Positions 1-64,000 of a DNA stretch of 64,000 nucleotides are shown here, piece by piece. Numbering within the stretch: position 1 is the first letter of the stretch; each line of letters opens with the position of its first letter. Below the pieces are notes generated by a model, which worked only from the letters and a program-made list of their open reading frames with translations, had not been told where the DNA came from and searched no databases. Source of the stretch: Pelolinea sp. (GTDB lineage Bacteria; Chloroflexota; Anaerolineae; Anaerolineales; Anaerolineaceae); contig JAAZOD010000020.1 in assembly GCA_012797975.1 (NCBI GenBank), forward strand, positions 1 to 64,000. Direction: 5' to 3'. A program made the position numbers and the translations under genes.

Positions 1-14
1 CCCTGTTTTCTCGC

Positions 15-20
15 TATAAT
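15..20 (+). promoter_or_regulatory. -10 box upstream of the gntR-type gene
   Basis: A perfect TATAAT lies here and overlaps the first in-frame ATG at position 19. Transcription should therefore begin near position 27, so the start codon at 19 cannot be used and an ATG at 49 or 58 is more likely. The -35 region lies outside the window. Confidence 0.5.
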
Positions 21-48
21 GGATATATTAACATATATACATATTAAC

Positions 49-792
49 ATGCAAAATATGGACTACTCACCTCTCAATAAAGAAAAACATCTCTACCTGC
101 AGATCGCTGCCCAGATCATGCAGAAGATCGAAAATTCCGAATGGAAGGTCGGCGATATGATCCCTTCGGAACGGGAACTGGCTGATATCTTCAAGGTCAG
201 CCGCATCACCACCAAAAAAGCGGTGGAATACCTGCAGGAAAAAGGCTTGATCTACCGCGAGGTCGGGCGCGGCACTTTCATCGCCCAGCCCAAGATGCAG
301 AACATCGTCGCCTTCAAGGGTTTTTCCGAATATATCGCCTCAAAGGGCGGCAGACCCGGCTCCATTATCTTGGAGCAATCCCTCCAGAAACCCACCGCCA
401 AACTGGCGGCGGAACTGCAGATCCGCGAAGATGACGCGATCGTCTATATCGAGCGCATCCGCACCGCCAATGACCAGATCGTTGCCTTGCAGAATTCTTC
501 CATCCCCTCCAAACTCTGCCCGGGGCTTGACCAGCAGGATCTTGCCAACCGTTCGCTCTATACCATCTTCAAAGAGAAATACGGCATTTACCCTGCCTGG
601 ACGGAGGTTGTCATGCAGGCCTGCCTGGCTGACCCGAATGAGGCAAAACTGCTGAAGATCCAGCCGGGCGATGCGCTGCTGGTGGTGAAAGCGTTATCGT
701 ATACCGAAAAGTTCGAGATCATTGAAAAGGTAATTACCAAGTATGTCGGCAGTTATATGGATCTCTATATCGGCCGGCAGAGAATTGAATGA
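49..792 (+). CDS. GntR/HutC family transcriptional regulator with UTRA domain
   Basis: Probable ligand-responsive repressor of the amino-sugar PTS operon that follows. The N-terminal third holds a winged helix-turn-helix of the GntR type (short motifs PSERELA and SRITTKKAVEYL). The rest matches the UTRA effector-binding domain, which in this family binds sugar phosphates such as GlcNAc-6P. The start at 49 (or 58) is chosen because the -10 box covers the upstream ATG at 19. The stop is 6 bases before the deacetylase-like gene, which supports an autoregulated operon. The effector is inferred only from the neighbours. Family assignment is firm; the regulated sugar is not. Confidence 0.9.
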   Translation: MQNMDYSPLNKEKHLYLQIAAQIMQKIENSEWKVGDMIPSERELADIFKVSRITTKKAVEYLQEKGLIYREVGRGTFIAQPKMQNIVAFKGFSEYIASKGGRPGSIILEQSLQKPTAKLAAELQIREDDAIVYIERIRTANDQIVALQNSSIPSKLCPGLDQQDLANRSLYTIFKEKYGIYPAWTEVVMQACLADPNEAKLLKIQPGDALLVVKALSYTEKFEIIEKVITKYVGSYMDLYIGRQRIE

Positions 793-798
793 CCGCTC

Positions 799-1491
799 AT
801 GGCTGAAACGAAGAGTAAGATCGCAATCATCGGTGCGCACGCCATGGATGCCGAATTAATGGGTGGCTCCATTGCGTATGCCTTGCACGAAAAAGGGTGG
901 GAATGTTATTTCATTCATATCACCCGCGGTGAGCGCGGCAACCCTAATAAATCTCCGGCCAGCTTTGGCGAACAGCTCGAGATCGAAATGCAGGCCTGTG
1001 CCGAAAAACTGCATGCCACCCCGCTGTGGGCGGGCTTTATGGCTGGTTCCGTTCCGCCGGCGGAGTGCAGCGCTTTCCTTGCAAAAACCATTGTCGACTT
1101 GGAACTGGACGTGGTCATCACCCACTGGAAAGGTTCTTTCCATCCGCGCCACCGCCTTGTGCACGATTGTGTGCTGGATGGGCTGGCGCTTGCCGAAAAA
1201 GAAGGATATCGCCTGAAGGGGTTGTATTTCGGAGAGAACATGGAAGACCTGGAGGGTTTTTCTCCAAGTCTGTATGTGGATATTTCTGAAGTGTATGAAA
1301 CTTGGTTTGATGCCATGGCGAGCTACGAGCTCTTCCGCAATTCTCCCAATGGCTTCCCTTACCAGTCTTTTTACTCTGCCAATTCCCGCCTGCGCGGGCT
1401 CGAGAGCGGATGCAAGTATGCCAAATGCTTGATGCTCCACAAATCGAGAGCAACCGATCTGAGGGTGGGCTATCAACCAATTCTTGGGTAA
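799..1491 (+). CDS. PIG-L/LmbE family deacetylase-like protein with altered active site
   Basis: Related to zinc N-deacetylases that act on N-acetyl-glucosamine derivatives. The family's AHPDDxE motif is present as AHAMDAE at residues 13-19: the zinc-binding His14 and Asp17 are kept, but the Asp used as general base is Met16. The second motif reads HPRHRLVH at residues 115-122, keeping His115 and His118 but with Arg in place of the usual Asp. Length (230 aa) is normal. It is the second gene of a PTS operon for an amino sugar, so it could replace NagA as an amino-sugar-6-phosphate deacetylase, or it may have changed or lost activity. Its role in the pathway is inferred. Confidence 0.85.
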   Translation: MAETKSKIAIIGAHAMDAELMGGSIAYALHEKGWECYFIHITRGERGNPNKSPASFGEQLEIEMQACAEKLHATPLWAGFMAGSVPPAECSAFLAKTIVDLELDVVITHWKGSFHPRHRLVHDCVLDGLALAEKEGYRLKGLYFGENMEDLEGFSPSLYVDISEVYETWFDAMASYELFRNSPNGFPYQSFYSANSRLRGLESGCKYAKCLMLHKSRATDLRVGYQPILG

Positions 1492-1517
1492 ATTCCTTAC
1501 CAGAAAAGCGAGCAACC

Positions 1518-1769
1518 ATGCAAAATAAACAAATAGCGGTTCAATTGATGCAAATACTGGGTGGAAAGGAAAACATTATTAAAGTGGAATGCTGTATGAC
1601 CCGCGTGCGGGTGGAGGTGAAAGACCCCGCTAAGGTGGAAGAAAAGAAGATCAGAGATCTGGAAGGCGTGTTCGGTGTTTTTGGAAAGTCCAATGACCTG
1701 CAGATCGTGTTTGGACCCGGCGACGCGCAGGAAATTGTGCAATCCATGCAAGATCTCTTGGCGAATTAG
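1518..1769 (+). CDS. PTS EIIB component, glucose superfamily
   Basis: Free-standing EIIB protein of 83 residues that passes phosphate from EIIA to the incoming sugar. The phosphorylation-site signature is clear: an ECCMTRVRVEV stretch with the active cysteine at residue 26 just before MTR. The ORF is open further upstream, but domain length and the family's usual N-terminus favour the ATG at 1518. EIIB, EIIC and EIIA are three separate polypeptides in this operon, unlike MurP and NagE, in which B and C are fused. It follows the deacetylase-like gene by 26 bases. Confidence 0.93.
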   Translation: MQNKQIAVQLMQILGGKENIIKVECCMTRVRVEVKDPAKVEEKKIRDLEGVFGVFGKSNDLQIVFGPGDAQEIVQSMQDLLAN

Positions 1770-1788
1770 CTGACCGGAAATTCATTCT

Positions 1789-1825
1789 AGGAGGTGCTTA
1801 TCGGATGATGCTGTTTTGTTGGTAG
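1789..1825 (+). other. strong Shine-Dalgarno with a six-codon mini-ORF before EIIC
   Basis: AGGAGGTG at 1789-1796 is followed, 8 bases on, by ATGATG and a stop after six codons (MMLFCW, stop at 1823-1825). The EIIC gene has its own site (AAAGGAG) before 1848. The strongest ribosome site in the operon thus serves either a leader peptide or nothing. Confidence 0.3.
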
Positions 1826-1847
1826 AAGATTAAAGGAGTTTATTAAA

Positions 1848-2882
1848 ATGGCTAAGGAAACGAAAAATTTTGGAAAAACGATTTTAAATGCGTTGAACGA
1901 AATCTTTACACCCATTATTCCTGCATTGATCGGTGGTGGTTTGGTGGCAGGAATCGGGAAAATGCTGCAGAGTTTTGGCGTTGATGCAAGTCTCACTTGG
2001 ATGAAGGTCTTAATATTAATCGGTTTCTCGGCGTACACCTATATCATCATCCTGGTTGCCATGAACTCTGCCAAATATATTGGTGGTTCCCCTGCCTTGG
2101 GCGCGGTCGCCGGTATGATCATGATCAATCCTTCGCTTACCGATATCGGTCTGACCGTGGGTCGCGGAGGCGTTTTCGGCGCGGTTCTGGCTGGCCTGTT
2201 GATCGCAGTGATCGAAAAGAAGGTCAAAGAGATCGCCCCTAAAGCCCTCAAGATTCATTTGCCTCCCTTTGTCGCTCTCATCGTGGCGGGTGTGATCATC
2301 CTGTACGTCCTGCAACCGGTCACCGGCTGGTTCAGCAACATCTTGACTAGCTTCATCCTCTGGATGCTGGATAAAGGTGGTGCGGTAGCAGGTTCTGTCA
2401 TTGCAGCGCTTTATCTGCCCCTGGTCATGACGGGTATGCATCACGGCCTTACCCCCATCCATCTGCAACTCATCGAAGAGGTCGGTTATTCTACCCTGCA
2501 AACCCTGAACAGCATGGCTGGCGCAGGACAGGTTGGAGCGGCATTGGCGCTCTTGCTGAAATTCCGCAATGACGAGAATTTCAAGAACATTATTAAAGGT
2601 GCTTTACCGGTAGGAATTTTAGGGATAGGTGAACCTCTTATCTACGGCGTTACGCTCCCTCTCTTCAAACCCTTCATCACAGCTTGTTTGGGCGCGGCAG
2701 TCGGTGGTGCGATCGTTGGTTTTCTCGGCTTTGGAGCCCGGGCGGTATATGTTTCCGGCATCCTGGCCATCGCTACCAATTCGAATGTGCTGTATTACAT
2801 TATTAGTTATAGCGCTGCGGTCTTGGCGGGATTTGTCTTTACATCCTTGCTGAAGTTCCCGGAAAAGAAAGCGGAAGAATAG
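1848..2882 (+). CDS. PTS EIIC permease, glucose superfamily
   Basis: Membrane channel that moves the sugar during phosphorylation. The 344-residue protein is almost wholly hydrophobic, with about 8-10 membrane segments. It carries EIIC features: IFTPIIPALIGGGLVAG near the N-terminus, GMHHGLTPIHLQ in the middle and the conserved GIGEPLIYGVTLP loop. It lacks fused EIIB or EIIA domains. An AAAGGAG site precedes the ATG. The GntR, MupG and EIIA neighbours point to an N-acetylmuramic-acid-containing sugar as substrate, but sequence alone does not fix the specificity within the sucrose/beta-glucoside/MurNAc branch. Confidence 0.93.
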   Translation: MAKETKNFGKTILNALNEIFTPIIPALIGGGLVAGIGKMLQSFGVDASLTWMKVLILIGFSAYTYIIILVAMNSAKYIGGSPALGAVAGMIMINPSLTDIGLTVGRGGVFGAVLAGLLIAVIEKKVKEIAPKALKIHLPPFVALIVAGVIILYVLQPVTGWFSNILTSFILWMLDKGGAVAGSVIAALYLPLVMTGMHHGLTPIHLQLIEEVGYSTLQTLNSMAGAGQVGAALALLLKFRNDENFKNIIKGALPVGILGIGEPLIYGVTLPLFKPFITACLGAAVGGAIVGFLGFGARAVYVSGILAIATNSNVLYYIISYSAAVLAGFVFTSLLKFPEKKAEE

Positions 2883-2893
2883 TTCATCTATGA

Positions 2894-2957
2894 ACAGAGT
2901 CTGGACTGATCGGATCGCTGTTTACGGCAGATTGCTTCGATTAGCTCCAGACTCTGT
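2894..2957 (+). repeat. long inverted repeat between EIIC and mupG
   Basis: A 12-bp perfect stem (ACAGAGTCTGGA at 2894-2905, complement at 2946-2957) encloses a 40-base loop in the only sizable gap of the operon. No T-run follows, so it is not a standard terminator. It may be an RNA-stability or processing element that separates transporter from enzyme genes. Confidence 0.4.
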
Positions 2958-2998
2958 AAATATTGAGTATAACATTAACCACTTGTCGGAAGAGACCT

Positions 2999-4129
2999 AT
3001 GAATTCCATGCGACCAAAAATTGAGCTGGGCATCTCGGTATATCTGCAAGATTTTCTCGATGATCGTCCGGCCACCCGGCAATACCTCGATACCGCTGCG
3101 GAACTTGGTTTTCACGAAGTGTTCACCTCCATTCACTTGCCGGAGGATGATTTCTTGAAAACTACTGCAGCGCTCAGGGATTTTTCCGAACTTGTTGCAA
3201 ACAAGGGCATGCATCTTGCTGTGGATTGTTCTTCTCATGAGTTAAAAAAGATACAGGCGAATGCCGCGTTGCAAGAAGCGCTGAAACATTCCCCCGTCAC
3301 CTATCTGCGCCTTGACTTTGGCTTTCAACCCGCTGACCTGCGTGCCATTACCCGTGACCTGCATATCCATGGTTTCATGCTCAACGCATCGACCATGCGC
3401 AGAACGGAGGTCAAGGAGATGGTGGCTGCGCTGCGCCAGTTTTCCCATACCCTGGCCATCAAGGCCTGCCACAACTTTTATCCCCGGCCCGAAACCGGCC
3501 TGGGAACGGATTTCTTCATCCGTCAATCCGCTTGTTTCAAGGACCTGGGAATTCCCGTGGCTGCCTGCGTGCCTTCACATAATAAACCCAGAGGGCCGCT
3601 CCATTTGGGATTGCCTACCCTTGAAAGCCACCGCGGCATGGAGATCGACTGGGCTGCCAGGGAACTCATCGCGACCGGAGTGGTGGATGAGATTCTGGTA
3701 GGTGACCCCTTTGCCTCCGCACAGGAACTGGGAAAGTTGCAGAAGGCGGCTGACTCGCCGGTATTGGTGGTGAGGGTGATTGAGGACGAAGGTGTATCGG
3801 AGGCGGAACGGAAGATCATGTATGGCATCACCCATGTCGTGCGCCCCGATCTTTCTGATTGGGTGTTCCGTTCGAATTCTTCGCGTGAAATGGCCGCCAT
3901 GGGCGAAAAGCTGGCTGCCCGGGATGCAAAACTGCGTGTTCCCTGTTCGATCACCATTGATAATGAGAAGTATGGTCGTTATTCGGGAGAGCTGCAAATT
4001 GTCAGGCAGGAGCTGCCTGCTGATGAAAGGGTGAATGTGGTGGGAAGGATCTTCCCGCAGGATATCTGCTTGTTGCGTTACATTGCGGCAGGAGCAGAGT
4101 TTCGATTGCAGCGATATGATGGAGCGTAA
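2999..4129 (+). CDS. mupG: MupG-like 6-phospho-N-acetylmuramidase (DUF871 family)
   Basis: Likely cytoplasmic glycosidase that splits MurNAc-6-phosphate-beta-1,4-GlcNAc after PTS import of peptidoglycan disaccharide. The 376-residue protein fits the family: an N-terminal TIM-barrel starting at LGISVYLQDF and a smaller C-terminal domain beyond about residue 240. Conserved-looking stretches include CHNFYPRPETGLG, VPSHNKPRGPLHLGLPTLE and GITHVVRPDLSDWVFRS. The start at 2999 is preceded by GGAAGAG at good spacing; 3008 is the alternative. In Staphylococcus this enzyme clusters with murQ, murP and murR. Here it is surrounded by separate PTS proteins and no murQ is visible. It overlaps the EIIA gene by 14 bases. 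Confidence 0.88.
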   Translation: MNSMRPKIELGISVYLQDFLDDRPATRQYLDTAAELGFHEVFTSIHLPEDDFLKTTAALRDFSELVANKGMHLAVDCSSHELKKIQANAALQEALKHSPVTYLRLDFGFQPADLRAITRDLHIHGFMLNASTMRRTEVKEMVAALRQFSHTLAIKACHNFYPRPETGLGTDFFIRQSACFKDLGIPVAACVPSHNKPRGPLHLGLPTLESHRGMEIDWAARELIATGVVDEILVGDPFASAQELGKLQKAADSPVLVVRVIEDEGVSEAERKIMYGITHVVRPDLSDWVFRSNSSREMAAMGEKLAARDAKLRVPCSITIDNEKYGRYSGELQIVRQELPADERVNVVGRIFPQDICLLRYIAAGAEFRLQRYDGA

Positions 4130-4583
4130 AATAGAGATTTTTTCACCAGCCACCGGGAACGTGATCGCTTTGAAGGATGTTCCGGATGAGGTTTTTTCCA
4201 CGGGCTTGATGGGTCAGGGTTTGGCGGTCCAATTGGACGGTTCCGATTGGACGATCTGCTCCCCGCTGGATGCAGAGTGTTCGGCAATATTTCCAACCGG
4301 CCATGCCGTTGCTTTGCGCCATGAATGCGGGCTGGAAATGCTGATCCATGTTGGTGTGGATACGTTCCGCGAAGAGGGTGCCTTTGAAAAGAAAGTTGTG
4401 GAAAAGCAAAGGGTGGTTCAAGGCCAACCTTTGCTCCATATTGAAGGGGCTTGTTTCCCAGCGGATTTTCCGCTGGTCATTTTTACACTGCTTAATGGTA
4501 AAGAATTTACAGTAGTGACAAAATTTAAAGAGAAAGTCGTTGCGAATAAGACCGTTTTATTCGTGCTTACGAAGGAGATGTAG
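4116..4583 (+). CDS. PTS EIIA component, glucose (Crr) type
   Basis: Soluble phosphocarrier between HPr and EIIB. It is a typical single EIIA-Glc fold of 155 residues: SPATGNVIALKDVPD at the N-terminus, the supporting histidine in TGHAVALR (His63) and the phosphorylated histidine in LIHVGVDT (His78), followed by the ending VTKFKEKVV...TVLFV. The ORF is open upstream inside mupG, so the start was placed at 4116 from domain length; 4119 is equally possible. It overlaps the mupG end by 14 bases and abuts the SIS gene at 4584 (stop codon adjacent to ATG), indicating translational coupling. Confidence 0.93.
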   Translation: MMERKIEIFSPATGNVIALKDVPDEVFSTGLMGQGLAVQLDGSDWTICSPLDAECSAIFPTGHAVALRHECGLEMLIHVGVDTFREEGAFEKKVVEKQRVVQGQPLLHIEGACFPADFPLVIFTLLNGKEFTVVTKFKEKVVANKTVLFVLTKEM

Positions 4584-5342
4584 ATGTCAGCAGAAGTATA
4601 TCTGGATACGATTCAAAAGATTATCACTGATCTTGATACGACCAGTATGGAAGGGATCAAAAAGACGGCCAGGGCTATGGCAAATTCCATCAAAGCCGGC
4701 CGGGCGGTCTATTATTATGGTTCCGGTCATTCGGCGCTGCCCGTTTTGGATGTGTTCCCGCGCTACGGTTCTTTTCTTGGGATCCAGCCCATCCATGACC
4801 CTCGCCTCACCTGGACCAATGTCATGGGCCCCGGTGGAACCCCGGAGCTGCTGTGGTTGGAAAGGCAGGAAGGATATGTCGCCAATGTGCTGCGTTCCTA
4901 TGAGATCACTCCGCAGGATACCATGATCGTATTTTCACACGGGGGGCTGAATGCAGCCGCCATTGAAGCGGCCATCATTGGAAAAAAGAACGGGGCTAGC
5001 GTGGCGGCGGTAACCTCCATGCAGAATTACCGCATCAATCCGCCGCAGCATTCGTCTGGCAAGAAACTGGCCGACGTGGCGGATTTTGTCATTGATAATG
5101 GAGCGCCGCCGGAAGATGCCGTGGTGCACCTGAAAAATTGGGAAGAACCGGTGGCCGCTTCCTCCACGGTGATGGTGATCGTCATTTCCATGACGCTGCT
5201 GGCTGAAACTGCCAGCATCCTGGCCAGCGAGGGAGAATACCGGCCCACCTTCGCCTCCCCCAATGTGGTCACCGATCCCGATCATGATTACAAGGTGTAT
5301 GAGCAATACAAGGTGTTCCATAAGCACATCATTGGATATTAA
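4584..5342 (+). CDS. SIS-domain sugar-phosphate binding protein (UPF0309-like), copy 1
   Basis: SIS domains bind phosphosugars and occur in isomerases, GlmS, the MurNAc-6P etherase MurQ and regulators. This 252-residue protein has the signature YYYGSGHSALP at residues 43-53 and the second phosphate-binding loop VFSHGGLNAAAIE. It lacks the DNA-binding domain of RpiR regulators, so it is probably an enzyme. With MupG upstream and no MurQ or NagB in the operon, it could do the etherase or the glucosamine-6P deaminase/isomerase step. This is inferred. It starts directly at the EIIA stop codon and a related copy follows. Confidence 0.82.
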   Translation: MSAEVYLDTIQKIITDLDTTSMEGIKKTARAMANSIKAGRAVYYYGSGHSALPVLDVFPRYGSFLGIQPIHDPRLTWTNVMGPGGTPELLWLERQEGYVANVLRSYEITPQDTMIVFSHGGLNAAAIEAAIIGKKNGASVAAVTSMQNYRINPPQHSSGKKLADVADFVIDNGAPPEDAVVHLKNWEEPVAASSTVMVIVISMTLLAETASILASEGEYRPTFASPNVVTDPDHDYKVYEQYKVFHKHIIGY

Positions 5343-5380
5343 AAAATTTTTTTAGGGATGACGAAAGAGGTGCACGGAAT

Positions 5381-6118
5381 ATGGCAGGATTGGCTTATTT
5401 TGAGGCGATGATGCCTGTGCTGCAGAAAGCGATCGCCACGCAGACGGAAAATATCAGGATCCTGGCGCGCTGGATGGCAGATGCGATCAAGAATGATCAC
5501 CTGATCTATGTCTTTGGCGCCGGGCATGCGGGCATGATCGCTGAAGAGATGTGCTACCGCGCCGGCAGTCTTGTCCCCACCAATGCCATTCTGCCCCCTG
5601 GTTTGACCGTGAATACCCGCCCTCTTCCAATGGAAACGGAGTTGGAACGGCTGCCAGGGATGGCGGCTGTCCTCTTGAAAGCGAGCCGCATCCGGCAGGG
5701 CGATCTCTTGATCGTCCATTCCAACTCGGGCAGGAATACCGTTGCGATCGAATTGGCCGAGATGGCTAAAAAAGATGGCATTCAAGTGGTTGTATTGACC
5801 AGCGTCAGCCATAGCCGCAGTGTACCTTCGCGCCACCCCGGCGGTGTGAAGCTCATGGATGTGGCTGACCTGGTGATCGATAACTGCGGCATTCCGGGGG
5901 ATGCGGTGGTGGCGTTTGAGGGGCTTGACCAGCGCAGCGGTGCCACTTCAACGGTGGTGGGTGCTGCGCTGATGAATGCGGCCATTTGCGAGGCGGTCCA
6001 GATCTTGCTCGATGAACAAGTGTCGCCCCCCGTTTTCCAGAGCGCAAATCTGGATGGCAGCGATCAGCACAATCAGGATTTAATGGATCGCTATGCAGGT
6101 CGTCTGCTGTATCTCTAG
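5381..6118 (+). CDS. SIS-domain sugar-phosphate binding protein (UPF0309-like), copy 2
   Basis: Second SIS protein of the operon, 245 residues, colinear with the previous one. Shared features are YVFGAGHAGMIAEE at residues 43-56, HSNSGRNTVAIELA, and a C-terminal half with matching blocks (VADLVIDN, GDAVV, GATSTVV). The two loops differ enough that the paralogues probably act on different substrates or form a hetero-oligomer. The last gene of the MurNAc-type operon, it is followed by a short stem and then by repeats. Enzymatic identity is not established; a MurQ-like or NagB-like role is the leading guess. Confidence 0.82.
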   Translation: MAGLAYFEAMMPVLQKAIATQTENIRILARWMADAIKNDHLIYVFGAGHAGMIAEEMCYRAGSLVPTNAILPPGLTVNTRPLPMETELERLPGMAAVLLKASRIRQGDLLIVHSNSGRNTVAIELAEMAKKDGIQVVVLTSVSHSRSVPSRHPGGVKLMDVADLVIDNCGIPGDAVVAFEGLDQRSGATSTVVGAALMNAAICEAVQILLDEQVSPPVFQSANLDGSDQHNQDLMDRYAGRLLYL

Positions 6119-6143
6119 ATGCAGGATGGCTTGAACGACCGCA

Positions 6144-6171
6144 TTCGTTCCTTGGAACGAAATTTGTTTGT
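6144..6171 (+). terminator. possible terminator of the amino-sugar operon
   Basis: An 8-bp inverted repeat TTCGTTCC/GGAACGAA with a minimal TT centre lies 26 bases after the last stop and is followed by ATTTGTTTGT. The tract is T-rich but interrupted, so strength is uncertain. Confidence 0.4.
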
Positions 6172-6223
6172 AGACGCTGTCAACTTTTGTCAAGTTTTAT
6201 CAGGCAAAGTTTTCCTTGCTCTT

Positions 6224-6293
6224 GTCATGCTGAGCGTCAGCGAAGCATCTGTCACCTACCTGTTGAACTCCAAAACCGGTTGCAAAGAACCAG
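6224..6293 (+). repeat. intergenic repeat, copy 1
   Basis: Begins with GTCATGCTGAGCGTCAGCGA and continues for about 70 bases with clear similarity to the copy at 6372. The first 25 bases of the two copies are identical. It has no coding potential. The stretch 6119-6568 holds only this repeat pair and two hairpins, with no convincing gene. Confidence 0.75.
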
Positions 6294-6371
6294 CTTGTAG
6301 TTGCTAACCCACCTTAATACTGTCACCTGTCCGTTAAATCGTTATGCCAGTCGCAGTGAACAAAAAATACC

Positions 6372-6441
6372 GTCATGCTGAGCGTCAGCGAAGCATTGGT
6401 CGCCCTCCTGTCAAACTCCAGAACTGGTCGCAAAGAACTGC
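6372..6441 (+). repeat. intergenic repeat, copy 2
   Basis: Direct repeat of the copy at 6224: the first 25 bases are identical and the following 45 are about three-quarters alike. Such GTCATGCTGAGCG elements resemble dispersed, non-coding intergenic repeats seen in many bacterial genomes. Confidence 0.75.
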
Positions 6442-6501
6442 ACATCACGGTATTCTGAGATTACAGAAACTGTTTTGGATGAAGCTGCCCACATCGGATA
6501 C

Positions 6502-6538
6502 AAACCACCCCTTAGGTTTTCATAAGGGGTGGTTTTAT
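6502..6538. terminator. strong hairpin terminator, probably for the RRM gene
   Basis: A perfect 13-bp stem (AAACCACCCCTTA at 6502-6514 with its complement at 6523-6535) and an 8-base loop. Reverse-strand transcripts of the RRM gene reach it 34 bases after the stop; on the forward strand it is followed by TATAT. It could serve both directions. Confidence 0.65.
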
Positions 6539-6568
6539 ATATGGTGGATTGTATTTCGAGCTGAAGTT

Positions 6569-6892
6569 CTAATATCGGTCCCGATTGTACCCGCCGCCAC
6601 CGCGCCGGTTCCCACCGTTCCCTCTGAAGTTTCCTTCGCGTTTCTCGGGGGGTCTGGCTTCGTTGACCCGCAGATCTCGCCCGAGGAAAGAATAGCCGTT
6701 GAATTTTTCAATGGCGGCCTTCATCCCCTCTTCAGTGGCGAATTCAATAAAACCAAATCCTTTCGAGCGTCCGGAAAACTTATCGGTGATGATGTTCGCC
6801 GAGACCACTTCCCCTGCCTGGGAAAATAATTCCTTCAGGGATTCTTCGCTGGCATCAAATGAGAGATTGCCAACATACACTTTTGTTTGCAT
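6569..6892 (-). CDS. RRM-domain RNA-binding protein with Gly/Arg-rich tail
   Basis: Small RNA chaperone-like protein of the bacterial RNP1/RNP2 type. Residues 1-80 form one RNA recognition motif with both consensus strands visible: VYVGNL (RNP2, residues 4-9) and KGFGFIEF (RNP1, near residue 45). The tail after about residue 85 is rich in Gly, Arg and Asn (GGNRRGGGGYNRDRY), as in cyanobacterial cold-inducible Rbp proteins. The start at 6892 is supported by AAAGAAAGGG just upstream; the longer ORF to 6961 has no such site. It stands alone with its own terminator. A role in cold response or RNA folding is inferred from the family. Confidence 0.93.
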   Translation of the reverse strand: MQTKVYVGNLSFDASEESLKELFSQAGEVVSANIITDKFSGRSKGFGFIEFATEEGMKAAIEKFNGYSFLGRDLRVNEARPPEKREGNFRGNGGNRRGGGGYNRDRY

Positions 6893-7049
6893 TTTTACCC
6901 TTTCTTTTTGGAAAAAAGCTGCCGGACGTTTGAATCGGGCTTCTTTTTTGCCCACCTGCAAATCGATCTGTCTGCAAGAGTTTAAGATGACTGTATTATA
7001 CAGTAAAAAGACCGTCCCACTTAATTTCGTAGAGAAGGAATGAGGACCA

Positions 7050-7805
7050 TTATTCCTGGATGGCTTGGCGCAGATGACGAGAAAGCTGGATGAAACGGGG
7101 ATCGTAGCGCGTTTCTTCGCTGCGCGGGCGCGGCAGGTCGTTCAGCATATCCAGGCACACCGTTCCCGGGCGGCGGCTGAGTACGATCACCCGATCGGAA
7201 AGTAGCAGCGACTCTGAGATGGAATGGGTTACCAGCACCACGGTTTTGCGACTTTGTTCCCAGATGTGCAGCAGTTCCGCCCCCATGCGCTCGCGGGTGA
7301 TGGCATCCAGAGCGCCAAACGGTTCATCCAGCAGCAGCAGGTCAGGGTCCTGGATGAGCGCCCGCGCGATCGCCACCCGCTGCGCCATCCCCCCCGAAAG
7401 GGTGGCTGGCCAGGCGTGCGCAAAATCCTGCAAGCCGACCAACTCTACCATCCGCTGGGTGCGTCCGGCGCTCTCCGCTTCGGGCAGCTTTCGCAGTTCC
7501 AATGGCAGCGTGATGTTTTCCCAAACATCACGCCAGGGCATCAGGTTTGCTTGCTGGAAGACCAATCCTACCGATGGCTGTTGATCTTGTGGGTAAAGGA
7601 TGCTGCCTGCGGTGGGGGTTAACAAACCGGCCAGCAAGCGCAGCAGGGTGCTTTTGCCGCTTCCCGAAGGTCCCAAAATGCACAGGAACTGCCGCGGCGG
7701 TACCGTAAAATGGATATGCTCCAATGCCTCCAATTCCCCATCCTTTTCGGGAAAGGTCATGCTGACATCCTGGAATTGAAAGGCAAAGGATCCTGTCTCG
7801 TTCAT
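7050..7805 (-). CDS. ABC transporter ATP-binding protein (riboflavin-type uptake)
   Basis: Energy-coupling ATPase of the importer formed with the next two upstream genes. All ABC motifs are visible: Walker A GPSGSGKSTLL, signature LSGGMAQRVAIARAL, Walker B LLLLDEPFGALD and the switch histidine in LVTHS. By sequence it belongs to the nitrate/taurine/thiamine-precursor subfamily, which would normally suggest those substrates. However, the operon leader is an FMN riboswitch, so flavin or a flavin precursor is the better call. The start codon overlaps the stop of the binding-protein gene by 4 bases (ATGA). Confidence 0.9.
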   Translation of the reverse strand: MNETGSFAFQFQDVSMTFPEKDGELEALEHIHFTVPPRQFLCILGPSGSGKSTLLRLLAGLLTPTAGSILYPQDQQPSVGLVFQQANLMPWRDVWENITLPLELRKLPEAESAGRTQRMVELVGLQDFAHAWPATLSGGMAQRVAIARALIQDPDLLLLDEPFGALDAITRERMGAELLHIWEQSRKTVVLVTHSISESLLLSDRVIVLSRRPGTVCLDMLNDLPRPRSEETRYDPRFIQLSRHLRQAIQE

Positions 7806-8797
7806 AGTTCAGGGATGAATTCGTTGGTGAATGCGTCTTCCAGTGTCAGGGGGTTGCTCATCAAACCCATCTCAAGCAGAATATCCTGCGTGTTCTGCCA
7901 GGCAGCCAGATCGGAAACCCCTCCTTTTTCAACCTGCCAGAGGGTTATGGAACTTTTGAGCACTTCTTTTTGGATCTGCTGGTCGGCATCGGACATGGAA
8001 GAGAGGTTTTCAACATGTTTTTCGCAGATGTCGAAGACTTCATCCAGGTTCTCCGGCTGGCTGACGTAGATAAGGCCTCTCATCAAGGCGGTATTCATCC
8101 TGCGCACTAGCTCGGGGTTTTCTCGGATGGTCTTTTCGTTGGTGATGAGTCCATTGGCAGCCAGATCTACATAATCATAGACGGGAATGACGTTCACCGC
8201 ATATCCTTCGGCCTGCAAGCGGATGGGTTCGTTGCTCACATAGATGACCGCCGCATCTTCCTGGTGATTGACCAGCGTTTCAACCTGGGTATAGCCGATC
8301 GAATCCAGGGTCATGTCGCTTTCCTGCATTTCATTGGCGTGCAGCAGGGCGCGAAAGCCGATATAGCTGGCGCCATACAGGCCGGGGATGCCCACTTTCT
8401 TCCCTGCCAGGTCAGCCGGTTCTTGAATGCCGCTTTCCTGCAGTGCCACCACCCCCACCGGGAAACGCTGGTACCAGGCCATCACATAGACCACCGGCAG
8501 CTCCTGGGCGCGGCCCAACAGCACCTGTTCTCCGGAAACGACCGCAAAATCCAGCTCTCCTGCCCCCACCAGTGCAACAGAGTCGGTTTCCATGTTGTAG
8601 TCGATGGTCAAAGCGATGCCTTCCTCGGCGAAGTATCCTTTTTCAATGGCGACATACAGGGGGGCGAACTGCACGTTGGGAATGTATCCCACCGGCAGCG
8701 TAATCTCGGTTAACGCGTTGTTCTTATCGCCTTGTTGTACAGAGCATGCGCTCAGCAGGAGGATCGATAAAAGGGTGAGAATAATGTTTTTTTTCAT
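7802..8797 (-). CDS. ribY: ABC substrate-binding lipoprotein, RibY-like (NMT1/THI5 fold)
   Basis: Extracytoplasmic ligand-capture lipoprotein. Signal peptide with lipobox LLSAC gives lipid-modified Cys18. The mature part has NMT1/ThiY-type features: LPVGYIPNVQFAPLYVAIEKGYF and the DLAGKKVGIPGLYGAS loop. ThiY-like binding proteins occur in both pyrimidine and riboflavin transporters; the FMN aptamer upstream favours riboflavin (RibY). The start at 8797 is set by GGAG eight bases upstream and by the signal peptide; the ORF extends to 8866 without support. It lies 13 bases after the permease stop. Confidence 0.87.
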   Translation of the reverse strand: MKKNIILTLLSILLLSACSVQQGDKNNALTEITLPVGYIPNVQFAPLYVAIEKGYFAEEGIALTIDYNMETDSVALVGAGELDFAVVSGEQVLLGRAQELPVVYVMAWYQRFPVGVVALQESGIQEPADLAGKKVGIPGLYGASYIGFRALLHANEMQESDMTLDSIGYTQVETLVNHQEDAAVIYVSNEPIRLQAEGYAVNVIPVYDYVDLAANGLITNEKTIRENPELVRRMNTALMRGLIYVSQPENLDEVFDICEKHVENLSSMSDADQQIQKEVLKSSITLWQVEKGGVSDLAAWQNTQDILLEMGLMSNPLTLEDAFTNEFIPEL

Positions 8798-8810
8798 GTC
8801 ACTTCTCCAA

Positions 8811-9599
8811 TCATTTTGCTTCTTGCCAGCGCAGCAGGCGCTTTTCGAGCAGAAGTACGCTGCCATATAAGATCAGCGCTAAAAATACCAGGGTGAACAC
8901 TGCCACAAATACCAGGGCGGTATCATATTGGCCGCGCCCGACGTTGATCAAAAAACCCAGTCCTTTATCGGCGCCGGCCAGTTCTCCTACCACAGCCCCG
9001 ATCACGGAGAGGGTGGCGCTGACGCGCATCCCCCCCAGCAAGACGGGCAGGGAGGCAGGCATTTCAAGGCGTGTGAACGTTTGCCAGCGTGTGGCGTGCA
9101 GGGTGGTCATCAGGTCGCGCATGGCCGCCGGCACGGCGTGCAACCCGATCAAAGTATTGACCAGCATCGGGAAGAATACGGTCAGCGAGCAGATGAGCAC
9201 TTTTGAAAGCACACCGGAACCGAACCAGATGATGAGCAACGGGGCGATGGCGGCAACGGGAACTGCCTGGCTGGCCACCAGGAACGGCGAAAGCACTCGC
9301 TCTAAGAATTTTGACTTTGAAAGCAGATAGCCCAGCAGGGTTGCACTGAAAATTCCGATGGCCAATCCGCTGAGCATTTCGGTTAGGGTTGCCAGCAGAT
9401 GGCGCAGCAAACTGCCGTCGTTGCAGGCGGTGAGAAAGCGCTGTCCTACCTGCAAAGGGGAAGGTAGAATGAACGCCGGGAATTTGAAGAGGAAGACCAG
9501 AAGCTGCCAGCCAGCCAAAAAGAGCAGGAGAGCCAGCGGGTAGGTCCACCCGGCCGGTTTGGAAGCGTGCTTTTGCGTGTTGCTCTGTTTTTTCATCAT
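8811..9599 (-). CDS. ribX: ABC transporter permease, RibX-like
   Basis: Membrane subunit of the importer, 262 residues, with about six membrane segments and the fold of the SsuC/TauC/ThiX family. The cytoplasmic coupling loop reads MPASLPVLLGGMRVSATLSV. It is the first gene after the riboswitch. Two start codons are possible, at 9599 and 9596, both directly after the T-run of the regulatory terminator. The AGGG of the terminator stem is the nearest Shine-Dalgarno-like sequence, so folding could hide it. Substrate (riboflavin or a related flavin) is inferred from the riboswitch. Confidence 0.88.
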   Translation of the reverse strand: MMKKQSNTQKHASKPAGWTYPLALLLFLAGWQLLVFLFKFPAFILPSPLQVGQRFLTACNDGSLLRHLLATLTEMLSGLAIGIFSATLLGYLLSKSKFLERVLSPFLVASQAVPVAAIAPLLIIWFGSGVLSKVLICSLTVFFPMLVNTLIGLHAVPAAMRDLMTTLHATRWQTFTRLEMPASLPVLLGGMRVSATLSVIGAVVGELAGADKGLGFLINVGRGQYDTALVFVAVFTLVFLALILYGSVLLLEKRLLRWQEAK

Positions 9600-9604
9600 T
9601 AAAC

Positions 9605-9629
9605 AAAAAACCCTGAAAAGTGTTCAGGG
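9605..9629 (-). terminator. intrinsic terminator of the FMN riboswitch
   Basis: On the reverse strand a 7-bp stem CCCTGAA/TTCAGGG is followed at once by six T residues, directly before the permease start. It lies 18 bases downstream of the FMN aptamer. This is the expected place for the expression platform; its 3' arm also holds the only Shine-Dalgarno-like AGGG. Confidence 0.85.
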
Positions 9630-9647
9630 CTGATCTATTCTGGATAA

Positions 9648-9771
9648 CCTTCTTTCTATCCGGACTGTACCGTCGACCCCGGAATTTCACCGGGTCTGCG
9701 CGTTTCAGCGCTTGTGGGTTGTCACCACCGATCGGGAATTGAGAGCTTGCTCTCGCACCCTGCCCTGAAGG
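9648..9771 (-). promoter_or_regulatory. FMN riboswitch (RFN element)
   Basis: The reverse strand carries the hallmark blocks of the FMN aptamer in order: CTTCAGGGCAGGGTG, AATTCCCGATCGGTGGTGA, a variable arm, GCAGACCCGGTGAAATTCCG, and CGACGGTACAGTCCGGATAGA closing with GAAGG. P1 is formed by CCTTC near 9767-9771 with GAAGG at 9648-9652. A terminator follows, so flavin binding should shut down the ABC transporter operon. Together with its promoter and terminator this explains most of the 326-base gap 9600-9925. Confidence 0.95.
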
Positions 9772-9785
9772 ACTTTCTGAAAGGC

Positions 9786-9814
9786 AGTATACTGCTGCAC
9801 CGGGAACCTGTCAA
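9786..9814 (-). promoter_or_regulatory. promoter of the riboflavin transporter operon
   Basis: Reverse strand TTGACA (9814-9809), a 17-base spacer and TATACT (9791-9786). The predicted start of RNA is about 8 bases before the FMN aptamer. A near-consensus sigma-70 promoter. Confidence 0.8.
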
Positions 9815-9925
9815 GAAATAAGGTGATCGGGGAAAAAGTTTGTGAAAAATGTTAATAAAACGATAAAGAGTTTTTTATCCCGAATTGGGCGGTCTGTGAT
9901 ATAAACACGCAGAAGGTATTGAACC

Positions 9926-11257
9926 ATGTTAGTTGTCATTTCTGATCTGCACCTGGAAGAGTGTTCGTTGGGTGTGCATCGCTCATTGCGCGTGAACCGC
10001 AACCTTGACCCCCAAACCTATGAACACTTTATCCGCGACCTGGCTGAAGATGCCAGGGTTAACCATGCTAAATCGGTCGATCTGGTTTTGGCAGGGGATG
10101 TTTTTGAATTGAACCGTTCTTATATCTGGTATGAGGACCACATTAAACCGTATGTGAATGTAAAAACGGTCACGCCGGGATCGGAATATGAAAAGCGTAT
10201 CCTGCGCCTTTTGGATCTTATTGGCCAGGAAGAGCGGGTTGCCAAAACGCTGGAAGTATTTCGGAATCTCCAATCTTACTTTTCTGTTGAGCTTCGTCTC
10301 CATTACCTGTTGGGAAATCATGACCGTCTGATCAATGCCACCCCGGCCATCCGCCGGAAAGCACGGGAACTGCTGGGCATGCCAGCCAGCGATGAACTGC
10401 TCCCCCATACGTTCATGTACTATAGCCAAGGCAAACCGCTGGCATTTGTGCGGCATGGGCAGGAATATGATCCGATGAATTTTTCAGAGAATTATAAATT
10501 TGCCCCCCTCATCCCGGCGGAAATTCCATTGAAGGAATATGAAGCTCCGCCGGTGGATGACTTTTCAGCAGTGGAGATCGTTTACAAACTGCCTTACATG
10601 TTTGTGGAACATTATGGAGCTCAAGCCATTTTGCAGGATGAAAAACTGCTCAACCTGTATCACCGCTTGGTCGAATTTCAGGATGTTCGTCCGCAATCGG
10701 CTCTGATCAATTACATTTTCAATTCACCCGGCTTTACACGCCGACAGGTCTGGCAGTATCTTGAACCGGTCATCCTGGATGGATTGAATGCGCTCCGCAA
10801 AGATCCTTTTTTGAAATCACCGGCCATGAAAGGGAACCTTTTAAAAACCTTCCTGCGTTTGAATCCGTGGCGAAAAAGCATCCCTTTCCGCCTGGTAAAA
10901 CGTTTCTCTTCGTCGATCACCAAACGTATCGGTCGGAATGAAAGGAACCTGCCAGCCGTGAAAGAGGAAGTGCTGCAGAAGAATGGTGATTCGGTGCGTT
11001 GCATCATATCGGGCCATACTCACCAGGCGCAGGTGGCGCTGATGGATGCGGAAGACGGTGTGGAACGCTATTACTTCAATTCTGGCACGTGGAGAAATGT
11101 TGTGCCGGTCTCTCCCAACCTGATCAGTTTTGGTCACATCGAGACCCTTTCCAATGTGGTTATCTACGGTGCGGATGAGAACCAAGAGAAAGGTGAAAAG
11201 AAAGCCACTTGGTCGTTTGATTTCTCGGCGGGTTTTAGCCAGAAATTTTCGAATTAA
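9926..11257 (+). CDS. calcineurin-like metallophosphoesterase
   Basis: Two-metal phosphoesterase of unknown substrate, 443 residues. The metal motifs are in order: D-x-H near the N-terminus (VISDLHLEE, Asp7 and His9), AGDVFELN, LLGNHDRL and SGHTHQAQ late in the chain. The N-terminal and C-terminal parts of the metal site are separated by a long insert (about residues 150-350) with no recognised domain. An AGAAGG site precedes the ATG at good spacing. It stands alone between the riboswitch operon and a convergent HAD gene. Possible substrates include nucleotides, phosphodiesters or UDP-sugars; none is favoured by context. Confidence 0.85.
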   Translation: MLVVISDLHLEECSLGVHRSLRVNRNLDPQTYEHFIRDLAEDARVNHAKSVDLVLAGDVFELNRSYIWYEDHIKPYVNVKTVTPGSEYEKRILRLLDLIGQEERVAKTLEVFRNLQSYFSVELRLHYLLGNHDRLINATPAIRRKARELLGMPASDELLPHTFMYYSQGKPLAFVRHGQEYDPMNFSENYKFAPLIPAEIPLKEYEAPPVDDFSAVEIVYKLPYMFVEHYGAQAILQDEKLLNLYHRLVEFQDVRPQSALINYIFNSPGFTRRQVWQYLEPVILDGLNALRKDPFLKSPAMKGNLLKTFLRLNPWRKSIPFRLVKRFSSSITKRIGRNERNLPAVKEEVLQKNGDSVRCIISGHTHQAQVALMDAEDGVERYYFNSGTWRNVVPVSPNLISFGHIETLSNVVIYGADENQEKGEKKATWSFDFSAGFSQKFSN

Positions 11258-11295
11258 AGAATGCAGAATGATCCTGGCAAACAAGGGGATATTCT

Positions 11296-12003
11296 TTATT
11301 GTGCATAAACACTTTGCAGGTCTGCCGGGGAAAAGAATGATGCGGGGATGACAAAGTCGTTCGTGAGCATTTCGAGTGCCACTGGTAATTCATGCAGACG
11401 GGGAATGGAAAGCTGTACACCGCGGGGGAGGCATTGCTCCCCGATCCAGATGGTGGAGAAACCGATCTGCTGCGCCGGTATCAGGTTTCGAGCGGTATCT
11501 TCGATCATGGCGCATTGTTGCGGGTTGGGGCTGCCGGCCAGTTCAAGGGCGCGCTGATAGACCCATGGATTTGGTTTCGGAAGATAGTCCATGCAGAGGA
11601 TATCGATGATCCCCTCAAACTGGTCTTCCAATCCCAGTTTTTCCAGCACGCGACTTGCATGAGGTAGAGGGGAATTGGTGAAGATCCATTTCGGAATGGA
11701 AATGGCGGCCAGGATATCACGCAATGCTTCATCTGGCTGGAGGAATCGATCCAGATCGATGTCATGAACATAATCCAGATATTCGTGCGGATCGATCGAG
11801 AATTCTTCCTGGATCCCACGCAAGGAGGACCCATAGGTCTGGTAATAACGATCGATCAATTCTCGAGATTCTTCCAAAGGAATATGGATTTCCTGGTTCA
11901 TGTATTTTAAGATTCGCTTGGTTAGCTCATCCAATAGACCGTTCTTTCTATCATAGACTGTTCCATCGAGATCGATGAATAAGGTTGTAATCTTTTTTTC
12001 CAT
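11296..12003 (-). CDS. HAD-family pyrimidine 5'-nucleotidase-like phosphatase
   Basis: Haloacid-dehalogenase phosphatase, 235 residues. All four HAD motifs are seen: LFIDLDGTVYD (nucleophile and acid Asp), FTNSPLPHA (motif II), YLPKPNPWVY with the motif III lysine, and MIEDTARNL (motif IV). The helical cap between motifs I and II, with a DRYYQTYGSSLRG stretch, resembles the yeast SDT1/PHM8 pyrimidine nucleotidase branch, which commonly has a TYGSSL-like sequence. It is transcribed alone, convergent with the phosphoesterase. Substrate assignment rests on this resemblance and is moderate. Confidence 0.88.
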   Translation of the reverse strand: MEKKITTLFIDLDGTVYDRKNGLLDELTKRILKYMNQEIHIPLEESRELIDRYYQTYGSSLRGIQEEFSIDPHEYLDYVHDIDLDRFLQPDEALRDILAAISIPKWIFTNSPLPHASRVLEKLGLEDQFEGIIDILCMDYLPKPNPWVYQRALELAGSPNPQQCAMIEDTARNLIPAQQIGFSTIWIGEQCLPRGVQLSIPRLHELPVALEMLTNDFVIPASFFSPADLQSVYAQ

Positions 12004-12109
12004 GATTGCAGTTTAATCGGTGAATGTCAAGGAAAGACGAAGAACAGGTTAACAGATTGTTATTTTTTGGAAAGGGAAGAAAGACCGAACAAATTATTTT
12101 CTGAGAAAG

Positions 12110-12115
12110 TACAAT
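12110..12115 (+). promoter_or_regulatory. -10 box six bases before the GNAT start codon
   Basis: TACAAT is followed by six bases and then ATG (12122). With the usual 6-7 base distance to the RNA start, the transcript would begin at the start codon and be leaderless. Confidence 0.45.
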
Positions 12116-12121
12116 TAATCT

Positions 12122-12574
12122 ATGGGATCAGAAATGCCGTTCACTATCCAGCAGGCAACCTGGCGCGATCTGCAAGACCTGTATCGTCTGGAGCATACCT
12201 GTTTCGAAGAAGATGCCTGGCCGGCCTTGGATTTGCTGGGGGTGTTGACCTTTCCGGGAATAGTGCGCCTGAAAGCGGAATGGGGTGGTAAGATGGTGGG
12301 CTTCATTGGGGGCGAAACGCGCGATCATCAACAAACCGGTTGGATTATCACCCTGGGGGTGCTGGAAGAATACCGTCGGCATGGGGTGGCAAAAGCCCTG
12401 TTGCAAGAGTGTGAACAGCAACTTGCCACGCGCTCCATGCGGCTATGCGTGCGCGTAAGCAATGAGAACGCGATCCGTTTATACAAAGATGCCGGTTACA
12501 TGCAAGTGGAGATTTGGCCGCAGTATTATCGCGGTGGAGAAGATGCGCTGGTGTTGGAAAAGTACCTGGTTTAA
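12122..12574 (+). CDS. GNAT-family N-acetyltransferase (RimI-like)
   Basis: Acetyl-CoA-dependent N-acyltransferase of about 150 residues. The acetyl-CoA binding motif A is visible as ITLGVLEEYRRHGVAKALLQECE, and NENAIRLYKDAGYMQV is the usual motif B with the late tyrosine. Similarity to RimI suggests a protein N-terminus as substrate, but many GNAT proteins look alike. No Shine-Dalgarno precedes the ATG; the -10 box 6 bases upstream suggests a leaderless start, which supports 12122 over the internal ATG at 12134. The SMP-30-like gene follows after 19 bases and probably shares the transcript. Confidence 0.88.
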   Translation: MGSEMPFTIQQATWRDLQDLYRLEHTCFEEDAWPALDLLGVLTFPGIVRLKAEWGGKMVGFIGGETRDHQQTGWIITLGVLEEYRRHGVAKALLQECEQQLATRSMRLCVRVSNENAIRLYKDAGYMQVEIWPQYYRGGEDALVLEKYLV

Positions 12575-12593
12575 TGGAAAGGAAAGAGGGAAC

Positions 12594-13457
12594 ATGCAAG
12601 CGGATACGGTCATCGAATGTCATAACGAGCTGGGCGAGGGACCCATCTGGCATCCTGTTGAGAACCGGCTGTACTGGCTGGATATTCTGCAGGGCAAGAT
12701 CCAGCGTTACGACCCTGCCTCGGAGGAATACCAGGTCTTTGCAGTCGACCAGAAGATCACCGCCATTGGCCTGCGCGGTGCCAGCAATTTCATCACCGCC
12801 GGCGAAAACGGCTTTGCCTTTTGGGATGCTGACCGCGATATTTTCCATCCCATTGGCCACCCTGAGCAGGGCAAAGCGCATGCCCGCTTCAATGACGGTA
12901 AGGTAGATCGCGCCGGGCGTTTTTGGGCAGGCACCATGACCAGTAATGACGCTACCAGCACCCTTTACCGCCTGGATGAACACTTGGTGATCGCTCCCAT
13001 GATCCGCAATGTGACCATTTCCAACGGCATCGGCTGGAGCCCGGATGACCGGGTCATGTATTATGCCGATACACGCCGTTTTACGATCTTTGCGTATGAT
13101 TTTGAACCGGCCAGCAGTGAGATCAGCAATCGGAGGGAATTCGTGCGTTTTTCCGGAAAGGATGGCGCACCGGATGGATTAACGGTGGATGCGGAGGGAT
13201 GTGTATGGTGCGCCCTGTGGGGCGGCTGGCGTGTGGAGCGTTACTCGCCTGCGGGAAAGAACGTGCTCACCATTGATATTCCGGTATCGCAGCCCTCCTG
13301 CTGCGCGTTTGGCGGCAGCGACTTTGCCACGCTTTACATTACCTCTGCCAGAGAGGGGCTCAGCCCGGAGCAACTGGCTGCCCAACCCCAGGCGGGCAAT
13401 CTTTTCAGTTGCGTGCCGGGTATGAAAGGACTGCCGGAACCCAAATTTGCCGGATGA
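12594..13457 (+). CDS. SMP-30/gluconolactonase/LRE-family protein
   Basis: Six-bladed beta-propeller lactonase-like enzyme, 287 residues. The metal-binding residues of the family are visible: Glu in NELGEGPIWHP near residue 15, Asn and Asp in RFNDGKVDRAGRFWAGTM, Asn in TISNGIGWSPDDRVMYYADT, and Asp in GAPDGLTVDAEGCVW. Members hydrolyse sugar lactones such as gluconolactone. GAGGG six bases before the ATG at 12594 fixes the start, although the frame is open to 12462. It probably forms a two-gene unit with the GNAT gene. The physiological lactone is not known. Confidence 0.92.
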   Translation: MQADTVIECHNELGEGPIWHPVENRLYWLDILQGKIQRYDPASEEYQVFAVDQKITAIGLRGASNFITAGENGFAFWDADRDIFHPIGHPEQGKAHARFNDGKVDRAGRFWAGTMTSNDATSTLYRLDEHLVIAPMIRNVTISNGIGWSPDDRVMYYADTRRFTIFAYDFEPASSEISNRREFVRFSGKDGAPDGLTVDAEGCVWCALWGGWRVERYSPAGKNVLTIDIPVSQPSCCAFGGSDFATLYITSAREGLSPEQLAAQPQAGNLFSCVPGMKGLPEPKFAG

Positions 13458-13536
13458 TCCGCAGGAATCTGATATTCTTTGATAGTTTGCTCCATACAGG
13501 GTGGAGTATACTTATGCGATTTCAGATGGAGGAATC

Positions 13537-14154
13537 ATGAACGATTTTCGCAGAATGTTTCCAAAGGTCGAAGTGCTTTTTCTGGGTGCAACATTGGGAG
13601 GGGTCTTTCCCATCCTGTGTTTTTTGGTTGGCTGGTGGGGCAGCATTTCCATTCTGCCTGAGAATTCCATAAAATATGCCGCTTTGGGTGGATTGTTGGT
13701 TGGCATCCTCATCGACATCTTTTTCCTGAAAAAATGGATTGTGAACGCCTACCGCATGGATCTGAAATGGCTGGTGGTAATCTACCTTTTCTATTCCGTT
13801 GGATTGTTCGGTTTCTTCATGGGCGTTCCGATTTTTAACTTGCTGATGGGCCTTATTGCAGGCTTCTATATGGGGCTGCGGATGGCGGATGGAAAGAAGA
13901 CCAAAGAAGAAGCCGAAAAGACATTTAAAAAAACCGGAATCTTCACCAGTGTGATTCTGGCAGTGACCTGCCTGGTTTCGTTGTGGCTGGCGACCACGGA
14001 TGCTTCAACGGCCGCCAATATCAACGGCATGCTGGCTTTGAAGAATCCCCTTTCGTTGCAAACGATCCTCATACTCTCCTGGGTCGGCGGAGCGGTGCTG
14101 GTGATTTTGGAATTTTTCCTTACCCGCGGCGTGGCGCGTTGGGCATATCAGTAA
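13537..14154 (+). CDS. hypothetical membrane protein with five predicted membrane segments
   Basis: I do not recognise the family. The 205-residue protein has hydrophobic stretches near residues 15-40, 48-68, 75-115, 130-150 and 175-195, separated by a charged linker (GKKTKEEAEKTFKKT). A GGAGGAATC ribosome site directly precedes the ATG at 13537, which is preferred over the upstream ATG at 13501. A small inverted repeat CTCCA/TGGAG and a TATACT box lie in front. The LysE-type gene begins 6 bases after its stop, so the two may be cotranscribed and this could be a transport-related partner. No catalytic motif is seen. Confidence 0.8.
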   Translation: MNDFRRMFPKVEVLFLGATLGGVFPILCFLVGWWGSISILPENSIKYAALGGLLVGILIDIFFLKKWIVNAYRMDLKWLVVIYLFYSVGLFGFFMGVPIFNLLMGLIAGFYMGLRMADGKKTKEEAEKTFKKTGIFTSVILAVTCLVSLWLATTDASTAANINGMLALKNPLSLQTILILSWVGGAVLVILEFFLTRGVARWAYQ

Positions 14155-14160
14155 ACTTAT

Positions 14161-14784
14161 ATGAATGATTGGATGCTCTTTCTAAAAGGGGCCGGGCTTG
14201 GCATTTCCATCGCGGCACCGGTGGGACCGATCGGTGTGCTGTGCATCCAGCGTACCTTGAAGAAAGGTTTCTTGTCAGGTGTCGCATCCGGCTTGGGTGC
14301 GGCAACGGCTGACCTGCTGTATGGATCATTGGCGGCTTTTGGCGCGCTGTGGCTTGGCACCCAACTGGTGCAGATACAAACCCCGCTGCGCGTGGTAGGG
14401 GGCGCAGTGCTGATCTTGCTGGGGGTGCGGGCGTTCTTTCAAAAAGCGCAACAGGCAGCGACAATAAAGAACTCGCAAGGGCTGGTGGGGGATTATCTTT
14501 CCACATTCCTGCTGACGCTGACCAACCCGATCACCGTCTTTTCCTTTGCGGCGGTGTATGGCGGATTGGGTGTGAGTGCGGAGGATGCGGGAATCTGGCG
14601 AATGGCATTGCTGGTGCTGGGTGTTTTCTTCGGTTCCATCACCTGGTGGCTGATACTGAGCGGGTCGGTGTCTTTACTGCGAGGGAAGTTGAAGCCGCTG
14701 TTCTATACGGTCATCAATAAAGCAGCCGGTGTGGTTTTGACGGGATATGGGGTTTATCTGATCGTTGGGATCTTCATTCGGTAA
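14161..14784 (+). CDS. LysE-family transporter
   Basis: Small secondary exporter of the LysE/RhtB superfamily, 207 residues with six predicted membrane segments. The family's N-terminal signature is clear: GISIAAPVGPIGVLCIQRTLKKGFLSG, followed by GLGAATADLLYGSLAAFG. The second half has FLLTLTNPITVFSFAAVYGG, which matches the internal NP(I/T) repeat. Members export amino acids or related metabolites; the substrate cannot be deduced. It follows the unknown membrane protein by 6 bases and ends 5 bases before the convergent AlkD gene. Confidence 0.9.
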   Translation: MNDWMLFLKGAGLGISIAAPVGPIGVLCIQRTLKKGFLSGVASGLGAATADLLYGSLAAFGALWLGTQLVQIQTPLRVVGGAVLILLGVRAFFQKAQQAATIKNSQGLVGDYLSTFLLTLTNPITVFSFAAVYGGLGVSAEDAGIWRMALLVLGVFFGSITWWLILSGSVSLLRGKLKPLFYTVINKAAGVVLTGYGVYLIVGIFIR

Positions 14785-14789
14785 AACAA

Positions 14790-15482
14790 TCAGGGGATCG
14801 GTTTTTCATGCACCTTTTTCTGCACGGCGTCTGAGCGCAGTTCGCGCAGAGCATCGGCAGCGATCCAGCGCGCGGAACGGCTTTCGGAGCGCTGCAGTTC
14901 TTCGGCCAGAGTGATGGCGGACTGATTGAGGGCAGGGTTGCGCTTGCCTATATTGCGCAGCGCCCAGTTCACGGCTTTTTTTACAAAGTTGCGTTCGTCG
15001 CTCGCCGCCTGCTTGATGAGCGGGAAATAAGCGATGAAGCTTTCATCGGTCGCTTTCTTGTCATGCCAGGCCAGGCAGGCGATGAGACTGAAAGCGGTGC
15101 GGCGCACGAATTCTTCCTCGCGCGCTGCCCAGGCGGGAATGCGGCCAACCGCCGAGGGAACTTTTTCAAACAGGTTCATGCACACCTGGTCGCACACATC
15201 CCAACTCTCAAAACCAGCCACCCATTCCTCCACCTGATAGAGGCTCACTTCTTCGGGATCCTCGATCATGGAAGCCAGAATGCGCGCTTCGGGGATGTTG
15301 GAGGCCCAAAGTTTGAGCGCCATCTCATGGTCTTTGCCGTGTTCTTTTGCCAGACGGCGCAGCTCGGGGATGGCGATGCCCAGGCGGTTTTCACCCAGCA
15401 TGCCAAAATGGCGCATGCCTTCCACATTTTCGGGCTTGGCCAGCCCAAGCAGCACAGCCAGGAAATCAGAATCTTTGTTCAT
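14790..15482 (-). CDS. DNA alkylation repair protein, AlkD-like
   Basis: HEAT-repeat DNA glycosylase that removes bulky or cationic alkylated bases without base flipping. The 230-residue all-helical sequence shows AlkD-type features: GIAIPELRRLAKEHGK, LWASNIPEARILASMIEDP, ESWDVCDQVCMNLF, EEFVRRTAFSLIACLAWHDK and NFVKKAVNWALRNIGKRN. The start codon overlaps the stop of the upstream UDG-like gene by 4 bases (ATGA), so the two repair-type proteins are translationally coupled. This pairing suggests a base-excision repair operon. Confidence 0.93.
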   Translation of the reverse strand: MNKDSDFLAVLLGLAKPENVEGMRHFGMLGENRLGIAIPELRRLAKEHGKDHEMALKLWASNIPEARILASMIEDPEEVSLYQVEEWVAGFESWDVCDQVCMNLFEKVPSAVGRIPAWAAREEEFVRRTAFSLIACLAWHDKKATDESFIAYFPLIKQAASDERNFVKKAVNWALRNIGKRNPALNQSAITLAEELQRSESRSARWIAADALRELRSDAVQKKVHEKPIP

Positions 15483-16033
15483 TTGTGTTCCTGTTCCAGC
15501 CAGGCAAAGGCACGTCGCAGGTCATCTGCCACCATGCGCTGCTTGGCTTTTTCGATCAGAAAATTCTTGCCGGTCTGCAGATAGGAGGGGAAGATGCGCA
15601 TGCCCTCGAAGAAATACTCCTGATCGCGGATCTTATAGGTGGAGCCAGCCGGGATGCAGCGTTTGCCGGTACGTCGCTTGGCGATGAGGTTCATGGCGTT
15701 GATGGCCACATCGCCCATCAGCAGAATGACTTTCAGGTTCGGAAATTGGGCGATTTCTGCTTCCAGGGCGGGAACATATCGCTCGATCAGTTCACGCGGC
15801 ATGCTCATCCCCGGCCGGGGTTCCTTCACCGCCACCGTCAGGTACACACCCAGAGCGGTGATATCTTCTATGCTGCGAACGGGGAAACCGGCCTGCTGAA
15901 AAGCGCTGAGGGTGTTCAGCACATAGAGGGAGTTGAGCGAGGAATAGAAATAATCCTCCGCCCGTTCGGGCATAGCTTCGGCGATCAGCAGAATGGAGAT
16001 TTTTCTTGGATCAGAATTTTTAGGTTCAACCAT
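15479..16033 (-). CDS. uracil-DNA glycosylase superfamily-like protein
   Basis: A 184-residue protein with a weak but recognisable UDG-superfamily pattern: LLIAEAMPERAEDYFYS in place of the usual GEAPG motif, a central KVILLMGDVAINAMNLIAKRR with the GD(V)A block, and IFPSYLQTGKNF near the end in place of the classic HPSP motif. The catalytic loops are divergent, so the substrate may not be uracil. The start at 16033 is fixed by AAAGGAG six bases upstream; the ORF to 16057 is less likely. It overlaps alkD downstream and lies 20 bases after the BtrH-like gene, giving a three-gene unit. Confidence 0.7.
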   Translation of the reverse strand: MVEPKNSDPRKISILLIAEAMPERAEDYFYSSLNSLYVLNTLSAFQQAGFPVRSIEDITALGVYLTVAVKEPRPGMSMPRELIERYVPALEAEIAQFPNLKVILLMGDVAINAMNLIAKRRTGKRCIPAGSTYKIRDQEYFFEGMRIFPSYLQTGKNFLIEKAKQRMVADDLRRAFAWLEQEHK

Positions 16034-16053
16034 CAGATCTCCTTTTTTTAGTT

Positions 16054-17037
16054 TCAAGCGAGTGGGTTGTAGGCGGTTTCTTCAATATCGGCCACTTTTA
16101 AGATATTTTCGGCAATGCTCTGGCGATCTTGCCGCAGAGCAGCTTTGCAAATTTCGCGGATCAATTCACCCGATTCATGGAACAGTGCGGCTGCCTTTGT
16201 CCAATTTTCATTTTCATATTTTTCACCCAACTGCTGCAGCACCTGGGCTTTCCATGAGCGCATACCGTCACTTTTCTCAAAGGTGGTGGGCAGTTCCGGG
16301 GGAGTGGTGGCGTAAATGACCAGGTGTTCGAACGAGGCCTGATCTTGCCATGTGGAAATCTCCTTTGCCAGTTTGCGCATGGCGGGAATGCCGAACATCC
16401 GCACGGGTGGATGGAGCATCTTGTTCGCACGGGATTGAAGACCTTTTTGTGCGATCTCCAGTTCCGAAGGCAGGGGATGGGGCAGAATAAAGGCGCGTAC
16501 GGTGTTCTTTTTGCTCATGCCTGGCACATTCACGTTTAATGCCTTTTCGAACTCCGCGTACGAAACTGTTTGTATTTCCCGGCAGCCGCAATCCTGTATG
16601 AAAACCTGACGGGTCTCGTCGTCGTATCCCACCACCAGAATGTAATGGATGGGGATGTGACGGAGGTGGTAGATCCCGGAATAATAGGGGAGATAATACA
16701 TATCCAGGGCGCCCACTACCACCGGCTGATCATTCTCGATCCATCCCCTGATCTTTGAAAAGGTGAATGGGAAAGCCCTGTTTTCAAGGATAATCTGTTC
16801 AAAGCCGATGATCTGCTGAAGGTCTTTCATTAAGTACTTGGTGTTCGCTCCCCAGTACACCATGTGAGGTGGGGTGGCATTTTTGAACTGCAGGTAGGAA
16901 AATTCTCCCATTCCCCCCAGCACAGGGATGAGGTAATCCATATATCTTTCGCCCTGCCACTCTAGAATATCCTCCAGTCCATTGCTGAAACAGGTGGATT
17001 TGCATACCCGATGCGGAAGGGCTAATATTTTTCTCAT
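16054..17037 (-). CDS. BtrH N-terminal-domain (C39-like) protein
   Basis: Papain-like fold protein of the BtrH_N/DUF4872 type, 327 residues. The N-terminal region shows HRVCKSTCFSNGLEDILEWQGE, with a Cys where C39-type enzymes have the nucleophile, and HYILVVGYDDETRQVFIQDCG, which matches the His/Asp part of the fold. BtrH itself transfers an acyl chain in butirosin synthesis, so an acyltransferase or amidase role is possible. The C-terminal third is helical. The reading frame continues upstream through tRNA-Ser, so the start is placed at 17037, outside the tRNA. It is the first gene of a unit with the two repair-type genes. Confidence 0.8.
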   Translation of the reverse strand: MRKILALPHRVCKSTCFSNGLEDILEWQGERYMDYLIPVLGGMGEFSYLQFKNATPPHMVYWGANTKYLMKDLQQIIGFEQIILENRAFPFTFSKIRGWIENDQPVVVGALDMYYLPYYSGIYHLRHIPIHYILVVGYDDETRQVFIQDCGCREIQTVSYAEFEKALNVNVPGMSKKNTVRAFILPHPLPSELEIAQKGLQSRANKMLHPPVRMFGIPAMRKLAKEISTWQDQASFEHLVIYATTPPELPTTFEKSDGMRSWKAQVLQQLGEKYENENWTKAAALFHESGELIREICKAALRQDRQSIAENILKVADIEETAYNPLA

Positions 17038-17096
17038 GACTTCATTATCGAATAGGAAGGAGAAAGAATCAATACTATCCTTGCAGGAATAAAAGG

Positions 17097-17185
17097 CGGA
17101 GAGGGAGGGATTCGAACCCTCGGTGACCAAAAATGGCCACAGCGGTTTTCGAGACCGTCCCGATCAACCACTCCGGCACCTCTCC
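17097..17185 (-). tRNA. tRNA-Ser (anticodon CGA)
   Basis: Reverse-strand cloverleaf with acceptor stem GGAGAGG/CCTCTCC, discriminator G, a long serine-type variable arm and T-loop GGTTCGAATCC. The anticodon loop CTCGAAA gives CGA, reading UCG. The CCA end is not encoded. The outermost anticodon-stem pair appears to be A-C. Length 89. Confidence 0.93.
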
Positions 17186-17215
17186 GTGCGTGCTGCAAAT
17201 TATAGCATGGGTATC

Positions 17216-18610
17216 CTAAATTGCCACGCTCTCGCCCAGACGCGGATAAAGCACCTGCTCGAAGTGATTATCTGCCAGCACCTGTTGAAAAACGCCGGCA
17301 GCATCCGGATCGCCGTGCACCAGATACAACCCCTTCAGACTGGATTGGGTGGCTTGCGCATATTGCAGCAAGAAATTCTGCCCGGCATGCGAAGAGAATC
17401 CGCCGATGGTGGCCACTTCCGCCAGCAGACGGTATTCTTCGCCAAAGATGCGCACCACCGGCTCACGATCTGCAATACGCCGGCCGAGCGTGTTGGGAGC
17501 CTGCCAGGAGACGATCACAATGGTGTTGCGCTCATCCTCAATATTGTTTTTTAGGTGATGGAGAATACGCCCGGCTTCTGCCATGCCGGATGCAGCAATG
17601 ATGACCAAAGGACCAGATTTTTCATTGATGGCTTTGGATTCTTCCACGCTGCGGGTGTATTCCAGCCCGTCAAAGGTCAACGCCGGATGCCGTCCGGTTT
17701 CCATAAATGTGTGCGTTTCATCATCAAGATAATCGGGATATTTGCGGAAAATTTCGGTGGCATTGGTGGCCAATGGGCTATCGACGTATACCGGAATGCG
17801 CGGCAGGTCGCCGGCGCTGATCATGCGGTTCAGGTTGTAAACGATCTCCTGTGTGCGCCCGACGGAAAATGCAGGGATGATGATCTTGCCCCTTCGATCG
17901 ACCGTGCGCCGGATCACATCCCGCAGTTCCACAAAAGCTTCTTCCGGGTCACTGTGCGGTTTGTCGCCATAGGTACATTCCATGATCAGATGATCCACCT
18001 TTTCGGGTAGTTGTGGATCGCGGATAAGGGAAAGACCTGGCCGGCCGATATCGCCGGAGAACCATAATCTGCTCTTCTTTCCATGTTCTTCAATATCCAG
18101 GCAGACCCCGGCAGAGCCCAGGATGTGCCCCGCATCCAGCAAGCGAACCTGGACCCCGGGGATGGGTTCAAAGGGTTGGTCATAGCCTACTTCTTGAAAA
18201 AGCGGTTTCACCAGCATGGCATCTTCTTTGGTATACAGCGCTTCCACTGGAGGAAGCCCGCGGCGGTTCTTTTTCTGATTCAAATACTGTGCATCTTCCT
18301 CATAGATATGTCCCGAGTCCTGCAGCATGATATCCGCCAGGTCAGCGGTGGGAGGGGTAACGAAGATAGGTCCAGAGTAACCCTGTTTTACCAGGTTGGG
18401 CAAATTTCCGCTGTGGTCGATATGAGCGTGCGAGAGGATGACCGCGTCCAACCCAGTGGGTTCAAAAGGAAAGCAACAGTTGCGGCTGTAGAATTCAGAA
18501 CGCTTGCCCTGATAAATACCGCATTCTAGGAGAACTTTTTTCCCGTTGATCTCCAACAGATGCTGCGAGCCGGTGACGGTTTGGGCAGCTCCATCAAAAT
18601 GAATTCTCAT
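17216..18610 (-). CDS. MBL-fold beta-CASP ribonuclease-like protein
   Basis: Metallo-beta-lactamase exonuclease/endonuclease of the RNA-processing (beta-CASP plus RMMBL) type, 464 residues. The zinc motif is SHAHIDHSGN near residue 60; later motifs include DAGHILGSAGV, ECTYGDKPH, the beta-CASP block GKIIIPAFSVGRTQEI, ASGMAEAGRILHHL, and the C-terminal GGFSSHAGQN with VHGDPDAA. Such proteins resemble archaeal CPSF-like nucleases and bacterial YsgA/TTHA0252-type RNases. It overlaps the RNase D gene by 4 bases (ATGA), so two RNA-degrading enzymes are coupled. Confidence 0.95.
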   Translation of the reverse strand: MRIHFDGAAQTVTGSQHLLEINGKKVLLECGIYQGKRSEFYSRNCCFPFEPTGLDAVILSHAHIDHSGNLPNLVKQGYSGPIFVTPPTADLADIMLQDSGHIYEEDAQYLNQKKNRRGLPPVEALYTKEDAMLVKPLFQEVGYDQPFEPIPGVQVRLLDAGHILGSAGVCLDIEEHGKKSRLWFSGDIGRPGLSLIRDPQLPEKVDHLIMECTYGDKPHSDPEEAFVELRDVIRRTVDRRGKIIIPAFSVGRTQEIVYNLNRMISAGDLPRIPVYVDSPLATNATEIFRKYPDYLDDETHTFMETGRHPALTFDGLEYTRSVEESKAINEKSGPLVIIAASGMAEAGRILHHLKNNIEDERNTIVIVSWQAPNTLGRRIADREPVVRIFGEEYRLLAEVATIGGFSSHAGQNFLLQYAQATQSSLKGLYLVHGDPDAAGVFQQVLADNHFEQVLYPRLGESVAI

Positions 18611-19740
18611 GACTGCTCCTTTAAGATCTGCATGATCGGTTGATGATATTGCTGAAAACGTTCGGGCACATCCTGCATTAAGCTCTGAAGTTCCTGTGGG
18701 GTGGTTGGATTTTTCTTGGCGATCTCTTCCAAGATTTCCCGTGGAAGGATCACATCGGATTCTACTGCTTTTTCACGCGCAAGTTGTAATCGCCATTTCT
18801 TGAGGCGTTCCAGTCGGGCAAGGTAGCTTTCGGACGGTTTTGTACGGCGATCGAGGTAAATGGGAGGATCGCACTTCCCTTGATTCACTGCTTCCATCAA
18901 TCCTCTGGCATGTCGGTGAAATAATTTATCCGACAAGCCGGGAATGGCTTTGAGGTCATCTATGCCGGAAATTTCCTTTTTGGCGATCTCCAATAAAATA
19001 GAGCTATTTAATACTTTAAAGGGAGGAAGGTCGGCCTGCATGGCAACATGCTCGCGATATTTGCATAATGCAGAGAGAACGGCGAGCTGCTGAGGTGCCA
19101 GGGTATGGTAGCCGTGCACTGCCGAATAGGATGGCTTTCCGTTCGGCGTACAGCAGGAGGTAGCAATCCGTACAAAATCTTCGCGGGCAACCTGCATGTG
19201 ATCGGTTTCTATCAAGGATTTTAAGAGAATTTCGCGCAACGGCAGCAAATAATGCGTATCCAGACGGGCATAATCAGCCATGGCAGAGGGCAAAGGGCGC
19301 TTCCCCCAATTTGCTTTTTGGAACCGTTTATCCACACTCACCGAAAAATACTCTTCCAGCAGTGAGGATAGACCCAATTTGGGAAACCCCAGGATGCGGG
19401 CTGCCTGCATGGTATCAAAGAGATTATGGAAAGTAAAACCATAGTCGCGCCGCAGACAGATGACATCATATTCCGCAGCGTGGAATACTTTTTCGATTTG
19501 TGGATCTGCAAAGAGCACACTCAGACTTGAAATATCAATTCCGCTGAGAGGGTCCACCAGATAATCGGCTGTACGGGTGGAAAACTGGATCAAACAGACT
19601 TTTTCATGATAGACATATAAACTGTTTGATTCGGTATCCACCGCGATACATTTTTCAGCTTGAAGCGTTTTTAACAAAGAACGTAAAGCATCTGCAGTGT
19701 CAATGTGGATGGGTTTTGGTAGAGGAACGTTGCTCATCAT
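18607..19740 (-). CDS. rnd: ribonuclease D
   Basis: 3'-to-5' exoribonuclease that trims tRNA precursors, 377 residues. The DEDDy nuclease motifs are visible: Exo I CIAVDTESNS, Exo II in VFHAAEYDVICLRRDYG, and Exo III MADYARLDTHYLLPL. A typical HRDC domain (APQQLAVLSALCKYRE) follows in the second half. The ATG at 19740 (or 19737) is only 6 bases after a TATAAT, so the mRNA may be leaderless; the ORF to 19758 would cross the promoter. It is cotranscribed with the beta-CASP gene. Confidence 0.95.
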   Translation of the reverse strand: MMSNVPLPKPIHIDTADALRSLLKTLQAEKCIAVDTESNSLYVYHEKVCLIQFSTRTADYLVDPLSGIDISSLSVLFADPQIEKVFHAAEYDVICLRRDYGFTFHNLFDTMQAARILGFPKLGLSSLLEEYFSVSVDKRFQKANWGKRPLPSAMADYARLDTHYLLPLREILLKSLIETDHMQVAREDFVRIATSCCTPNGKPSYSAVHGYHTLAPQQLAVLSALCKYREHVAMQADLPPFKVLNSSILLEIAKKEISGIDDLKAIPGLSDKLFHRHARGLMEAVNQGKCDPPIYLDRRTKPSESYLARLERLKKWRLQLAREKAVESDVILPREILEEIAKKNPTTPQELQSLMQDVPERFQQYHQPIMQILKEQS

Positions 19741-19746
19741 ACCAGG

Positions 19747-19752
19747 ATTATA
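19747..19752 (-). promoter_or_regulatory. -10 box six bases before the rnd start codon
   Basis: A perfect reverse-strand TATAAT at 19752-19747 is followed by six bases and then ATGATG. The expected RNA start coincides with the start codon; there is no Shine-Dalgarno. The -35 match (TTTCAG, 18-base spacer) is weak. Confidence 0.5.
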
Positions 19753-19811
19753 AGCCAAGCTCTTCTACAACTGAAATGGAAAAAATCTTCGTAAAAGAGG
19801 AAATTGCTGTC

Positions 19812-19851
19812 TGTAAAAAGATCAGCAGCATGGAATTTCCATGCTGCTGAT
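19812..19851 (-). terminator. terminator of the membrane protein gene
   Basis: A near-perfect 15-bp stem (ATCAGCAGCATGGAA and complement around a single central base, 19821-19851). On the reverse strand it is followed by CTTTTTACAG, 28 bases after the gene's stop. Confidence 0.7.
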
Positions 19852-19878
19852 GAAAAAAGGAGAGATGCGAGGAGATCT

Positions 19879-20535
19879 CTATTTATTCATTTTTGAAGTA
19901 GGAGAGAAGACATGAGTGCCCTGTGGCGCGATGGTGCGGCGCAATGTGCCGGCGCTGGTTTGAACGCCCTGCGGGCGGACGCCAAATGGCTGGTTGTTCG
20001 TATGCTGTGCGTGAGAAGGTTCAGCAATGGCTTTTCGGATGGTGCCTGCCAGGTTGCCGATGATCAAGACCCGGATGAGCATGACCATGATGGCAACGAA
20101 AATCGGAATGACTGTCACGATGGTCATCGGGTCAACGACCAAAACACTGTTGACGGGATGATTGTAAATGGCAAGGGAAACCCCCCACCAGTTGAGGCCG
20201 GTATTCGTGACCGCTGCCAGCACCCAGGCACCCAGCAAGAACCAGTTTTCTGCGCCCTGATTCTGGTGATCATTTGTGGAAAACAAACGGACGATACCGA
20301 TCAGATTCATGCCGCAAAAAGCACTGGACAGAATGGTCGCCCACGTGGTGGGACCGACCCCTATCTCACCCAACAGGTCCTGTAATGCAAATTTTGTGGT
20401 GCTGAAGTTGAAGATTTCCAGGGAGAGCAAGACAAAGGTGATAAAGAAAAAGTACATTCCCCCCGAGCGTTCATAGACCTTTTTCACCATTTGAGAGGGA
20501 TTCTGAAACAAGGTTTGTGTCTGGCTTTTATTCAT
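19879..20535 (-). CDS. hypothetical four-segment membrane protein
   Basis: Unrecognised protein of 218 residues. Hydrophobic segments lie near residues 25-45, 58-80, 95-115 and 130-160, followed by a polar tail rich in Gln, Thr and His after about residue 170. GGAGG seven bases before the ATG at 20535 fixes the start. It has its own promoter with an operator-like palindrome and its own terminator, so it is a tightly regulated single gene. The operator resembles a Gram-positive-type LexA box, which hints at stress induction; this is inferred only. The short tail repeats (FGVRPQGV, RRTIAPQGT) do not match a known domain. Confidence 0.78.
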   Translation of the reverse strand: MNKSQTQTLFQNPSQMVKKVYERSGGMYFFFITFVLLSLEIFNFSTTKFALQDLLGEIGVGPTTWATILSSAFCGMNLIGIVRLFSTNDHQNQGAENWFLLGAWVLAAVTNTGLNWWGVSLAIYNHPVNSVLVVDPMTIVTVIPIFVAIMVMLIRVLIIGNLAGTIRKAIAEPSHAQHTNNQPFGVRPQGVQTSAGTLRRTIAPQGTHVFSPTSKMNK

Positions 20536-20565
20536 GGTTTCCTCCATCATTTTTACAACTCTATT

Positions 20566-20589
20566 AGAATACATGTTCTATTATAGAAC
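20566..20589. promoter_or_regulatory. overlapping palindromic operator sites
   Basis: AGAATACATGTTCT (20566-20579) and GTTCTATTATAGAAC (20575-20589) overlap each other. They cover the predicted RNA start and the -10 box of the reverse-strand gene, as expected for a repressor operator. The first resembles the GAAC-N4-GTTC pattern bound by DinR/LexA-type repressors. Confidence 0.45.
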
Positions 20590-20609
20590 AAGATTTCTAT
20601 CTAAGTCAA
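20580..20609 (-). promoter_or_regulatory. promoter of the 19879-20535 membrane gene
   Basis: Reverse-strand TTGACT (20609-20604), an 18-base spacer and TATAAT (20585-20580). The predicted RNA start is near 20573, within the first palindrome. Confidence 0.7.
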
Positions 20610-20761
20610 GGGGTAAGGGTGGTGAATAATTTTAGATACCCCCCAGATGTGGGAAACCATTAGGGAAAAATTCATCAAATTTTCATCAATGCTTCAAAGG
20701 AACATCATCTTTGCCTTGTATGCTTACCTCTGAAGATCAAAACATCATAAAGGAGTGTCAA

Positions 20762-21190
20762 ATGTCCAAACGTTTTATTGTCGGATCCGCTATTGTCGCA
20801 TTCGCAGTTGTGTTTTTCAATACTCACACGGTTTATGCCGCCAGCGAGAGTTCCTACCGTGGACCTAATGGCGGTTCGCCCATCACCCAACCGGTGACAA
20901 CCCCCGCTTTGGGATTGAAGGATGCTTATCTGGTTGCCTATGTCAGCGAACAGTTGAACGTTTCACCGGAGGAAATTTCAACGAAGCTTGAAAGTGGGCT
21001 TACCTTATCCCAGATCTTGATCGAATATGAGGTGACCGATTATCCTGCGCTGATCGCGGATGCACAGGCCTATGCGATCCAGCAGCTTGCAGAGGATGGG
21101 ATCACCATGCCGGGCTGGCAGAATGTGAACCGTTCCATGGGAATGGGTGGGGGCAGTATGATGAACCGATACGGATTTTCCTCACGCTGA
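20762..21190 (+). CDS. small secreted hypothetical protein
   Basis: A 142-residue exported protein with no recognised family. Residues 1-26 form a signal peptide ending in VYAAS, with cleavage likely after VYA. The mature part contains GLKDAYLVAYVSEQLNVSPEEISTKLESG, a helical pattern like a small helix-turn-helix or DUF-type repeat, and a Met/Gly-rich C-terminus (SMGMGGGSMMNRYG). AAAGGAG ten bases before the ATG supports the start at 20762; the upstream ATG at 20711 would ruin the signal peptide. The Met-rich tail could bind metal or be a flexible anchor; this is speculative. Confidence 0.82.
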   Translation: MSKRFIVGSAIVAFAVVFFNTHTVYAASESSYRGPNGGSPITQPVTTPALGLKDAYLVAYVSEQLNVSPEEISTKLESGLTLSQILIEYEVTDYPALIADAQAYAIQQLAEDGITMPGWQNVNRSMGMGGGSMMNRYGFSSR

Positions 21191-21194
21191 ATGA

Positions 21195-21229
21195 ATAAAA
21201 CAAAAGCCAGGGAGCTCTCACTCCCTGGC
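21195..21229 (-). terminator. reverse-strand terminator
   Basis: A 9-bp perfect stem GCCAGGGAG/CTCCCTGGC (21206-21229) followed on the reverse strand by TTTTGTTTTAT. It faces transcripts coming from the microprotein region at 21437 and the radical SAM gene. Confidence 0.65.
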
Positions 21230-21347
21230 GTGGTCAGTTGGGATGCCGCAAGCCAGACGGCCGCAAGCGATCCTTCGTTCCTATGAGTTAATGATAAACT
21301 GCCGCGCGTGTTTTGTCACTTCTCAAAAGGATGATCGAATGAATCTA

Positions 21348-21437
21348 TCATTTCTTCAATGACTGCAGACCCGACAAGCTCATGGCCAGGAACATGATAC
21401 TGACCAATCCGACAACAAAAATAATGCAGATAGCCAT
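21348..21437 (-). CDS. 29-residue single-pass membrane microprotein
   Basis: The frame encodes MAICIIFVVGLVSIMFLAMS followed by nine more residues ending in LKK: one membrane helix with a short basic tail. An AGAGGTG ribosome site lies four bases before the ATG. A longer overlapping frame (21316-21669) encodes an unconvincing mixed sequence that runs into the radical SAM gene, so this frame is preferred. It resembles KdpF- or CydX-type helper peptides in size, but no partner gene is adjacent. Its function is unknown. Confidence 0.5.
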   Translation of the reverse strand: MAICIIFVVGLVSIMFLAMSLSGLQSLKK

Positions 21438-21626
21438 GATGCACCTCTTCTTCTCCCAGGCAAGTCCTCTCCCATCCGGGAAGGGGCGCGGCGACTTCGT
21501 TGGGTCTTTTGGTTAATAACCCTGCCCACGCCAAAAAGCTACGCGCAAGAAAGGTCATAACCTGATTGTGTTGTACTCTATTAACGTAAAGAATTGGTGA
21601 AAGTTCCTTGTACAACTGTACAATTC

Positions 21627-22694
21627 TTACCCCCAAATACCTGCAATCTTCGTGCCACAATGCGGGCAATATCCCTCAGCGGTAATGACATTCCTATAAA
21701 CCATATATCCATGGCGCTCTATCAGCAAAGTGCTGCACTGCGGACAGTGGGTGTTTTCCAGCGAACCTACCCGGCCGGGAAGGTTCCCGGCGTACACATA
21801 ATGCAGCCCTGCTTCTTGGCCGATATCGGCAGCGCGCTGCAAGATCTCGGCAGAGGTGGGAGGGCTTTGCAGGTGTTTATAGGTGGGATAAAACGCGGTC
21901 ACGTGCCACGGGATATCGGCGGATATACAGGCAATGGCTTTCGCAGCATCCCATAATTCCTCGTTGCTGTCATTGAAATCGGGAATGACCAGTGTTACTA
22001 CCTCCACCCACATGCCCAAGGAGTGCGCCAGGGCAATGCTGTCCAGAACCACCTGCAGGCTGCCGCCTAATTCCCGGTAGTGTGCATCCGACATACATTT
22101 CAGGTCGATCTTGAACCCCTGCAAATAGGGTTGCAGCGCATGCAAGATCTCGGGGGTGGCAAACCCGTTGGATACATATACGCAGTACAATTCCGCCTGC
22201 TTGGCAAGTTTAAAAATATCCACCGCCCACTCACTGGTAATGAGCGGTTCGTTGTATGAACTGGCAATGATGCGAGCACCAGAACGCTGTGCGTAGCTAA
22301 CCAGTTCTTCAGGAGATATCTCTGCCACGTAATTCCCCGCGCCGTTGGATGCAGGATCACGCAGTGCCTGAGAGCTGATCCAGTTCTGGCAAAAATCACA
22401 GTGGAAATTGCAGCCCAGCATGCCAAAGGTCATGGCGCTGGCACCCGGCAAAAAGTGCATGAAAGGTTTCTTTTCAATGGGGTCGATATTGGCTGCAGCT
22501 ACATACCCCCAGGGAACGCGCAGTTCTCCCTTTTCGTTGAAACGTATTTGGCAGATTCCGCGCTGGCCGGGTTTGAGGGTGCAGCGGTGGGCGCAGGCAA
22601 AACAGCGAACTTTTTCTTCTTCCAGTGTCTCTGTGAATTGTGCAGGCCTGGTCAACGCGTCAAGTTTTTGCGACAGGGTTTTTGAATTCATCAT
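21627..22694 (-). CDS. AmmeMemoRadiSam system radical SAM enzyme
   Basis: Radical SAM protein of the PflA-like AmmeMemoRadiSam family, 355 residues. The iron-sulfur motif is CNFHCDFC in GMLGCNFHCDFCQNW. An N-terminal cysteine cluster (RCFACAHRCTLKPGQRGIC) and a C-terminal zinc-ribbon pattern (CPQC...CPHCG) complete the family layout. In other genomes it is linked to MEMO and AMMECR1 domain proteins; neither is adjacent here. The ATG at 22694 is 7 bases after a TATAAT, suggesting a leaderless mRNA. The modification it catalyses is unknown for the family. Confidence 0.93.
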   Translation of the reverse strand: MMNSKTLSQKLDALTRPAQFTETLEEEKVRCFACAHRCTLKPGQRGICQIRFNEKGELRVPWGYVAAANIDPIEKKPFMHFLPGASAMTFGMLGCNFHCDFCQNWISSQALRDPASNGAGNYVAEISPEELVSYAQRSGARIIASSYNEPLITSEWAVDIFKLAKQAELYCVYVSNGFATPEILHALQPYLQGFKIDLKCMSDAHYRELGGSLQVVLDSIALAHSLGMWVEVVTLVIPDFNDSNEELWDAAKAIACISADIPWHVTAFYPTYKHLQSPPTSAEILQRAADIGQEAGLHYVYAGNLPGRVGSLENTHCPQCSTLLIERHGYMVYRNVITAEGYCPHCGTKIAGIWG

Positions 22695-22701
22695 TATCCG
22701 T

Positions 22702-22707
22702 ATTATA
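22702..22707 (-). promoter_or_regulatory. -10 box before the radical SAM gene
   Basis: Reverse-strand TATAAT at 22707-22702 with seven bases to the ATG at 22694; no ribosome binding site lies between. It is back to back with the mutS2 promoter in an 89-base intergenic region. Confidence 0.5.
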
Positions 22708-22767
22708 GCAATCTGCTTCTTGATTTGTGATTTTCAAAATGCGAGGAATGAAACACACGCTCCCCAT

Positions 22768-22773
22768 TATAAT
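22768..22773 (+). promoter_or_regulatory. -10 box before mutS2
   Basis: TATAAT ten bases before the ATG at 22784. The 5' leader would be only about 3-4 bases, so initiation is practically leaderless although AGGA is present. Confidence 0.45.
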
Positions 22774-22783
22774 AAGTAGGAAA

Positions 22784-25165
22784 ATGGATACGAAGACTCT
22801 CAATACGCTTGAATACAACCGTATTCTTGAACAACTGGAAAAATATGCGGCTTTCAGTGCGTCCCAAAGACTGGCTCATGCGCTGCGCCCCACCAATGAT
22901 TATCCTCTGGCACTGGATCGTCTGGCACGCACCAGTGAGGCACGCCGGTTGCTGATCGACCATGCGGAGTTTGGGGTGGGAGGGGTGGTGGATGTTCGTT
23001 CTCAGGTGACCCTGGCTGAGCGTGGTGGAGTATTGGAGATCGGTGACTTTACCGATATCAAAAACACACTGGAATCTGCCCGCGAATTGGGCCGTTTTTT
23101 CGACAAGCAGGATCAAACCTATCCACAACTGTGCAAGATCGCCGTCCCGCTGGTGCCGCCAGTCGGGTTGATCGAAGCCATCAGCCGCGTCATCTCAGAA
23201 AAGGGGGAAGTGGTGGATGACGCTTCTCCGCAATTGGCGCAACTGCGGTCGCAGATCAAAATTGCCCATGATCGGCTGCAGCGCAAGTTGGAACAGCTTA
23301 TCAATGATCCGAATATCACCCGCTTTTTGCAGGAGAACATCATTACCCAGCGCAATGGACGTTATGTGGTTCCCCTGCGAGCTGAACACAAAGGACGTTT
23401 CAAGAGCGTGGTGCAGGATCAATCGGCTTCCGGTTCAACCCTGTTCGTCGAACCGCTGGCGGTGGTTGAATTGAACAATGCTCTTCTGGAACTGCAGCTT
23501 GCGGAAAAAGAAGAGATTCACCGAATTCTGGCAGAGCTTTCTGGGTATGTGAAAAATACTGCGAAAGAATTGAATGGGATCGTCAATTCGTTGGCAGTGC
23601 TGGACCTGTCGTTGATGTGCGCAAAATATGCCGAAGAGCTGAGGGCGACGGAACCCATTTTCCATCATCCCAACGAATTGGAGAATAATCCCAACATTCC
23701 GATCCTGAAATTATTGAAAGCCCGCCATCCTTTGATCGATGTGCAGAAGGCAGTGCCGATCGACATTTTATTGCAGGATGGAATTTTCTCTCTGGTGATC
23801 ACCGGACCGAACACCGGTGGGAAAACAGTGACCTTGAAAACAACGGGGTTGTTGTCGCTGATGGCGCAATCAGGATTGCATATTCCCGCCCAATCCGGTT
23901 CTGAAGTGATGCTGTTCCGGGATGTGTATGCCGATATTGGTGACGAGCAATCCATTGAACAATCTCTCTCTACATTTTCCGGGCATATCACCAATATTGT
24001 GCGTATCTTGAAGAAAGCCCGCTGGAACACGCTGGTGTTGCTGGATGAACTGGGGGCGGGGACCGACCCGCAGGAAGGATCTGCGCTGGCAAGGGCAATC
24101 CTGCAAAACCTGGTCGAGAAAAAGGTGCCCTGCCTGATCGCAACCCACTATCCTGAACTAAAGGCCTTTGCCCATACCGAACCGGGTGTCATGAATGCTT
24201 CCATGGAGTTCGACCTGACCACGCTACAGCCGACCTATCATCTCATTCTGGGTTTGCCGGGTAGATCCAATGCACTGGCTATTGCCAGCCGGTTGGGAAT
24301 GGATGATGAGATCATTGGTGCGGCACGCTCGATGCTTGACCCTTCCGAATTGAAAACGGATGATCTTCTGGATGAGATCCACCGCCAGCGCGAACTGGCC
24401 CGGGAAGAAAATGAAGCAGCCGCCCGTGAACGGAAGCAAATTGAAACAATAAAGTCAGAATGGCAGATCAAACTGGAAGGGATCGAGGAAGAGCGCATCC
24501 GCATCCTGGAACAAGCACAAAAGGACGCTTTGGATGAAATCGAACTGCTGCGGGAGGAATTGAACAATATCCGCAAACAGGCGACCACCGATGCCGGGCC
24601 CAACGAATCGCGCAAGGTGATTCATAAAAAACTGGACCAACTGGCAGACTTACAACAAAAACCACTCGAAAAAAACACGCTTTCACCGCAAGGAATTCAA
24701 CCATTGAAGATTGGTGACCGGGTTTACGTTCGATCGCTCAAGGTGGATGGCAAAGTGCAGAGTATTGGGCAGGATACGGTGGAAGTGGAAATTGGAAAAA
24801 TGCGCGTGAAGGTGAGTGCGGCCGATATTTCCCGCTCGAAGATCAAAGAGAAAACGATCGGGACAGAAAGCGCGGATGTCAGTTCCACCAAACTTTCTGT
24901 TTCGTCCACAAAGTCACCGGGCCTCGAATGTCATCTGCGCGGAATGCGGGTGGATGATGCGCTGGCAGAACTGGAACGCTATCTGGAAAAGGCCTATTCT
25001 GCTGGGCTGCCGTACGTGCGTATAGTGCACGGCAAAGGCACCGGCACAATCCGTCAGGTGGTGCAGGACTATTTGAGCGATTCCCCCTATGTGGAACACT
25101 GGGAATTGGCGCTGCGCAATGAGGGCGGCGAAGGGGTGACCGTTGCTCATTTAAAGACCAATTAA
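22784..25165 (+). CDS. mutS2: MutS2 family endonuclease/ATPase
   Basis: MutS2 acts in suppression of recombination and in rescue of collided ribosomes. The 793-residue protein has the full layout: N-terminal helical region starting MDTKTLNTLEYNRILEQLE, core and lever domains, the ATPase with Walker A GPNTGGKTVTLKT and Walker B LVLLDELGAGTDPQEG, a coiled coil rich in Glu and Arg around residues 530-640, a KOW-like segment (IGDRVYVRSLKVDGKV) and a C-terminal Smr nuclease domain (LRGMRVDDALAELE...VRIVHGKGTGTIRQ). The start at 22784 matches the family N-terminus; the ORF extends to 22727 without support. Confidence 0.97.
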   Translation: MDTKTLNTLEYNRILEQLEKYAAFSASQRLAHALRPTNDYPLALDRLARTSEARRLLIDHAEFGVGGVVDVRSQVTLAERGGVLEIGDFTDIKNTLESARELGRFFDKQDQTYPQLCKIAVPLVPPVGLIEAISRVISEKGEVVDDASPQLAQLRSQIKIAHDRLQRKLEQLINDPNITRFLQENIITQRNGRYVVPLRAEHKGRFKSVVQDQSASGSTLFVEPLAVVELNNALLELQLAEKEEIHRILAELSGYVKNTAKELNGIVNSLAVLDLSLMCAKYAEELRATEPIFHHPNELENNPNIPILKLLKARHPLIDVQKAVPIDILLQDGIFSLVITGPNTGGKTVTLKTTGLLSLMAQSGLHIPAQSGSEVMLFRDVYADIGDEQSIEQSLSTFSGHITNIVRILKKARWNTLVLLDELGAGTDPQEGSALARAILQNLVEKKVPCLIATHYPELKAFAHTEPGVMNASMEFDLTTLQPTYHLILGLPGRSNALAIASRLGMDDEIIGAARSMLDPSELKTDDLLDEIHRQRELAREENEAAARERKQIETIKSEWQIKLEGIEEERIRILEQAQKDALDEIELLREELNNIRKQATTDAGPNESRKVIHKKLDQLADLQQKPLEKNTLSPQGIQPLKIGDRVYVRSLKVDGKVQSIGQDTVEVEIGKMRVKVSAADISRSKIKEKTIGTESADVSSTKLSVSSTKSPGLECHLRGMRVDDALAELERYLEKAYSAGLPYVRIVHGKGTGTIRQVVQDYLSDSPYVEHWELALRNEGGEGVTVAHLKTN

Positions 25166-25281
25166 AATAAAAGGTCGATAGTAGCTGACCTCGAGATACT
25201 ATCGACCTTTCTCGCACGGTACCCCTTGCATCCGTGCTGCGACGAGCGTGCGAAGGTAAAACATAATTCCCTCCGAACAGT
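25165..25281 (-). ncRNA. candidate small transcript with a 21-codon ORF and terminator
   Basis: On the reverse strand a TTGCAT-17-TAATAT promoter-like pair (25316-25288) precedes GGAGGG, four bases and an ATG at 25264. The ORF has 21 codons and stops (25199-25201) inside a 14-bp terminator stem (25170-25210). The same RNA can fold into a CCTTcGCACG/CGTGCgAG hairpin. It may be a small RNA, a leader-like peptide or only a bidirectional terminator for mutS2. The remaining gap to 25444 shows nothing else. Confidence 0.3.
25170..25210. terminator. bidirectional hairpin terminator after mutS2
   Basis: A perfect 14-bp stem AAAGGTCGATAGTA with its complement at 25197-25210 and a 13-base loop. The reverse strand continues TTATTTTAAT; on the forward strand only three T residues follow. 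Confidence 0.6.
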
Positions 25282-25444
25282 GATTCTATATTACTGCAAA
25301 GTATGAAAATATGCAAATGCAGATTGTCATCCCCCAATACGTTTTCCATTTGAAAAAATCATCAAAAAATGGGAAAAGCTTTTTCTTCAGGGTCGGAAAA
25401 CAGAGCGAACCGGCAGCAACCGCCCGAAATTTATTTGCGGTGCT

Positions 25445-26089
25445 CTAAAACCAGCATTCCTTGACCTCTTTATCGGAAAGGATCCTTTGAACAACTTTGT
25501 CGTGTTTTTTGGATGGTCCACTGACCTCGAGGGTTAACACCATATCACCCCCTGTTTTCTTTTGCTGCTTTGATTTGTTGATGGTCAAACCGTAGCTCTT
25601 GAAAAGATTTTTGATCTCTTTATATTTTTCCCAACTGATCTTCGATGTGATCTCGTAGGTGCGTTCTTCGATGGAAATTTCCAATGCGTCTTCGAACTTT
25701 GAAAAGATCACCAGAACGATCATGGTGAAAAGTGTGACGACCGCTGCCAAAACAAATTCCCCGGCGCCACATGCCATGCCAATGGCTGCGGAGATCCAGA
25801 TGGTCGCAGCGGTGGTTAACCCTTTCACTCGGCCCCGTTCCTGCAGGATCACGCCGGCACCCAAAAAGCCAATGCCACTCACAATATTGGATGCGATGCG
25901 AGTTTCATCTGCATCTACCCCGCCGACCTTGGTGGAGAGTATGGTGAAAAGGGCGGAACCGATGGTGATGAGAATGGTGGTCCGCAGGCCGGCGTCCTTT
26001 TTATAGCGTTCTCGTTCTGCACCGATGATGCTGCCTAACAGCAAGGCGATACACAGTTTCAAAATGTCCTGATAATCGATGGAAAACAT
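25445..26089 (-). CDS. MgtC/SapB family membrane protein
   Basis: Inner-membrane protein of 214 residues. It has four to five membrane segments in residues 5-125, containing the MgtC signatures LLLGSIIGAERERY, GLRTTILITIGSALFT and GIGFLGAGVILQERGRVKGLTTAATIWISAAIG. The C-terminal soluble domain (about residues 135-214) looks ACT-like. MgtC proteins modulate the F-ATPase or magnesium homeostasis in other bacteria. It is transcribed upstream-to-downstream after the DUF4282 gene with a 24-base gap, so the two may share an operon. No magnesium riboswitch is visible. Confidence 0.93.
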   Translation of the reverse strand: MFSIDYQDILKLCIALLLGSIIGAERERYKKDAGLRTTILITIGSALFTILSTKVGGVDADETRIASNIVSGIGFLGAGVILQERGRVKGLTTAATIWISAAIGMACGAGEFVLAAVVTLFTMIVLVIFSKFEDALEISIEERTYEITSKISWEKYKEIKNLFKSYGLTINKSKQQKKTGGDMVLTLEVSGPSKKHDKVVQRILSDKEVKECWF

Positions 26090-26113
26090 ATTTTCCTCAT
26101 TCTTCGTTTTGGA

Positions 26114-26401
26114 TTATTTACTTTCCTTGGGTTTGGGCTTTGTTGTATGTTTTATTGCAATCGAGTTTTCGTAGATCTGGAAAATGACATATAGTGTTTC
26201 GCAAATAATCCTGGCTGCGATGGGCCCCAGCAAAAGGATACAAAAACCGATTAGAAAGGTAGGCGCTCCGCTGCCATAGGAACCAAAACTGGATGCTATT
26301 AAAACGATCCCGGATACACAACAGAGGATGCTGCTGATCCAAAATAAAACCTTGATGATGGATGGTGTGATCAACTTACGAAAGTGAATAAAATCATCCA
26401 T
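26114..26401 (-). CDS. DUF4282 family small membrane protein
   Basis: A 95-residue protein with two membrane segments. It begins MDDFIHFRKLITPSIIKVLFW, a pattern typical of DUF4282 proteins, continues with a Gly/Ser-rich loop (SSFGSYGSGAP) and a second helix LLLGPIAARIICETLYVIFQIYE, and ends in a basic tail. The start at 26401 is set by the family N-terminus and by GGAAAG ten bases upstream; the longer frame to 26587 overlaps the nitroreductase out of frame and is rejected. Function of the family is unknown. Confidence 0.85.
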   Translation of the reverse strand: MDDFIHFRKLITPSIIKVLFWISSILCCVSGIVLIASSFGSYGSGAPTFLIGFCILLLGPIAARIICETLYVIFQIYENSIAIKHTTKPKPKESK

Positions 26402-26418
26402 ATATTTTCTTTCCTTGG

Positions 26419-26934
26419 TTAGTATTTTTGCCAATGAACCCGGATTTCCTCGTATTGAGTGCGAGCAGGTTGTTCTTCTGCCGGATATCCCACATAAATG
26501 AGACTGAGCACATGGATGTCTGCAGGAATCTTGAGGATATCCTGGATTTGTTTGGTAACTTCTTCTTTTGGATGTGCTCCGATCCAAACACTGCCCAATC
26601 CCAACCCTGTTGCAGCGATCAGGATGTTTTCCACCGCAGCGCTGCAGTCCTGCACCCAGAAGCGGGTGGAGGATTCCTTTTTCGCAATGCTTAAATTTGC
26701 CAGTACGGCTATGGCTGCCGGCGCATTGTATTTTCCATGCACCAACACCTCCCGCAATTGAGTAAGACGATCCGGGTCAGTGACTACAATGAATTCCCAC
26801 GGTTGGCCATTGCTTGCGCTGGGAGCGGCCATTCCTGCTTTCAAGAGTTCGGTCAGGTTTTCCTTTTCCACTGGCCGGTCTTGGAATGCTCGAATGCTGC
26901 GACGTTTATATATAAGGTCTAAACGAGGGTCCAT
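26419..26934 (-). CDS. nitroreductase family protein
   Basis: FMN-dependent oxidoreductase of 171 residues. The FMN-binding start RRSIRAFQDRPVEKENL and the PSASNGQPWEFIVVTDPDRL segment are classic for the family, as are the later GLGLGSVWIGAHP and LSLIYVGYPAEE. Short members like this often reduce nitro compounds, quinones or flavins with NAD(P)H. It lies 17 bases before the DUF4282 gene and 13 bases after the NYN gene, which suggests one reverse-strand transcription unit. Physiological substrate unknown. Confidence 0.95.
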   Translation of the reverse strand: MDPRLDLIYKRRSIRAFQDRPVEKENLTELLKAGMAAPSASNGQPWEFIVVTDPDRLTQLREVLVHGKYNAPAAIAVLANLSIAKKESSTRFWVQDCSAAVENILIAATGLGLGSVWIGAHPKEEVTKQIQDILKIPADIHVLSLIYVGYPAEEQPARTQYEEIRVHWQKY

Positions 26935-26947
26935 GCTTGTTCCTTTT

Positions 26948-27703
26948 CTATTCTCTTAACCGCACATAAATCACCGAATTTCCTTCGGGTGATTTCACTT
27001 CTTTGATTTCAAACACCTTGGAGTATGCCCGGATTAAAGTGGAAAGCTGGCTGTGGCCATAAGTACGCGCATCAAAACCGGGGTCAAGCTGCCGCATGTG
27101 ATGCCCCAATGTTCCCAAAAACGCCCAGCCATCATCCTGCACGGCGATATCGAAAGCCTGTTTTAAAAGAGGGACCGGGTCGGGGGTTTGCGGTTCATGG
27201 CTCTTTTTCGTGCTCCGTTTATGCTCGACCTGTTTTGCGGGCTGCTTGATGGGAACCAGGTTTTCGGTATAGACGAAAATATCGCAGGCATTAACAAAAG
27301 CGCGCGGAGTTTTCTTCTGCCCGATGCCCATCACAAAGAAGCCTTTTTCTCGGATGCGGGTAGCCAGCCGGGTGTAATCGCTGTCGCTGGAGACAAGGCA
27401 AAAACCATCCACGCTGCCGCTATACAGCGTATCCATAGCGTCTATGATCATGGCTGAGTCGGTGGCATTTTTCCCCACCGTGTAGCGAAATTGCTGAATG
27501 GGTTGGATGGCATAGGTCTGCAGAGTCTCTTTCCATCCACCCATATTGGCGGTTGTCCAATCACCATAAGTTCGCCGAATAGTAACCGTTCCATATTTAC
27601 TGGCTTCTGCCAGGATTTTTTCAATGAGAGATGGCTGTGCATTGTCGCCATCGATTAAAACGGCGATTCTGCGGTCGCCGGGCTGAAAGTTGGATCCTAT
27701 CAT
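26948..27703 (-). CDS. NYN domain protein with C-terminal OST-HTH/LOTUS domain
   Basis: PIN-like RNase fold of the NYN (LabA/DUF88) family, 251 residues. The acidic catalytic residues are visible: IAVLIDGDNAQPSL near residue 17, NATDSAMIIDAMD and CLVSSDSDYTRLATRIREKG. A linker rich in Lys and Glu (EHKRSTKKSHE) joins a C-terminal LOTUS-type winged helix (about residues 175-250: LLKQAFDIAVQDDGWAFLGTLGHHMRQLDPGF). LOTUS domains bind RNA or G-quadruplexes. The protein is probably a small endoribonuclease. The targets are unknown. Confidence 0.92.
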   Translation of the reverse strand: MIGSNFQPGDRRIAVLIDGDNAQPSLIEKILAEASKYGTVTIRRTYGDWTTANMGGWKETLQTYAIQPIQQFRYTVGKNATDSAMIIDAMDTLYSGSVDGFCLVSSDSDYTRLATRIREKGFFVMGIGQKKTPRAFVNACDIFVYTENLVPIKQPAKQVEHKRSTKKSHEPQTPDPVPLLKQAFDIAVQDDGWAFLGTLGHHMRQLDPGFDARTYGHSQLSTLIRAYSKVFEIKEVKSPEGNSVIYVRLRE

Positions 27704-27822
27704 TTCATCATCCTTTTTATAGTCCTATTTGCATTATAGCAACGAAACAAAGCCTGAAAGTACTTTATTATTTCCCACCATCGTTAATTTCGTATATGAA
27801 TTCTCGAAAAATAAGATCGGTT

Positions 27823-28608
27823 TTAGATGCCACCCTGCAAGGTATAGGTCAGAATGCCAATATACTCTTTCATAACGTTGGTGGTGACAGCCAGATTCCC
27901 CGCATTGGGCAACAACCCATAGAGAATGTCGAGAAAAGATAGATCTTCATTGGCATCTTCTACGACAGAATAGTCTACCGGGATGGGGATCACGGAAATA
28001 CCCTGCTTTTCGAACAGTTTGACCGAACGTGGCATGTGCATGGCGGAAGTAACCAGCAGCACAGTACCATATCCTTTTTCTTCAATGATCTTCTTGGTGT
28101 TGACCGCATTTTCATAGGTGTTCTTGGAGGTGTTTTCCAGGATCATCGCGGAAGAAGGGACACCCAAAAAGGAAAGCATTTCTGCCATCTGGTCGGCAGG
28201 CGTTGAGGAACCATTGCTCATCCAGTCAATATTCCCGCCGCTGAGGATAAGAACAGGAGCTTTTCCCTCCCGGTAGAGTTTTGCGGCTGCAAAAATCCGA
28301 TCTCCGGCACTGTTCATTTCCACACTCTTGCGGGGAGAAATTGCGGGTTCTGTTCCACCACCCAAAACGACAATGGCATCTGCCTGAGGTACTTCCTCCG
28401 GGTAGGCATACTGCCACTCGAGCGAGCGAGCCAGCTCATTTGCAACGGGTGCTGTAGAACAGACCCACAACATTATGATCACAAAACCGATAAGAAATTT
28501 CGCCTTTCCCTTTTTTCGGAAGAGGAAAAGCGCAATAATCAGCAGAATGACACCCAATCCAAGCGGATAGACAAAAAGAGGTAAAAACTTTGAAAGAAAA
28601 ATGTACAA
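27823..28608 (-). CDS. YdcF/ElyC-family (DUF218) membrane protein
   Basis: A 261-residue protein with two N-terminal membrane helices (residues 5-25 and 35-55) and a DUF218 domain. Characteristic stretches are AIVVLGGGTEPA, KLYREGKAPVLILSGG, LGVPSSAMILENTSKNTYENAVNTKKI and VLLVTSAMHMPRSVKLFEKQG. Members such as ElyC and SanA affect envelope integrity and lipid-carrier use in proteobacteria; a similar envelope role is inferred. It is divergent from the SorC regulator and stands alone. Confidence 0.9.
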   Translation of the reverse strand: MYIFLSKFLPLFVYPLGLGVILLIIALFLFRKKGKAKFLIGFVIIMLWVCSTAPVANELARSLEWQYAYPEEVPQADAIVVLGGGTEPAISPRKSVEMNSAGDRIFAAAKLYREGKAPVLILSGGNIDWMSNGSSTPADQMAEMLSFLGVPSSAMILENTSKNTYENAVNTKKIIEEKGYGTVLLVTSAMHMPRSVKLFEKQGISVIPIPVDYSVVEDANEDLSFLDILYGLLPNAGNLAVTTNVMKEYIGILTYTLQGGI

Positions 28609-28733
28609 GGTTGCTCCCTTAAATTGATTTCCGATTGTAACACGGGAATGGAGAAAGTTGGTTTTCGATATTCATTCCCACTGACCATGGAAAAGAATTG
28701 AAAATGTCCAAAAAGGCCCCCTGTGCTTATTAA

Positions 28734-28800
28734 TCACAAAAGTGAATACCCATTAACAATGGTGAAAACTTTTTGTTTCGGTGATATAGTTAAATCGGAA
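28734..28800 (+). promoter_or_regulatory. regulatory region before the SorC-type gene
   Basis: A TATAGT -10-like box (28785-28790) lies behind two partial inverted repeats, CCATT-AAC-AATGG (28750-28762) and ATTAATCAC/GTGAAT (28733-28747). The -35 is poor, consistent with activator or autoregulator control by the SorC-type protein. Confidence 0.35.
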
Positions 28801-28820
28801 AATAAAAAGTGGATTGAACT

Positions 28821-29774
28821 ATGAAATCTGATTCCCGAAAACACTTGCTGGCAGAAATAGCATCCATGTATTACCTTGAACGGCGCAGTCAGAACGAAAT
28901 TGCCCTCGAATTTGGTTATTCGCGCTCTGCTATTTCCCGCCTGCTCACCGAAGCCGAGCTTTCTGGTGTCGTTGAGCATAAGATCAACTTTCCCTCCATT
29001 CGAAATGTTGAATTAGAAGAAAAACTAATCCACCGTTATAAACTGCAAGATGCCATTGTCGTGAACCGGGGAAAGCTGAGCTATGCCCAAATGCTCCACT
29101 TTGTGGGGGAACAAGGCGCAGAGGTCTTCAACAAATTGATTAGCGATGATCAGATCATCTCCATTTCCACTGGAACCTCCATTTTTGAAGTGGTGAATGC
29201 ATTAAAACCCTGTCAGGTAACCAATGTCAAGATCGTACAGATCTTAGGCGCTATGGGTGTAAAAAGCGACCCATCAGTTGATGGACCGGAGCTGGCGGGT
29301 TCGCTGGCAAAAAAGGTGCACGGCAGCTATTATGCGTTGAACGCTCCCATGTTGATGGATAGTAAAGGTTCACGCGATACGATCCTGCGCGAAAAATCCA
29401 TCATCAATACCATCGAACTTGCCTATAAATCAGACATTGTCCTGGCGGGCGTTGGTTGCATCACGGAAGACCCCCGCGATTCCAGCGTTGTGCGCATGGG
29501 ATATATGGAACCGCATGAATTTGTTGAAATTCGCGAACAAGGAGCGGTGGGATATACCTGCGGTTGGTTCTTTAATGAAAAAGGCAAGATCATCGAAGGT
29601 CAAATCAACGACCGTGTGGTAGCGGCTGATTTTCGCAGGATTCGTGAAGGAAAAGCTACCGTGCTGGCTATTGCGGCTGGCGAGAAGAAAGCTCCTGCCA
29701 TCAAATCAGCGTTGGATGGCAGATTACTCGATATTTTGATCACGGATTCATCTGCACTTGAATCATTCTTATAA
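28821..29774 (+). CDS. SorC/DeoR-family sugar-binding transcriptional regulator
   Basis: Effector-controlled regulator of 317 residues. The N-terminal helix-turn-helix is clear ([26 protein letters not shown]). The remainder is a SorC-type sugar-phosphate binding domain resembling a ribose-5-phosphate isomerase fold ([44 protein letters not shown]). Family members respond to phosphorylated sugars such as sorbose-P, DHAP or phospho-AI-2. It heads the dehydrogenase-PTS operon with only 20 bases to the E1-alpha start, so it very probably controls that operon. The ligand should be the phosphorylated PTS product. Confidence 0.93.
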
Positions 29775-29794
29775 ACTTGTTGGAGGTCAACTTA

Positions 29795-30766
29795 ATGGAA
29801 AAAGAAAAACTAATTGGAGGAGAGTTCAAGCCCGATGAAGCCCAGCACTTGCTCTATCTAATGGTGCTGACACGGGCATTTGAGGAAAACGCCGAAGAAA
29901 TGTATGCACTGGGAAAGGTACATGGTACCATGCACCTTTCCATTGGGCAGGAGGCGATCGCCGCCGGGGCAAGCAGTGCATTGACGCGCAATGATTATTT
30001 GCTCAATACACATCGCGGTCACGGTCATTTTTTGGCCTGGGGTGGCGATTTGAATCACATGATGGCGGAGTTCCTTGGAAAAGAAACCGGCTACTGCCGC
30101 GGTCGCGGTGGTTCCATGCACATTGCCGATGTAGAGTCGAACAATCTGGGTGCGAACGGTGTGGTCGCTGGCAACCTTCCCATTGCTGTGGGCGTCGGGT
30201 TGAGCATTAAGATCCGCAAAACCGATCAGGTAGCCCTGACATTGTTTGGTGATGGGGCATCCAATGAAGGCGCGTTCCATGAATCCCTCAACATGGCCAG
30301 TATTTGGGATCTGCCCATCGTTTATCTGTGCGAAAACAACTTGTATGCCATGTCCACCCCTTTTGACCAAGCGTTCAAGATCGAAGAAATCAGCACCCGA
30401 GCCAGTTCTTACGGCATCAAGGGTGTAACCATTGATGGAAACGATGTTTTTGCGGTGCACAAAGCGGTTCGTGAAGCAGCTCAACGCGCTCGAAAAGGCG
30501 ACGGACCCACATTGATCGAAGCTATGACCTACCGCTGGCGTGGTCACTCGAAGAGCGATCGCCAGGCCTATCGCACCCGCGAAGAAGTGAAGGAATGGAT
30601 GGAAAAGGATCCCATCCCCCGCTTTGCAGCGAAGATTGGGGTGAACGATACCGAAATGGAAGAGATACGACAACAAGTGAAACAGGATATCCAAAAAGCT
30701 GTCGAATTCGCAGAAAACAGCCCGGAACCTGATCTTTCCACGATTTTGGAGGGCGTTTATGCGTGA
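29795..30766 (+). CDS. TPP-dependent dehydrogenase E1 alpha subunit (AcoA/PdhA type)
   Basis: Alpha subunit of a heterotetrameric E1 that binds thiamine pyrophosphate, 323 residues. The TPP motif is [20 protein letters not shown]...PIVYLCENN. The usual substrate-site features [30 protein letters not shown] and [10 protein letters not shown] are present. Sequence alone does not separate acetoin dehydrogenase (AcoA), pyruvate dehydrogenase and branched-chain enzymes. The start at 29795 follows GGAGG; an in-frame start at 29777 is less likely. It overlaps the E1-beta start by 8 bases. Confidence 0.93.
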
Positions 30767-31745
30767 GCTTACTTATCGAGAGGCGCTATATGAAGCGCTT
30801 GACCAGGTCATGAAGAAGGATGAGCGAGTCTTTGTGATCGGTGAAGATATTGGTGTATATGGTGGTGCGTTCGGCGTGACCGCTGATTTGCAGCAAAAAT
30901 ATGGGAAAGAAAGAATTATCGATACCCCCATTTCCGAAGCCGGAATTGCCGGAGCATGTGTAGGGGCAGCCATCACCGGCATGCGCCCGGTTGGTGAGAT
31001 CATGTTCAGCGATTTCGTTGTCCTTTCTATGGAACAGCTGGTGTTGCAGGCGGCCAAGATGCGCTTTATGTTCGGGGGCAAAGCCAAAGTTCCTATGGTG
31101 CTACGGCTTCCGGAAGGCTCCGGCACCGGTGCTTCTGCCCAACACTCAGGCAGCTACGAGAACTGGTTTGTGCATGTTCCCGGCTTAAAAGTGGTAATGC
31201 CCAGCACACCTTATGATGCAAAGGGACTTTTGTTGGCCTCCATTGAAGATGACAATCCGGTCATTTTCTGTGAACATAAATTGCTCTACAAGACCAAGGG
31301 TCCAGTTCCTGAAGAAATGTATACCATCCCCCTGGGAAAGAGCAATATTGTGCGCGAAGGAAAAGACATCACCATCGTTGCTACCTCTGTGGAAGTAATG
31401 CGCTCCCTGGAAGCCGCTGATCAATTGGCGAAAGAAGGGATCGAAGTGGAGGTCATTGATCCGCGAACCATCAACCCGCTGGATATGGAACCCATTACGA
31501 AATCCGCCATCAAAACAGGAAAAGTTCTGGTTGTGCACGAAGCGGCTAAAACCGGTGGCTTTGGCGGAGAGCTGGTTTCGCGTATCATGGAAAGTGAAGC
31601 ATTTGCTTACTTGGATGCACCGGTTCGCCGTTTGGCGGGTTTGGATACCCCTATTCCCTACAACCGCAATTTGGAATACCACACTGTACCGCAGGTTGAG
31701 AATATTGTTGAAGAAGCTCGCAAGATTGTTCAAGGTGTTTATTAG
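30759..31745 (+). CDS. TPP-dependent dehydrogenase E1 beta subunit (AcoB/PdhB type)
   Basis: Beta subunit of the E1 component, 328 residues. It shows the typical N-terminal [36 protein letters not shown], the [25 protein letters not shown] region and the transketolase C-terminal domain with [12 protein letters not shown]. Together with E1 alpha it decarboxylates a 2-oxo acid or cleaves an acyloin and loads the acyl group on E2. It overlaps E1 alpha by 8 bases and E2 starts 11 bases after its stop behind AGGAGGTG, so the complex is expressed stoichiometrically. Confidence 0.95.
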
Positions 31746-31756
31746 GAGGTGCGGCC

Positions 31757-33079
31757 ATGGCAAAAGAAGTGATCATGCCGAAATTCGGATTCACCCAAGA
31801 GGAGTCTGAAATCCTTGAATGGTTGAAAAAAGAAGGTGAAAAGGTCGAAAAAGGTGACCCGATCGCAACCGTTTCTACCGATAAATTGAGCATGGAAGTG
31901 GAAGCGCCCGAAAACGGCATCCTCTCCGGTATTCGCTATAAGGTCGGCGATGTTGTTCCGGTCACCAAAATCATCGCGTATATCCTTCAACCAGGAGAAA
32001 AATTGCCTGAGGGACAAGATTTTTCCGCACCCAGCCCTGTGGTTGAAAAGGATGAAGTATCACCGGAAAAACCGATTGTGACCGGCAATGCGACCCCTGT
32101 AGCGCTGCGCATGATGCAGGATGCGGGAATTTCCGCAGATGCCATTCAAGGCAGCGGTCCGGATGGAAAGATCACCAAGACGGATGTGGAAGAGTATCTT
32201 GCCCGGCAAAAAGCTGGCAAAGCAATTGGTAAAGCAGCTGCCACACCTGCTGCGCGCCGAGTTGCCGAAGAAAGCGACATCGAACTGTTATCCATTCAGG
32301 GCAGTGGACCTAAAGGCAGGATTCAGGAAGCTGATGTGCGCAAAGCGGTATCCAGCGCATCGCAACCGATTAAGACACGTACCTCCGCTGAAGTGACCAG
32401 AATCCCGCTGAAGGGGATGCGCCGTATCATTGCTGAAAATATGGGGCGTAGCTGGCACGATGCACCGCACATGACGCTGCAGGTGGATGTGGATATGGGT
32501 GCAGCCAAAATCTTGCGTGAGGCTTCTGCACGCAAAGTGGGTGGCGTTGTACAGAAATTCACCTATACTGCACTTCTTACCAAAGTGGTGGCCTGGGCGT
32601 TGGTGCGACATCTCAAAATGAACAGCCGCTTGGAAGAAAACGAGATCGTTCTTCTTCCTTATGTTCACATGGGTGTGGCGGTTGCCGTTTCTGAAGGATT
32701 GATCGTTCCGGTGATCAAGGATGCGGATCAAAAGAGTATTTATCAGATCTCCGATGAATTGAAAAACACTGCAGAGCGTGCCCGTAACAATAAACTGGTC
32801 CCCGACGATCTGGAAGGTGGGACATTCACCATTTCCAATCTGGGCATGTATGGTATAGATCGGTTCACTGCCATCATCAACCCTCCTCAGTCGGCCATCC
32901 TGGCAGTGGGGAATATTGTGGATCGATTTGTGCCGGATGAGAGTAAAAATCCTGTTTTAAGACCTATCATGACCATTACCGCCAGCGCTGATCACCGGGT
33001 GGTGGATGGAGCCGAAGTGGCTGAATTTCTTGCCGACGTAAAGAAAGGATTAGAAAGCCCAGGAGTAATGTATTTATGA
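31757..33079 (+). CDS. dihydrolipoamide acyltransferase E2 with two peripheral-subunit-binding domains
   Basis: Core acyltransferase of 440 residues. Domain order: one lipoyl domain (about 1-80, lipoyl Lys43 in STDKLSME), two consecutive peripheral-subunit-binding domains (about 112-147 and 160-195, each with GSGPxGxI), and the catalytic domain from about 212 with the active site SADHRVVDGA near His413. Two such binding domains in tandem are uncommon; the usual number is one. No E3 (lipoamide dehydrogenase) is encoded nearby, so it must be shared. Its stop overlaps the PTS EIIA start by 4 bases, tying the complex to the transporter. Confidence 0.95.
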   Translation: MAKEVIMPKFGFTQEESEILEWLKKEGEKVEKGDPIATVSTDKLSMEVEAPENGILSGIRYKVGDVVPVTKIIAYILQPGEKLPEGQDFSAPSPVVEKDEVSPEKPIVTGNATPVALRMMQDAGISADAIQGSGPDGKITKTDVEEYLARQKAGKAIGKAAATPAARRVAEESDIELLSIQGSGPKGRIQEADVRKAVSSASQPIKTRTSAEVTRIPLKGMRRIIAENMGRSWHDAPHMTLQVDVDMGAAKILREASARKVGGVVQKFTYTALLTKVVAWALVRHLKMNSRLEENEIVLLPYVHMGVAVAVSEGLIVPVIKDADQKSIYQISDELKNTAERARNNKLVPDDLEGGTFTISNLGMYGIDRFTAIINPPQSAILAVGNIVDRFVPDESKNPVLRPIMTITASADHRVVDGAEVAEFLADVKKGLESPGVMYL

Positions 33080-33546
33080 GTCAAGCGATCTTGAAACTTC
33101 TAGAACCCCATGCGGTTTTACTAGGTGCAAACGTCGCAGATTCAACGGAAATAATCCGATTGCTCGGAACCGAACTCTATAAAGCAGGTTATGTGAAAGA
33201 AAGCTTCATTGATGCAGCCATTGACAGGGAGAGCCGGCTTCCGACCGGCCTTCCCTTGGGTGGTTCTTTCAATGCAGCCATCCCGCATACCGATATTGAA
33301 CATGTCGTCAAACCCGGACTGGCTTTGGCGACCCTGAAGAACCCGGTGTCCTTCCAAAACATGGCCATTCCCAGCGAAACCGTACAGGTCAGTCTGGTGT
33401 TCCTGCTGGCCCTGGAACAACCCAAGGCCCAGATCGAGATGCTGCAAGAGATTGCAGGCGTCCTTCAAACTCCTCGTGTAGTATCTGCGTTGATGAGTGC
33501 GAAACAATTCAATGATGTTATTGATGCCTTAAAAGTAGAAGAATAA
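33076..33546 (+). CDS. gatA: PTS EIIA component, fructose/galactitol (PTS_EIIA type 2) family
   Basis: Phosphocarrier of 156 residues. The active-site histidine is in AAIPHTDIEH (His71), preceded by the ESRLPTGLPLGG segment typical of EIIA type 2. It is followed by GatB- and GatC-like genes, so a galactitol-type PTS is complete. The 4-base overlap with E2 (ATGA) is a direct sign of coupled expression with the dehydrogenase genes. Substrate may be galactitol, another alditol or ketose; the gene symbol reflects family, not proven substrate. Confidence 0.93.
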   Translation: MSQAILKLLEPHAVLLGANVADSTEIIRLLGTELYKAGYVKESFIDAAIDRESRLPTGLPLGGSFNAAIPHTDIEHVVKPGLALATLKNPVSFQNMAIPSETVQVSLVFLLALEQPKAQIEMLQEIAGVLQTPRVVSALMSAKQFNDVIDALKVEE

Positions 33547-33626
33547 GGATAAATAGCAAGATTGTATATTTTCCAATCCTGTTTACAATGAGAATTATCA
33601 CTAATCCTTATTGGAAGGAGAATGGC

Positions 33627-33914
33627 ATGGTTGGAGTAAAGCGTATCCTGGTGGCATGCGGAACAGCGATTGCAACTTCTACTGTAGTGGCACGGGCAAT
33701 AGAAGAAGCATTAAAAGAGCGCGGTATTGATATTACCACCCGTCAATGCAAGGCGTCCGAAGTGAAATCTCTGGCAAGTGATGCGGACCTCATTGTGACA
33801 ACCACACCTGTCCCCGATAATCTTGGTGTCCCTGTCATTCATACTTTGGCATTTCTGACGGGAATTGGAAAGGAGGATGCTATCGAACAAATTGTTGAAA
33901 TACTGAGCAAATAA
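33627..33914 (+). CDS. gatB: PTS EIIB component, galactitol family
   Basis: Small EIIB of 95 residues. The N-terminal KRILVACGTAIATSTVVARAIEE holds the phosphorylated cysteine (Cys11) in the typical P-loop-like turn of lactose/galactitol EIIB proteins. The start at 33627 follows GGAAGGAG; the frame is open to 33588. It lies 80 bases after gatA and 21 bases before gatC. Confidence 0.95.
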   Translation: MVGVKRILVACGTAIATSTVVARAIEEALKERGIDITTRQCKASEVKSLASDADLIVTTTPVPDNLGVPVIHTLAFLTGIGKEDAIEQIVEILSK

Positions 33915-33935
33915 AAGCATACAGGAGGTATTAGC

Positions 33936-35330
33936 ATGGAGACCTTCCTTACGACTTTGAAAGCTGTCATTGATTCATTGGGGGCAACCGTTGTTCTCCC
34001 TATCATCATTTTCATTCTGGGTTTGATCCTGGGCGCCAAACCAGGCAAGGCTTTTCGGGCGGGCGTAACCATCGGCATTGCATTCATTGGCATCAATTTG
34101 ATCATTAATCTCATGTGGTCCACCCTGTCTGGAACTGCCCAGGCAATGGTTACAAACTGGAATATCCAACGAGACGTTGTGGACGTCGGCTGGCCATCAG
34201 CGGCTGCAATTGCATTTGGCACCGATGTTGGCCTGTGGGTAATCCCGATCGCACTGGCTGTGAACGTTGTCTTGCTGTTGATCAATTGGACAAAGACCCT
34301 GAACATCGATGTATGGAACTTCTGGCATTTCGCCTTTCTGGGTTCGCTGGTCTATATCGTAACCGGGAATTTGACCTATGGTTTGATCGCAGCGGCCATT
34401 GCAGCCGCTCTGGCGCTCTTTTTGGCAGATTGGACAGCCAAAGCTGTGCAGAGTTTCTATAAGCTGCCCGGAATTTCCATTCCCCACCTGACGTCTGCTC
34501 CGGGTGTTCCTTTTGCCATTGTAACCAACTGGATCCTGGATAAGATCCCCGGTGTGAAGAACTGGAAAGCCGATCCCGATACCATTCAAAAGAAATTGGG
34601 TGTGTTCGGTGAACCGGTCATCCTTGGTCTGGTCATCGGCCTTATCCTGGGAATCCTGGGATATTACAATGCCGACCAGGCCGTGGTCAAGATCCTGCAG
34701 ACAGGTATCAACCTGGCTGCGGTGATGTTGTTGCTGCCCCGCATGGTCCAGATCCTGATGGAAGGGTTGATCCCAATCTCCGAAGCAGCGCGCGACTTTA
34801 TGAAGAAGCGTGCCAGCGATCGTGAGATCTACATCGGCCTTGATTCTGCGATCCTGATCGGGCATCCCGCTGCGATTTCCACTGCGTTGGTACTGGTGCC
34901 GATCGCCATCCTGCTAAGCATCATTCTGCCCGGAAACCATGTGCTGCTCTTTGCAGACCTAGCTGTGATTCCTTTCGTGGTAGCTCTTTTTGCACCGCTC
35001 ATGCGCGGGAACATTTTCCGCATGATCATTGCAGGAACATTGGAACTGATCGCAGGCTTCTATATTGCAACTGGCATGGCTGATTTCTTCACCTCTGCTG
35101 CGGTAAATGCCGGTTTTGCAATGCCCGAGGGTGCTGCAAAGATCACCAGTATCGCGGATGGCTTTATCTGGACTGGGTTGGTGTTCACAAAAGCTGTTCA
35201 GTGGCTGGGCGGCATTGGTGGGTTGGTTGTTTTGGCGGTCATCGTTTTGGCGCTGTTCTTCTTCTATCGAAAGAATCCGAAGGCCTGGGATGTGGTGGCA
35301 GGTGCGCCGAAACCGGAAAGCAAGAAATAG
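33936..35330 (+). CDS. gatC: PTS EIIC component, galactitol family
   Basis: Membrane channel of 464 residues with about 10-12 hydrophobic segments. GatC-like features include the N-terminal IIIFILGLILGAKPGKAFRAG, GWPSAAAIAFGTDVGLWVIP, and a later SDREIYIGLDSAILIGHPAAIS. An AGGAGGT site precedes the ATG. The family also transports arabitol, threitol and related polyols or ketoses in other bacteria, and is distantly related to the ascorbate (Ula) system. Here the neighbouring E1/E2 genes suggest a substrate whose phosphorylated form can be split to acyl-CoA. Confidence 0.95.
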   Translation: METFLTTLKAVIDSLGATVVLPIIIFILGLILGAKPGKAFRAGVTIGIAFIGINLIINLMWSTLSGTAQAMVTNWNIQRDVVDVGWPSAAAIAFGTDVGLWVIPIALAVNVVLLLINWTKTLNIDVWNFWHFAFLGSLVYIVTGNLTYGLIAAAIAAALALFLADWTAKAVQSFYKLPGISIPHLTSAPGVPFAIVTNWILDKIPGVKNWKADPDTIQKKLGVFGEPVILGLVIGLILGILGYYNADQAVVKILQTGINLAAVMLLLPRMVQILMEGLIPISEAARDFMKKRASDREIYIGLDSAILIGHPAAISTALVLVPIAILLSIILPGNHVLLFADLAVIPFVVALFAPLMRGNIFRMIIAGTLELIAGFYIATGMADFFTSAAVNAGFAMPEGAAKITSIADGFIWTGLVFTKAVQWLGGIGGLVVLAVIVLALFFFYRKNPKAWDVVAGAPKPESKK

Positions 35331-35377
35331 TAAAAAGTAGGTAGCATCCTTTCTGCTGAAGATATGAATGACATACC

Positions 35378-35408
35378 GGGGCGGTCAAAAAGGACCGCCC
35401 CATCTTTT
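35378..35408 (+). terminator. terminator between gatC and the distal small gene
   Basis: GGGGCGGTC/GACCGCCCC (35378-35386 and 35393-35401) with a six-base loop, followed by ATCTTTTC. It is a stable stem with a short T-rich tail and lies between gatC and the next gene, so it may limit expression of the latter. Confidence 0.7.
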
Positions 35409-35425
35409 CAACAAGAGGTGGAGAA

Positions 35426-35815
35426 ATGATCGGTGCTTTTATCGAAAGTATGTTGGGCGGGGTTGGGCGCGCAATTTTTCACTTTTATCAAGAATACAGT
35501 CTTTTCATCAATGGATTCATCATCTTGTACGGATTATGTGTTTTCTTTGCCCACCGCAGCTTTTATGCGGTTCTGGACGCGATCAAAAAAGGATTGAAGA
35601 TCGATCAGCAAAAAGAAACAGGAAAGGAAAAAGTGGCTGTGTTGATCAGGAACACTGTTTTTGATTGGGATACCTTGAGCCATGCTGCCTGGTTCCCCTT
35701 CATTGCGATTCCGGGCAAGATCATGATTCATCGGAAGAACGAGTCAAACTTGCGGAAGGTTTTCTCTGTTGAAAATCTGCTGGTCCTGTTGACAGAAAAG
35801 GCGCAAAAGAAATAA
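35426..35815 (+). CDS. hypothetical protein with one or two membrane segments
   Basis: Unrecognised 129-residue protein. An N-terminal amphipathic stretch is followed by a clear membrane helix around residues 28-48 (INGFIILYGLCVFFAHRSF). The C-terminal half is soluble and basic, with DWDTLSHAAWFPFIAIPGKIMIHRKN. AAGAGGTGG precedes the ATG. It is downstream of gatC, separated by a hairpin terminator, so it may be an attenuated member of the dehydrogenase-PTS operon or an independent gene. No domain is recognised. Confidence 0.75.
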   Translation: MIGAFIESMLGGVGRAIFHFYQEYSLFINGFIILYGLCVFFAHRSFYAVLDAIKKGLKIDQQKETGKEKVAVLIRNTVFDWDTLSHAAWFPFIAIPGKIMIHRKNESNLRKVFSVENLLVLLTEKAQKK

Positions 35816-35826
35816 CCACGATCACG

Positions 35827-36294
35827 CTAGATCACGTCGATGATCTTGCCACCTGTCAGGGTTAGAAGCATGCGGCTCTCTAATTTGAAGACGGCATGCG
35901 GTGTACCGGCAGCCGCCCAAATCTCCGGATACTCCAGCAGGGTGCGGTCGATATACGTGGCAATAGGGCTGGCATGCGCCAGCGGCGGAATGCCACCGAT
36001 GGCGAAACCGGTCTTTTCTTTTGTGAAAACTGCATCCGCTTTTTCAAGCGGGAATCCCAGCGCAGCAGAAACCCTGGCAACATTCAATTGATTCTTGCCG
36101 CTCACCAGGAACAGCAAGGGTGTATCGCCGGAGCGGAAAATGAGGGATTTGCAGATTTGACCGATCTCGCATCCCACTGCGGCTGCGGCATCTTGGGCGG
36201 TGCGCGTGCTGTCACTCATTTCTACCACCTCCAGGGCGAGATGATGTTGCTCCAGTGCGCGCTGCACGAGCTGTGACTTCTCCGATAATGGCAT
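35827..36294 (-). CDS. YbaK/EbsC-family aminoacyl-tRNA deacylase
   Basis: Trans-editing enzyme of 155 residues that removes mischarged amino acids, often Cys from tRNA-Pro. The conserved patterns are TAQDAAAAVGCEIGQICKSLIFR, the substrate lysine region LVSGKNQLNVARVSAALG and TGFAIGGIPPLAH. It is transcribed away from the tRNA-Ser pair upstream. Which aminoacyl-tRNA is edited cannot be told from sequence alone. Confidence 0.93.
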   Translation of the reverse strand: MPLSEKSQLVQRALEQHHLALEVVEMSDSTRTAQDAAAAVGCEIGQICKSLIFRSGDTPLLFLVSGKNQLNVARVSAALGFPLEKADAVFTKEKTGFAIGGIPPLAHASPIATYIDRTLLEYPEIWAAAGTPHAVFKLESRMLLTLTGGKIIDVI

Positions 36295-36334
36295 GGATTA
36301 TTCTCCTTTGGCAGGAATGCTCCGGTCATCGATT

Positions 36335-36378
36335 AAAAAAAACACACCAAGGATACTTCTTCTTCAATTTGGGTGTGT
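36335..36378 (-). terminator. terminator after the tRNA-Ser pair
   Basis: A reverse-strand stem ACACACC/GGTGTGT (arms at 36372-36378 and 36342-36348) is followed by eight T residues. It lies 32 bases beyond the tRNA-Ser(GCT) 3' end. Confidence 0.7.
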
Positions 36379-36409
36379 ATCGGATGTTGATCAAGGATGA
36401 TCGGTGCAG

Positions 36410-36501
36410 CGGGGAGGGAGGGATTCGAACCCTCGGTCGAGGTTTTAGTCCCCGACAACCACTTAGCAGGCGGTCCCATTCAGCCACTCTGGCACCTCCC
36501 C
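36410..36501 (-). tRNA. tRNA-Ser (anticodon GCT)
   Basis: Reverse-strand tRNA with acceptor stem GGGGAGG/CCTCCCC, discriminator G, long class II variable arm and T-loop GGTTCGAATCC. The anticodon loop CTGCTAA gives GCT, reading AGC and AGU. CCA is not encoded. It lies 18 bases after tRNA-Ser(TGA) and shares its terminator. Confidence 0.93.
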
Positions 36502-36519
36502 GGATTTTCGTACATACAG

Positions 36520-36608
36520 CGGAGGGAGAGGGATTCGAACCCACGGTGGAGCGTTCACCCCACACCTGTTTTCAAGACAGGCGCCTTAAACCACTCGGCC
36601 ATCCCTCC
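36520..36608 (-). tRNA. tRNA-Ser (anticodon TGA)
   Basis: Reverse-strand tRNA with acceptor stem GGAGGGA/TCCCTCC, discriminator G, anticodon loop CTTGAAA (TGA, reading UCA) and a long variable arm. The T-stem appears to have one T-T mismatch. CCA is not encoded. It is the upstream member of the tandem pair. Confidence 0.92.
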
Positions 36609-36734
36609 CGATTTGTAAAGTACAGTGCGGCAAAATTCTATCATACTTACGGATGTGGCACAACGTCCAGCCCGTTGATCGCAGCGGTCCCGTTTCTTAC
36701 TATAATTAGAGAAAATCTCGAGAGTGAGGAAGCC

Positions 36735-37607
36735 ATGCGCCTGCGAAGAGCATTTCTCTATGCACCTGCTGATGATCTGCACAAGATCGAGAAGGCCTGC
36801 ACGTTGAAAGCCGATTGCATCTGTGTCGATCTGGAAGATGCGGTATCGTCCCTCAAAAAAGAGGAAGCACGCCTGAACGCGGCGCATGCGTTGGGCACCT
36901 TTGATTTCGGAAAATCAGAGCGCTTGGTGCGCATCAACGCCCCTTCCACCTCTTTTTTTATGCCCGACCTACGCATCGTTGTGGATGCCATCCCTGATGG
37001 CATCGTGATTCCAAAGGTCGAGGATGCAGAAACACTCCAGTACGTGGATGGCTTTTTGGAGGCGTTTGAAGGGAAAAAAGAACTGCCGGTTGGGCTGATC
37101 AGACTGATCGCGATCATTGAGACGGCAAGCAGTTTTGTGAACCTGAAAGAGATCTGCGCGTCCACACCCCGTTTATCTGCTCTAGTCTTTGGGGCTGAAG
37201 ATCTGGCGGTGAGTTTGGGTGCGCGGCGTTCGGCAGCAGGCCAGGAGGTTTTCTATGCCCGCAGCCAGCTTGTGCTGTTTGCCGCGGCGTATGGATTGGA
37301 TGCCATCGACTTGGTTTGCAACAACTATCGGGATGCGGAAGTGATCCGCACCGAAGCAGCGCAAGGGGCCCAGCTTGGCTATTGCGGAAAACAGGTCATC
37401 CATCCCAACCAGATACCCATTGTTCAAGATGCTTTTTCACCAACCACTGAGGAAATGGAAAGGGCGCGCAGGATCATGGAAGAATATGAACAGCGCATGG
37501 AGGATGGCAAAGGCGCGCTGGGGATGCGGGGGTCACTGGTGGATATGCCAGTTTACCGACAGGCCCGGCAACTGCTTGAGAAAGCTCAACTTATTCAGAG
37601 CTGGTGA
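36735..37607 (+). CDS. HpcH/HpaI aldolase/citrate lyase (CitE-like) family protein
   Basis: TIM-barrel acyl-CoA lyase or thioesterase-like enzyme, 290 residues. CitE-type metal-site motifs are seen: LYAPADDLHKIEKA, ICVDLEDAV, IPKVEDAE, and LVFGAEDLAVSLGA, with GKQVIHPNQIP near the end. Stand-alone CitE-like proteins include malyl-CoA and citramalyl-CoA lyases; the citrate lyase partners CitD and CitF are absent. The start at 36735 matches the family N-terminus; the longer frame runs back through the tRNA genes. A TATAAT lies at 36701-36706. The exact acyl-CoA is unknown. Confidence 0.92.
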   Translation: MRLRRAFLYAPADDLHKIEKACTLKADCICVDLEDAVSSLKKEEARLNAAHALGTFDFGKSERLVRINAPSTSFFMPDLRIVVDAIPDGIVIPKVEDAETLQYVDGFLEAFEGKKELPVGLIRLIAIIETASSFVNLKEICASTPRLSALVFGAEDLAVSLGARRSAAGQEVFYARSQLVLFAAAYGLDAIDLVCNNYRDAEVIRTEAAQGAQLGYCGKQVIHPNQIPIVQDAFSPTTEEMERARRIMEEYEQRMEDGKGALGMRGSLVDMPVYRQARQLLEKAQLIQSW

Positions 37608-37613
37608 CGGGGA

Positions 37614-39494
37614 TTACCCCGTTCTGCCCTTCTTGACCCGCACAGGGATCAATTCAAAACGGTAAGCCGCCTCTCCGAAGTGGATCAGGTCATTATTCTG
37701 CAACACGGTACCTTTGGATGAGACCGGCGCATAATTTACCCACGTACCTCTTTCAGAACCCAGGTCTGCCAGGATGAGCGTGCCCTGCGGCGTGCGGTGG
37801 ATGCGGGCATGGCGTGGACTGATGGTAGGATGATCCAGCACGAGAGTAACCTGGGCAGCATCGCTGCCAATGGTGGTGTCGATATCGACCAGCCGGATGA
37901 CGGGCTTTTTCGGATTGGCCTTTGCTTCATCCGCCAGCAGAGGGATGAGCTGCGGGATCAACGGAATGGGCCTGGCGGCAGTCTCTGAAGAGGAAAGCGA
38001 AGATTCGGCAGGAATATAGACCTGCTGGGTAAGCGGATCTTCGGAAAAGGAAACAGCGGGTTCGGCACCAGCGGGCACGAGGCGCGGATTGCGGCGCCGT
38101 ATAGCGATGAAAGCGACCAACCCTCCGAACGACAGCAGTACGGCAAAAAGGATCCAACCGCCGGAATTCACAAAATCAATGAAACCGCCCCAAAAACCGC
38201 CGTAGCGTTGGGCAACGATGATCTCCACTTCACGGGCGCTGCTCTTCCCCTGGAATCCAAGAATATCTTCCACTTCGACCTGAACGTTATGCAGGGCGGT
38301 AACACGGAAACCTCCCAGCGGCCACCCCAACCACTCGAAAGGCTGCTGGTCGATCTTGATGACTTCCTGCCCATCCACGACAAGACGGGAATATTTCAAC
38401 TGACGCGGGTAACCATCGGGGAAGGTCACGCTGATCTGCAATGTAATGAAATCAGGTTTCAACACCGTGTCGCCTTCTTCATTCTCCACCCAGACCAGTT
38501 GTATTTGCGGCGGCAGGGCGATGATGGTCACTTCAGGAGCAAGCAGTTGGATCTGAAAAGCCACGTCTTCGCTTTCGGCCTGCTGTACGCCGCGATTTAC
38601 CAGCACTTTGATGCGGTGGAAGCCGCTCTGCTGGATGGCGGAAGTGTAACGCAAGCGGTAGGTATAGCGCAGCGAGGAAAGGTAGGTTTCGGGACTGGGC
38701 GTTTCGACCTTTTCACTGTAGAAGAAGAATTGACCGCCGGTGGTTTCTGCCAGATCGCGCAGAGCATCGGCCGCCTGCGAATTGGTGCTGGTTTCGTTGG
38801 CCACCAGCCACACGTACACCGGAATGCCGGTGTCTGCGGCGCGGGCGGCCAGAATGGGGATCTGGTCGAGATCGCGATCGACGGGCAGCGGGGTGATATA
38901 GAAGATGGCTTGCTTGGCATGATTGGCAAGCTGTGTTTCCTGGGCTGCCACATCAATGGCATAGGCCAAACTGGATGTATCGGCTTCGAAGTTGTACAGG
39001 TTGGGTTGATAGGTTTGCAGTGCCTGGATCAGTTCCTGCGGGCTGCTGCTGTGCTGCAGCAGGGCTTTTTCGTTGCTGGTGAAACTGTAAAGATTGGCTG
39101 CCTGGCTCTGCAGGTCTCCAAGCCAGGAAGTGAGGATGTAGAGGATATCCTGATAGCGAGTGGAATCGTCGTTTACCTTGTTGCCCAGGGTCGGACCCAG
39201 GTTGAGCGCCAGGATGGTGTGCAGGCCCGGTTCGATGCGGGTGGCTTCGTTGATGGTGCGTTCCTGGCCATTTTCCTGCAGGGTGAACTGGTCGGGGGTG
39301 AGGTTGCCCACGAAGTTGTTTTGAGCATCGTACACATCCACATAGGTGGTCATGCTGGGGAACTGCGACAGGTCGGGTTGGGTCAATACCGCGCGCAGCC
39401 CGCTCTCGGCAGAGGCGGGTGTGGTGATCACGGCAAGCAGAATGCCGGTGAGGAGGAAGAAGGAAAGGAACCGGCGAATCATTGTTCTTTTCAT
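37614..39494 (-). CDS. VWA-like extracellular domain / membrane anchor / FHA domain protein
   Basis: A 626-residue transmembrane protein. Residues 1-28 form a signal peptide or signal anchor. The outer part contains a von Willebrand A-like region (about 35-290), but the metal site DxSxS is replaced by LNLGPTLGN, so metal binding is doubtful. Ig-like beta segments follow, then one membrane helix (around 485-505, WILFAVLLSFGGLVAFIAI). The C-terminus is an FHA phosphothreonine-binding domain (LVLDHPTISPRHARI, LADLGSERGTWVN). FHA on the cytoplasmic side suggests signalling from a Ser/Thr kinase. The start at 39494 follows a TAAAAT box by 8 bases. Confidence 0.85.
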   Translation of the reverse strand: MKRTMIRRFLSFFLLTGILLAVITTPASAESGLRAVLTQPDLSQFPSMTTYVDVYDAQNNFVGNLTPDQFTLQENGQERTINEATRIEPGLHTILALNLGPTLGNKVNDDSTRYQDILYILTSWLGDLQSQAANLYSFTSNEKALLQHSSSPQELIQALQTYQPNLYNFEADTSSLAYAIDVAAQETQLANHAKQAIFYITPLPVDRDLDQIPILAARAADTGIPVYVWLVANETSTNSQAADALRDLAETTGGQFFFYSEKVETPSPETYLSSLRYTYRLRYTSAIQQSGFHRIKVLVNRGVQQAESEDVAFQIQLLAPEVTIIALPPQIQLVWVENEEGDTVLKPDFITLQISVTFPDGYPRQLKYSRLVVDGQEVIKIDQQPFEWLGWPLGGFRVTALHNVQVEVEDILGFQGKSSAREVEIIVAQRYGGFWGGFIDFVNSGGWILFAVLLSFGGLVAFIAIRRRNPRLVPAGAEPAVSFSEDPLTQQVYIPAESSLSSSETAARPIPLIPQLIPLLADEAKANPKKPVIRLVDIDTTIGSDAAQVTLVLDHPTISPRHARIHRTPQGTLILADLGSERGTWVNYAPVSSKGTVLQNNDLIHFGEAAYRFELIPVRVKKGRTG

Positions 39495-39502
39495 GTAGGG
39501 GT

Positions 39503-39508
39503 ATTTTA
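39503..39508 (-). promoter_or_regulatory. -10-like box before the VWA/FHA gene
   Basis: Reverse-strand TAAAAT with eight bases to the ATG at 39494 and no ribosome site between. This is another possible leaderless start, but the box is weaker than the others. Confidence 0.3.
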
Positions 39509-39679
39509 ATGCAAAATGAACCCTCGCCCACGAACCATCGACCATGGTTTTTATCATGGAAGAATCGATAAAAATTGACAAAAGTTGACAGCACGTGCAT
39601 TGAAGGAGATTTGTTTCGAGGGAACAAATCACCGGTTTTCCATCAGGGATAGATCAGTAAAAGATAGAAGGTCATGATC

Positions 39680-39746
39680 GGTTCATTGCGATCGGGATTC
39701 GGGAATGCAGGGTGGGTGACCAAGGTTTCGCTACTAGAATGACAAA
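39680..39746 (+). repeat. direct repeat, left copy
   Basis: About 67 bases starting GGTTCATTGCGATCGGGATT and ending AGAATGACAA. It matches the copy at 40488 in the same orientation at most positions. The gap 39495-39882 contains this repeat and nothing else convincing. Confidence 0.75.
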
Positions 39747-39882
39747 TACCCTCCCAAGCCACCGTTCACAAGAAGAGAGAAAAAACATTGGAAACTACGT
39801 CTAAAACCGATCACTTGAAATATCAAAGAGTTGATTTTATTGCGATACAATATTTTCGGGAATAATAGTGTACAGGGAGGAA

Positions 39883-40407
39883 ATGATGCGGATACGCAAT
39901 TTCTCGAAAAAACTTATCTTTTTACTGATAGCCGTGGTCGGTATTTCCGGTTGCAATGTATCTAAATCACAATCACGGGTTGCAGCACAAACTGCACAGG
40001 TTACGCAGTTTGCGCCTACCGAGCACCCGGCGGTGGTTGAACTGCGCTCAGCGAGCGCCAGTCCGGAGAAACTCACTTTCGTTATTTCGATTTCAGGTTT
40101 GGATTTGGTCAAGGATTATACCGATCTTGAAAATGTCATTTGCCAGCCCTACCTTCGAACGGATGAGCATGTCCAGTTTTCGTCCTACTATCAGGAAAGC
40201 AGCATCCCACCTGAACCAGGAGATCCCATTCTCATCACCTATGAATATGGAATACAAGAATCAGATTTGGAACAATTGCATGTGCATGTGGATCTGACGA
40301 TAGGACCTTGTGGACCTGATCTGCAGGAAATGCTGGTAACCCCTTCCCCCAAGATCGACCTGATCGCGAATTACAGCTTTTCCTTTGTTGTGTCGGTCGA
40401 TAAGTAG
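39883..40407 (+). CDS. hypothetical lipoprotein
   Basis: A 174-residue exported lipoprotein with no recognised domain. The signal peptide ends in a lipobox VGISGC, giving lipid-modified Cys24, followed by a Gln/Thr/Ser-rich linker. The mature region looks like one beta-rich domain (VVELRSASASPEKLTFVISI, LITYEYGIQESDLEQLHVHV). GGGAGGAA directly precedes tandem start codons 39883 and 39886. The gene lies between two direct repeats of about 67 bases, as if it were a small cassette. Confidence 0.8.
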   Translation: MMRIRNFSKKLIFLLIAVVGISGCNVSKSQSRVAAQTAQVTQFAPTEHPAVVELRSASASPEKLTFVISISGLDLVKDYTDLENVICQPYLRTDEHVQFSSYYQESSIPPEPGDPILITYEYGIQESDLEQLHVHVDLTIGPCGPDLQEMLVTPSPKIDLIANYSFSFVVSVDK

Positions 40408-40487
40408 ATCTTCTCCAACTGACCCGTTGGTCTTCTGTGATTGGAGGTATCACGATCGTGTCAATGAAAAAAGAATCATTGAAATTG

Positions 40488-40557
40488 GTTCACTGTGATC
40501 GGGATTCGAGAATGCAGGGTGGGTGACCAATTCTTCGCTGCGCTCAGAATGACAACC
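40488..40557 (+). repeat. direct repeat, right copy
   Basis: GGTTCACTGTGATCGGGATT through CAGAATGACAAC, closely matching the copy at 39680. It includes CTTCGCTGCGCTCAGAATGAC, which is better preserved here than in the left copy. It fills much of the gap 40408-40631. Confidence 0.75.
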
Positions 40558-40631
40558 TTCCCCCTTCATTTTTTCACATGCGAAAACAGAGGATAAAAGA
40601 TTGGTGGGTTCTCAACCCACTACAACCTACC

Positions 40632-41024
40632 TTATCTGTTCTGTTTCAAGTATCCATGAATTTCACTATTCAGATCGAAGATCTTTTTTATCAGAAAACC
40701 ATTCAATACCAGCAGGAAGAGCAGACATATTTTGATAGGGTCGTAGGTGGAAAAGCTGATGCCATTGGCAAAGAAGTCATTGACAATGGAAACAACCGTA
40801 GGCAGAAATATAATGGCAATACCGATACTGGCAATGAACAGCGGGATCACTTTTGTGCTCCGCATTTGTTTTAATTCCACATACTGCCTCTGAATGTTAA
40901 CAGGATCTACGTCAGGAGGCCAATCATGATCGTGAAAATAAGTCTGCATCTCTGGATACCATAGACTGTAGAGAGCGGTGATGGCAGCGAAAATCAGACT
41001 GTACGCGCCAAGCAAGTCGCCCAT
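40632..41024 (-). CDS. hypothetical three-segment membrane protein
   Basis: Unrecognised 130-residue protein with hydrophobic segments near residues 5-22, 60-82 and 95-115. Between the first two lies a charged stretch rich in Asp and Pro (HDHDWPPDVDPVN). It begins 7 bases after the stop of the upstream gene (41032-41610), so the two are almost surely cotranscribed. The pairing of a soluble helical protein with a small membrane protein recalls effector pairs of defence or toxin systems, but no known family is recognised. Confidence 0.7.
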   Translation of the reverse strand: MGDLLGAYSLIFAAITALYSLWYPEMQTYFHDHDWPPDVDPVNIQRQYVELKQMRSTKVIPLFIASIGIAIIFLPTVVSIVNDFFANGISFSTYDPIKICLLFLLVLNGFLIKKIFDLNSEIHGYLKQNR

Positions 41025-41031
41025 GATACCC

Positions 41032-41610
41032 CTATACTTTGGCTTTCAAGCCATATTCTTTACACAAAGCACGATATGTGTTGAGCTGGATCTGGTAACT
41101 GGCGGAGCAATGTGGGCGCAGGGAAAGGGATGGCAAGGTCACATCCAGACCAGCGATCTTCTCATTGATCAAATCAATGAAGAAGCGTGAGTTGTTGTTG
41201 ATCACAAGGAGAATTTCGGTCTTCTTGGAAGAAAGCACAATGGTATCTTCCACCAGTTTGGAAATGGTACGGTTGATGATCTCTTTGAGTACGTACTGGT
41301 ACTTGGAGACGACTGAGCGCAGCAGTGCACGGCTCTGGGTAGTGGTAGTTTGAAAGATGCGGCTGACCATCTCTTCGTTAGGCAGAATGTTTGTGAAACA
41401 GCGGTCGATAAGCAAGCACAAGCGGTAGACACGCATGTCAGTGCCGCTGGAGAACACTTTGCTGCCGAGAATCATTTTCGTGTATTCTTCCATAGCGGCG
41501 GATGAGATGGCTTCGAGCTTTTTTTTGAAAGTAGTGGTGGAGCAGTTGAGGATGGCGGCTAACTGTTTTTCTTCGTCCGATGAAAGAGCAATGGAAGTTG
41601 TTATATCCAT
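41032..41610 (-). CDS. hypothetical helical protein paired with a membrane protein
   Basis: Unrecognised protein of 192 residues, mostly helical. The N-terminus (SSDEEKQLAAILNCSTTTFKKKLEAI) could form a helix-turn-helix. The middle has VYRLCLLIDRCFTNILPNEEMVSRIFQTTTTQ and the end ASYQIQLNTYRALCKEYG. GGGAGAG four bases before the ATG at 41610 fixes the start. It is the first gene of a two-gene unit with the membrane protein at 40632. It borders the AT-rich defence-type block at 41.7-44.9 kb. Confidence 0.7.
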   Translation of the reverse strand: MDITTSIALSSDEEKQLAAILNCSTTTFKKKLEAISSAAMEEYTKMILGSKVFSSGTDMRVYRLCLLIDRCFTNILPNEEMVSRIFQTTTTQSRALLRSVVSKYQYVLKEIINRTISKLVEDTIVLSSKKTEILLVINNNSRFFIDLINEKIAGLDVTLPSLSLRPHCSASYQIQLNTYRALCKEYGLKAKV

Positions 41611-41891
41611 AATTCTCTCCCATAGTTTATCGAACATATTCCGATGTATTGATTATACAGAGTAAGGGAATGGAATTCTATTTGATAGCAAAATAAAAGG
41701 GACTGGTTTAAGGCAAGAGTAAACCATAATCTGACCATTATTTGTAAACTCCTCGACAAGAGAGATAGTGAAAGGTTAAGGAAAGGTCAAAAACTATGAG
41801 TCTAAATTTGATAAAGTTAGTTATACTGATAGTTGTGGGATAACAATGCTTTTCACAAGTAATTAAATCATAAACTATGTGGTTGGTAAAA

Positions 41892-43085
41892 ATGGTGAAA
41901 GTGAATCCAACAATTCTTCGATGGGCACGTGAGACAGCAGGAATCAATATCGATGATGCTTGTCACAAATTGGGTATTAATGAAACCAAGAAGTTAACTG
42001 CTCGTGAAAGACTTTTAGTATTAGAAGAAGGTACTATTGAACCAAGCAGACCAATGTTGGTTAAAATGGCGAAACATTATCACAGGCCACTTATCACATT
42101 CTATATGGAAGGACCACCAATAAAGGGAGAACGAGGACAAGATTTTCGGTCTCTTCCAATAAGTTATCCCAATGAAGATATAGCTCTAGTTGATGCATTA
42201 TTGAGAGATATCATTGCAAGACAGAGTATTGTGCGAGCGGCGCTTGAGGATGAAGAGGAGACTGAAAAATTAAATTTTGTAAGTTCGGCGAAAATGTCTG
42301 ATGGGGTACCTCGATTAGTAGATTTTATAAAAGAAATCCTTAAATTTAATATTAATGATTTTTATAAAAAAGATTCTATTGCAAATGCATTTGCATATAT
42401 TAGGACATGTATTGAATCGAAGGGCATTTTTGTTTTGCTAATTGGAGACTTGGGAAATTACCATACTGATTTAGATATCAAAGCTTTTCGTGGGTTTGCT
42501 TTAGCAGATAATTTTGCACCTTTTATTGTTATTAATGATAACGATTCCAAAGCGGCTTGGTCGTTTACATTAATGCATGAATTAGCTCATATATTTCTTG
42601 GGCAAACAGGAATCAGTGGAGCATCTGATGATTTTCAAGAAGAACGTTTCTGTAATGATGTAGCTGGAAAATTACTCTTACCTGATGAGGAATTAAAACG
42701 ATTAGAGATTAAAGATGTTACAAATAAGAGTGATTTGATGATGCAAATCACCGCTTTTGCTAATGACAGAAATCTTAGTTGTTCTATGGTTGCTTACAAT
42801 TTATATTTAAGCGGAGAAATTAGTCAAAGCACTTGGCTTGATTTGAATGATGCCTACCGAAATTTATGGGAAGAAAATAAAAGAAAAAACAGAATCCAAA
42901 GTAACGAGGGGGAGGGAGGGCCAAACTATTACATAATTCGAAAACACCGATTAGGAAAAAGCCTAACAAGTTTCACGCAAAGAATGCTTGCTGGTGGAAT
43001 GATAACAACATCTGAGGCTGGGAAAATTTTAGGACTAAAACCCCAAAATGTACAGAGACTGTTTGAGGTACAGAGTTGGAAATAA
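41892..43085 (+). CDS. XRE-family regulator with ImmA/IrrE metallopeptidase domain
   Basis: Antitoxin-like regulator of the Xre-COG2856 type, 397 residues. The N-terminal helix-turn-helix begins VNPTILRWARETAGINIDDA. The zinc peptidase motif HELAH is at residues 229-233 (LMHELAHIFLG), with a downstream NDVAGKLLLPDEEL segment. The C-terminal part (RMLAGGMITTSEAGKILGLK) may be a second small helix-turn-helix. The start at 41892 matches the family N-terminus (MVKVNP); 41877 is possible. The toxin-like DUF4411 gene follows after 15 bases. Codon use is AT-rich compared with flanking genes, which suggests transfer. Confidence 0.93.
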   Translation: MVKVNPTILRWARETAGINIDDACHKLGINETKKLTARERLLVLEEGTIEPSRPMLVKMAKHYHRPLITFYMEGPPIKGERGQDFRSLPISYPNEDIALVDALLRDIIARQSIVRAALEDEEETEKLNFVSSAKMSDGVPRLVDFIKEILKFNINDFYKKDSIANAFAYIRTCIESKGIFVLLIGDLGNYHTDLDIKAFRGFALADNFAPFIVINDNDSKAAWSFTLMHELAHIFLGQTGISGASDDFQEERFCNDVAGKLLLPDEELKRLEIKDVTNKSDLMMQITAFANDRNLSCSMVAYNLYLSGEISQSTWLDLNDAYRNLWEENKRKNRIQSNEGEGGPNYYIIRKHRLGKSLTSFTQRMLAGGMITTSEAGKILGLKPQNVQRLFEVQSWK

Positions 43086-43100
43086 AAAAATAGGGGATTC

Positions 43101-43610
43101 ATGCTTTATTTACTTGACGCAAACGTTCTTATTGATGCAAATCGAGACTATTATCCTTTGGATAGAGTGCCAGAATTTTGGGAATGGCTGATTTTCCAAG
43201 GTACCAATGGAAACATAAAAATTCCGATTGAAATCCATGAGGAAATAAAAGCGGGGAGAGATGACGATCCTTTAACAAGATGGATTAGGTCACAAAGAAC
43301 TGTGGGCTCAATGTTGTTGAATGAAGAAGTAAATCTTTCTCTTATACGAAAAGTAATTAAAGATGGATACGCGGAAAATTTGACAGATAATGAGGTAGAA
43401 GAATTAGGTCGCGATCCATTTTTAATAGCTTATGCTCTTAGCGATAATAACGGAAGAAGCATTGTAACCACCGAAATTTCAAGACCGAATAGGCAAAGGA
43501 CGAAACGTCACATTCCTGATGTGTGTATGAAATTAAATATTAATTGTGTTAATACTTTTGAATTAACAAGAACACTACAATTTAGTACTCATTGGAATAA
43601 TAACCCTTAG
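43101..43610 (+). CDS. DUF4411 PIN-like toxin-type protein
   Basis: A 169-residue PIN-fold RNase-like protein. It starts LYLLDANVLIDANRDYYPLDRVPEFWEWL, with the first acidic residue of the PIN site, and contains GRDPFLIAYAL and VTTEISRPNRQRTKRHIPDVC later. DUF4411 genes are commonly found downstream of XRE-ImmA genes and have been predicted as toxin-antitoxin pairs. The same order is seen here with a 15-base gap. Nuclease activity is inferred from the fold. Confidence 0.92.
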   Translation: MLYLLDANVLIDANRDYYPLDRVPEFWEWLIFQGTNGNIKIPIEIHEEIKAGRDDDPLTRWIRSQRTVGSMLLNEEVNLSLIRKVIKDGYAENLTDNEVEELGRDPFLIAYALSDNNGRSIVTTEISRPNRQRTKRHIPDVCMKLNINCVNTFELTRTLQFSTHWNNNP

Positions 43611-43674
43611 TCTCTGAATTATCATTCACTTTTTAAAACCACACCATAATAATGATATATAGAGATAGAAGTAA

Positions 43675-44610
43675 CTATGACTTTAGTAAATCAAGTGTGA
43701 TCTCATCAAAATAATCAGAATCCAATTCTTTAATCTCATATTTGTTTCTTGTTGTAACCCCGATCCCGAAATCAATCATTAAATCCGCTAAACGGTCACC
43801 ATCAATAAGAACCACTTTTTTATTTAAACCATCTACATATTCGTGAGCTCTATCTGTGAAATTTGCCGTAGTGATAAAAATACCTTTATTTGCTCTTTTT
43901 CCTTCAAGAGCTCCAACAAATGCCTGAACTTCTGGGCGTCCAACACTTTTATCTTTTTGCCATTTTTTTGCTTGAATATATATACTATCCAACCCAAGTC
44001 GGTCTTCATCAATTATTCCATCAATTCCCTCGTCACCAACTTTTCCAACTGCTCGTGCTGCATCAGATTGTGTTTCGCCATAACCCATTGCTACTAAAAG
44101 TTCAACAACGAGTTTCTCAAAGAAAAAAGAGGAACTTTTTAAAATTTGTTCTAAAAGATTATCTGCCAAATCATTTCTTATTTTTTGATATGAATTTTCA
44201 GGTAATTCTTCAGGTGTAAATTCTTCCTGCTCACTCTCAGTATTACTAGAAACTATTCTCCTTTTGCTCCTTTTTCTAAATTCTATGAATTCAGGAAAAT
44301 GGGATAGATATGCATTGTCAATTTTTTGGAGATTTTCATTTAAAGACAATTTTCCACGTTCAGTTATCCGAAAATGTCCTCTTCTAGGATATTCAATTAA
44401 TTCAGATTTTTTTAAATATGTTCTTGCCCACCCAACTCTATTTGTAAATGTAGCCTGTTTTCCACTTGGCAAGAGTTCTTTTTTTTCGCCATCAGTCAGT
44501 TTAAAATATTTTGCTAACTCTTCGGTAGTATTATTAATCTCGTGGATTTCTCCATCACTCGACAATTTTAATAACGGCAACATGATTGATTGATAATCTG
44601 GGATGGTCAT
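43675..44610 (-). CDS. mrr: Mrr-type restriction endonuclease
   Basis: Type IV-like restriction enzyme that cuts modified DNA, 311 residues. The N-terminal Mrr_N winged helix runs over about residues 1-90 (LKLSSDGEIHEI, NRVGWARTYLKKSELIEYPRRGHFRIT). The C-terminal PD-(D/E)xK domain is in GDEGIDGIIDEDRLGLDSIYIQAKKW, with the acidic and lysine residues in place, and GALEGKRANKGIFITTANFTDRAHEY follows. The gene is AT-rich and convergent with the DUF4411 gene, forming one defence block. Confidence 0.95.
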   Translation of the reverse strand: MTIPDYQSIMLPLLKLSSDGEIHEINNTTEELAKYFKLTDGEKKELLPSGKQATFTNRVGWARTYLKKSELIEYPRRGHFRITERGKLSLNENLQKIDNAYLSHFPEFIEFRKRSKRRIVSSNTESEQEEFTPEELPENSYQKIRNDLADNLLEQILKSSSFFFEKLVVELLVAMGYGETQSDAARAVGKVGDEGIDGIIDEDRLGLDSIYIQAKKWQKDKSVGRPEVQAFVGALEGKRANKGIFITTANFTDRAHEYVDGLNKKVVLIDGDRLADLMIDFGIGVTTRNKYEIKELDSDYFDEITLDLLKS

Positions 44611-44894
44611 TTTTATCTCTCCCTCTAATTAAAAAGATTTTAAATTTTTTAATATCCCTCGAAAAATCATTCGATACGTAATTATATCCTTTGCATCATA
44701 AAACATTCCTATTTTGACACTTTGTGTTTTTCTTTTCTCTCTTATTAGTGCAGCACATAAAACATTATTACTATAGCCAGTGCCGACACTCTCGGGCGCC
44801 TAGTAGGAGGAAACGCAATTCATCCTCAAGCTGATTATCACGTTCATGGTATTAATTCAATCCTGTTGAAATAAAACAAGTTTTTTGAAATAAA

Positions 44895-45305
44895 CTATGG
44901 GGTTTCTTTCTTCTTGATATTCAACAAATGCACCCTGAACGGAATGGAATGGATGCAGTTGCCATCCAGGAACAGCAGCAGATGGTATTCCCCTGCTTCG
45001 AGCAGATCGATGCCGTAAAAGGCGTAGATCATGGTCAGTTTGATGACCTTGCCCGCGCTGCCCTGCTGCTTGACCTCCTGCACGATGCGTTTGGTGATCT
45101 CCTTTTCAGAAGGCGATGAGATGACCACTTCCAGTTTGAACGTTTCACTGTCAACCTTGTCCAGTTCCAGAATGGTGAAAAGCTGCTGATATTTGGCGGG
45201 GAACTGCAGCACATTGATATCGGTGAACATACCGATGATGCTGGTCTTGCCCGCCACATCCTTATACGCGTAATCGCACAGGTACATCCAATTGATCTTT
45301 GGCAA
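44895..45305 (-). CDS. DUF6941 family protein with TTG start
   Basis: A 136-residue protein recalled as DUF6941: it opens KINWMYLCDYAYKDVAGKTSIIGMF and has a beta-rich body with QFPAKYQQLFTILELD and GEYHLLLFLDGNCIHSIPF. Function is unknown; it may be a small beta-sandwich binding protein. No ATG is available near the N-terminus. GGAGGTGAC at 45308-45316 on the reverse strand points to TTG at 45305 as the start, not the upstream TTG at 45326. The gap 44611-44894 before it is AT-rich with a short GC-rich patch and shows no gene. Confidence 0.82.
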   Translation of the reverse strand: MPKINWMYLCDYAYKDVAGKTSIIGMFTDINVLQFPAKYQQLFTILELDKVDSETFKLEVVISSPSEKEITKRIVQEVKQQGSAGKVIKLTMIYAFYGIDLLEAGEYHLLLFLDGNCIHSIPFRVHLLNIKKKETP

Positions 45306-45370
45306 AGTCACCTCCTGCAGTGACAAGCATAATCATACCGCGAGAGGGAGGAAAGCGCACAGCCCTTTCT

Positions 45371-45411
45371 AAAAAAAACAGCACAGGACATTTTTAGGGA
45401 TGTCCTGTGCT
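45371..45411 (-). terminator. strong intrinsic terminator after the rhomboid gene
   Basis: A perfect stem AGCACAGGACA/TGTCCTGTGCT (45380-45390 and 45401-45411) followed on the reverse strand by GTTTTTTTT. Confidence 0.85.
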
Positions 45412-45458
45412 TGGAGGGTTGTAAGCTTACTCAGCTCACAAGAGAGATCGCTCTCTCC
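45371..45458 (-). ncRNA. candidate small RNA with own promoter and terminator
   Basis: On the reverse strand TTGGAA (45492-45487), a 17-base spacer and TACGAT (45469-45464) would start an RNA near 45458. The RNA shows two hairpins (AGAGAG/CTCTCT; GTGAGCT/AGCTTAC), a CCCTCC single strand, and ends in a 12-bp stem (AGCACAGGACA arm) followed by eight T. No ORF of note exists. It could be an independent sRNA or the 3' end of rhomboid mRNA. Confidence 0.4.
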
Positions 45459-45500
45459 CCTTCATCGTATCATAAAAGAAGTCCTATTCCAATCTCATCC

Positions 45501-46196
45501 TTACCAGCGTGGTGAAATCTGATCGTCTGCAGAATACGGAGCGGTCTTTTTGGCAAAAGCGCGCACCAGGAGCATGCCGAACAAGAAACCGCCAATGTGT
45601 GCCCACCATGCCACACCCCCCGCGGTGCCGGAGCCGATCACAAAGGAAGAGAAACCGGAGAAGACCTGCATGAGGAACCAGATCCCCAGGTATACAATGG
45701 CTGGCAAGCGGATGAATCCGCCAAAGATGAAAATGGGGATGAAGGTGACCACGCGCGAGGCGGGGAACAGCACAAAATAAGCGCCCATCACTGCGGCGAT
45801 GGCACCGCTGGCGCCCAGGGTTGGGACGGTGGAAGCGGGGTCAAAAACAAACTGCAGCAAAGCGGCGCTGAGACCACCGAGGACATAAAAGAGCAAATAA
45901 CGAAAAGAACCCAGCCGGTCTTCGATGTTGTCGCCAAAGATCATCAAGAACCACATGTTGCTGAGCAAATGATACCAACTGCCGTGCAGGAACATGTGCG
46001 TGATGAAAGGCAGCAGGGTGGAGGGATGGCTCAGGTTGATGCTGGCGGGGGTCAGCGCGTAAGAAGCTACGAACCCGTTGGAAAAATTGGCCGGCGAATA
46101 ATATTCCACCAGAAAAACCAGCACGTTGGTAATGATGATCAGCCAGTTCATGATGGGGAAATGGGTTGTGCGTTGCGTATCACGGATCGGAATCAT
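45501..46196 (-). CDS. rhomboid-family intramembrane serine protease
   Basis: Membrane protease of 231 residues with six or seven membrane helices. The catalytic pair is Ser130 in LGASGAIAAVMGAYF and His200 in WWAHIGGFLFG. The structural HGSWYHLLSNMWFL block is at about residues 71-84. The family usually begins MIPIRD, so ATG 46196 is chosen; a GTG at 46205 is an alternative. It probably cleaves membrane-anchored proteins; substrates are unknown. The downstream region carries a strong terminator. Confidence 0.95.
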   Translation of the reverse strand: MIPIRDTQRTTHFPIMNWLIIITNVLVFLVEYYSPANFSNGFVASYALTPASINLSHPSTLLPFITHMFLHGSWYHLLSNMWFLMIFGDNIEDRLGSFRYLLFYVLGGLSAALLQFVFDPASTVPTLGASGAIAAVMGAYFVLFPASRVVTFIPIFIFGGFIRLPAIVYLGIWFLMQVFSGFSSFVIGSGTAGGVAWWAHIGGFLFGMLLVRAFAKKTAPYSADDQISPRW

Positions 46197-46283
46197 AAGC
46201 ATCACTTTCGGGTAAAGTTTATTGATTTCTCCATTATTAGAAGCTATGAACTTTGTAAGAGAATCGTTCTTTAATTATAGACA

Positions 46284-47441
46284 TTATGCGTCGGGTGAGA
46301 GCATGAAAAACAGCTCCCAGGAACCGTCTTCTTTTTGGTCGAAAAGGGAGTTTTCATCTGCCAGCACGATCCAGGTGTTGCCCGGTTTAAGCGGGAAGGG
46401 CTGACCGGTGCCATCGAAGAATTGGATGGGCGATTGATCGTTGGGCACTTTCCACTGTCCTTCGAACCGTTGTCCATCGCGATAGAAGACAGCCCGTTTT
46501 CCTTCGATATTCTTCATGATCTCAATTTCATAGCGGCTGGGAGAGTCTTCAATGTAATGGGCGAACAGGATGATGACATTATCAAATGCCAGTTGCTGGC
46601 CGGTGACCCGATCGACCAGCGGGATCATCCACAGATCCCCCTCATTTTCGTCGCCCTCCATTTGTTCGATCCAACGCAGATAGGTGCCGGAAGCAGCGTC
46701 AAATTTCCACTCGGCGCGGTTGTAATAGTTGAAAAGAACATTGACCTGTTCGGCGGGGGTCCCACCAGCGGGCACCTGCTTGCTGAACAGCATGCCCTGC
46801 AGGTCCGGCGTTCCACCCTGGTCAATGTCATGCTCCTTTGCATAGGCGCTGATGGCAGCGGAATCGGCGAAAACCCCCACCACACTGTGAGTATCTTCGC
46901 CGCAAAAAGCCGGGCAGGGTGCTTCTTGAAATGAAATCGCCCGCTCTCCCAACGCCTGTACCAGATAAGCATCCGTATCCTCATCCGCACTGCCGTAACT
47001 CAAGATGCCCCCGTATAAGCGCACCAGCTCGGCATCCACAAACCGCCCGGAACGCACCGGTCCGATGCTGGGGCTATCATTTCCATAATAAACAGCGAGA
47101 AAACGGTTGGTGCCGTTGCCGATGTAATAGTCAAAGACCAGATCGGCAAAAGAAAGACCCGCATGCGGCCTGCCGCTGCGCGGATAATTGGCAACCTTCA
47201 CCATCACCGGCATCCGATCCAATATGGACGGATCCTGGACCGGCAAACCGGTAAGCGGATCGACAAGCGGTCGCGGGGTAGCAGTGGGAGATGCGGTTTG
47301 AGAAGGATCGCTTTGCGTGGATGTGGTGAATGGGGTTGGCGAAGCCACAGAAACCGATTGGCCCGCCGCATGTGAACCGCAGCCAACCAGAAGCAAGCTA
47401 ATCGTACTTGTGAGAAGGACCTTTTTTATGCTATTCATCAT
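46284..47441 (-). CDS. DUF3048 family lipoprotein (YerB-like)
   Basis: Exported lipoprotein of 385 residues. The signal peptide ends in LLLVGC (lipobox), followed by a Ser/Thr/Pro-rich linker, and the DUF3048 N-terminal domain (DPLTGLPV, RMPVMVKVANYPRSGRPHAGLSFADLVFDYYIGNGTNRFLAV, IGPVRSGRFVDAEL). The C-terminal domain (GQRFEGQWKVPND, PFPLKPGNTWIVL) also fits. Bacillus YerB belongs to this family; the biochemical role is unknown. A TATAAT at 47460-47455 lies 13 bases before the tandem start codons 47441/47438, giving a very short leader. Confidence 0.93.
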   Translation of the reverse strand: MMNSIKKVLLTSTISLLLVGCGSHAAGQSVSVASPTPFTTSTQSDPSQTASPTATPRPLVDPLTGLPVQDPSILDRMPVMVKVANYPRSGRPHAGLSFADLVFDYYIGNGTNRFLAVYYGNDSPSIGPVRSGRFVDAELVRLYGGILSYGSADEDTDAYLVQALGERAISFQEAPCPAFCGEDTHSVVGVFADSAAISAYAKEHDIDQGGTPDLQGMLFSKQVPAGGTPAEQVNVLFNYYNRAEWKFDAASGTYLRWIEQMEGDENEGDLWMIPLVDRVTGQQLAFDNVIILFAHYIEDSPSRYEIEIMKNIEGKRAVFYRDGQRFEGQWKVPNDQSPIQFFDGTGQPFPLKPGNTWIVLADENSLFDQKEDGSWELFFMLSPDA

Positions 47442-47486
47442 CGTGCACAGGTGCATTATAACGAAAAATAGAAGCCTGCCCACAAG

Positions 47487-47492
47487 TATAAT
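47487..47492 (+). promoter_or_regulatory. -10 box before the cobalamin-binding gene
   Basis: TATAAT with the predicted RNA start near 47499 and a GGAAGAGGAAG ribosome site before the ATG at 47510. Confidence 0.5.
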
Positions 47493-47509
47493 TGAAGGAA
47501 GAGGAAGCC

Positions 47510-47911
47510 ATGGAAGAAAAGAAGATACGCGTACTGGTTGCGAAACCTGGTTTGGACGGGCATGACCGGGGTGCCAAGATCATTGCACGGGCGTTACGCG
47601 ATGCCGGCATGGAGGTCATCTATACGGGGCTGCGCCAAACCCCCGAGATGGTCATTCAAGCGGCGCTGCAGGAGGATGTGGATGTGATCGGGCTTTCCAT
47701 TCTTTCCGGAGCCCACATGTCGCTCGTGCCGCGCATCCTGGAATTGAAGAAACGAGCCAAACTGGATGATGTGCAGGTTTTTCTGGGCGGCATCATTCCC
47801 GAAGCGGATGCAAAGGTGCTGCTCGAGGAGGGCGTTAAAGCGGTGTATGGGCCCGGCACATCCACCACACAAGTAGTGGAAGATATTCGCGGCCTGTTCG
47901 GAAAAGCATAG
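47510..47911 (+). CDS. mcmA2: methylmalonyl-CoA mutase cobalamin-binding subunit
   Basis: Small stand-alone B12-binding subunit of 133 residues. The cobalamin motif DxHxxG is in [12 protein letters not shown] near residue 17 (His supplies the lower ligand). Later SxL and GG motifs are present as LSILSGAH and FLGGIIP. Such split small subunits occur in archaea and several bacteria. The large catalytic subunit is not in this window. MeaB follows 11 bases later, as is common for this complex. GGAAGAGGAAG precedes the ATG. Confidence 0.93.
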
Positions 47912-47922
47912 CAGGTTTGTGC

Positions 47923-48888
47923 ATGACCGACCTGACGCAAGCAGTTCTTAATGGGGACCGACGGGCATTAGCCCGGTTGATCACCCTGGTTGAAAATGAC
48001 ACCGGTGAGGGTCAGCAAGCGCTGGATGGGCTTTTCAGGGATACGGGGAAAACGCATGTGATCGGTGTGACCGGCGCCAGCGGCGCCGGCAAATCCAGTT
48101 TGGTGAACTGCCTGGTGGAAGAGATCCTAAAACGAGAACCGGATAAAAGCGTGGCCGTGATCGCGGTAGATCCCACCAGCCCCTTCAGCGGAGGAGCGGT
48201 GCTGGGCGATCGAATACGCATGCGCGCCATCGCAGATAATCCGCATGTGTTCATCCGTTCCATGGCCAGCCGCGGTGCACTGGGAGGCTTAGCGCAGAAT
48301 ACGCAGGCGGTTTCGCTGGTGCTGGATGCGGCCGGTTATGACCCCATTATCATTGAAACCGTTGGAGCGGGGCAATCGGAAGTGGAAATTGCCAGTCTGG
48401 CGCACAGTGTAATTGTGGTGGAGGCCCCCGGCTTGGGGGATGATGTGCAGGCGGCCAAAGCCGGTATCATGGAAATCGCAGACATCCTGGTGTTGAACAA
48501 GGCGGATAAGGCGGAGGTGGATGCCGCCGAAATGGCACTGCGTTCCATGCTTGCCATGGGATTTCCATCGAAAGAAGAAGGAATGTGGGTGCCCCCGATC
48601 CTGCGCACCGTTGCCACGAACGGGGAGGGGATCGCCGAGGTGGCGGCCGCTGTGCATGAGCATTCCGCCTATCTGCATCAATCCGGGAACTGGCAAAAAC
48701 GCGACCAAATTCGACTGCAGGTACTTTTGCGCGGCTTGTTAGAGAAAAAACACCATCAGGAATGGGAAGAGTTCATTCACCGAGATGAATTTCAACAAGT
48801 CTTTGACCAGGTAATAGAGCGGGAATTGGCTCCGCATGCGGCTGCGGAGCGGTTGTACACCGATTCCTTCCTTAAAAATTCACATTAG
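47923..48888 (+). CDS. meaB: methylmalonyl-CoA mutase-associated GTPase MeaB
   Basis: G3E-family GTPase that guards and reloads the B12 mutase, 321 residues. Walker A is GVTGASGAGKSSLVN; DPTSPFSGGAVLGDRIRM is the switch region specific to MeaB/ArgK; FIRSMASRGALGGLA and VETVGAGQSEVEIASLA follow, and NKAD gives nucleotide specificity. ATG 47923 is preferred over the alternative TTG at 47917. It is directly coupled to the cobalamin-binding subunit, supporting methylmalonyl-CoA metabolism. Confidence 0.97.
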   Translation: MTDLTQAVLNGDRRALARLITLVENDTGEGQQALDGLFRDTGKTHVIGVTGASGAGKSSLVNCLVEEILKREPDKSVAVIAVDPTSPFSGGAVLGDRIRMRAIADNPHVFIRSMASRGALGGLAQNTQAVSLVLDAAGYDPIIIETVGAGQSEVEIASLAHSVIVVEAPGLGDDVQAAKAGIMEIADILVLNKADKAEVDAAEMALRSMLAMGFPSKEEGMWVPPILRTVATNGEGIAEVAAAVHEHSAYLHQSGNWQKRDQIRLQVLLRGLLEKKHHQEWEEFIHRDEFQQVFDQVIERELAPHAAAERLYTDSFLKNSH

Positions 48889-48956
48889 CACCCCCGTGAA
48901 ACCAAATTCGCATTAAAATCTTAAAAAGTGTATTTATTTTTTAAGGAGCAATCATC

Positions 48957-50279
48957 ATGCAGCGTACTTATATTGGTGATCTTGGCAATCATATCGAACA
49001 GGAAGTAAAAGTGCAGGGCTGGTTGCAAATCTTGCGCGACCAGAAGAAGATGCAGTTCCTTATCCTGCGCGACCGCACCGGATTGGTGCAAGTGGCACAC
49101 TACCGCCCTGCCAACGAGGAACTGGCAAACAAAATTTCGACGCTCAGTGTTGAATCTGCACTGACCATTACCGGCAAGGTTGTCAAAAACGACGTTGTAA
49201 AATTGGGCGGGTTGGAGATCCAGCTGGAGAGTTTGACAGTGGAGAATGTGGCGGAATCTCCCATGCCCTATGATCCATTTGATGACGCGAATGTACCATC
49301 GGTGGATTTTCGCATGGATTGGCGCTACCTTGATCTGCGCCGACCGCAAAACCTGCTGATCTTTGAAGTTCAAACAACCCTGGAACACGCCATGCGCGAA
49401 TTTTGGTTGAAGAACGATTTCATTGAGGTGCATTCCCCCAAGATCACGGGCAGCCCCAGCGAAAGCGGTGCGGAGCTCTTCCAATTGGATTACTTCGATC
49501 GAAAAGCGTATCTGGCGCAATCTCCTCAATTCTATAAACAAATGGCCATGGCGGCCGGTTTCGAACGGGTTTTTGAGGTGGGTCCTGTTTTTCGAGCGGA
49601 TCCTTCCTTCACCTCCCGCCATATGACCGAATTCACCGGTTTGGATGTCGAGATGTCATGGATCGATTCCCATGAAGATGTCATGGCACTCACCGAACGC
49701 TGGCTGCAATACGCCTACCAGCGGGTAAAAGAGAGCCATGGCGAACAGATTAAAGCGGCCTATGGATTTGACCTGCAAGTTCCCGCAGTACCTTTTCCGC
49801 GCATCAGTATGGCAGAAGCGATGAAAGTGCTGAAGGAAGTGGGTTATGAGCTGCCGCCCGAGAAGAAGGGCGATCTGGACCCGGGCGGGGAACGCGCTCT
49901 GGCGGATTTCATCAAGAAGCAATACGATCATGATTTCTTCTTCCTGACCGATTGGCCGGTACAGGTGCGCCCGTTCTATCACATGCATCATGCGGATAAT
50001 GATTCCCTCACCCGCAGTTTTGACCTGATCGCAGGCGGATTGGAAATTGCCACCGGAGCGCAGCGCGAACACCGCTTTGAAGTGCTGAAAAAGCAAGCGC
50101 TTGATAAAGGGTTGGGGCTGGAAAACATCCAGTACTATTTGGATTTCTTCCGCTTCGGCTGCCCGCCACATGGCGGTTTTGGAATGGGCCTTTCGCGCTT
50201 GTTGATGGTACTGCTGCAGCTTCAAAACATCCGCGAAACCGTGTATTTGTTCCGAGGACCAAACCGGCTGAAGCCATAA
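48957..50279 (+). CDS. aspS: aspartyl-tRNA synthetase, archaeal-type (probably nondiscriminating)
   Basis: Class IIb synthetase of 440 residues. The N-terminal OB-fold (VQGWLQILRDQKKMQFLILRDRTGLVQV) is followed by motif 2 (FRADPSFTSRHMTEFTGLDVEMSW) and motif 3 (GCPPHGGFGMGLSRLLM). It lacks the large GAD insertion of bacterial AspRS, so it is the shorter archaeal form. Such enzymes often charge both tRNA-Asp and tRNA-Asn when AsnRS is missing. AAGGAG lies upstream. It is followed by a GNAT gene after 10 bases and by prs. Confidence 0.95.
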   Translation: MQRTYIGDLGNHIEQEVKVQGWLQILRDQKKMQFLILRDRTGLVQVAHYRPANEELANKISTLSVESALTITGKVVKNDVVKLGGLEIQLESLTVENVAESPMPYDPFDDANVPSVDFRMDWRYLDLRRPQNLLIFEVQTTLEHAMREFWLKNDFIEVHSPKITGSPSESGAELFQLDYFDRKAYLAQSPQFYKQMAMAAGFERVFEVGPVFRADPSFTSRHMTEFTGLDVEMSWIDSHEDVMALTERWLQYAYQRVKESHGEQIKAAYGFDLQVPAVPFPRISMAEAMKVLKEVGYELPPEKKGDLDPGGERALADFIKKQYDHDFFFLTDWPVQVRPFYHMHHADNDSLTRSFDLIAGGLEIATGAQREHRFEVLKKQALDKGLGLENIQYYLDFFRFGCPPHGGFGMGLSRLLMVLLQLQNIRETVYLFRGPNRLKP

Positions 50280-50289
50280 AGGAAAGACG

Positions 50290-50829
50290 ATGATCATTGG
50301 TGATACCGTTCGATTAAGAGGAATTGAGAAAGAAGACCTGCCACTCTTTGTGAACTGGTTGAATGATCCCGATGTTCGCCGTTACCTATCACTCTACAGC
50401 CCGCTTTCGAATGCGCAGGAAGAAAAATGGTTTGAAGATCTTGCCAGCCACTGCCTGGCTGAACAACCGTTGATGATCGAAACGCTGGATGAGGGTACCT
50501 GGAGACCGTTGGGCAACATCAGTTTTCTCAACGTTGACCAACAATCACGCAATGCGGAGTTGGGCATATTCATTGGCGAGAAAGGTTTCTGGGGGAAGGG
50601 GATCGGCACGAAAGCCATCGCCTTGATGCTGGATTATGGTTTCAAGACACTGAACCTGCATCGCATCTACCTGCGCGTGTTTCACCCCAATCAAAGAGGA
50701 ATTCACTGTTACGAAAAGCTTGGTTTCAAGCACGAAGGCAATATGCGCGAAGCATATTACCTGGACGGCGAATATATTGATGTTTTATTTATGAGCATTC
50801 TGCGACAAGAATGGAGAGGAAAGAATTGA
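50290..50829 (+). CDS. GNAT-family acetyltransferase (RimJ/RimL type)
   Basis: A 179-residue acyltransferase. Typical features are VRLRGIEKEDLPLFVNWLNDPDVRRYL at the start, AELGIFIGEKGFWGKGIGTKAIALMLDYGF for acetyl-CoA binding and LNLHRIYLRVFHPNQRGIHCYEKLGFKHEG at the end. The RimJ/RimL branch includes ribosomal protein and spermidine acetyltransferases; the substrate here is unknown. Ten bases after aspS and 2 bases before prs, it belongs to an aspS-GNAT-prs operon. Confidence 0.93.
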   Translation: MIIGDTVRLRGIEKEDLPLFVNWLNDPDVRRYLSLYSPLSNAQEEKWFEDLASHCLAEQPLMIETLDEGTWRPLGNISFLNVDQQSRNAELGIFIGEKGFWGKGIGTKAIALMLDYGFKTLNLHRIYLRVFHPNQRGIHCYEKLGFKHEGNMREAYYLDGEYIDVLFMSILRQEWRGKN

Positions 50830-50831
50830 GT

Positions 50832-51827
50832 ATGACTACTACCAGTGGATTGCGGCATGACCGCATGATGTACGGGGGTATCAAATTATATGCCGGCTCT
50901 TCCTGCCCCGAGTTGGCGGAAAGCATTGGCGCTTATTTGGAAACACCGTTATGCAACAGAACCATCACAACTTTTCCCAATGAAAATCTTTTTGTTAAAT
51001 TACATACCAGCGTGCGTGGCCAGGACTGCTATGTGATCCAGACCCTGTCATCGCCGGTTCATACAAATTTGATGGAATTGCTGATCCTGATCCAAACGTT
51101 GCGGTTGGATTCCGCCGGGCGTATCACCGCCGTATTCCCGTACATGTGCTATTCCCGATCCGATAAAAAGGACCAGCCCCGTGTGCCTATCACAGCCCGC
51201 CTGGTGGCGGATATGATCCAGGCAGCCGGAGCCGACCGCTATATGACCCTCGACCTGCATGCCGACCAGATCCAAGGATTCTTCTCCATCCCCGGGGATG
51301 TGCTGTATGCTTCCCATGTTTTGATCGAATATTTGGCGGATGTCAAGAAGAAGATGGATAACCCCGTGCTGCTTTCCCCGGACCTGGGCTTTGCCAAGAA
51401 AGCGCGCAATTATGCGGAACAGTTAAATATCCCGCTGGCATTCATTGAAAAGAGGCGCATCACGAATCCGGATAATCCGGAAGTGCTGACCCTGATCGGT
51501 GATGTCAAGGGAAAAGATGTGATCTTGCTGGATGAAGAAGTATCAACCGGAAAGACCATCATCAATGCGGTGAAGGTTGCCGAGAAGAATGGCGCGAAAG
51601 ATGTCGTGGTCGTTTTCATCCATCCCATTCTGGCAGGCGATGCCGTGGAACAAATGGCGAAACTGCCGGTCAAGGAATTCATCACTACCGATACAATCCC
51701 GATCTCCAAAGAAAAGCAGGCACAATTCGGCGGGCGCTTGCGCATCATCTCCGTGGCGAATTTGATCGGAGAGGTGATCCGGCGCGTGAATGAAGGGCGT
51801 TCGGTCGGCGAAATGTTCAATGAATGA
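50832..51827 (+). CDS. prs: ribose-phosphate pyrophosphokinase
   Basis: Makes phosphoribosyl pyrophosphate from ribose-5-phosphate and ATP for nucleotide and cofactor synthesis. The 331-residue protein has FPNENLFVKL, the catalytic region PYMCYSRSDKKDQPRVPITARLVADM, DLHADQIQGFF and the PRPP loop LLDEEVSTGKTIINA. The regulatory flexible loop is present. GGAAAG precedes the ATG at 50832, two bases after the upstream stop. Its natural downstream neighbour was probably mutM, now separated by the restriction-modification pair. Confidence 0.95.
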   Translation: MTTTSGLRHDRMMYGGIKLYAGSSCPELAESIGAYLETPLCNRTITTFPNENLFVKLHTSVRGQDCYVIQTLSSPVHTNLMELLILIQTLRLDSAGRITAVFPYMCYSRSDKKDQPRVPITARLVADMIQAAGADRYMTLDLHADQIQGFFSIPGDVLYASHVLIEYLADVKKKMDNPVLLSPDLGFAKKARNYAEQLNIPLAFIEKRRITNPDNPEVLTLIGDVKGKDVILLDEEVSTGKTIINAVKVAEKNGAKDVVVVFIHPILAGDAVEQMAKLPVKEFITTDTIPISKEKQAQFGGRLRIISVANLIGEVIRRVNEGRSVGEMFNE

Positions 51828-51880
51828 TATTCTTGATGGTATCACCATAAAGTAGTATAAATGTTCTACAACAATTAAAT

Positions 51881-52738
51881 ATGGAACTATTAAATACTAT
51901 TTTGTTGGGAGATTGTGAACAGGTATTGCAGCAAATACCTGATAATAGTATTGATTTAATTTTTACTTCTCCCCCATATGCTGATCAGAGAAAAAACACT
52001 TATGGGGGAATACATCCTGATCAATATGTTGATTGGTTCCTTCCAAAAGCATTTGAAATGAAACGGGTATTAAAACCGAGTGGTTCTTTTGTTCTTAACA
52101 TAAAGGAACGAGTTGTTAATGGAGAAAGACATACCTATGTAATTGAATTAATTTTAGCTTTAAAAAAACAAGGGTGGTTTTGGACAGAAGAATACGTTTG
52201 GCATAAAAAAAATTCATTTCCTGGAAAATGGCCAAACCGATTCAGGGACAGTTGGGAAAGGCTTCTTCAATTTAATAAAAGCAAAGATTTTAAAATTTTC
52301 CAAGAAAATGTAATGATTCCTGTCGGCAATTGGGCAAAAGATAGATTATCTAATCTTAGTGAAACTGATCATTCGCGTGATGAATCACGAGTAAACAGTG
52401 GATTTGGAAAAAATGTTTCCAATTGGCTAGGAAGAGATCTGGTTTATCCAACCAATGTTTTATATTTGGCAACTGAATGTTCTAATAAAAACCACAGCGC
52501 TGTTTTTCCAATTGATCTACCAAAGTGGTTCATTAAACTGTTTACTGAAACGGGTGACACTGTCCTTGATCCATTTGCGGGTTCAGGGACGACCTGCTTG
52601 GCTGCCCTTGAGTTGGGAAGGAATTTTATTGGGATTGATATAAGGAACGAATATGTTGAATTATCTCAACAAAGGGTAAATGAAAAACAATTAAGAATTC
52701 CATCTATCGCTGAAAAACAAAATAAATATTCATCCTAG
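51881..52738 (+). CDS. DNA methyltransferase, beta-class, of a type II system
   Basis: Site-specific N4-cytosine or N6-adenine methyltransferase, 285 residues. Catalytic motif IV is TSPPYAD (Ser30-Tyr33) near the N-terminus and the AdoMet motif DPFAGSGTTCLAALELGR lies near the end; this order defines the beta class. The SPPY form is more frequent in N4-cytosine enzymes. The gene is strikingly AT-rich compared with prs before it. The PmeII-like endonuclease follows 18 bases later. A TATAAA box lies about 25 bases upstream. Confidence 0.95.
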   Translation: MELLNTILLGDCEQVLQQIPDNSIDLIFTSPPYADQRKNTYGGIHPDQYVDWFLPKAFEMKRVLKPSGSFVLNIKERVVNGERHTYVIELILALKKQGWFWTEEYVWHKKNSFPGKWPNRFRDSWERLLQFNKSKDFKIFQENVMIPVGNWAKDRLSNLSETDHSRDESRVNSGFGKNVSNWLGRDLVYPTNVLYLATECSNKNHSAVFPIDLPKWFIKLFTETGDTVLDPFAGSGTTCLAALELGRNFIGIDIRNEYVELSQQRVNEKQLRIPSIAEKQNKYSS

Positions 52739-52756
52739 ATAAAAGAAAGAGGGACA

Positions 52757-53509
52757 ATGAATCCTATTGAGATTTCTGAGATTAGAGAGTATGTCAACGA
52801 CAATATAGATTCTTTTCATAAAACACGCCTAGAGTGTATTTCCTCATTAAGTTTAGATAAGTTATTAAGAAAAAACCCCTATTTGTTCAAAGCAAAAGAT
52901 ATAAATAAGGCTGGGGAATTAGTCGAAGGATTATTAAGTGCATTTCTTTCCTCATCAGAAGAAAAAATTTTTGGTGATTTTTTGGAGGGCTTGGCGATTT
53001 TTGTTGCATCTCGAACAAGTAATGGATATAAATCTTCAGCCGAAGGTATAGATTTAGAGATATTCAGGGAGGGGAAACACTATGTGGTATCCATTAAATC
53101 TGGACCTAATTGGGGAAATGCTGCGCAACATAAAAAATTAATTGCAGACTTTAATAATGCTGTTAAAGTTTTAAAACAGACAAATAAATCAATTATTGTT
53201 CAACCAATACTGGGTATTTGTTATGGAAATACCAAAACAAGTTATCTGAATAATTATTGGAAATTAGTGGGACAAAATTTTTGGTATTTTATTAGTGGAT
53301 TAGAAAATCTCTACATTGATATTATTGATCCAATCGGGCATAATGCCAAAGAACATAATGAGAAATACTTAAGAGAAAAAGGGAAAATTGTTAATAAATT
53401 TACAAAAGAATTTCTTGAAAGATTCGTAGGTGATAATTATCTAATTAATTGGGATAAGCTTGTTGAATTCAATAGTGGAAATAAAGATATTAAAGTAACT
53501 GAGATATAG
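52757..53509 (+). CDS. PmeII-family type II restriction endonuclease
   Basis: Restriction enzyme of 250 residues resembling PmeII. Recognisable blocks are LRKNPYLFKAKDINKAGELVEG, SSSEEKIFGDFLE, and the PD-(D/E)xK-like site AEGIDLEI...YVVSIKSGPNWGN with Asp99 and Lys114. It presumably cuts the sequence protected by the upstream methyltransferase. Codon use is AT-rich. The stop lies 6 bases before mutM, so mutM now relies on this operon's transcription or on an internal promoter. Recognition sequence unknown. Confidence 0.9.
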   Translation: MNPIEISEIREYVNDNIDSFHKTRLECISSLSLDKLLRKNPYLFKAKDINKAGELVEGLLSAFLSSSEEKIFGDFLEGLAIFVASRTSNGYKSSAEGIDLEIFREGKHYVVSIKSGPNWGNAAQHKKLIADFNNAVKVLKQTNKSIIVQPILGICYGNTKTSYLNNYWKLVGQNFWYFISGLENLYIDIIDPIGHNAKEHNEKYLREKGKIVNKFTKEFLERFVGDNYLINWDKLVEFNSGNKDIKVTEI

Positions 53510-53515
53510 GTAAAA

Positions 53516-54346
53516 ATGCCTGAATTACCCGAAGTTGAAACCATTGCCCGTTCTCTCAGTCAAGGAAGAGGAACGGGCTTTTCTATTCTCGGCAAGGTCA
53601 TTAACGATGTGACCATTCTGTGGAAGCGCTCGATCGCGGTGCCATCTGCGGAGGAGTTTTACCAGCGCGTTCATGGACAGACCATTTGCGATGTCGGCCG
53701 GCGGGGAAAGTACATCGTGATGCAGCTCAGCGATGATGCGCTTTTATTCCATCTGCGCATGAGCGGCGATCTGACCATTCAACCGGCTTCCCGCCCAACA
53801 GGGAAACATGATCGGGTGATCTTTCATTTAGAAGGAGAGCACAAGCTGGTCTTTGAAGATGCGCGCAAGTTTGGCCGGGTATGGCTGCTGCGCGATGCGC
53901 AGGAGGAACTGGGCGAACTTGGCCCGGAACCATTATCCGATACCCTGGATGAGGACCATTTCTTCCGCATGCTGCAGGCCAGCAAACGGCAGTTGAAGCC
54001 GCTGTTAATGGATCAGACCTTTCTGGCGGGGCTTGGAAACATCTATACCGATGAAGCTCTTTTCAAGGCAAGACTGCATCCGTTAAGCATTTCCAATCAG
54101 TTGAGCTCCCAACACGCCGCCATCTTGCTCCAGGCAATCCGGGAGACACTGCACGAAGGGATCAGGCGCGATGGAGCCAGCATCGACTGGGTTTACCGCG
54201 GCGGCAATTTCCAAAATCAATTCTGTGTCTATGGAAGAAAAGGAAAAGCTTGCCCGGTGTGCGGGACTACCATCGAACGGATCGTGGTGGGTCAGCGCGG
54301 CACTCATTACTGTCCAACCTGCCAGAGCAAATCAGCGATTTCATAA
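53516..54346 (+). CDS. mutM: formamidopyrimidine-DNA glycosylase (MutM/Fpg)
   Basis: Bifunctional base-excision enzyme that removes 8-oxoguanine and formamidopyrimidines. The 276-residue protein has the invariant N-terminus MPELPEVE with catalytic Pro2 and Glu3, the damage-site DARKFGRVWLL, GLGNIYTDEALF, and a C-terminal zinc finger CPVCGTTIERIVVGQRGTHYCPTCQ. The frame starts 6 bases after the PmeII stop. GC content returns to the chromosomal level within the gene, marking the edge of the inserted R-M cassette. Confidence 0.96.
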   Translation: MPELPEVETIARSLSQGRGTGFSILGKVINDVTILWKRSIAVPSAEEFYQRVHGQTICDVGRRGKYIVMQLSDDALLFHLRMSGDLTIQPASRPTGKHDRVIFHLEGEHKLVFEDARKFGRVWLLRDAQEELGELGPEPLSDTLDEDHFFRMLQASKRQLKPLLMDQTFLAGLGNIYTDEALFKARLHPLSISNQLSSQHAAILLQAIRETLHEGIRRDGASIDWVYRGGNFQNQFCVYGRKGKACPVCGTTIERIVVGQRGTHYCPTCQSKSAIS

Positions 54347-54411
54347 GTATCCAGGTGAACGGTTCTATTCATTGGAGAACTGTCGTACAATGAGAGGATT
54401 GAGGTAAAGCT

Positions 54412-54588
54412 ATGTATTCTTTTGTTCCTGCAATACTGTTCCTGGGGGTGGGAATCTGGCTGTATCGCCACGAGTGGAAGAAAGAAGTGCAGTACCGCAA
54501 CAAATCCAACATCATGCTGGCGGCATATGCCTGCATTCTGGGAGTGGCGCTGCTGGTGGTTTCCGTTTTGTATTGGGGTCAGCTTTAA
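54412..54588 (+). CDS. 58-residue hypothetical protein with two membrane helices
   Basis: A small protein absent from longer ORF sets. It has an N-terminal helix (VPAILFLGVGIWLY, residues 5-18), a basic middle (RHEWKKEVQYRNKS) and a second helix (residues 34-55, IMLAAYACILGVALLVVSVL). GAGGT seven bases before the ATG gives a good ribosome site, and a hairpin terminator follows directly. The helix-loop-helix pattern suggests a membrane subunit or stress microprotein. It lies just after mutM. Function unknown. Confidence 0.6.
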   Translation: MYSFVPAILFLGVGIWLYRHEWKKEVQYRNKSNIMLAAYACILGVALLVVSVLYWGQL

Positions 54589-54589
54589 G

Positions 54590-54618
54590 AAAAAAGGCCA
54601 GCGAGAAACCGGCCTTTT
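54590..54618 (+). terminator. terminator after the 58-residue gene
   Basis: A-rich left arm then GGCC-AGCGAGAAACC-GGCC followed by TTTTCC, so an AAAGGCC/GGCCTTT stem can form just after the stop codon at 54588. Confidence 0.6.
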
Positions 54619-54639
54619 CCATCTCCATCAGCCTGTTGT

Positions 54640-56289
54640 CTATCGAAATACCGACCAGCCCAGCCAGGCAGCCAGGATCAAGAAGATGATCGACATGGCC
54701 AACTTGATGCCCGAACCACGTTTTTGGATGAAATCGGTTAGTTGTTTAGAGGTAGTCCCGTAGAAAGCCAGGATGAAGATAACAATGAGGGGGAGGATGA
54801 ACATAAGGTTGTACAGGATCAGGTAACCCGCCGATTGCAGCCGCAATTCCGGCACACTGCTGACATAGATGATGGTGGGCAGATAAACCTGGCCGGTGCA
54901 AGCCAGTTCCAGCATGGAAACGATCAAGCCTGTTCCAAAGGCACCCCAGGCATAGGATTGTATGTTGCGACCTTTGCGGATGGTTTCATTGATGCGCATG
55001 CGCAATCTATCGGGCAATTTGAGAGCCATATCATCCAGATCGCCTTTTTTTGTTTTCCGATAGTCGGAAAAGCTGAGCACGCCAAAAACCAGGCAGAGCA
55101 CAGCCGTAATGCCATACACAATTTTCCCGAGAATGCCCAACCAACTTCCCAACCAATCAAGCACACGGTAAAAACCAAGACCGATCAGCAAATACGCCAG
55201 GAACACACCGATGGTGAAAGCCGTTCCGACCAGCAGAATTTCCTTCCCTTTTCTTCCGCTGAGAGAAAGGTAGGAAATAAAAAAGATCAACGTGGCAAAA
55301 GCGCAGGGATTTATCCCATCCACCAGCCCGGCCAACACCACAGTCACCCAGCTCATCGAACGGAAGCGTTGAATGGCGTTTTGAATGCCCTGGGTTTCTT
55401 TATATTCATCCCAGAAACGTGCAGAACCATTCGCCTTGAAACATTCAGCGGCATTGACCATCGATTCCGGAGAAATTTCGCTATCGCCGATCCAGGCCTG
55501 ATTGCCGATAAAAACAGCCGGGGTATGGAAATCACTGCGACCAACGCGGGCGGCCATCCATTCGGCCAGCCCGGCGTTATCGTAGATATTGAAACTTTCC
55601 ACGATCAATTGCGGATATTTCGTTCGCAGATATGCCAGGTCCGCTTCAACCATGCTGCATTCCTGACAGCCGGTTTGATAGAAATAGGCAACGTAAATGG
55701 GATTTTCGACTTCGCAATTATCCCCATCCAAGGTGCATACTTCCTCGGTTGCCGAAGCGTTCCCTTCGGTAACGATCAGCGATGGATCGAATCCTTCCAG
55801 AGCAGGCCAACCAATTCCACCAGCTTGAATTCCTGCCAACACCCGATCACGAAGCTCTTTCTGAATGGTTTCCTGGCCGGTCAGAAGCGCATCACCCAGA
55901 ACCAGGGTAGGGACCACACGATCTTCGTTCGGTACGGCAAACAGTTCCTGGACTTTCAAGAAGAGCTCGTAATTATCGGCGTAATCAATGTTGACCAAGC
56001 GAATATCCAGATCGGTACCCAGTTCATCTTCCAGTGGATTAACCACCTCATCCAGGATTGCGGCACAATGCGGGCAATTGGAACGGTAAAAGAAAAGAGC
56101 ATGCACCGCATCTGCGCTGCATGGCAATTCGGTACTGATGGCAGTGGGAAGGTTGAAAGGCTGCGGTGTTTCATCGTATAAAACAGGTTCTGCATTATTC
56201 TTTTGGATCGCTTCAACTTGTGGAGAGGAAGTGAAACCGAGCAACAAAGGGACGCAAAACAGCAAAGGGATCAGTACGCGTTTGAACAT
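54640..56289 (-). CDS. double thioredoxin-like / CcdA-type membrane protein
   Basis: A 549-residue fusion protein. A signal peptide or N-terminal anchor precedes two thioredoxin-like domains, one with NCPHC (Cys72, Cys75) and the other with GCQEC (Cys208, Cys211). The C-terminal half, from about residue 312, is a six-helix CcdA/DsbD-like electron carrier with Cys329 (GINPCAF) and Cys464 (LACTGQVY). The arrangement would pass reducing power through the membrane to outer thioredoxin domains, like a DsbD with duplicated outer domains. The start at 56289 lies about 30 bases after a promoter. Confidence 0.93.
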   Translation of the reverse strand: MFKRVLIPLLFCVPLLLGFTSSPQVEAIQKNNAEPVLYDETPQPFNLPTAISTELPCSADAVHALFFYRSNCPHCAAILDEVVNPLEDELGTDLDIRLVNIDYADNYELFLKVQELFAVPNEDRVVPTLVLGDALLTGQETIQKELRDRVLAGIQAGGIGWPALEGFDPSLIVTEGNASATEEVCTLDGDNCEVENPIYVAYFYQTGCQECSMVEADLAYLRTKYPQLIVESFNIYDNAGLAEWMAARVGRSDFHTPAVFIGNQAWIGDSEISPESMVNAAECFKANGSARFWDEYKETQGIQNAIQRFRSMSWVTVVLAGLVDGINPCAFATLIFFISYLSLSGRKGKEILLVGTAFTIGVFLAYLLIGLGFYRVLDWLGSWLGILGKIVYGITAVLCLVFGVLSFSDYRKTKKGDLDDMALKLPDRLRMRINETIRKGRNIQSYAWGAFGTGLIVSMLELACTGQVYLPTIIYVSSVPELRLQSAGYLILYNLMFILPLIVIFILAFYGTTSKQLTDFIQKRGSGIKLAMSIIFLILAAWLGWSVFR

Positions 56290-56324
56290 ACGAACAGCTT
56301 TCTTGACTGAGATATCGGACTTCA

Positions 56325-56352
56325 ATTTTACCTTTTCTATAAAGCGTGTCAA
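56325..56352 (-). promoter_or_regulatory. promoter of the thioredoxin/CcdA gene
   Basis: Reverse-strand TTGACA (56352-56347), a 16-base spacer and TAAAAT (56330-56325). RNA should start near 56318, which excludes the ORF's upstream TTG at 56352. Confidence 0.6.
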
Positions 56353-56373
56353 TTCCCTATTCTTCTCAATACG

Positions 56374-57696
56374 CTAGTCCAATTCGCTTTGCAGCTCTGG
56401 CGCACACTGCAAAATATTCTCTGTGGAAATGGCGTTCTGCATGCAGACATCCCGATAGATATCCACGCTCGACCGGCGAATGCGTTCCTGAGTAAGCGGA
56501 TTCAACCCCCATAATCCAAAGCGCTGAGTCCACCCGCGTTCCCATTCGAAATTATCGACCTGGGACCAGTGCATATATCCCCGAACATCCGCACCGCCTT
56601 GCATGGCTTTCCACATCTCAAAAAGATGCGTAATAAGATAATGCGGGCGCATGATATCCTGCGAGTCTTCCACTCCATTTTCCGTGATATAGATCGGCAC
56701 ATAATACCGTTGTGCCCAGCGTATCGCTTCGGCAAATCCGACCGGTTCGGTGGCGATAAAACCGTTCTCGCTGAGTTCTGCCCGGGGGTCAAAGAAACGT
56801 TCCTGAAATAAATTTTTAGCGGCCAGCGCATTGAACCTAACATGATCGCGAGTGTAATAATTCACACCAATATAGTCCTGTGTCCCTATCGCTTCGGGAA
56901 TGAAATCTTTCCAAAAAGCGAATTTCAACCGTCCAGACATTAAGGTATCCGCGAAGGAATTGTTGAAATTTCTAAAGGAAAAATCATTGACCCAATGATC
57001 CGGCGGGAACCATGCGCGGGCAGGGATCATGGCGCGAAAATTCTTGGCAAAGCCAACCATGGCATGCGGTTGAGCGGCATGGATGATGCGGTATGCCCTG
57101 GCATGTCCACACAGCATGTTGCGCATCACCTGAAAGGCCGCTTTCGGATCATTCTTGCCGGGAGGGAATTCACCGGCCATATAGCCGCTGAAAACGTAAA
57201 CCGTTGGTTCATTGATCGTGATCCAATAGTCCACCAAGTCCTTGAAGGCCGGAACCACCTTTTCAACGAAACGTGCGAAGAAATCTGCCGTTTCGTCATT
57301 TTCCCAACCACCTTTTTCATAGATCCAAATCGGGTCGGTAAAGTGATGCAGGGTGAGCATGGGCTTCAGCCCAAGACTGCGCATCCCAATTAACATTTCC
57401 CGGTAAGCCTGAATGGCTGCCTCATCCCACTTTCCGGGTTTTGGTTCAATGCGGCTCCATTCGATCGAAAACCGATGAGCATTTTGTCCGTCTTCCGCAG
57501 CGTGGGTGAGATCTTCTTTCCAACGGCCGTTCCACCAATCGCAGGCCAGACCGGCTGTGTGGTTGGAAATGATCTTTCCGGGGGTTTGTTCCCAGATATG
57601 CCAATTATTGTTCGTGTTGTTCCCTTCCACCTGATGGGCAGCGGTCGCCGTGCCCCACAAAAAATCTTTTGGAAATGAAAGATTACTTTGTTCCAT
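56374..57696 (-). CDS. glycoside hydrolase family 1 beta-glycosidase
   Basis: Cytoplasmic beta-glucosidase/beta-galactosidase-type enzyme, 440 residues. The N-terminal FPKDFLWGTATAAHQVEG is classic GH1. The acid/base Glu163 lies in ITINEPTVY and the nucleophile Glu339 in YITENGVED. No signal peptide. GGAG six bases before the ATG at 57696 fixes the start, rather than the TTG at 57708. It is transcribed divergently from the glucan phosphorylase. Substrate is unknown within the broad GH1 range (beta-glucosides, galactosides, mannosides). Confidence 0.96.
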   Translation of the reverse strand: MEQSNLSFPKDFLWGTATAAHQVEGNNTNNNWHIWEQTPGKIISNHTAGLACDWWNGRWKEDLTHAAEDGQNAHRFSIEWSRIEPKPGKWDEAAIQAYREMLIGMRSLGLKPMLTLHHFTDPIWIYEKGGWENDETADFFARFVEKVVPAFKDLVDYWITINEPTVYVFSGYMAGEFPPGKNDPKAAFQVMRNMLCGHARAYRIIHAAQPHAMVGFAKNFRAMIPARAWFPPDHWVNDFSFRNFNNSFADTLMSGRLKFAFWKDFIPEAIGTQDYIGVNYYTRDHVRFNALAAKNLFQERFFDPRAELSENGFIATEPVGFAEAIRWAQRYYVPIYITENGVEDSQDIMRPHYLITHLFEMWKAMQGGADVRGYMHWSQVDNFEWERGWTQRFGLWGLNPLTQERIRRSSVDIYRDVCMQNAISTENILQCAPELQSELD

Positions 57697-57820
57697 GAAA
57701 AGCTCCAAAATTCTGATCGGAATATACTTTCCTAATTATAGATGTTCTATTCGACTCTACCACTTCAGGACGATAACAGAAAATGCCATGACTTAAGATA
57801 GAATTGAAAGGCAATCGTGT

Positions 57821-57846
57821 TATAATCCCGCCCTGCTTTTCAGGGC
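57821..57846 (+). promoter_or_regulatory. promoter -10 and hairpin before glgP
   Basis: TATAAT (57821-57826) is followed by a 6-bp stem GCCCTG-CTTTT-CAGGGC at the start of the predicted RNA. A 5'-end hairpin of this type can stabilise mRNA. The -35 box is not clear. Confidence 0.4.
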
Positions 57847-57874
57847 AGGAATATCAGACAAAGGAAAACATCCT

Positions 57875-60025
57875 ATGGCATATAAAAAGGTCTTCCCGAA
57901 CCATTATCATTTTCCACAGCGCATTAACCGCCTGGGCGAGCTGGCCTATAACCTGTGGTGGGCGTGGAATCCTTCTGCTTTACGCCTTTTTTCGGAATTG
58001 GATAGACCATTATGGGATTCATTAAATCATAACCCGATCGCATTTCTGCATAAGATCGATCAGAAATTGCTCGAAAATGCTGCGAAAGACAGCCTGTATC
58101 TTGATGAGTACGATTCGGTGATGCAGCAATTCGATACCTATATGAACACAAAGGATACCTGGTGTAGCCGGGAGGCCCCGGATGCGCTGAAGGGGAAAGT
58201 CGCTTACTTCTCTTTTGAATTCGGATTGCACGAATGCATGCCTTTCTATGCAGGCGGCCTTGGCATTCTTTCCGGAGATCATCTGAAAGAAGCCAGCGAT
58301 ATGGGCATCCCGCTGGTCGGTGTGGGATTCATTTACCATCAGGGATATTTTGTGCAAAAGTTGACCGAGGATGGCTGGCAGGAAACATCGTATTTCCATT
58401 TCAATTTTGAGGAAATGCCCATCATTGCCTTGACCGATGCCGATGGGAAACCGCTGACCATTTCCGTTCAATTACCTGATCGGAAGGTCTACGCCCGCAC
58501 CTGGATGATCCAGGTAGGCAGGATCCCTCTCTACTTATTGGATTCCAATGTAGAGAAAAACTCACCGCATGATCGACATTTGACTGCTCGGTTATACAGC
58601 AATGATCTGGAGATCCGCATTTCGCAAGAAATCTTGTTGGGTTGCGGCGGGGTGCGCTTGCTCAAGAAACTGGGTGAGAAACCTACCGTATGGCACATGA
58701 ATGAAGGCCATTCCGCTTTTCTGACCCTGGAACGCGTGCATGAGATGATGAAGAGCGGATTATCCTTTGATGAAGCAGCAGCGATTGTCAAGAAAACCAA
58801 TGTCTTCACCACCCACACGCCGGTGCCGGCAGGAAATGATCAATTTCCGCTATGGTTGATCGATAAATATTTCCCGGTCATCTGGGGCGAATTGGGGTTG
58901 AGCCGCGAACAGTTCATTGAATTGGGCAAGCAAACCCAATCGTGGGGTGATACCTTCAGTATGCCCGTCCTGGCGATTAAGCTTTCCGAAAGCACCAATG
59001 GTGTCTCGGAACTGCATGGACAGGTTGCCAGGGAAATGTGGAATTTCCTGTGGCCGGATAAAAAAGCGGATGATGTGCCCATCGGGTCGATCACCAACGG
59101 CATTCATGTGAACTCATGGCTGGCGCGTCGCATGCGCCTTCTTTTCGATCGCTATCTGGGTGTCAGTTGGTACGATCGCATGGATGACGAAGAATTATGG
59201 AAGCGGATCGATCTGATCCCCGATCTGGAGATGTGGGATATCCGGCGGCATCTGAAACGAAAACTCATCAATTACGCGATTGAATCTGCCCGCATGCACT
59301 GGTCTTCGGGCAAGCACCAACCCTCGCAGGTGATTGCGGAGGGTGTGCTTCTGGACCAGTATTCGCTCACCATTGGTTTCGCACGGCGTTTTGCCACCTA
59401 CAAGCGTGCCAACCTGATCCTTTCCGATTACGAGCGGCTGCTCAAGATCATCACCCGCGAAGATATGCCGGTGCAGTTGATCTTTGCAGGCAAAGCCCAT
59501 CCGGCGGATGAACCGGGAAAGCTGCTCATCCAGCAGGTCTATCGGGCGGCCAAAGATCCCCGTTCTCAAGGGCGTATCGTGTTCCTGGAAGATTACGATC
59601 TGAACATTGCACACCTGATGGTGCAGGGTGTGGATGTATGGGTGAACACCCCCCGCCGCCCGAACGAAGCTTCCGGCACTTCAGGGATGAAAGCAGCTCT
59701 GAACGGAACGTTGAATTTCTCCGTTCTGGATGGCTGGTGGTGTGAAGGGTACAATGGAAAGAATGGTTGGGTGGTCGGCAGCGATAAAGAGTACGATGAT
59801 CCCAATGAGCAGGATAAGATGGACGCGGAAAGCATTTATCAGATTCTGGAAAATGAAATCATTCCGCTATACTATCAGACCCGCACGATGGGCGATCTCT
59901 CCGAGCAATGGGTTGCAAAGATCAAAGAGAGCATTCGATCCTGTGCACCCAAGTTCAGCACTCGACGCATGCTGCGCGAATACATGCAGGAAATGTATCT
60001 GCCCACCATGCAAAAAGAGAAGTGA
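57875..60025 (+). CDS. glgP: alpha-glucan (glycogen) phosphorylase, AlgP type
   Basis: Releases glucose-1-phosphate from glycogen or maltodextrin. The 716-residue protein is the shorter, AlgP-like form with an N-terminal DUF3417 domain (FPQRINRLGELAYNLWWAWNPSALRLF). The phosphorylase core shows YFSFEFGLHECMPFYAGGLGILSGDHLKEASDMG, VWHMNEGHSAF, TYKRANLI and the PLP/phosphate site EASGTSGMKAALNGTLNFSVLDGWW. Its partner would be glycogen metabolism; no glgC or glgB is nearby. A small UPF0316 gene follows after 14 bases. Confidence 0.97.
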   Translation: MAYKKVFPNHYHFPQRINRLGELAYNLWWAWNPSALRLFSELDRPLWDSLNHNPIAFLHKIDQKLLENAAKDSLYLDEYDSVMQQFDTYMNTKDTWCSREAPDALKGKVAYFSFEFGLHECMPFYAGGLGILSGDHLKEASDMGIPLVGVGFIYHQGYFVQKLTEDGWQETSYFHFNFEEMPIIALTDADGKPLTISVQLPDRKVYARTWMIQVGRIPLYLLDSNVEKNSPHDRHLTARLYSNDLEIRISQEILLGCGGVRLLKKLGEKPTVWHMNEGHSAFLTLERVHEMMKSGLSFDEAAAIVKKTNVFTTHTPVPAGNDQFPLWLIDKYFPVIWGELGLSREQFIELGKQTQSWGDTFSMPVLAIKLSESTNGVSELHGQVAREMWNFLWPDKKADDVPIGSITNGIHVNSWLARRMRLLFDRYLGVSWYDRMDDEELWKRIDLIPDLEMWDIRRHLKRKLINYAIESARMHWSSGKHQPSQVIAEGVLLDQYSLTIGFARRFATYKRANLILSDYERLLKIITREDMPVQLIFAGKAHPADEPGKLLIQQVYRAAKDPRSQGRIVFLEDYDLNIAHLMVQGVDVWVNTPRRPNEASGTSGMKAALNGTLNFSVLDGWWCEGYNGKNGWVVGSDKEYDDPNEQDKMDAESIYQILENEIIPLYYQTRTMGDLSEQWVAKIKESIRSCAPKFSTRRMLREYMQEMYLPTMQKEK

Positions 60026-60039
60026 TCAAAGGAGTTGTG

Positions 60040-60576
60040 ATGGAATCTTTACTGGACCCAATGGCCTGGTTATCAGCCCTGGGGATATTTTTAGTGCGCG
60101 TATTGAACATCGCACTGGATACGGTGCGCATGATATCGGTCATGCGCGGCAAAAAAGCGATCGCCTGGGTATTAGGTGTGGTGACTTCCGTGCTGTTTGT
60201 GCTTTCCATAGGATGGGTCATGTCTGATCTTTCCGATCCGCTCAAGATCGCGGCATACAGCGTTGGCTTTGCGTATGGAACCATCATCGGGATGAACCTG
60301 GAAAAGAAAATGGCCATGGGGCATACCTTTTTGACCATCATCAGTTCCAACCGCGGCGCTGCACTGGTGGAGGCCTTGCGCGGTGCCGGTTATGCGGTAA
60401 CGGAGATCCCGGCTCGCGGAAAAGACGGTACGGTCACCATGCTCGAACTGGGGGTGGAACGCAAAGACCTGGTCAAAGTGCAGAGCACCATCACCCATAT
60501 TGACCCAGCGGCGTTCATCACCTCCCGCGATATTGAACCGGTTCACCGCGGGTATTGGGGCGGGCAGCGCGGATAA
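60040..60576 (+). CDS. DUF2179 (UPF0316) membrane protein
   Basis: A 178-residue protein with three N-terminal membrane helices (about residues 8-30, 42-62 and 68-88) and a C-terminal DUF2179-type cytoplasmic domain (FLTIISSNRGAALVEALRGAGYAVTEIPARGKDGTVTMLE). The sequence ARVLNIALDTVRMISVMRG is typical of UPF0316. AAAGGAG ten bases before the ATG fixes the start; longer frames overlap glgP. It is probably cotranscribed with glgP. Function unknown, possibly ligand-gated transport. Confidence 0.92.
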   Translation: MESLLDPMAWLSALGIFLVRVLNIALDTVRMISVMRGKKAIAWVLGVVTSVLFVLSIGWVMSDLSDPLKIAAYSVGFAYGTIIGMNLEKKMAMGHTFLTIISSNRGAALVEALRGAGYAVTEIPARGKDGTVTMLELGVERKDLVKVQSTITHIDPAAFITSRDIEPVHRGYWGGQRG

Positions 60577-60583
60577 TTTCAGG

Positions 60584-60612
60584 AGAGGTTGTTCAGGAAA
60601 CGGCCTCTTTTT
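60584..60612 (+). terminator. terminator after the UPF0316 gene
   Basis: AGAGG (60584-60588) pairs with CCTCT (60604-60608), with extra GTT/AAC pairing inside, followed by TTTTTG. Confidence 0.55.
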
Positions 60613-60667
60613 GTATGCCAATCGGATCTCCATCCAGAAAAGGCATAGAATTTCTGCCTTACCCATG

Positions 60668-60685
60668 ATAGAATAAATATTCTAT
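60668..60685. promoter_or_regulatory. palindromic operator-like site before the ycaQ-type gene
   Basis: ATAGAATA-AA-TATTCTAT is an 8-bp inverted repeat with a two-base centre. Its core AGAATAAATATTCT closely matches AGAATACATGTTCT at 20566, and both fit a relaxed GAAC-N4-GTTC (DinR/LexA) pattern. It lies about 85 bases before the DNA-repair gene. Confidence 0.4.
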
Positions 60686-60768
60686 AAATCAAGGTATTTT
60701 CCTCTGGCCGAAAAAATCTGCCGGAAGAAATGACATAAGAAATTAAAAGTACTTATGCAAAGATCAAA

Positions 60769-62001
60769 ATGGACAGTGTAAGCCTAGACTTGGAAACAGC
60801 CCGCCAACTGATCATCCAGACCCAGTTGTTCAACAGCATGCCTGCTGACCCGCAAAAAGAAAACGGGGTGGCTGAAGTGGTGGAAAAGCTGGGGTATGTG
60901 CAAATCGATACTATCAATGTGCTCAACCGGGCTCACCATCACACTCTGTGGACACGCCTGCCGCATTATGAGAGCCAGGACCTGCATCGCGCGCAAGCGG
61001 AAGAAAAGCGCATTTTTGAATACTGGGGGCATGCCATGTCGTATCTGCCCATGCACGACTACCGCTATTCCCTCCCCTATAAACAACATTTCAGCAGTCC
61101 TTATGGAAATTGGGCAAGAGAACGGCTGGAAAGATATGGGCATATCATGGAGCCGACGTTGCAGCGCATTCGTGAAGAAGGCCCCTTGGCAAGCAAGGAT
61201 TTTCTTTCGGAAGAGACGGATCGAAAAGCAGGCACCTGGTGGGATTGGCGCCCGGTGAAAATGGCACTGGAGCTGCTGTTTTGGCAGGGGAAGCTGATGG
61301 TTGCCGAGAGAAGGAATTTCCAAAAAGTGTTCGATCTGCCCGAACGGGTGCTGCCGGATTGGGTGGATACCAGCATGCCCACCGATGAAGAGCTGGGCAG
61401 ATTCCTGGTACGGCGCGCGCTACAATCGTATGGCCTGGCTACAGAGCGGGAGATCGTGGATCATCTGCGCATCGCGGAAAAAGAGGTCATTGACCAGGCA
61501 CTGCGGGAGATGTGTGCAAACGGTGAAGTGCTGCCGCTCACGATGAAGGGTGAAGGAAAAGGATCGTCATACTTTACCCTCCCGGAAAACTTGAAAAATA
61601 GTGGTGTTTCTTCTGCTCATCAAGGAGAAATGTTCATTCTGTCTCCTTTTGATAATTTCTGCATCCAGCGAGCCAGGATAAAAGAATTTTTTCACTTTGA
61701 TTATGCGCTGGAGTGTTATTTGAAGCCGGAGCAGCGCGAGTTTGGGTATTTTGCCCTGCCGCTCTTTTGGAAAGGCCATTTCATCGGCAAAATGGATGCA
61801 AAGGCCGATCGAAAAGAAAAAACACTGCTCATCCACCATCTGCAATTTGAAGAGGGCCTGAAACCGGAAGAATCACTGAAACTGGCTTTGCAAAAACAAT
61901 TGACAGCTTTTACAAAATTTCAAAATTGCCAGCGCTGTCAGATAGAGTTGATCTCTCCTCAAAAATTCTTCCAGTGGACAAAGCTGGATTTGGATCAATA
62001 A
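60769..62001 (+). CDS. ycaQ: YcaQ-family DNA glycosylase (winged-helix)
   Basis: Glycosylase of the AlkZ/YcaQ family, known in E. coli to unhook DNA interstrand crosslinks; 410 residues. The conserved N-terminal region is LGYVQIDTINVLNRAHHHTLWTRLPHYE; the QxD pair of the family is seen in VQIDT. Tandem winged-helix segments (LATEREIVDHLRIAEKEVIDQALREM) and the FILSPFDNFCIQRARIKEFF stretch complete the fold. An operator-like palindrome upstream suggests damage induction. It stands alone between two terminator-like regions. Confidence 0.94.
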   Translation: MDSVSLDLETARQLIIQTQLFNSMPADPQKENGVAEVVEKLGYVQIDTINVLNRAHHHTLWTRLPHYESQDLHRAQAEEKRIFEYWGHAMSYLPMHDYRYSLPYKQHFSSPYGNWARERLERYGHIMEPTLQRIREEGPLASKDFLSEETDRKAGTWWDWRPVKMALELLFWQGKLMVAERRNFQKVFDLPERVLPDWVDTSMPTDEELGRFLVRRALQSYGLATEREIVDHLRIAEKEVIDQALREMCANGEVLPLTMKGEGKGSSYFTLPENLKNSGVSSAHQGEMFILSPFDNFCIQRARIKEFFHFDYALECYLKPEQREFGYFALPLFWKGHFIGKMDAKADRKEKTLLIHHLQFEEGLKPEESLKLALQKQLTAFTKFQNCQRCQIELISPQKFFQWTKLDLDQ

Positions 62002-62037
62002 ACAGCTCATTTCGGGGTTTGAAAATTTCATATAGGT

Positions 62038-62043
62038 TATAAT
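62038..62043 (+). promoter_or_regulatory. -10 box six bases before the C39-like gene
   Basis: TATAAT followed by GCCGGC and then ATG (62050). No ribosome binding site fits between, so the mRNA is probably leaderless. Confidence 0.5.
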
Positions 62044-62049
62044 GCCGGC

Positions 62050-63351
62050 ATGTTTAAAAGTAGAAAGTCGATCCTTATTGTCATGGCCTGCCTCATTCTT
62101 GTTGCGGGATCTCTGCTGGTTTTTAATACCCGCGTCCAGGAATGGGTCGGTTGGCATGCTTCTCAGTTTTATAGCTGGCTGAAAGTTCAAGTGAACCCGC
62201 CCGAAAAAGTGGAATTCAGTGCTTCTAGCGACAGCACACAGGAACTGCCGCAGCCCGCGGTTACTACTCTCCCATCTTCAACGCCTGCTGTGCAGGAAAC
62301 TGGCCAACCGCAGGGCGGAGACGCCCCGACTTCCGGCAGCAACTCCTTACCCGCTTTTATGGAGCTGGAGGGTGCCACTTATTTTTCCCAACACAATCGC
62401 TGGAATTATTGCGGACCTGCCAACCTGGCAATGGCGCTATCGTATTGGGGTTGGGAAGGCACTCATGACGACATAGCGCATGTGGTGAAGCCGTACCAAA
62501 AAGACAAAGCTGTCATGCCGTATGAGCTGGTCGATTATGTACAAACCCAAACCGAGCTGAATGCGCTGACCAGGGTGGGGGGTGACCTGCGGTTGTTGAA
62601 AACATTCATTGCCAACGGATTCCCGGTGATCGTTGAAAAAGGGCCTTATTTTCGTGATATCAGCTACCGCGTCACCTGGATGGGGCATTATCAGTTGTTG
62701 ACCGGCTACGATGATGCACGTTCTATTTTCATCGCGCAGGATTCGTATATCCACGCAAACTATGAACAGGATTACGCCGAACTGGTTGACCAATGGCGTT
62801 CCTTCAATTACACCTATATCGTGGTCTACCCAAGCACCAAACGGAATGATGTGTTGAACATTCTGGGCGAGAACGGCGACGAAGGTCAAAATTATCGGCT
62901 GGCTGCCCAGAAAGCCGTGGATGAAATCTATACTCTGGAAGGTATTCACCAGTTCTTTGCCTGGTATAACTACGGAACCAACCTGGTCTATCTACGCGAT
63001 TACAGTGGCGCGGCGGATGCCTATGATCAGGCGTTGACCTTATACAATCAACTGCCCGAAGATAACACCATACGTCCCTACCGTATCCTCTGGTATGAAA
63101 CCGGACCGTATTATGCCTATTATTTCATGGCGCGCTATCAGGATGTGATCGACCTGGCGACCAATAATTCCATCGATATGGTGCGCGATGATGAGCCGGC
63201 GCTGGAAGAGAGTTATTACTGGCGCGGCAGAGCCAGGGTTGCAATAGGCGCTCAGGAAGAAGCCATTGACGATTTTATGACCTGCCTTACTTACCATCCG
63301 GACTTTACCCCATGCGTCGAAGAACTGAACGCATTGGGGATATTTCCATAG
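62050..63351 (+). CDS. C39-like cysteine peptidase, exported
   Basis: A 433-residue protein with an N-terminal membrane anchor/signal (residues 8-25), a Ser/Thr/Pro/Gln linker up to about 100 and a C39_2-type papain-like domain. The catalytic Cys121 lies in NRWNYCGPANLAMALSYWGW with the oxyanion Gln114; the His is in MGHYQLLTGYDD. From about residue 290 the protein has helical repeats that look like tetratricopeptide repeats (EGIHQFFAWYNYGTNLVYLRDYSGAADAYDQAL). It may process cell-envelope peptides. Substrate unknown. Confidence 0.9.
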   Translation: MFKSRKSILIVMACLILVAGSLLVFNTRVQEWVGWHASQFYSWLKVQVNPPEKVEFSASSDSTQELPQPAVTTLPSSTPAVQETGQPQGGDAPTSGSNSLPAFMELEGATYFSQHNRWNYCGPANLAMALSYWGWEGTHDDIAHVVKPYQKDKAVMPYELVDYVQTQTELNALTRVGGDLRLLKTFIANGFPVIVEKGPYFRDISYRVTWMGHYQLLTGYDDARSIFIAQDSYIHANYEQDYAELVDQWRSFNYTYIVVYPSTKRNDVLNILGENGDEGQNYRLAAQKAVDEIYTLEGIHQFFAWYNYGTNLVYLRDYSGAADAYDQALTLYNQLPEDNTIRPYRILWYETGPYYAYYFMARYQDVIDLATNNSIDMVRDDEPALEESYYWRGRARVAIGAQEEAIDDFMTCLTYHPDFTPCVEELNALGIFP

Positions 63352-63380
63352 AGAATAGCTGTAACGGTTGCCTCGTTACT

Positions 63381-63427
63381 CTTCGCGATTGGGAACCTGG
63401 TAAATTCTTCACCAGCGCTCAGAATGA
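63381..63427 (+). repeat. degenerate copy of the 39.7/40.5 kb repeat
   Basis: CTTCGCGATTGGGAACC ... AATTCTTCACCAGCGCTCAGAATGA resembles the middle and end of the repeats at 39680 and 40488, with deletions. It lies between the C39-like and SbcD-like genes; nothing else is seen in this 210-base gap apart from the AGGTTGAGGG ribosome site near its end. Confidence 0.45.
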
Positions 63428-63561
63428 TCGGGCGCAGCGGCTGAAAGACCTGTTCGAATTGATAAACATTTCAGACCTGGCCGCGTGTTGTAAATTTCTT
63501 ACTCCAGCGTGAACTGTTGCTGTGCAAGAACATTCCACAGGTACAATTAGGTTGAGGGAAA

Positions 63562-64000
63562 ATGGTCAGAATCCTGCATTTCTCCGATGCGCACATCGAT
63601 ACGGTCCGCCAGGGTCGACACGACCCGCAAAGCGGATTGCCCGTGCGCACATTGGATTTCCTGCAAGCTCTGGACATCATCGTTGACACCGCCATTGCGC
63701 AAAAAGCGGAGCTGGCCATTTTTGCCGGGGATGCCTACCGCAACCAATTGCCCGCTCCCACCTTTCAACGTGAATGGGGAAAGCGTATCCTGCGTTTATC
63801 ACAAGCCGGTATTTTTACCATACTGGTGGTGGGCAATCACGATGTCTCCCCCGCCACCGGGCGCGCTCATGCCCTGCAGGAGTTCGAAACGCTGCGCATC
63901 CCGAACACCTGTGTGATCAGCGAACCCTGTCTTTTAACTCCGAAAGACCTGAACGGCTTGCCCCTTCAGATCATCGGACTGCCGTGGATCTCGCGCTCAG
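63562..64000 (+). CDS. metallophosphoesterase, SbcD/Mre11-like nuclease (partial)
   Basis: The N-terminal 146 residues of a calcineurin-like DNA exonuclease; the gene runs off the window end. The metal motifs are in order: RILHFSDAHID (Asp8, His10), IFAGDAYRNQ and VVGNHDVSPATGRA. The DAHID and GDAYRN forms match SbcD-like DNA repair exonucleases. GAGGG six bases before the ATG at 63562 fixes the start. The usual partner SbcC would be expected just beyond the window. Confidence 0.88.
   Translation, partial: MVRILHFSDAHIDTVRQGRHDPQSGLPVRTLDFLQALDIIVDTAIAQKAELAIFAGDAYRNQLPAPTFQREWGKRILRLSQAGIFTILVVGNHDVSPATGRAHALQEFETLRIPNTCVISEPCLLTPKDLNGLPLQIIGLPWISRS

Follow-up and report, generated by a model that had tools for sequence, protein, structure and literature searches.

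A ribXYZ operon for probable riboflavin import with a predicted FMN-sensing OFF switch in the Anaerolineaceae

The closest described systems are riboflavin importers of the Chloroflexota. In Chloroflexus aurantiacus, according to PMC3766115 and PMC4418817, an FMN riboswitch is likewise followed by genes for a permease and an NMT1/THI5-type binding protein (RibXY, Caur_0816-0817). RibXY is described there as lacking an ATPase component (PMC3766115), and an E. coli strain auxotrophic for riboflavin is reported to have been rescued by the ribXY operon (PMC4418817). The RibXYZ system described from some Chloroflexi (Rodionova et al., Environ Microbiol Rep 2015, as cited in PMC4418817 and PMC5312566) is also a riboflavin importer and includes an ATP-binding component; the name ribZ has been given to an unrelated Clostridium difficile transporter as well (PMC4418817). 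Two further groups share features with the importer studied here. The binding proteins 3ix1 (ThiY-type) and 4nmy (thiamin-binding) are alike in fold and family (27-28% identity, Z 30-31), but their ligands are a thiamine precursor or thiamin, whereas the leader here is an FMN riboswitch. SsuABC and TauABC belong to the same large ABC group and give weak model matches, with the importer scoring far under the curated cut-offs.

The window analysed is a 64,000-nt stretch of a Pelolinea sp. contig (JAAZOD010000020.1, assembly GCA_012797975.1). A sequence-only reading had proposed that a promoter, a full FMN aptamer, a terminator and three ABC genes stand in line at 7050-9814. We located each of them by computation, all on the minus strand, which that reading leaves unmentioned, and in the order promoter, aptamer, terminator, ribX, ribY, ribZ, and the span was correct (Table 1). 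A second ATG of ribX lies at 9596, and the ribZ start and the ribY stop overlap by 4 nt. The lipobox cysteine of RibY, C18, is nearly invariant across 42 sequences. In relatives too ribZ is the third gene of a ribXYZ unit, whereas a RibZ-like match is absent from the 5.3-kb C. aurantiacus stretch. As far as the citing papers describe the RibXYZ of some Chloroflexi, we found no difference from the present operon. It belongs to RibXYZ, the riboflavin importer already known from Chloroflexota, as a clean further example and not as a new kind of system.

Table 1 Features of the ribXYZ operon and its leader in the window
Feature	Position	Strand	Details
Sigma-70-like promoter	9786..9814	-	-35 TTGACA 9814-9809, 17-nt spacer, -10 TATACT 9791-9786
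FMN riboswitch aptamer (RFN element)	9643..9776	-	RF00050
P1 5' strand with neighbouring core, TTCAGGGC	9762..9769	-	5' side of proposed antiterminator
Terminator stem-loop	9609..9631	-	5' arm shared with the antiterminator, through pairing with 9769-9762
AGGG in terminator 3' arm	9611..9614	-	Sole SD-like sequence ahead of ribX; -3.8 kcal/mol with anti-SD
Terminator U-tract	9605..9610	-	Last base 5 nt ahead of ribX start codon
ribX, ABC permease, 262 aa	8811..9599	-	PF00528 E 1.9e-30, BPD_transp_1
ribY, NMT1/THI5-type binding lipoprotein, 331 aa	7802..8797	-	PF09084 E 2.9e-49, NMT1
ribZ, ABC ATPase, 251 aa	7050..7805	-	PF00005 E 1.8e-32, ABC_tran

The locus carries the hallmark of RibXY(Z), an FMN riboswitch ahead of a permease and a sulfonate/nitrate/taurine-type binding protein. 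Using the C. aurantiacus ribXY genes, recognised through one of two primers printed in PMC4418817, we find 45.6% identity between the RibX proteins over 241 columns. The RibY proteins share 39.8% identity over 309 columns (residues 29-329 of 331), which is only just above the 38% of the RibY assignment threshold given there (>38% identity over at least 80% of the prototype, C. aurantiacus RibY; PMC4418817).

The linkage of riboswitch and importer is conserved. RibX follows an FMN riboswitch in 108 of the 114 loci examined in the order Anaerolineales, the window included, and the genes run X-Y-Z at 75 of these, X-Y at 30 and X only at 3, where the examined stretch or the contig stops. Of the remaining six loci, four have genes for riboflavin biosynthesis and two offer too short a sequence. 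Loci matching the cultured relatives Anaerolinea thermolimosa, Longilinea arvoryzae and Thermanaerothrix daxensis have the X-Y-Z arrangement after the riboswitch. One related genus has kept ribXYZ with no detectable FMN riboswitch. The aptamer itself, the sole FMN riboswitch found in the genome, matches RF00050 over its full length (1-138 of 138) and scores 85.2 bits, where the gathering score is 66.2 (E 5.7e-18). Its P1 helix is short here, with about 5 contiguous pairs and two non-standard pairs in the outer part of the model. Consensus scans of 4 kb gave 2 promoter sites against 2.4 in shuffles and 5 terminator sites against 5.2; because these numbers show no excess over shuffles, the scans alone prove nothing and conservation carries the case. 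Among the 79 family leaders having 60 nt of sequence upstream of the aptamer, 75 contain a promoter match of at least 10/12 within that stretch, where shuffling predicts about 0.8.

The leader has the makings of a transcriptional switch. Positions 9769-9762 are a perfect complement of 9630-9623 in the terminator 5' arm, so that the window can form mutually exclusive antiterminator and terminator helices with one common arm (TTCAGGGC/GCCCTGAA). The terminator hairpin has a predicted energy of -11.3 kcal/mol and, as the sequence-only reading had it, the last base of the T-run (9610-9605) lies 5 bases ahead of the ATG at 9599. Of 104 anchored leaders, 94 contain an arm that is complementary to the P1 consensus and precedes a T-run, and in the other 10 this is not seen; the anchor is absent in 4 of 108. 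The two strands also covary computationally: where P1 carries an A, the arm carries a T in 8 of 8 leaders (the window among them, four genera in all), as against 1 of 86 leaders where P1 has a G. For this count the arm was located with a fixed consensus blind to the tested position. An earlier count had picked the arm by complementarity to the P1 strand of its own leader, a procedure that favours covariation; a second covarying column seen in that biased count (3/3) went unconfirmed, the unbiased run retaining one such row, unpaired, and losing two. The complementarity and covariation support FMN-dependent termination.

Folding calculations place the alternative states close together. Of the 7 folded leader lengths that extend over the arm, 6 have a minimum free energy (MFE) structure in which the arm is paired to the P1 strand; in the longest (to 9560) the MFE structure has the terminator instead of the antiterminator. 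Without ligand the MFE is -62.0 kcal/mol, enforcing either the antiterminator or the terminator gives -61.4, and P1 plus terminator gives -60.1. These states nearly tie, and the switch model therefore depends on the energy of ligand binding and on the order of folding.

Taken as a whole, the operon very probably encodes an ABC importer for riboflavin, and perhaps also for other flavins, in whose leader an FMN-sensing RNA acts as a transcriptional OFF switch; for this locus we infer FMN binding, termination and the substrate. At low FMN the 5' P1 strand and adjoining core of the aptamer would pair with the terminator 5' arm, and the resulting antiterminator would permit read-through and production of RibX, RibY and RibZ. 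At high FMN, ligand binding would lock P1 and release the terminator 5' arm, allowing the hairpin to halt transcription directly ahead of the ribX start codon. Imported riboflavin would then be converted to FMN and FAD by RibF.

The gene content of the source genome bears on the need for such an importer. Riboflavin synthase (PF00677) and DHBP synthase (PF00926) are both missing from the assembly, and none of the 61 family genomes sampled has a match to lumazine synthase (PF00885), whereas all 14 positive controls were detected. RibF is present in the source genome with both domains. Since the three synthases are absent and RibF is kept, the organism is probably a riboflavin auxotroph; the absences are strong but not absolute, because the assembly is in 35 contigs and 98.5% complete. 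The importer is likely to be the main vitamin B2 source of its host, which seems unable to make riboflavin. The genome also encodes one ECF S component (PF12822), a possible vitamin importer. Among solved structures its best relatives are 4rfs and 6zg3, entries for pantothenate-type ECF transporters, and its NCBIfam matches are weak and confined to the ThiT/FolT families. It was the one protein retrieved when a second riboflavin importer, of the ECF type, was sought, and it resembles RibU (3p5n) only at E 0.003. Around the PF12822 gene and ribF, the search for RNA elements gave none but a sub-threshold Thr leader match.

Other substrates can be weighed against this background. That the importer truly carries a thiamine precursor, taurine or an alkanesulfonate, with the riboswitch there by chance or after rearrangement, is suggested by the nearest solved relatives of RibY, 3ix1 (Z 31.1) with a thiamine precursor as ligand and 4nmy (Z 30.2) with thiamin, and by the sulfonate/taurine-type models that make up the NCBIfam matches of the importer (SsuA, taurine, SaoA and SaoP). 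All of the listed matches fall far under their curated cut-offs, however; the binding protein reaches 22.9 of 304.25 bits for the taurine model and 76.5 of 163.5 bits for the SsuA family. The conserved riboswitch-RibX linkage, riboflavin import by the C. aurantiacus orthologue (PMC4418817) and the absence of lumazine synthase from the family sample also argue against a non-flavin substrate, and on RibXY orthology, linkage and the missing synthase we set these candidates aside as highly improbable. Import of FMN, FAD or another flavin derivative, instead of or besides riboflavin, is improbable to a lesser degree: an aptamer for FMN says nothing about which flavin is taken up, and C. aurantiacus RibY binds flavins (Rodionova et al., as reported in PMC4418817), but the E. 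coli rescue by RibXY used riboflavin (same source), whose import is also what the riboflavin kinase domain of RibF fits. The earlier suggestion that the aptamer points to riboflavin is supported by RibXY orthology, by the FMN-riboswitch linkage and by missing synthesis genes with a retained RibF. The accompanying claim that homology alone would give a wrong substrate holds for generic family models, which do point elsewhere, and fails for the RibXY comparison, which already gives riboflavin.

The hairpin may also act at a second level, stopping transcription as a terminator and, on read-through RNA, hiding the sole ribX ribosome-binding site within its stem. This reading, which is possible but which we hold only tentatively, supplements the transcriptional OFF switch and does not replace it. 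The only ribosome-site-like AGGG (9614-9611) does lie in the terminator 3' arm, as previously noted, and the stem ends 9 nt ahead of the ATG. Usable terminator and start calls were obtained for 69 family leaders (8 of 77 gave none), and in 30 of these the stem ends at most 14 nt from the start (24 with ATG in 8 genera, counting a pair of copies found at the two ends of a single contig; 6 with TTG). The median anti-SD energy of these 30 leaders is +1.05 kcal/mol outside the stem and -5.7 with the stem included, whereas in the other 39, where the terminator is further from the start, the upstream stretch outside the stem has a median of -5.7 (22 of 39 at -5 or better). Yet an SD-like string in the 3' arm needs no selection for ribosome binding, as the G-rich sequence of this arm is forced on it by likeness to the P1 5' strand, the two having the 5' arm as their common pairing partner, and a stem ending near a start contains the SD window by geometry. 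The AGGG is weak: of the 13 other genes of the window that were tested, 6 fall between -6.0 and -9.5 and the remaining 7 between -0.9 and -4.8. Moreover, a terminated transcript stops ahead of the start codon regardless. Combined transcriptional and translational control of ribX is, on these sequence features, plausible. A wider proposal for the Anaerolineaceae appears less likely still: that the hairpin is at once FMN-dependent terminator, P1 copy and ribX ribosome-binding site, a single strand exchange serving both controls, and that this recurs in several genera, with a small-genome sister genus lacking the riboswitch and keeping the importer under a plain promoter.

The riboflavin assignment is not new, because RibXY and RibXYZ have been in print since 2013-2015 and the RibXY comparison gives riboflavin; it does give a substrate to genes for which generic models would suggest transport of sulfonate/nitrate/taurine or of a thiamine precursor. 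The auxotrophy result likewise carries a familiar theme into many more genomes and brings no new idea. B-vitamin auxotrophy in Chloroflexi is reportedly the subject of Rodionova et al. 2015. In the passages covered by a thin search of the open-licence literature we found no statement of an order- or family-wide riboflavin auxotrophy of Anaerolineae. Sediments and digesters commonly contain Anaerolineales. Of 201 Anaerolineales genomes, 187 lack lumazine synthase, indicating that most of those sampled must import vitamin B2; if this is true, riboflavin would be one factor to supply when culturing Anaerolineales.

The sequence-only reading placed a promoter, an FMN aptamer, a terminator and three ABC genes in line, and this order is confirmed on the minus strand between positions 9814 and 7050. 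Its further statements, that 5 nt separate the end of the terminator T-run from the ribX start codon and that an AGGG within the terminator stem is the sole ribosome-site-like (SD-like) sequence ahead of ribX, are correct on the sequence. The last 4 nt of the binding-protein gene, with its stop codon, also begin the ATPase gene. The host genome, placed in the family Anaerolineaceae (order Anaerolineales, phylum Chloroflexota), is a 2.57-Mb assembly of 35 contigs (completeness 98.5%, contamination 4.3%). Elsewhere in the window (19–6118), inspection of ORFs by eye gives a GntR-like regulator, a deacetylase-like protein, phosphotransferase-system-like components and two consecutive SIS-domain-like proteins, a gene row that perhaps serves amino-sugar uptake.

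Features of the FMN riboswitch–ribXYZ operon
Feature	Position	Strand	Basis
Promoter TTGACA-17-TATACT	9814–9786	minus	consensus scan
FMN aptamer, complete	9776–9643	minus	RF00050, 85.2 bits
Terminator hairpin and U-tract	9631–9605	minus	sequence and terminator scan
ABC permease gene (ribX)	9599–8811	minus	ORF and domain search
NMT1/THI5-type binding lipoprotein gene (ribY)	8797–7802	minus	ORF and domain search
ABC ATPase gene (ribZ)	7805–7050	minus	ORF and domain search

Transcriptional FMN riboswitches usually work by exchange between a terminator and an antiterminator. In the window, the 5′ strand of P1, the closing helix of the aptamer, together with adjoining core (TTCAGGGC, 9769–9762) is the exact complement of the terminator 5′ arm (GCCCTGAA, 9630–9623). 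Minimum free energy (MFE) folds without ligand hold the antiterminator in six of the seven leader lengths that include the arm, and the longest holds the terminator. The predicted energies of the 190-nt leader are nearly equal (MFE −62.0, enforced antiterminator −61.4, enforced terminator −61.4, P1 plus terminator −60.1), a near-tie that a switch would allow but that does not prove one. A P1 anchor could be recognised in 104 leaders (four more lack it), and 94 of these have the arm with a T-run behind it. The arm carries T in all eight leaders in which P1 has A instead of G, as against 1 of the 86 others (Fisher p = 8e-11, relatedness ignored), and this A variant occurs in four genera, including that of the window.

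The terminator hairpin might also mask the ribX ribosome site, so that transcription and translation would be controlled together; PMC10907184 describes TPP riboswitches that act in two ways, on the ribosome site and via Rho. Terminator and start could be called in 69 of 77 leaders from the family Anaerolineaceae, and in 30 of the 69 no more than 14 nt separate stem and start (24 ATG, 6 TTG), so the arrangement seen in the window is shared by several genera. In these 30 leaders the anti-SD energy outside the stem amounts to nothing at the median (+1.05, and −5.7 with the stem); in the other 39 the median outside the stem is −5.7, with −5 or better in 22. However, the 3′ arm necessarily copies the P1 strand, and the SD window falls inside any stem so near the start by geometry alone. 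Dual control of ribX is therefore a possibility with which the leader sequences are compatible.

In the order Anaerolineales 162 of the 201 genomes sampled have an FMN riboswitch, and in the family 76 of 101 do, by searches whose stricter filters lose weak matches. We compared 114 riboswitch loci, the window included (80 from the family; three duplicates removed; L055 and L056 are copies at two ends of one contig). RibX lies downstream in 108, with gene content X-Y-Z in 75, X-Y in 30 and X only in 3, where the end of the fetched stretch or contig was reached. Four of the remaining six carry riboflavin biosynthesis genes (ribH matches in L045 and L049, ribD first in L059 and L064) and two have little sequence left (L030, L054). 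At L203 and L204 (NZ_DF967968.1, Anaerolinea thermolimosa) and at L055 and L056, the unit stands twice in opposite orientation at both ends of one 51.6-kb contig, either a true inverted duplication or an assembly effect. L145 and L161 (Leptolinea sp. UBA4782) have ribY in two successive copies, flanked by ribX and ribZ; the first copy looks broken, since it matches RibY only as two separate pieces. An in-frame TGA inside the ribY match of L134 (genome G073) reflects either decay or sequencing error.

One genus, g6, appears to keep the importer outside FMN riboswitch control. An FMN riboswitch is absent from every g6 genome among those listed in the order (201 genomes) and family (101) searches, and a RibY orthologue (46–53% identity) is present in 10 of 11 g6 genomes tested. 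Ten g6 loci (L146–L150, L152–L156) and one from genus g11 (L151) contain ribX, ribY and ribZ; Rfam models match nothing in them at E values up to 1, and inspection by eye shows no FMN riboswitch-like element ahead of ribX, L146 and L155 carrying little weight with only ~150–170 nt there. L145 (genus g96), starting just 50 nt ahead of ribX, was left out. The g6 and g11 loci have short leaders, and genome sizes are 1.7–2.4 Mb (g6) and 4.1 Mb (g11).

Lumazine synthase (PF00885) was detected in none of 61 sampled family genomes, with control genomes positive in 14/14, and in 14 of 201 order genomes (13 above the cut-off) and 7 of the 109 better ones. The window's own genome yields neither riboflavin synthase (PF00677) nor DHBP synthase (PF00926), and its RibF has FAD synthetase and riboflavin kinase domains. 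On contig C4 of this genome (L237), an ECF S component (PF12822; solved relatives 4rfs, 6zg3) lies close to ATPase- and transmembrane-type ORFs. G277 and G255 (contamination 6% and 4%), two genomes of the family that were not in the PF00885 sample, have a second FMN riboswitch followed by ribD (L059 and L064, respectively), and L059 continues with riboflavin synthase and a ribBA-like ORF. These loci represent either rare biosynthesis, retained or acquired, or contaminating contigs; unless the latter holds, biosynthesis loss is not universal in the family.

The homology of RibY is misleading because its fold is closest to thiamine-precursor- and thiamin-binding proteins. The nearest folds to a structure model built from 42 sequences (pLDDT 94.6) are 3ix1, which binds a thiamine precursor (Z 31.1, rmsd 3.6), and 4nmy, which binds thiamin (Z 30.2, rmsd 3.5), each with 290 aligned positions, followed by Thi5, 3qsl, SsuA and PqqT; the modelled fold does not decide the ligand.

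Outside the order, 11 of 20 riboswitch loci (17 genomes) have RibX and RibY matches and nine have neither; L242 alone adds an adjacent RibZ match. L245, from G298 of another class, has its riboswitch flanked by a RibX-like 3′ end, a partial match upstream of it, and a RibY-like gene, an arrangement not found among loci of the order. PMC3766115 predicts RibXY from FMN riboswitches in Chloroflexi, and PMC4418817 describes rescue of an Escherichia coli riboflavin auxotroph by RibXY and relays from Rodionova et al. that RibY binds flavins and that an associated ATP-binding gene occurs in a few Chloroflexi. The window proteins are 45.6% (RibX) and 39.8% (RibY) identical to those of Chloroflexus aurantiacus, whose record was recognised by one of the two cloning primers given in PMC4418817, located directly behind ribY, the second being absent from the fetched stretch. 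The window operon is an additional member of this already known RibXY(Z) system.
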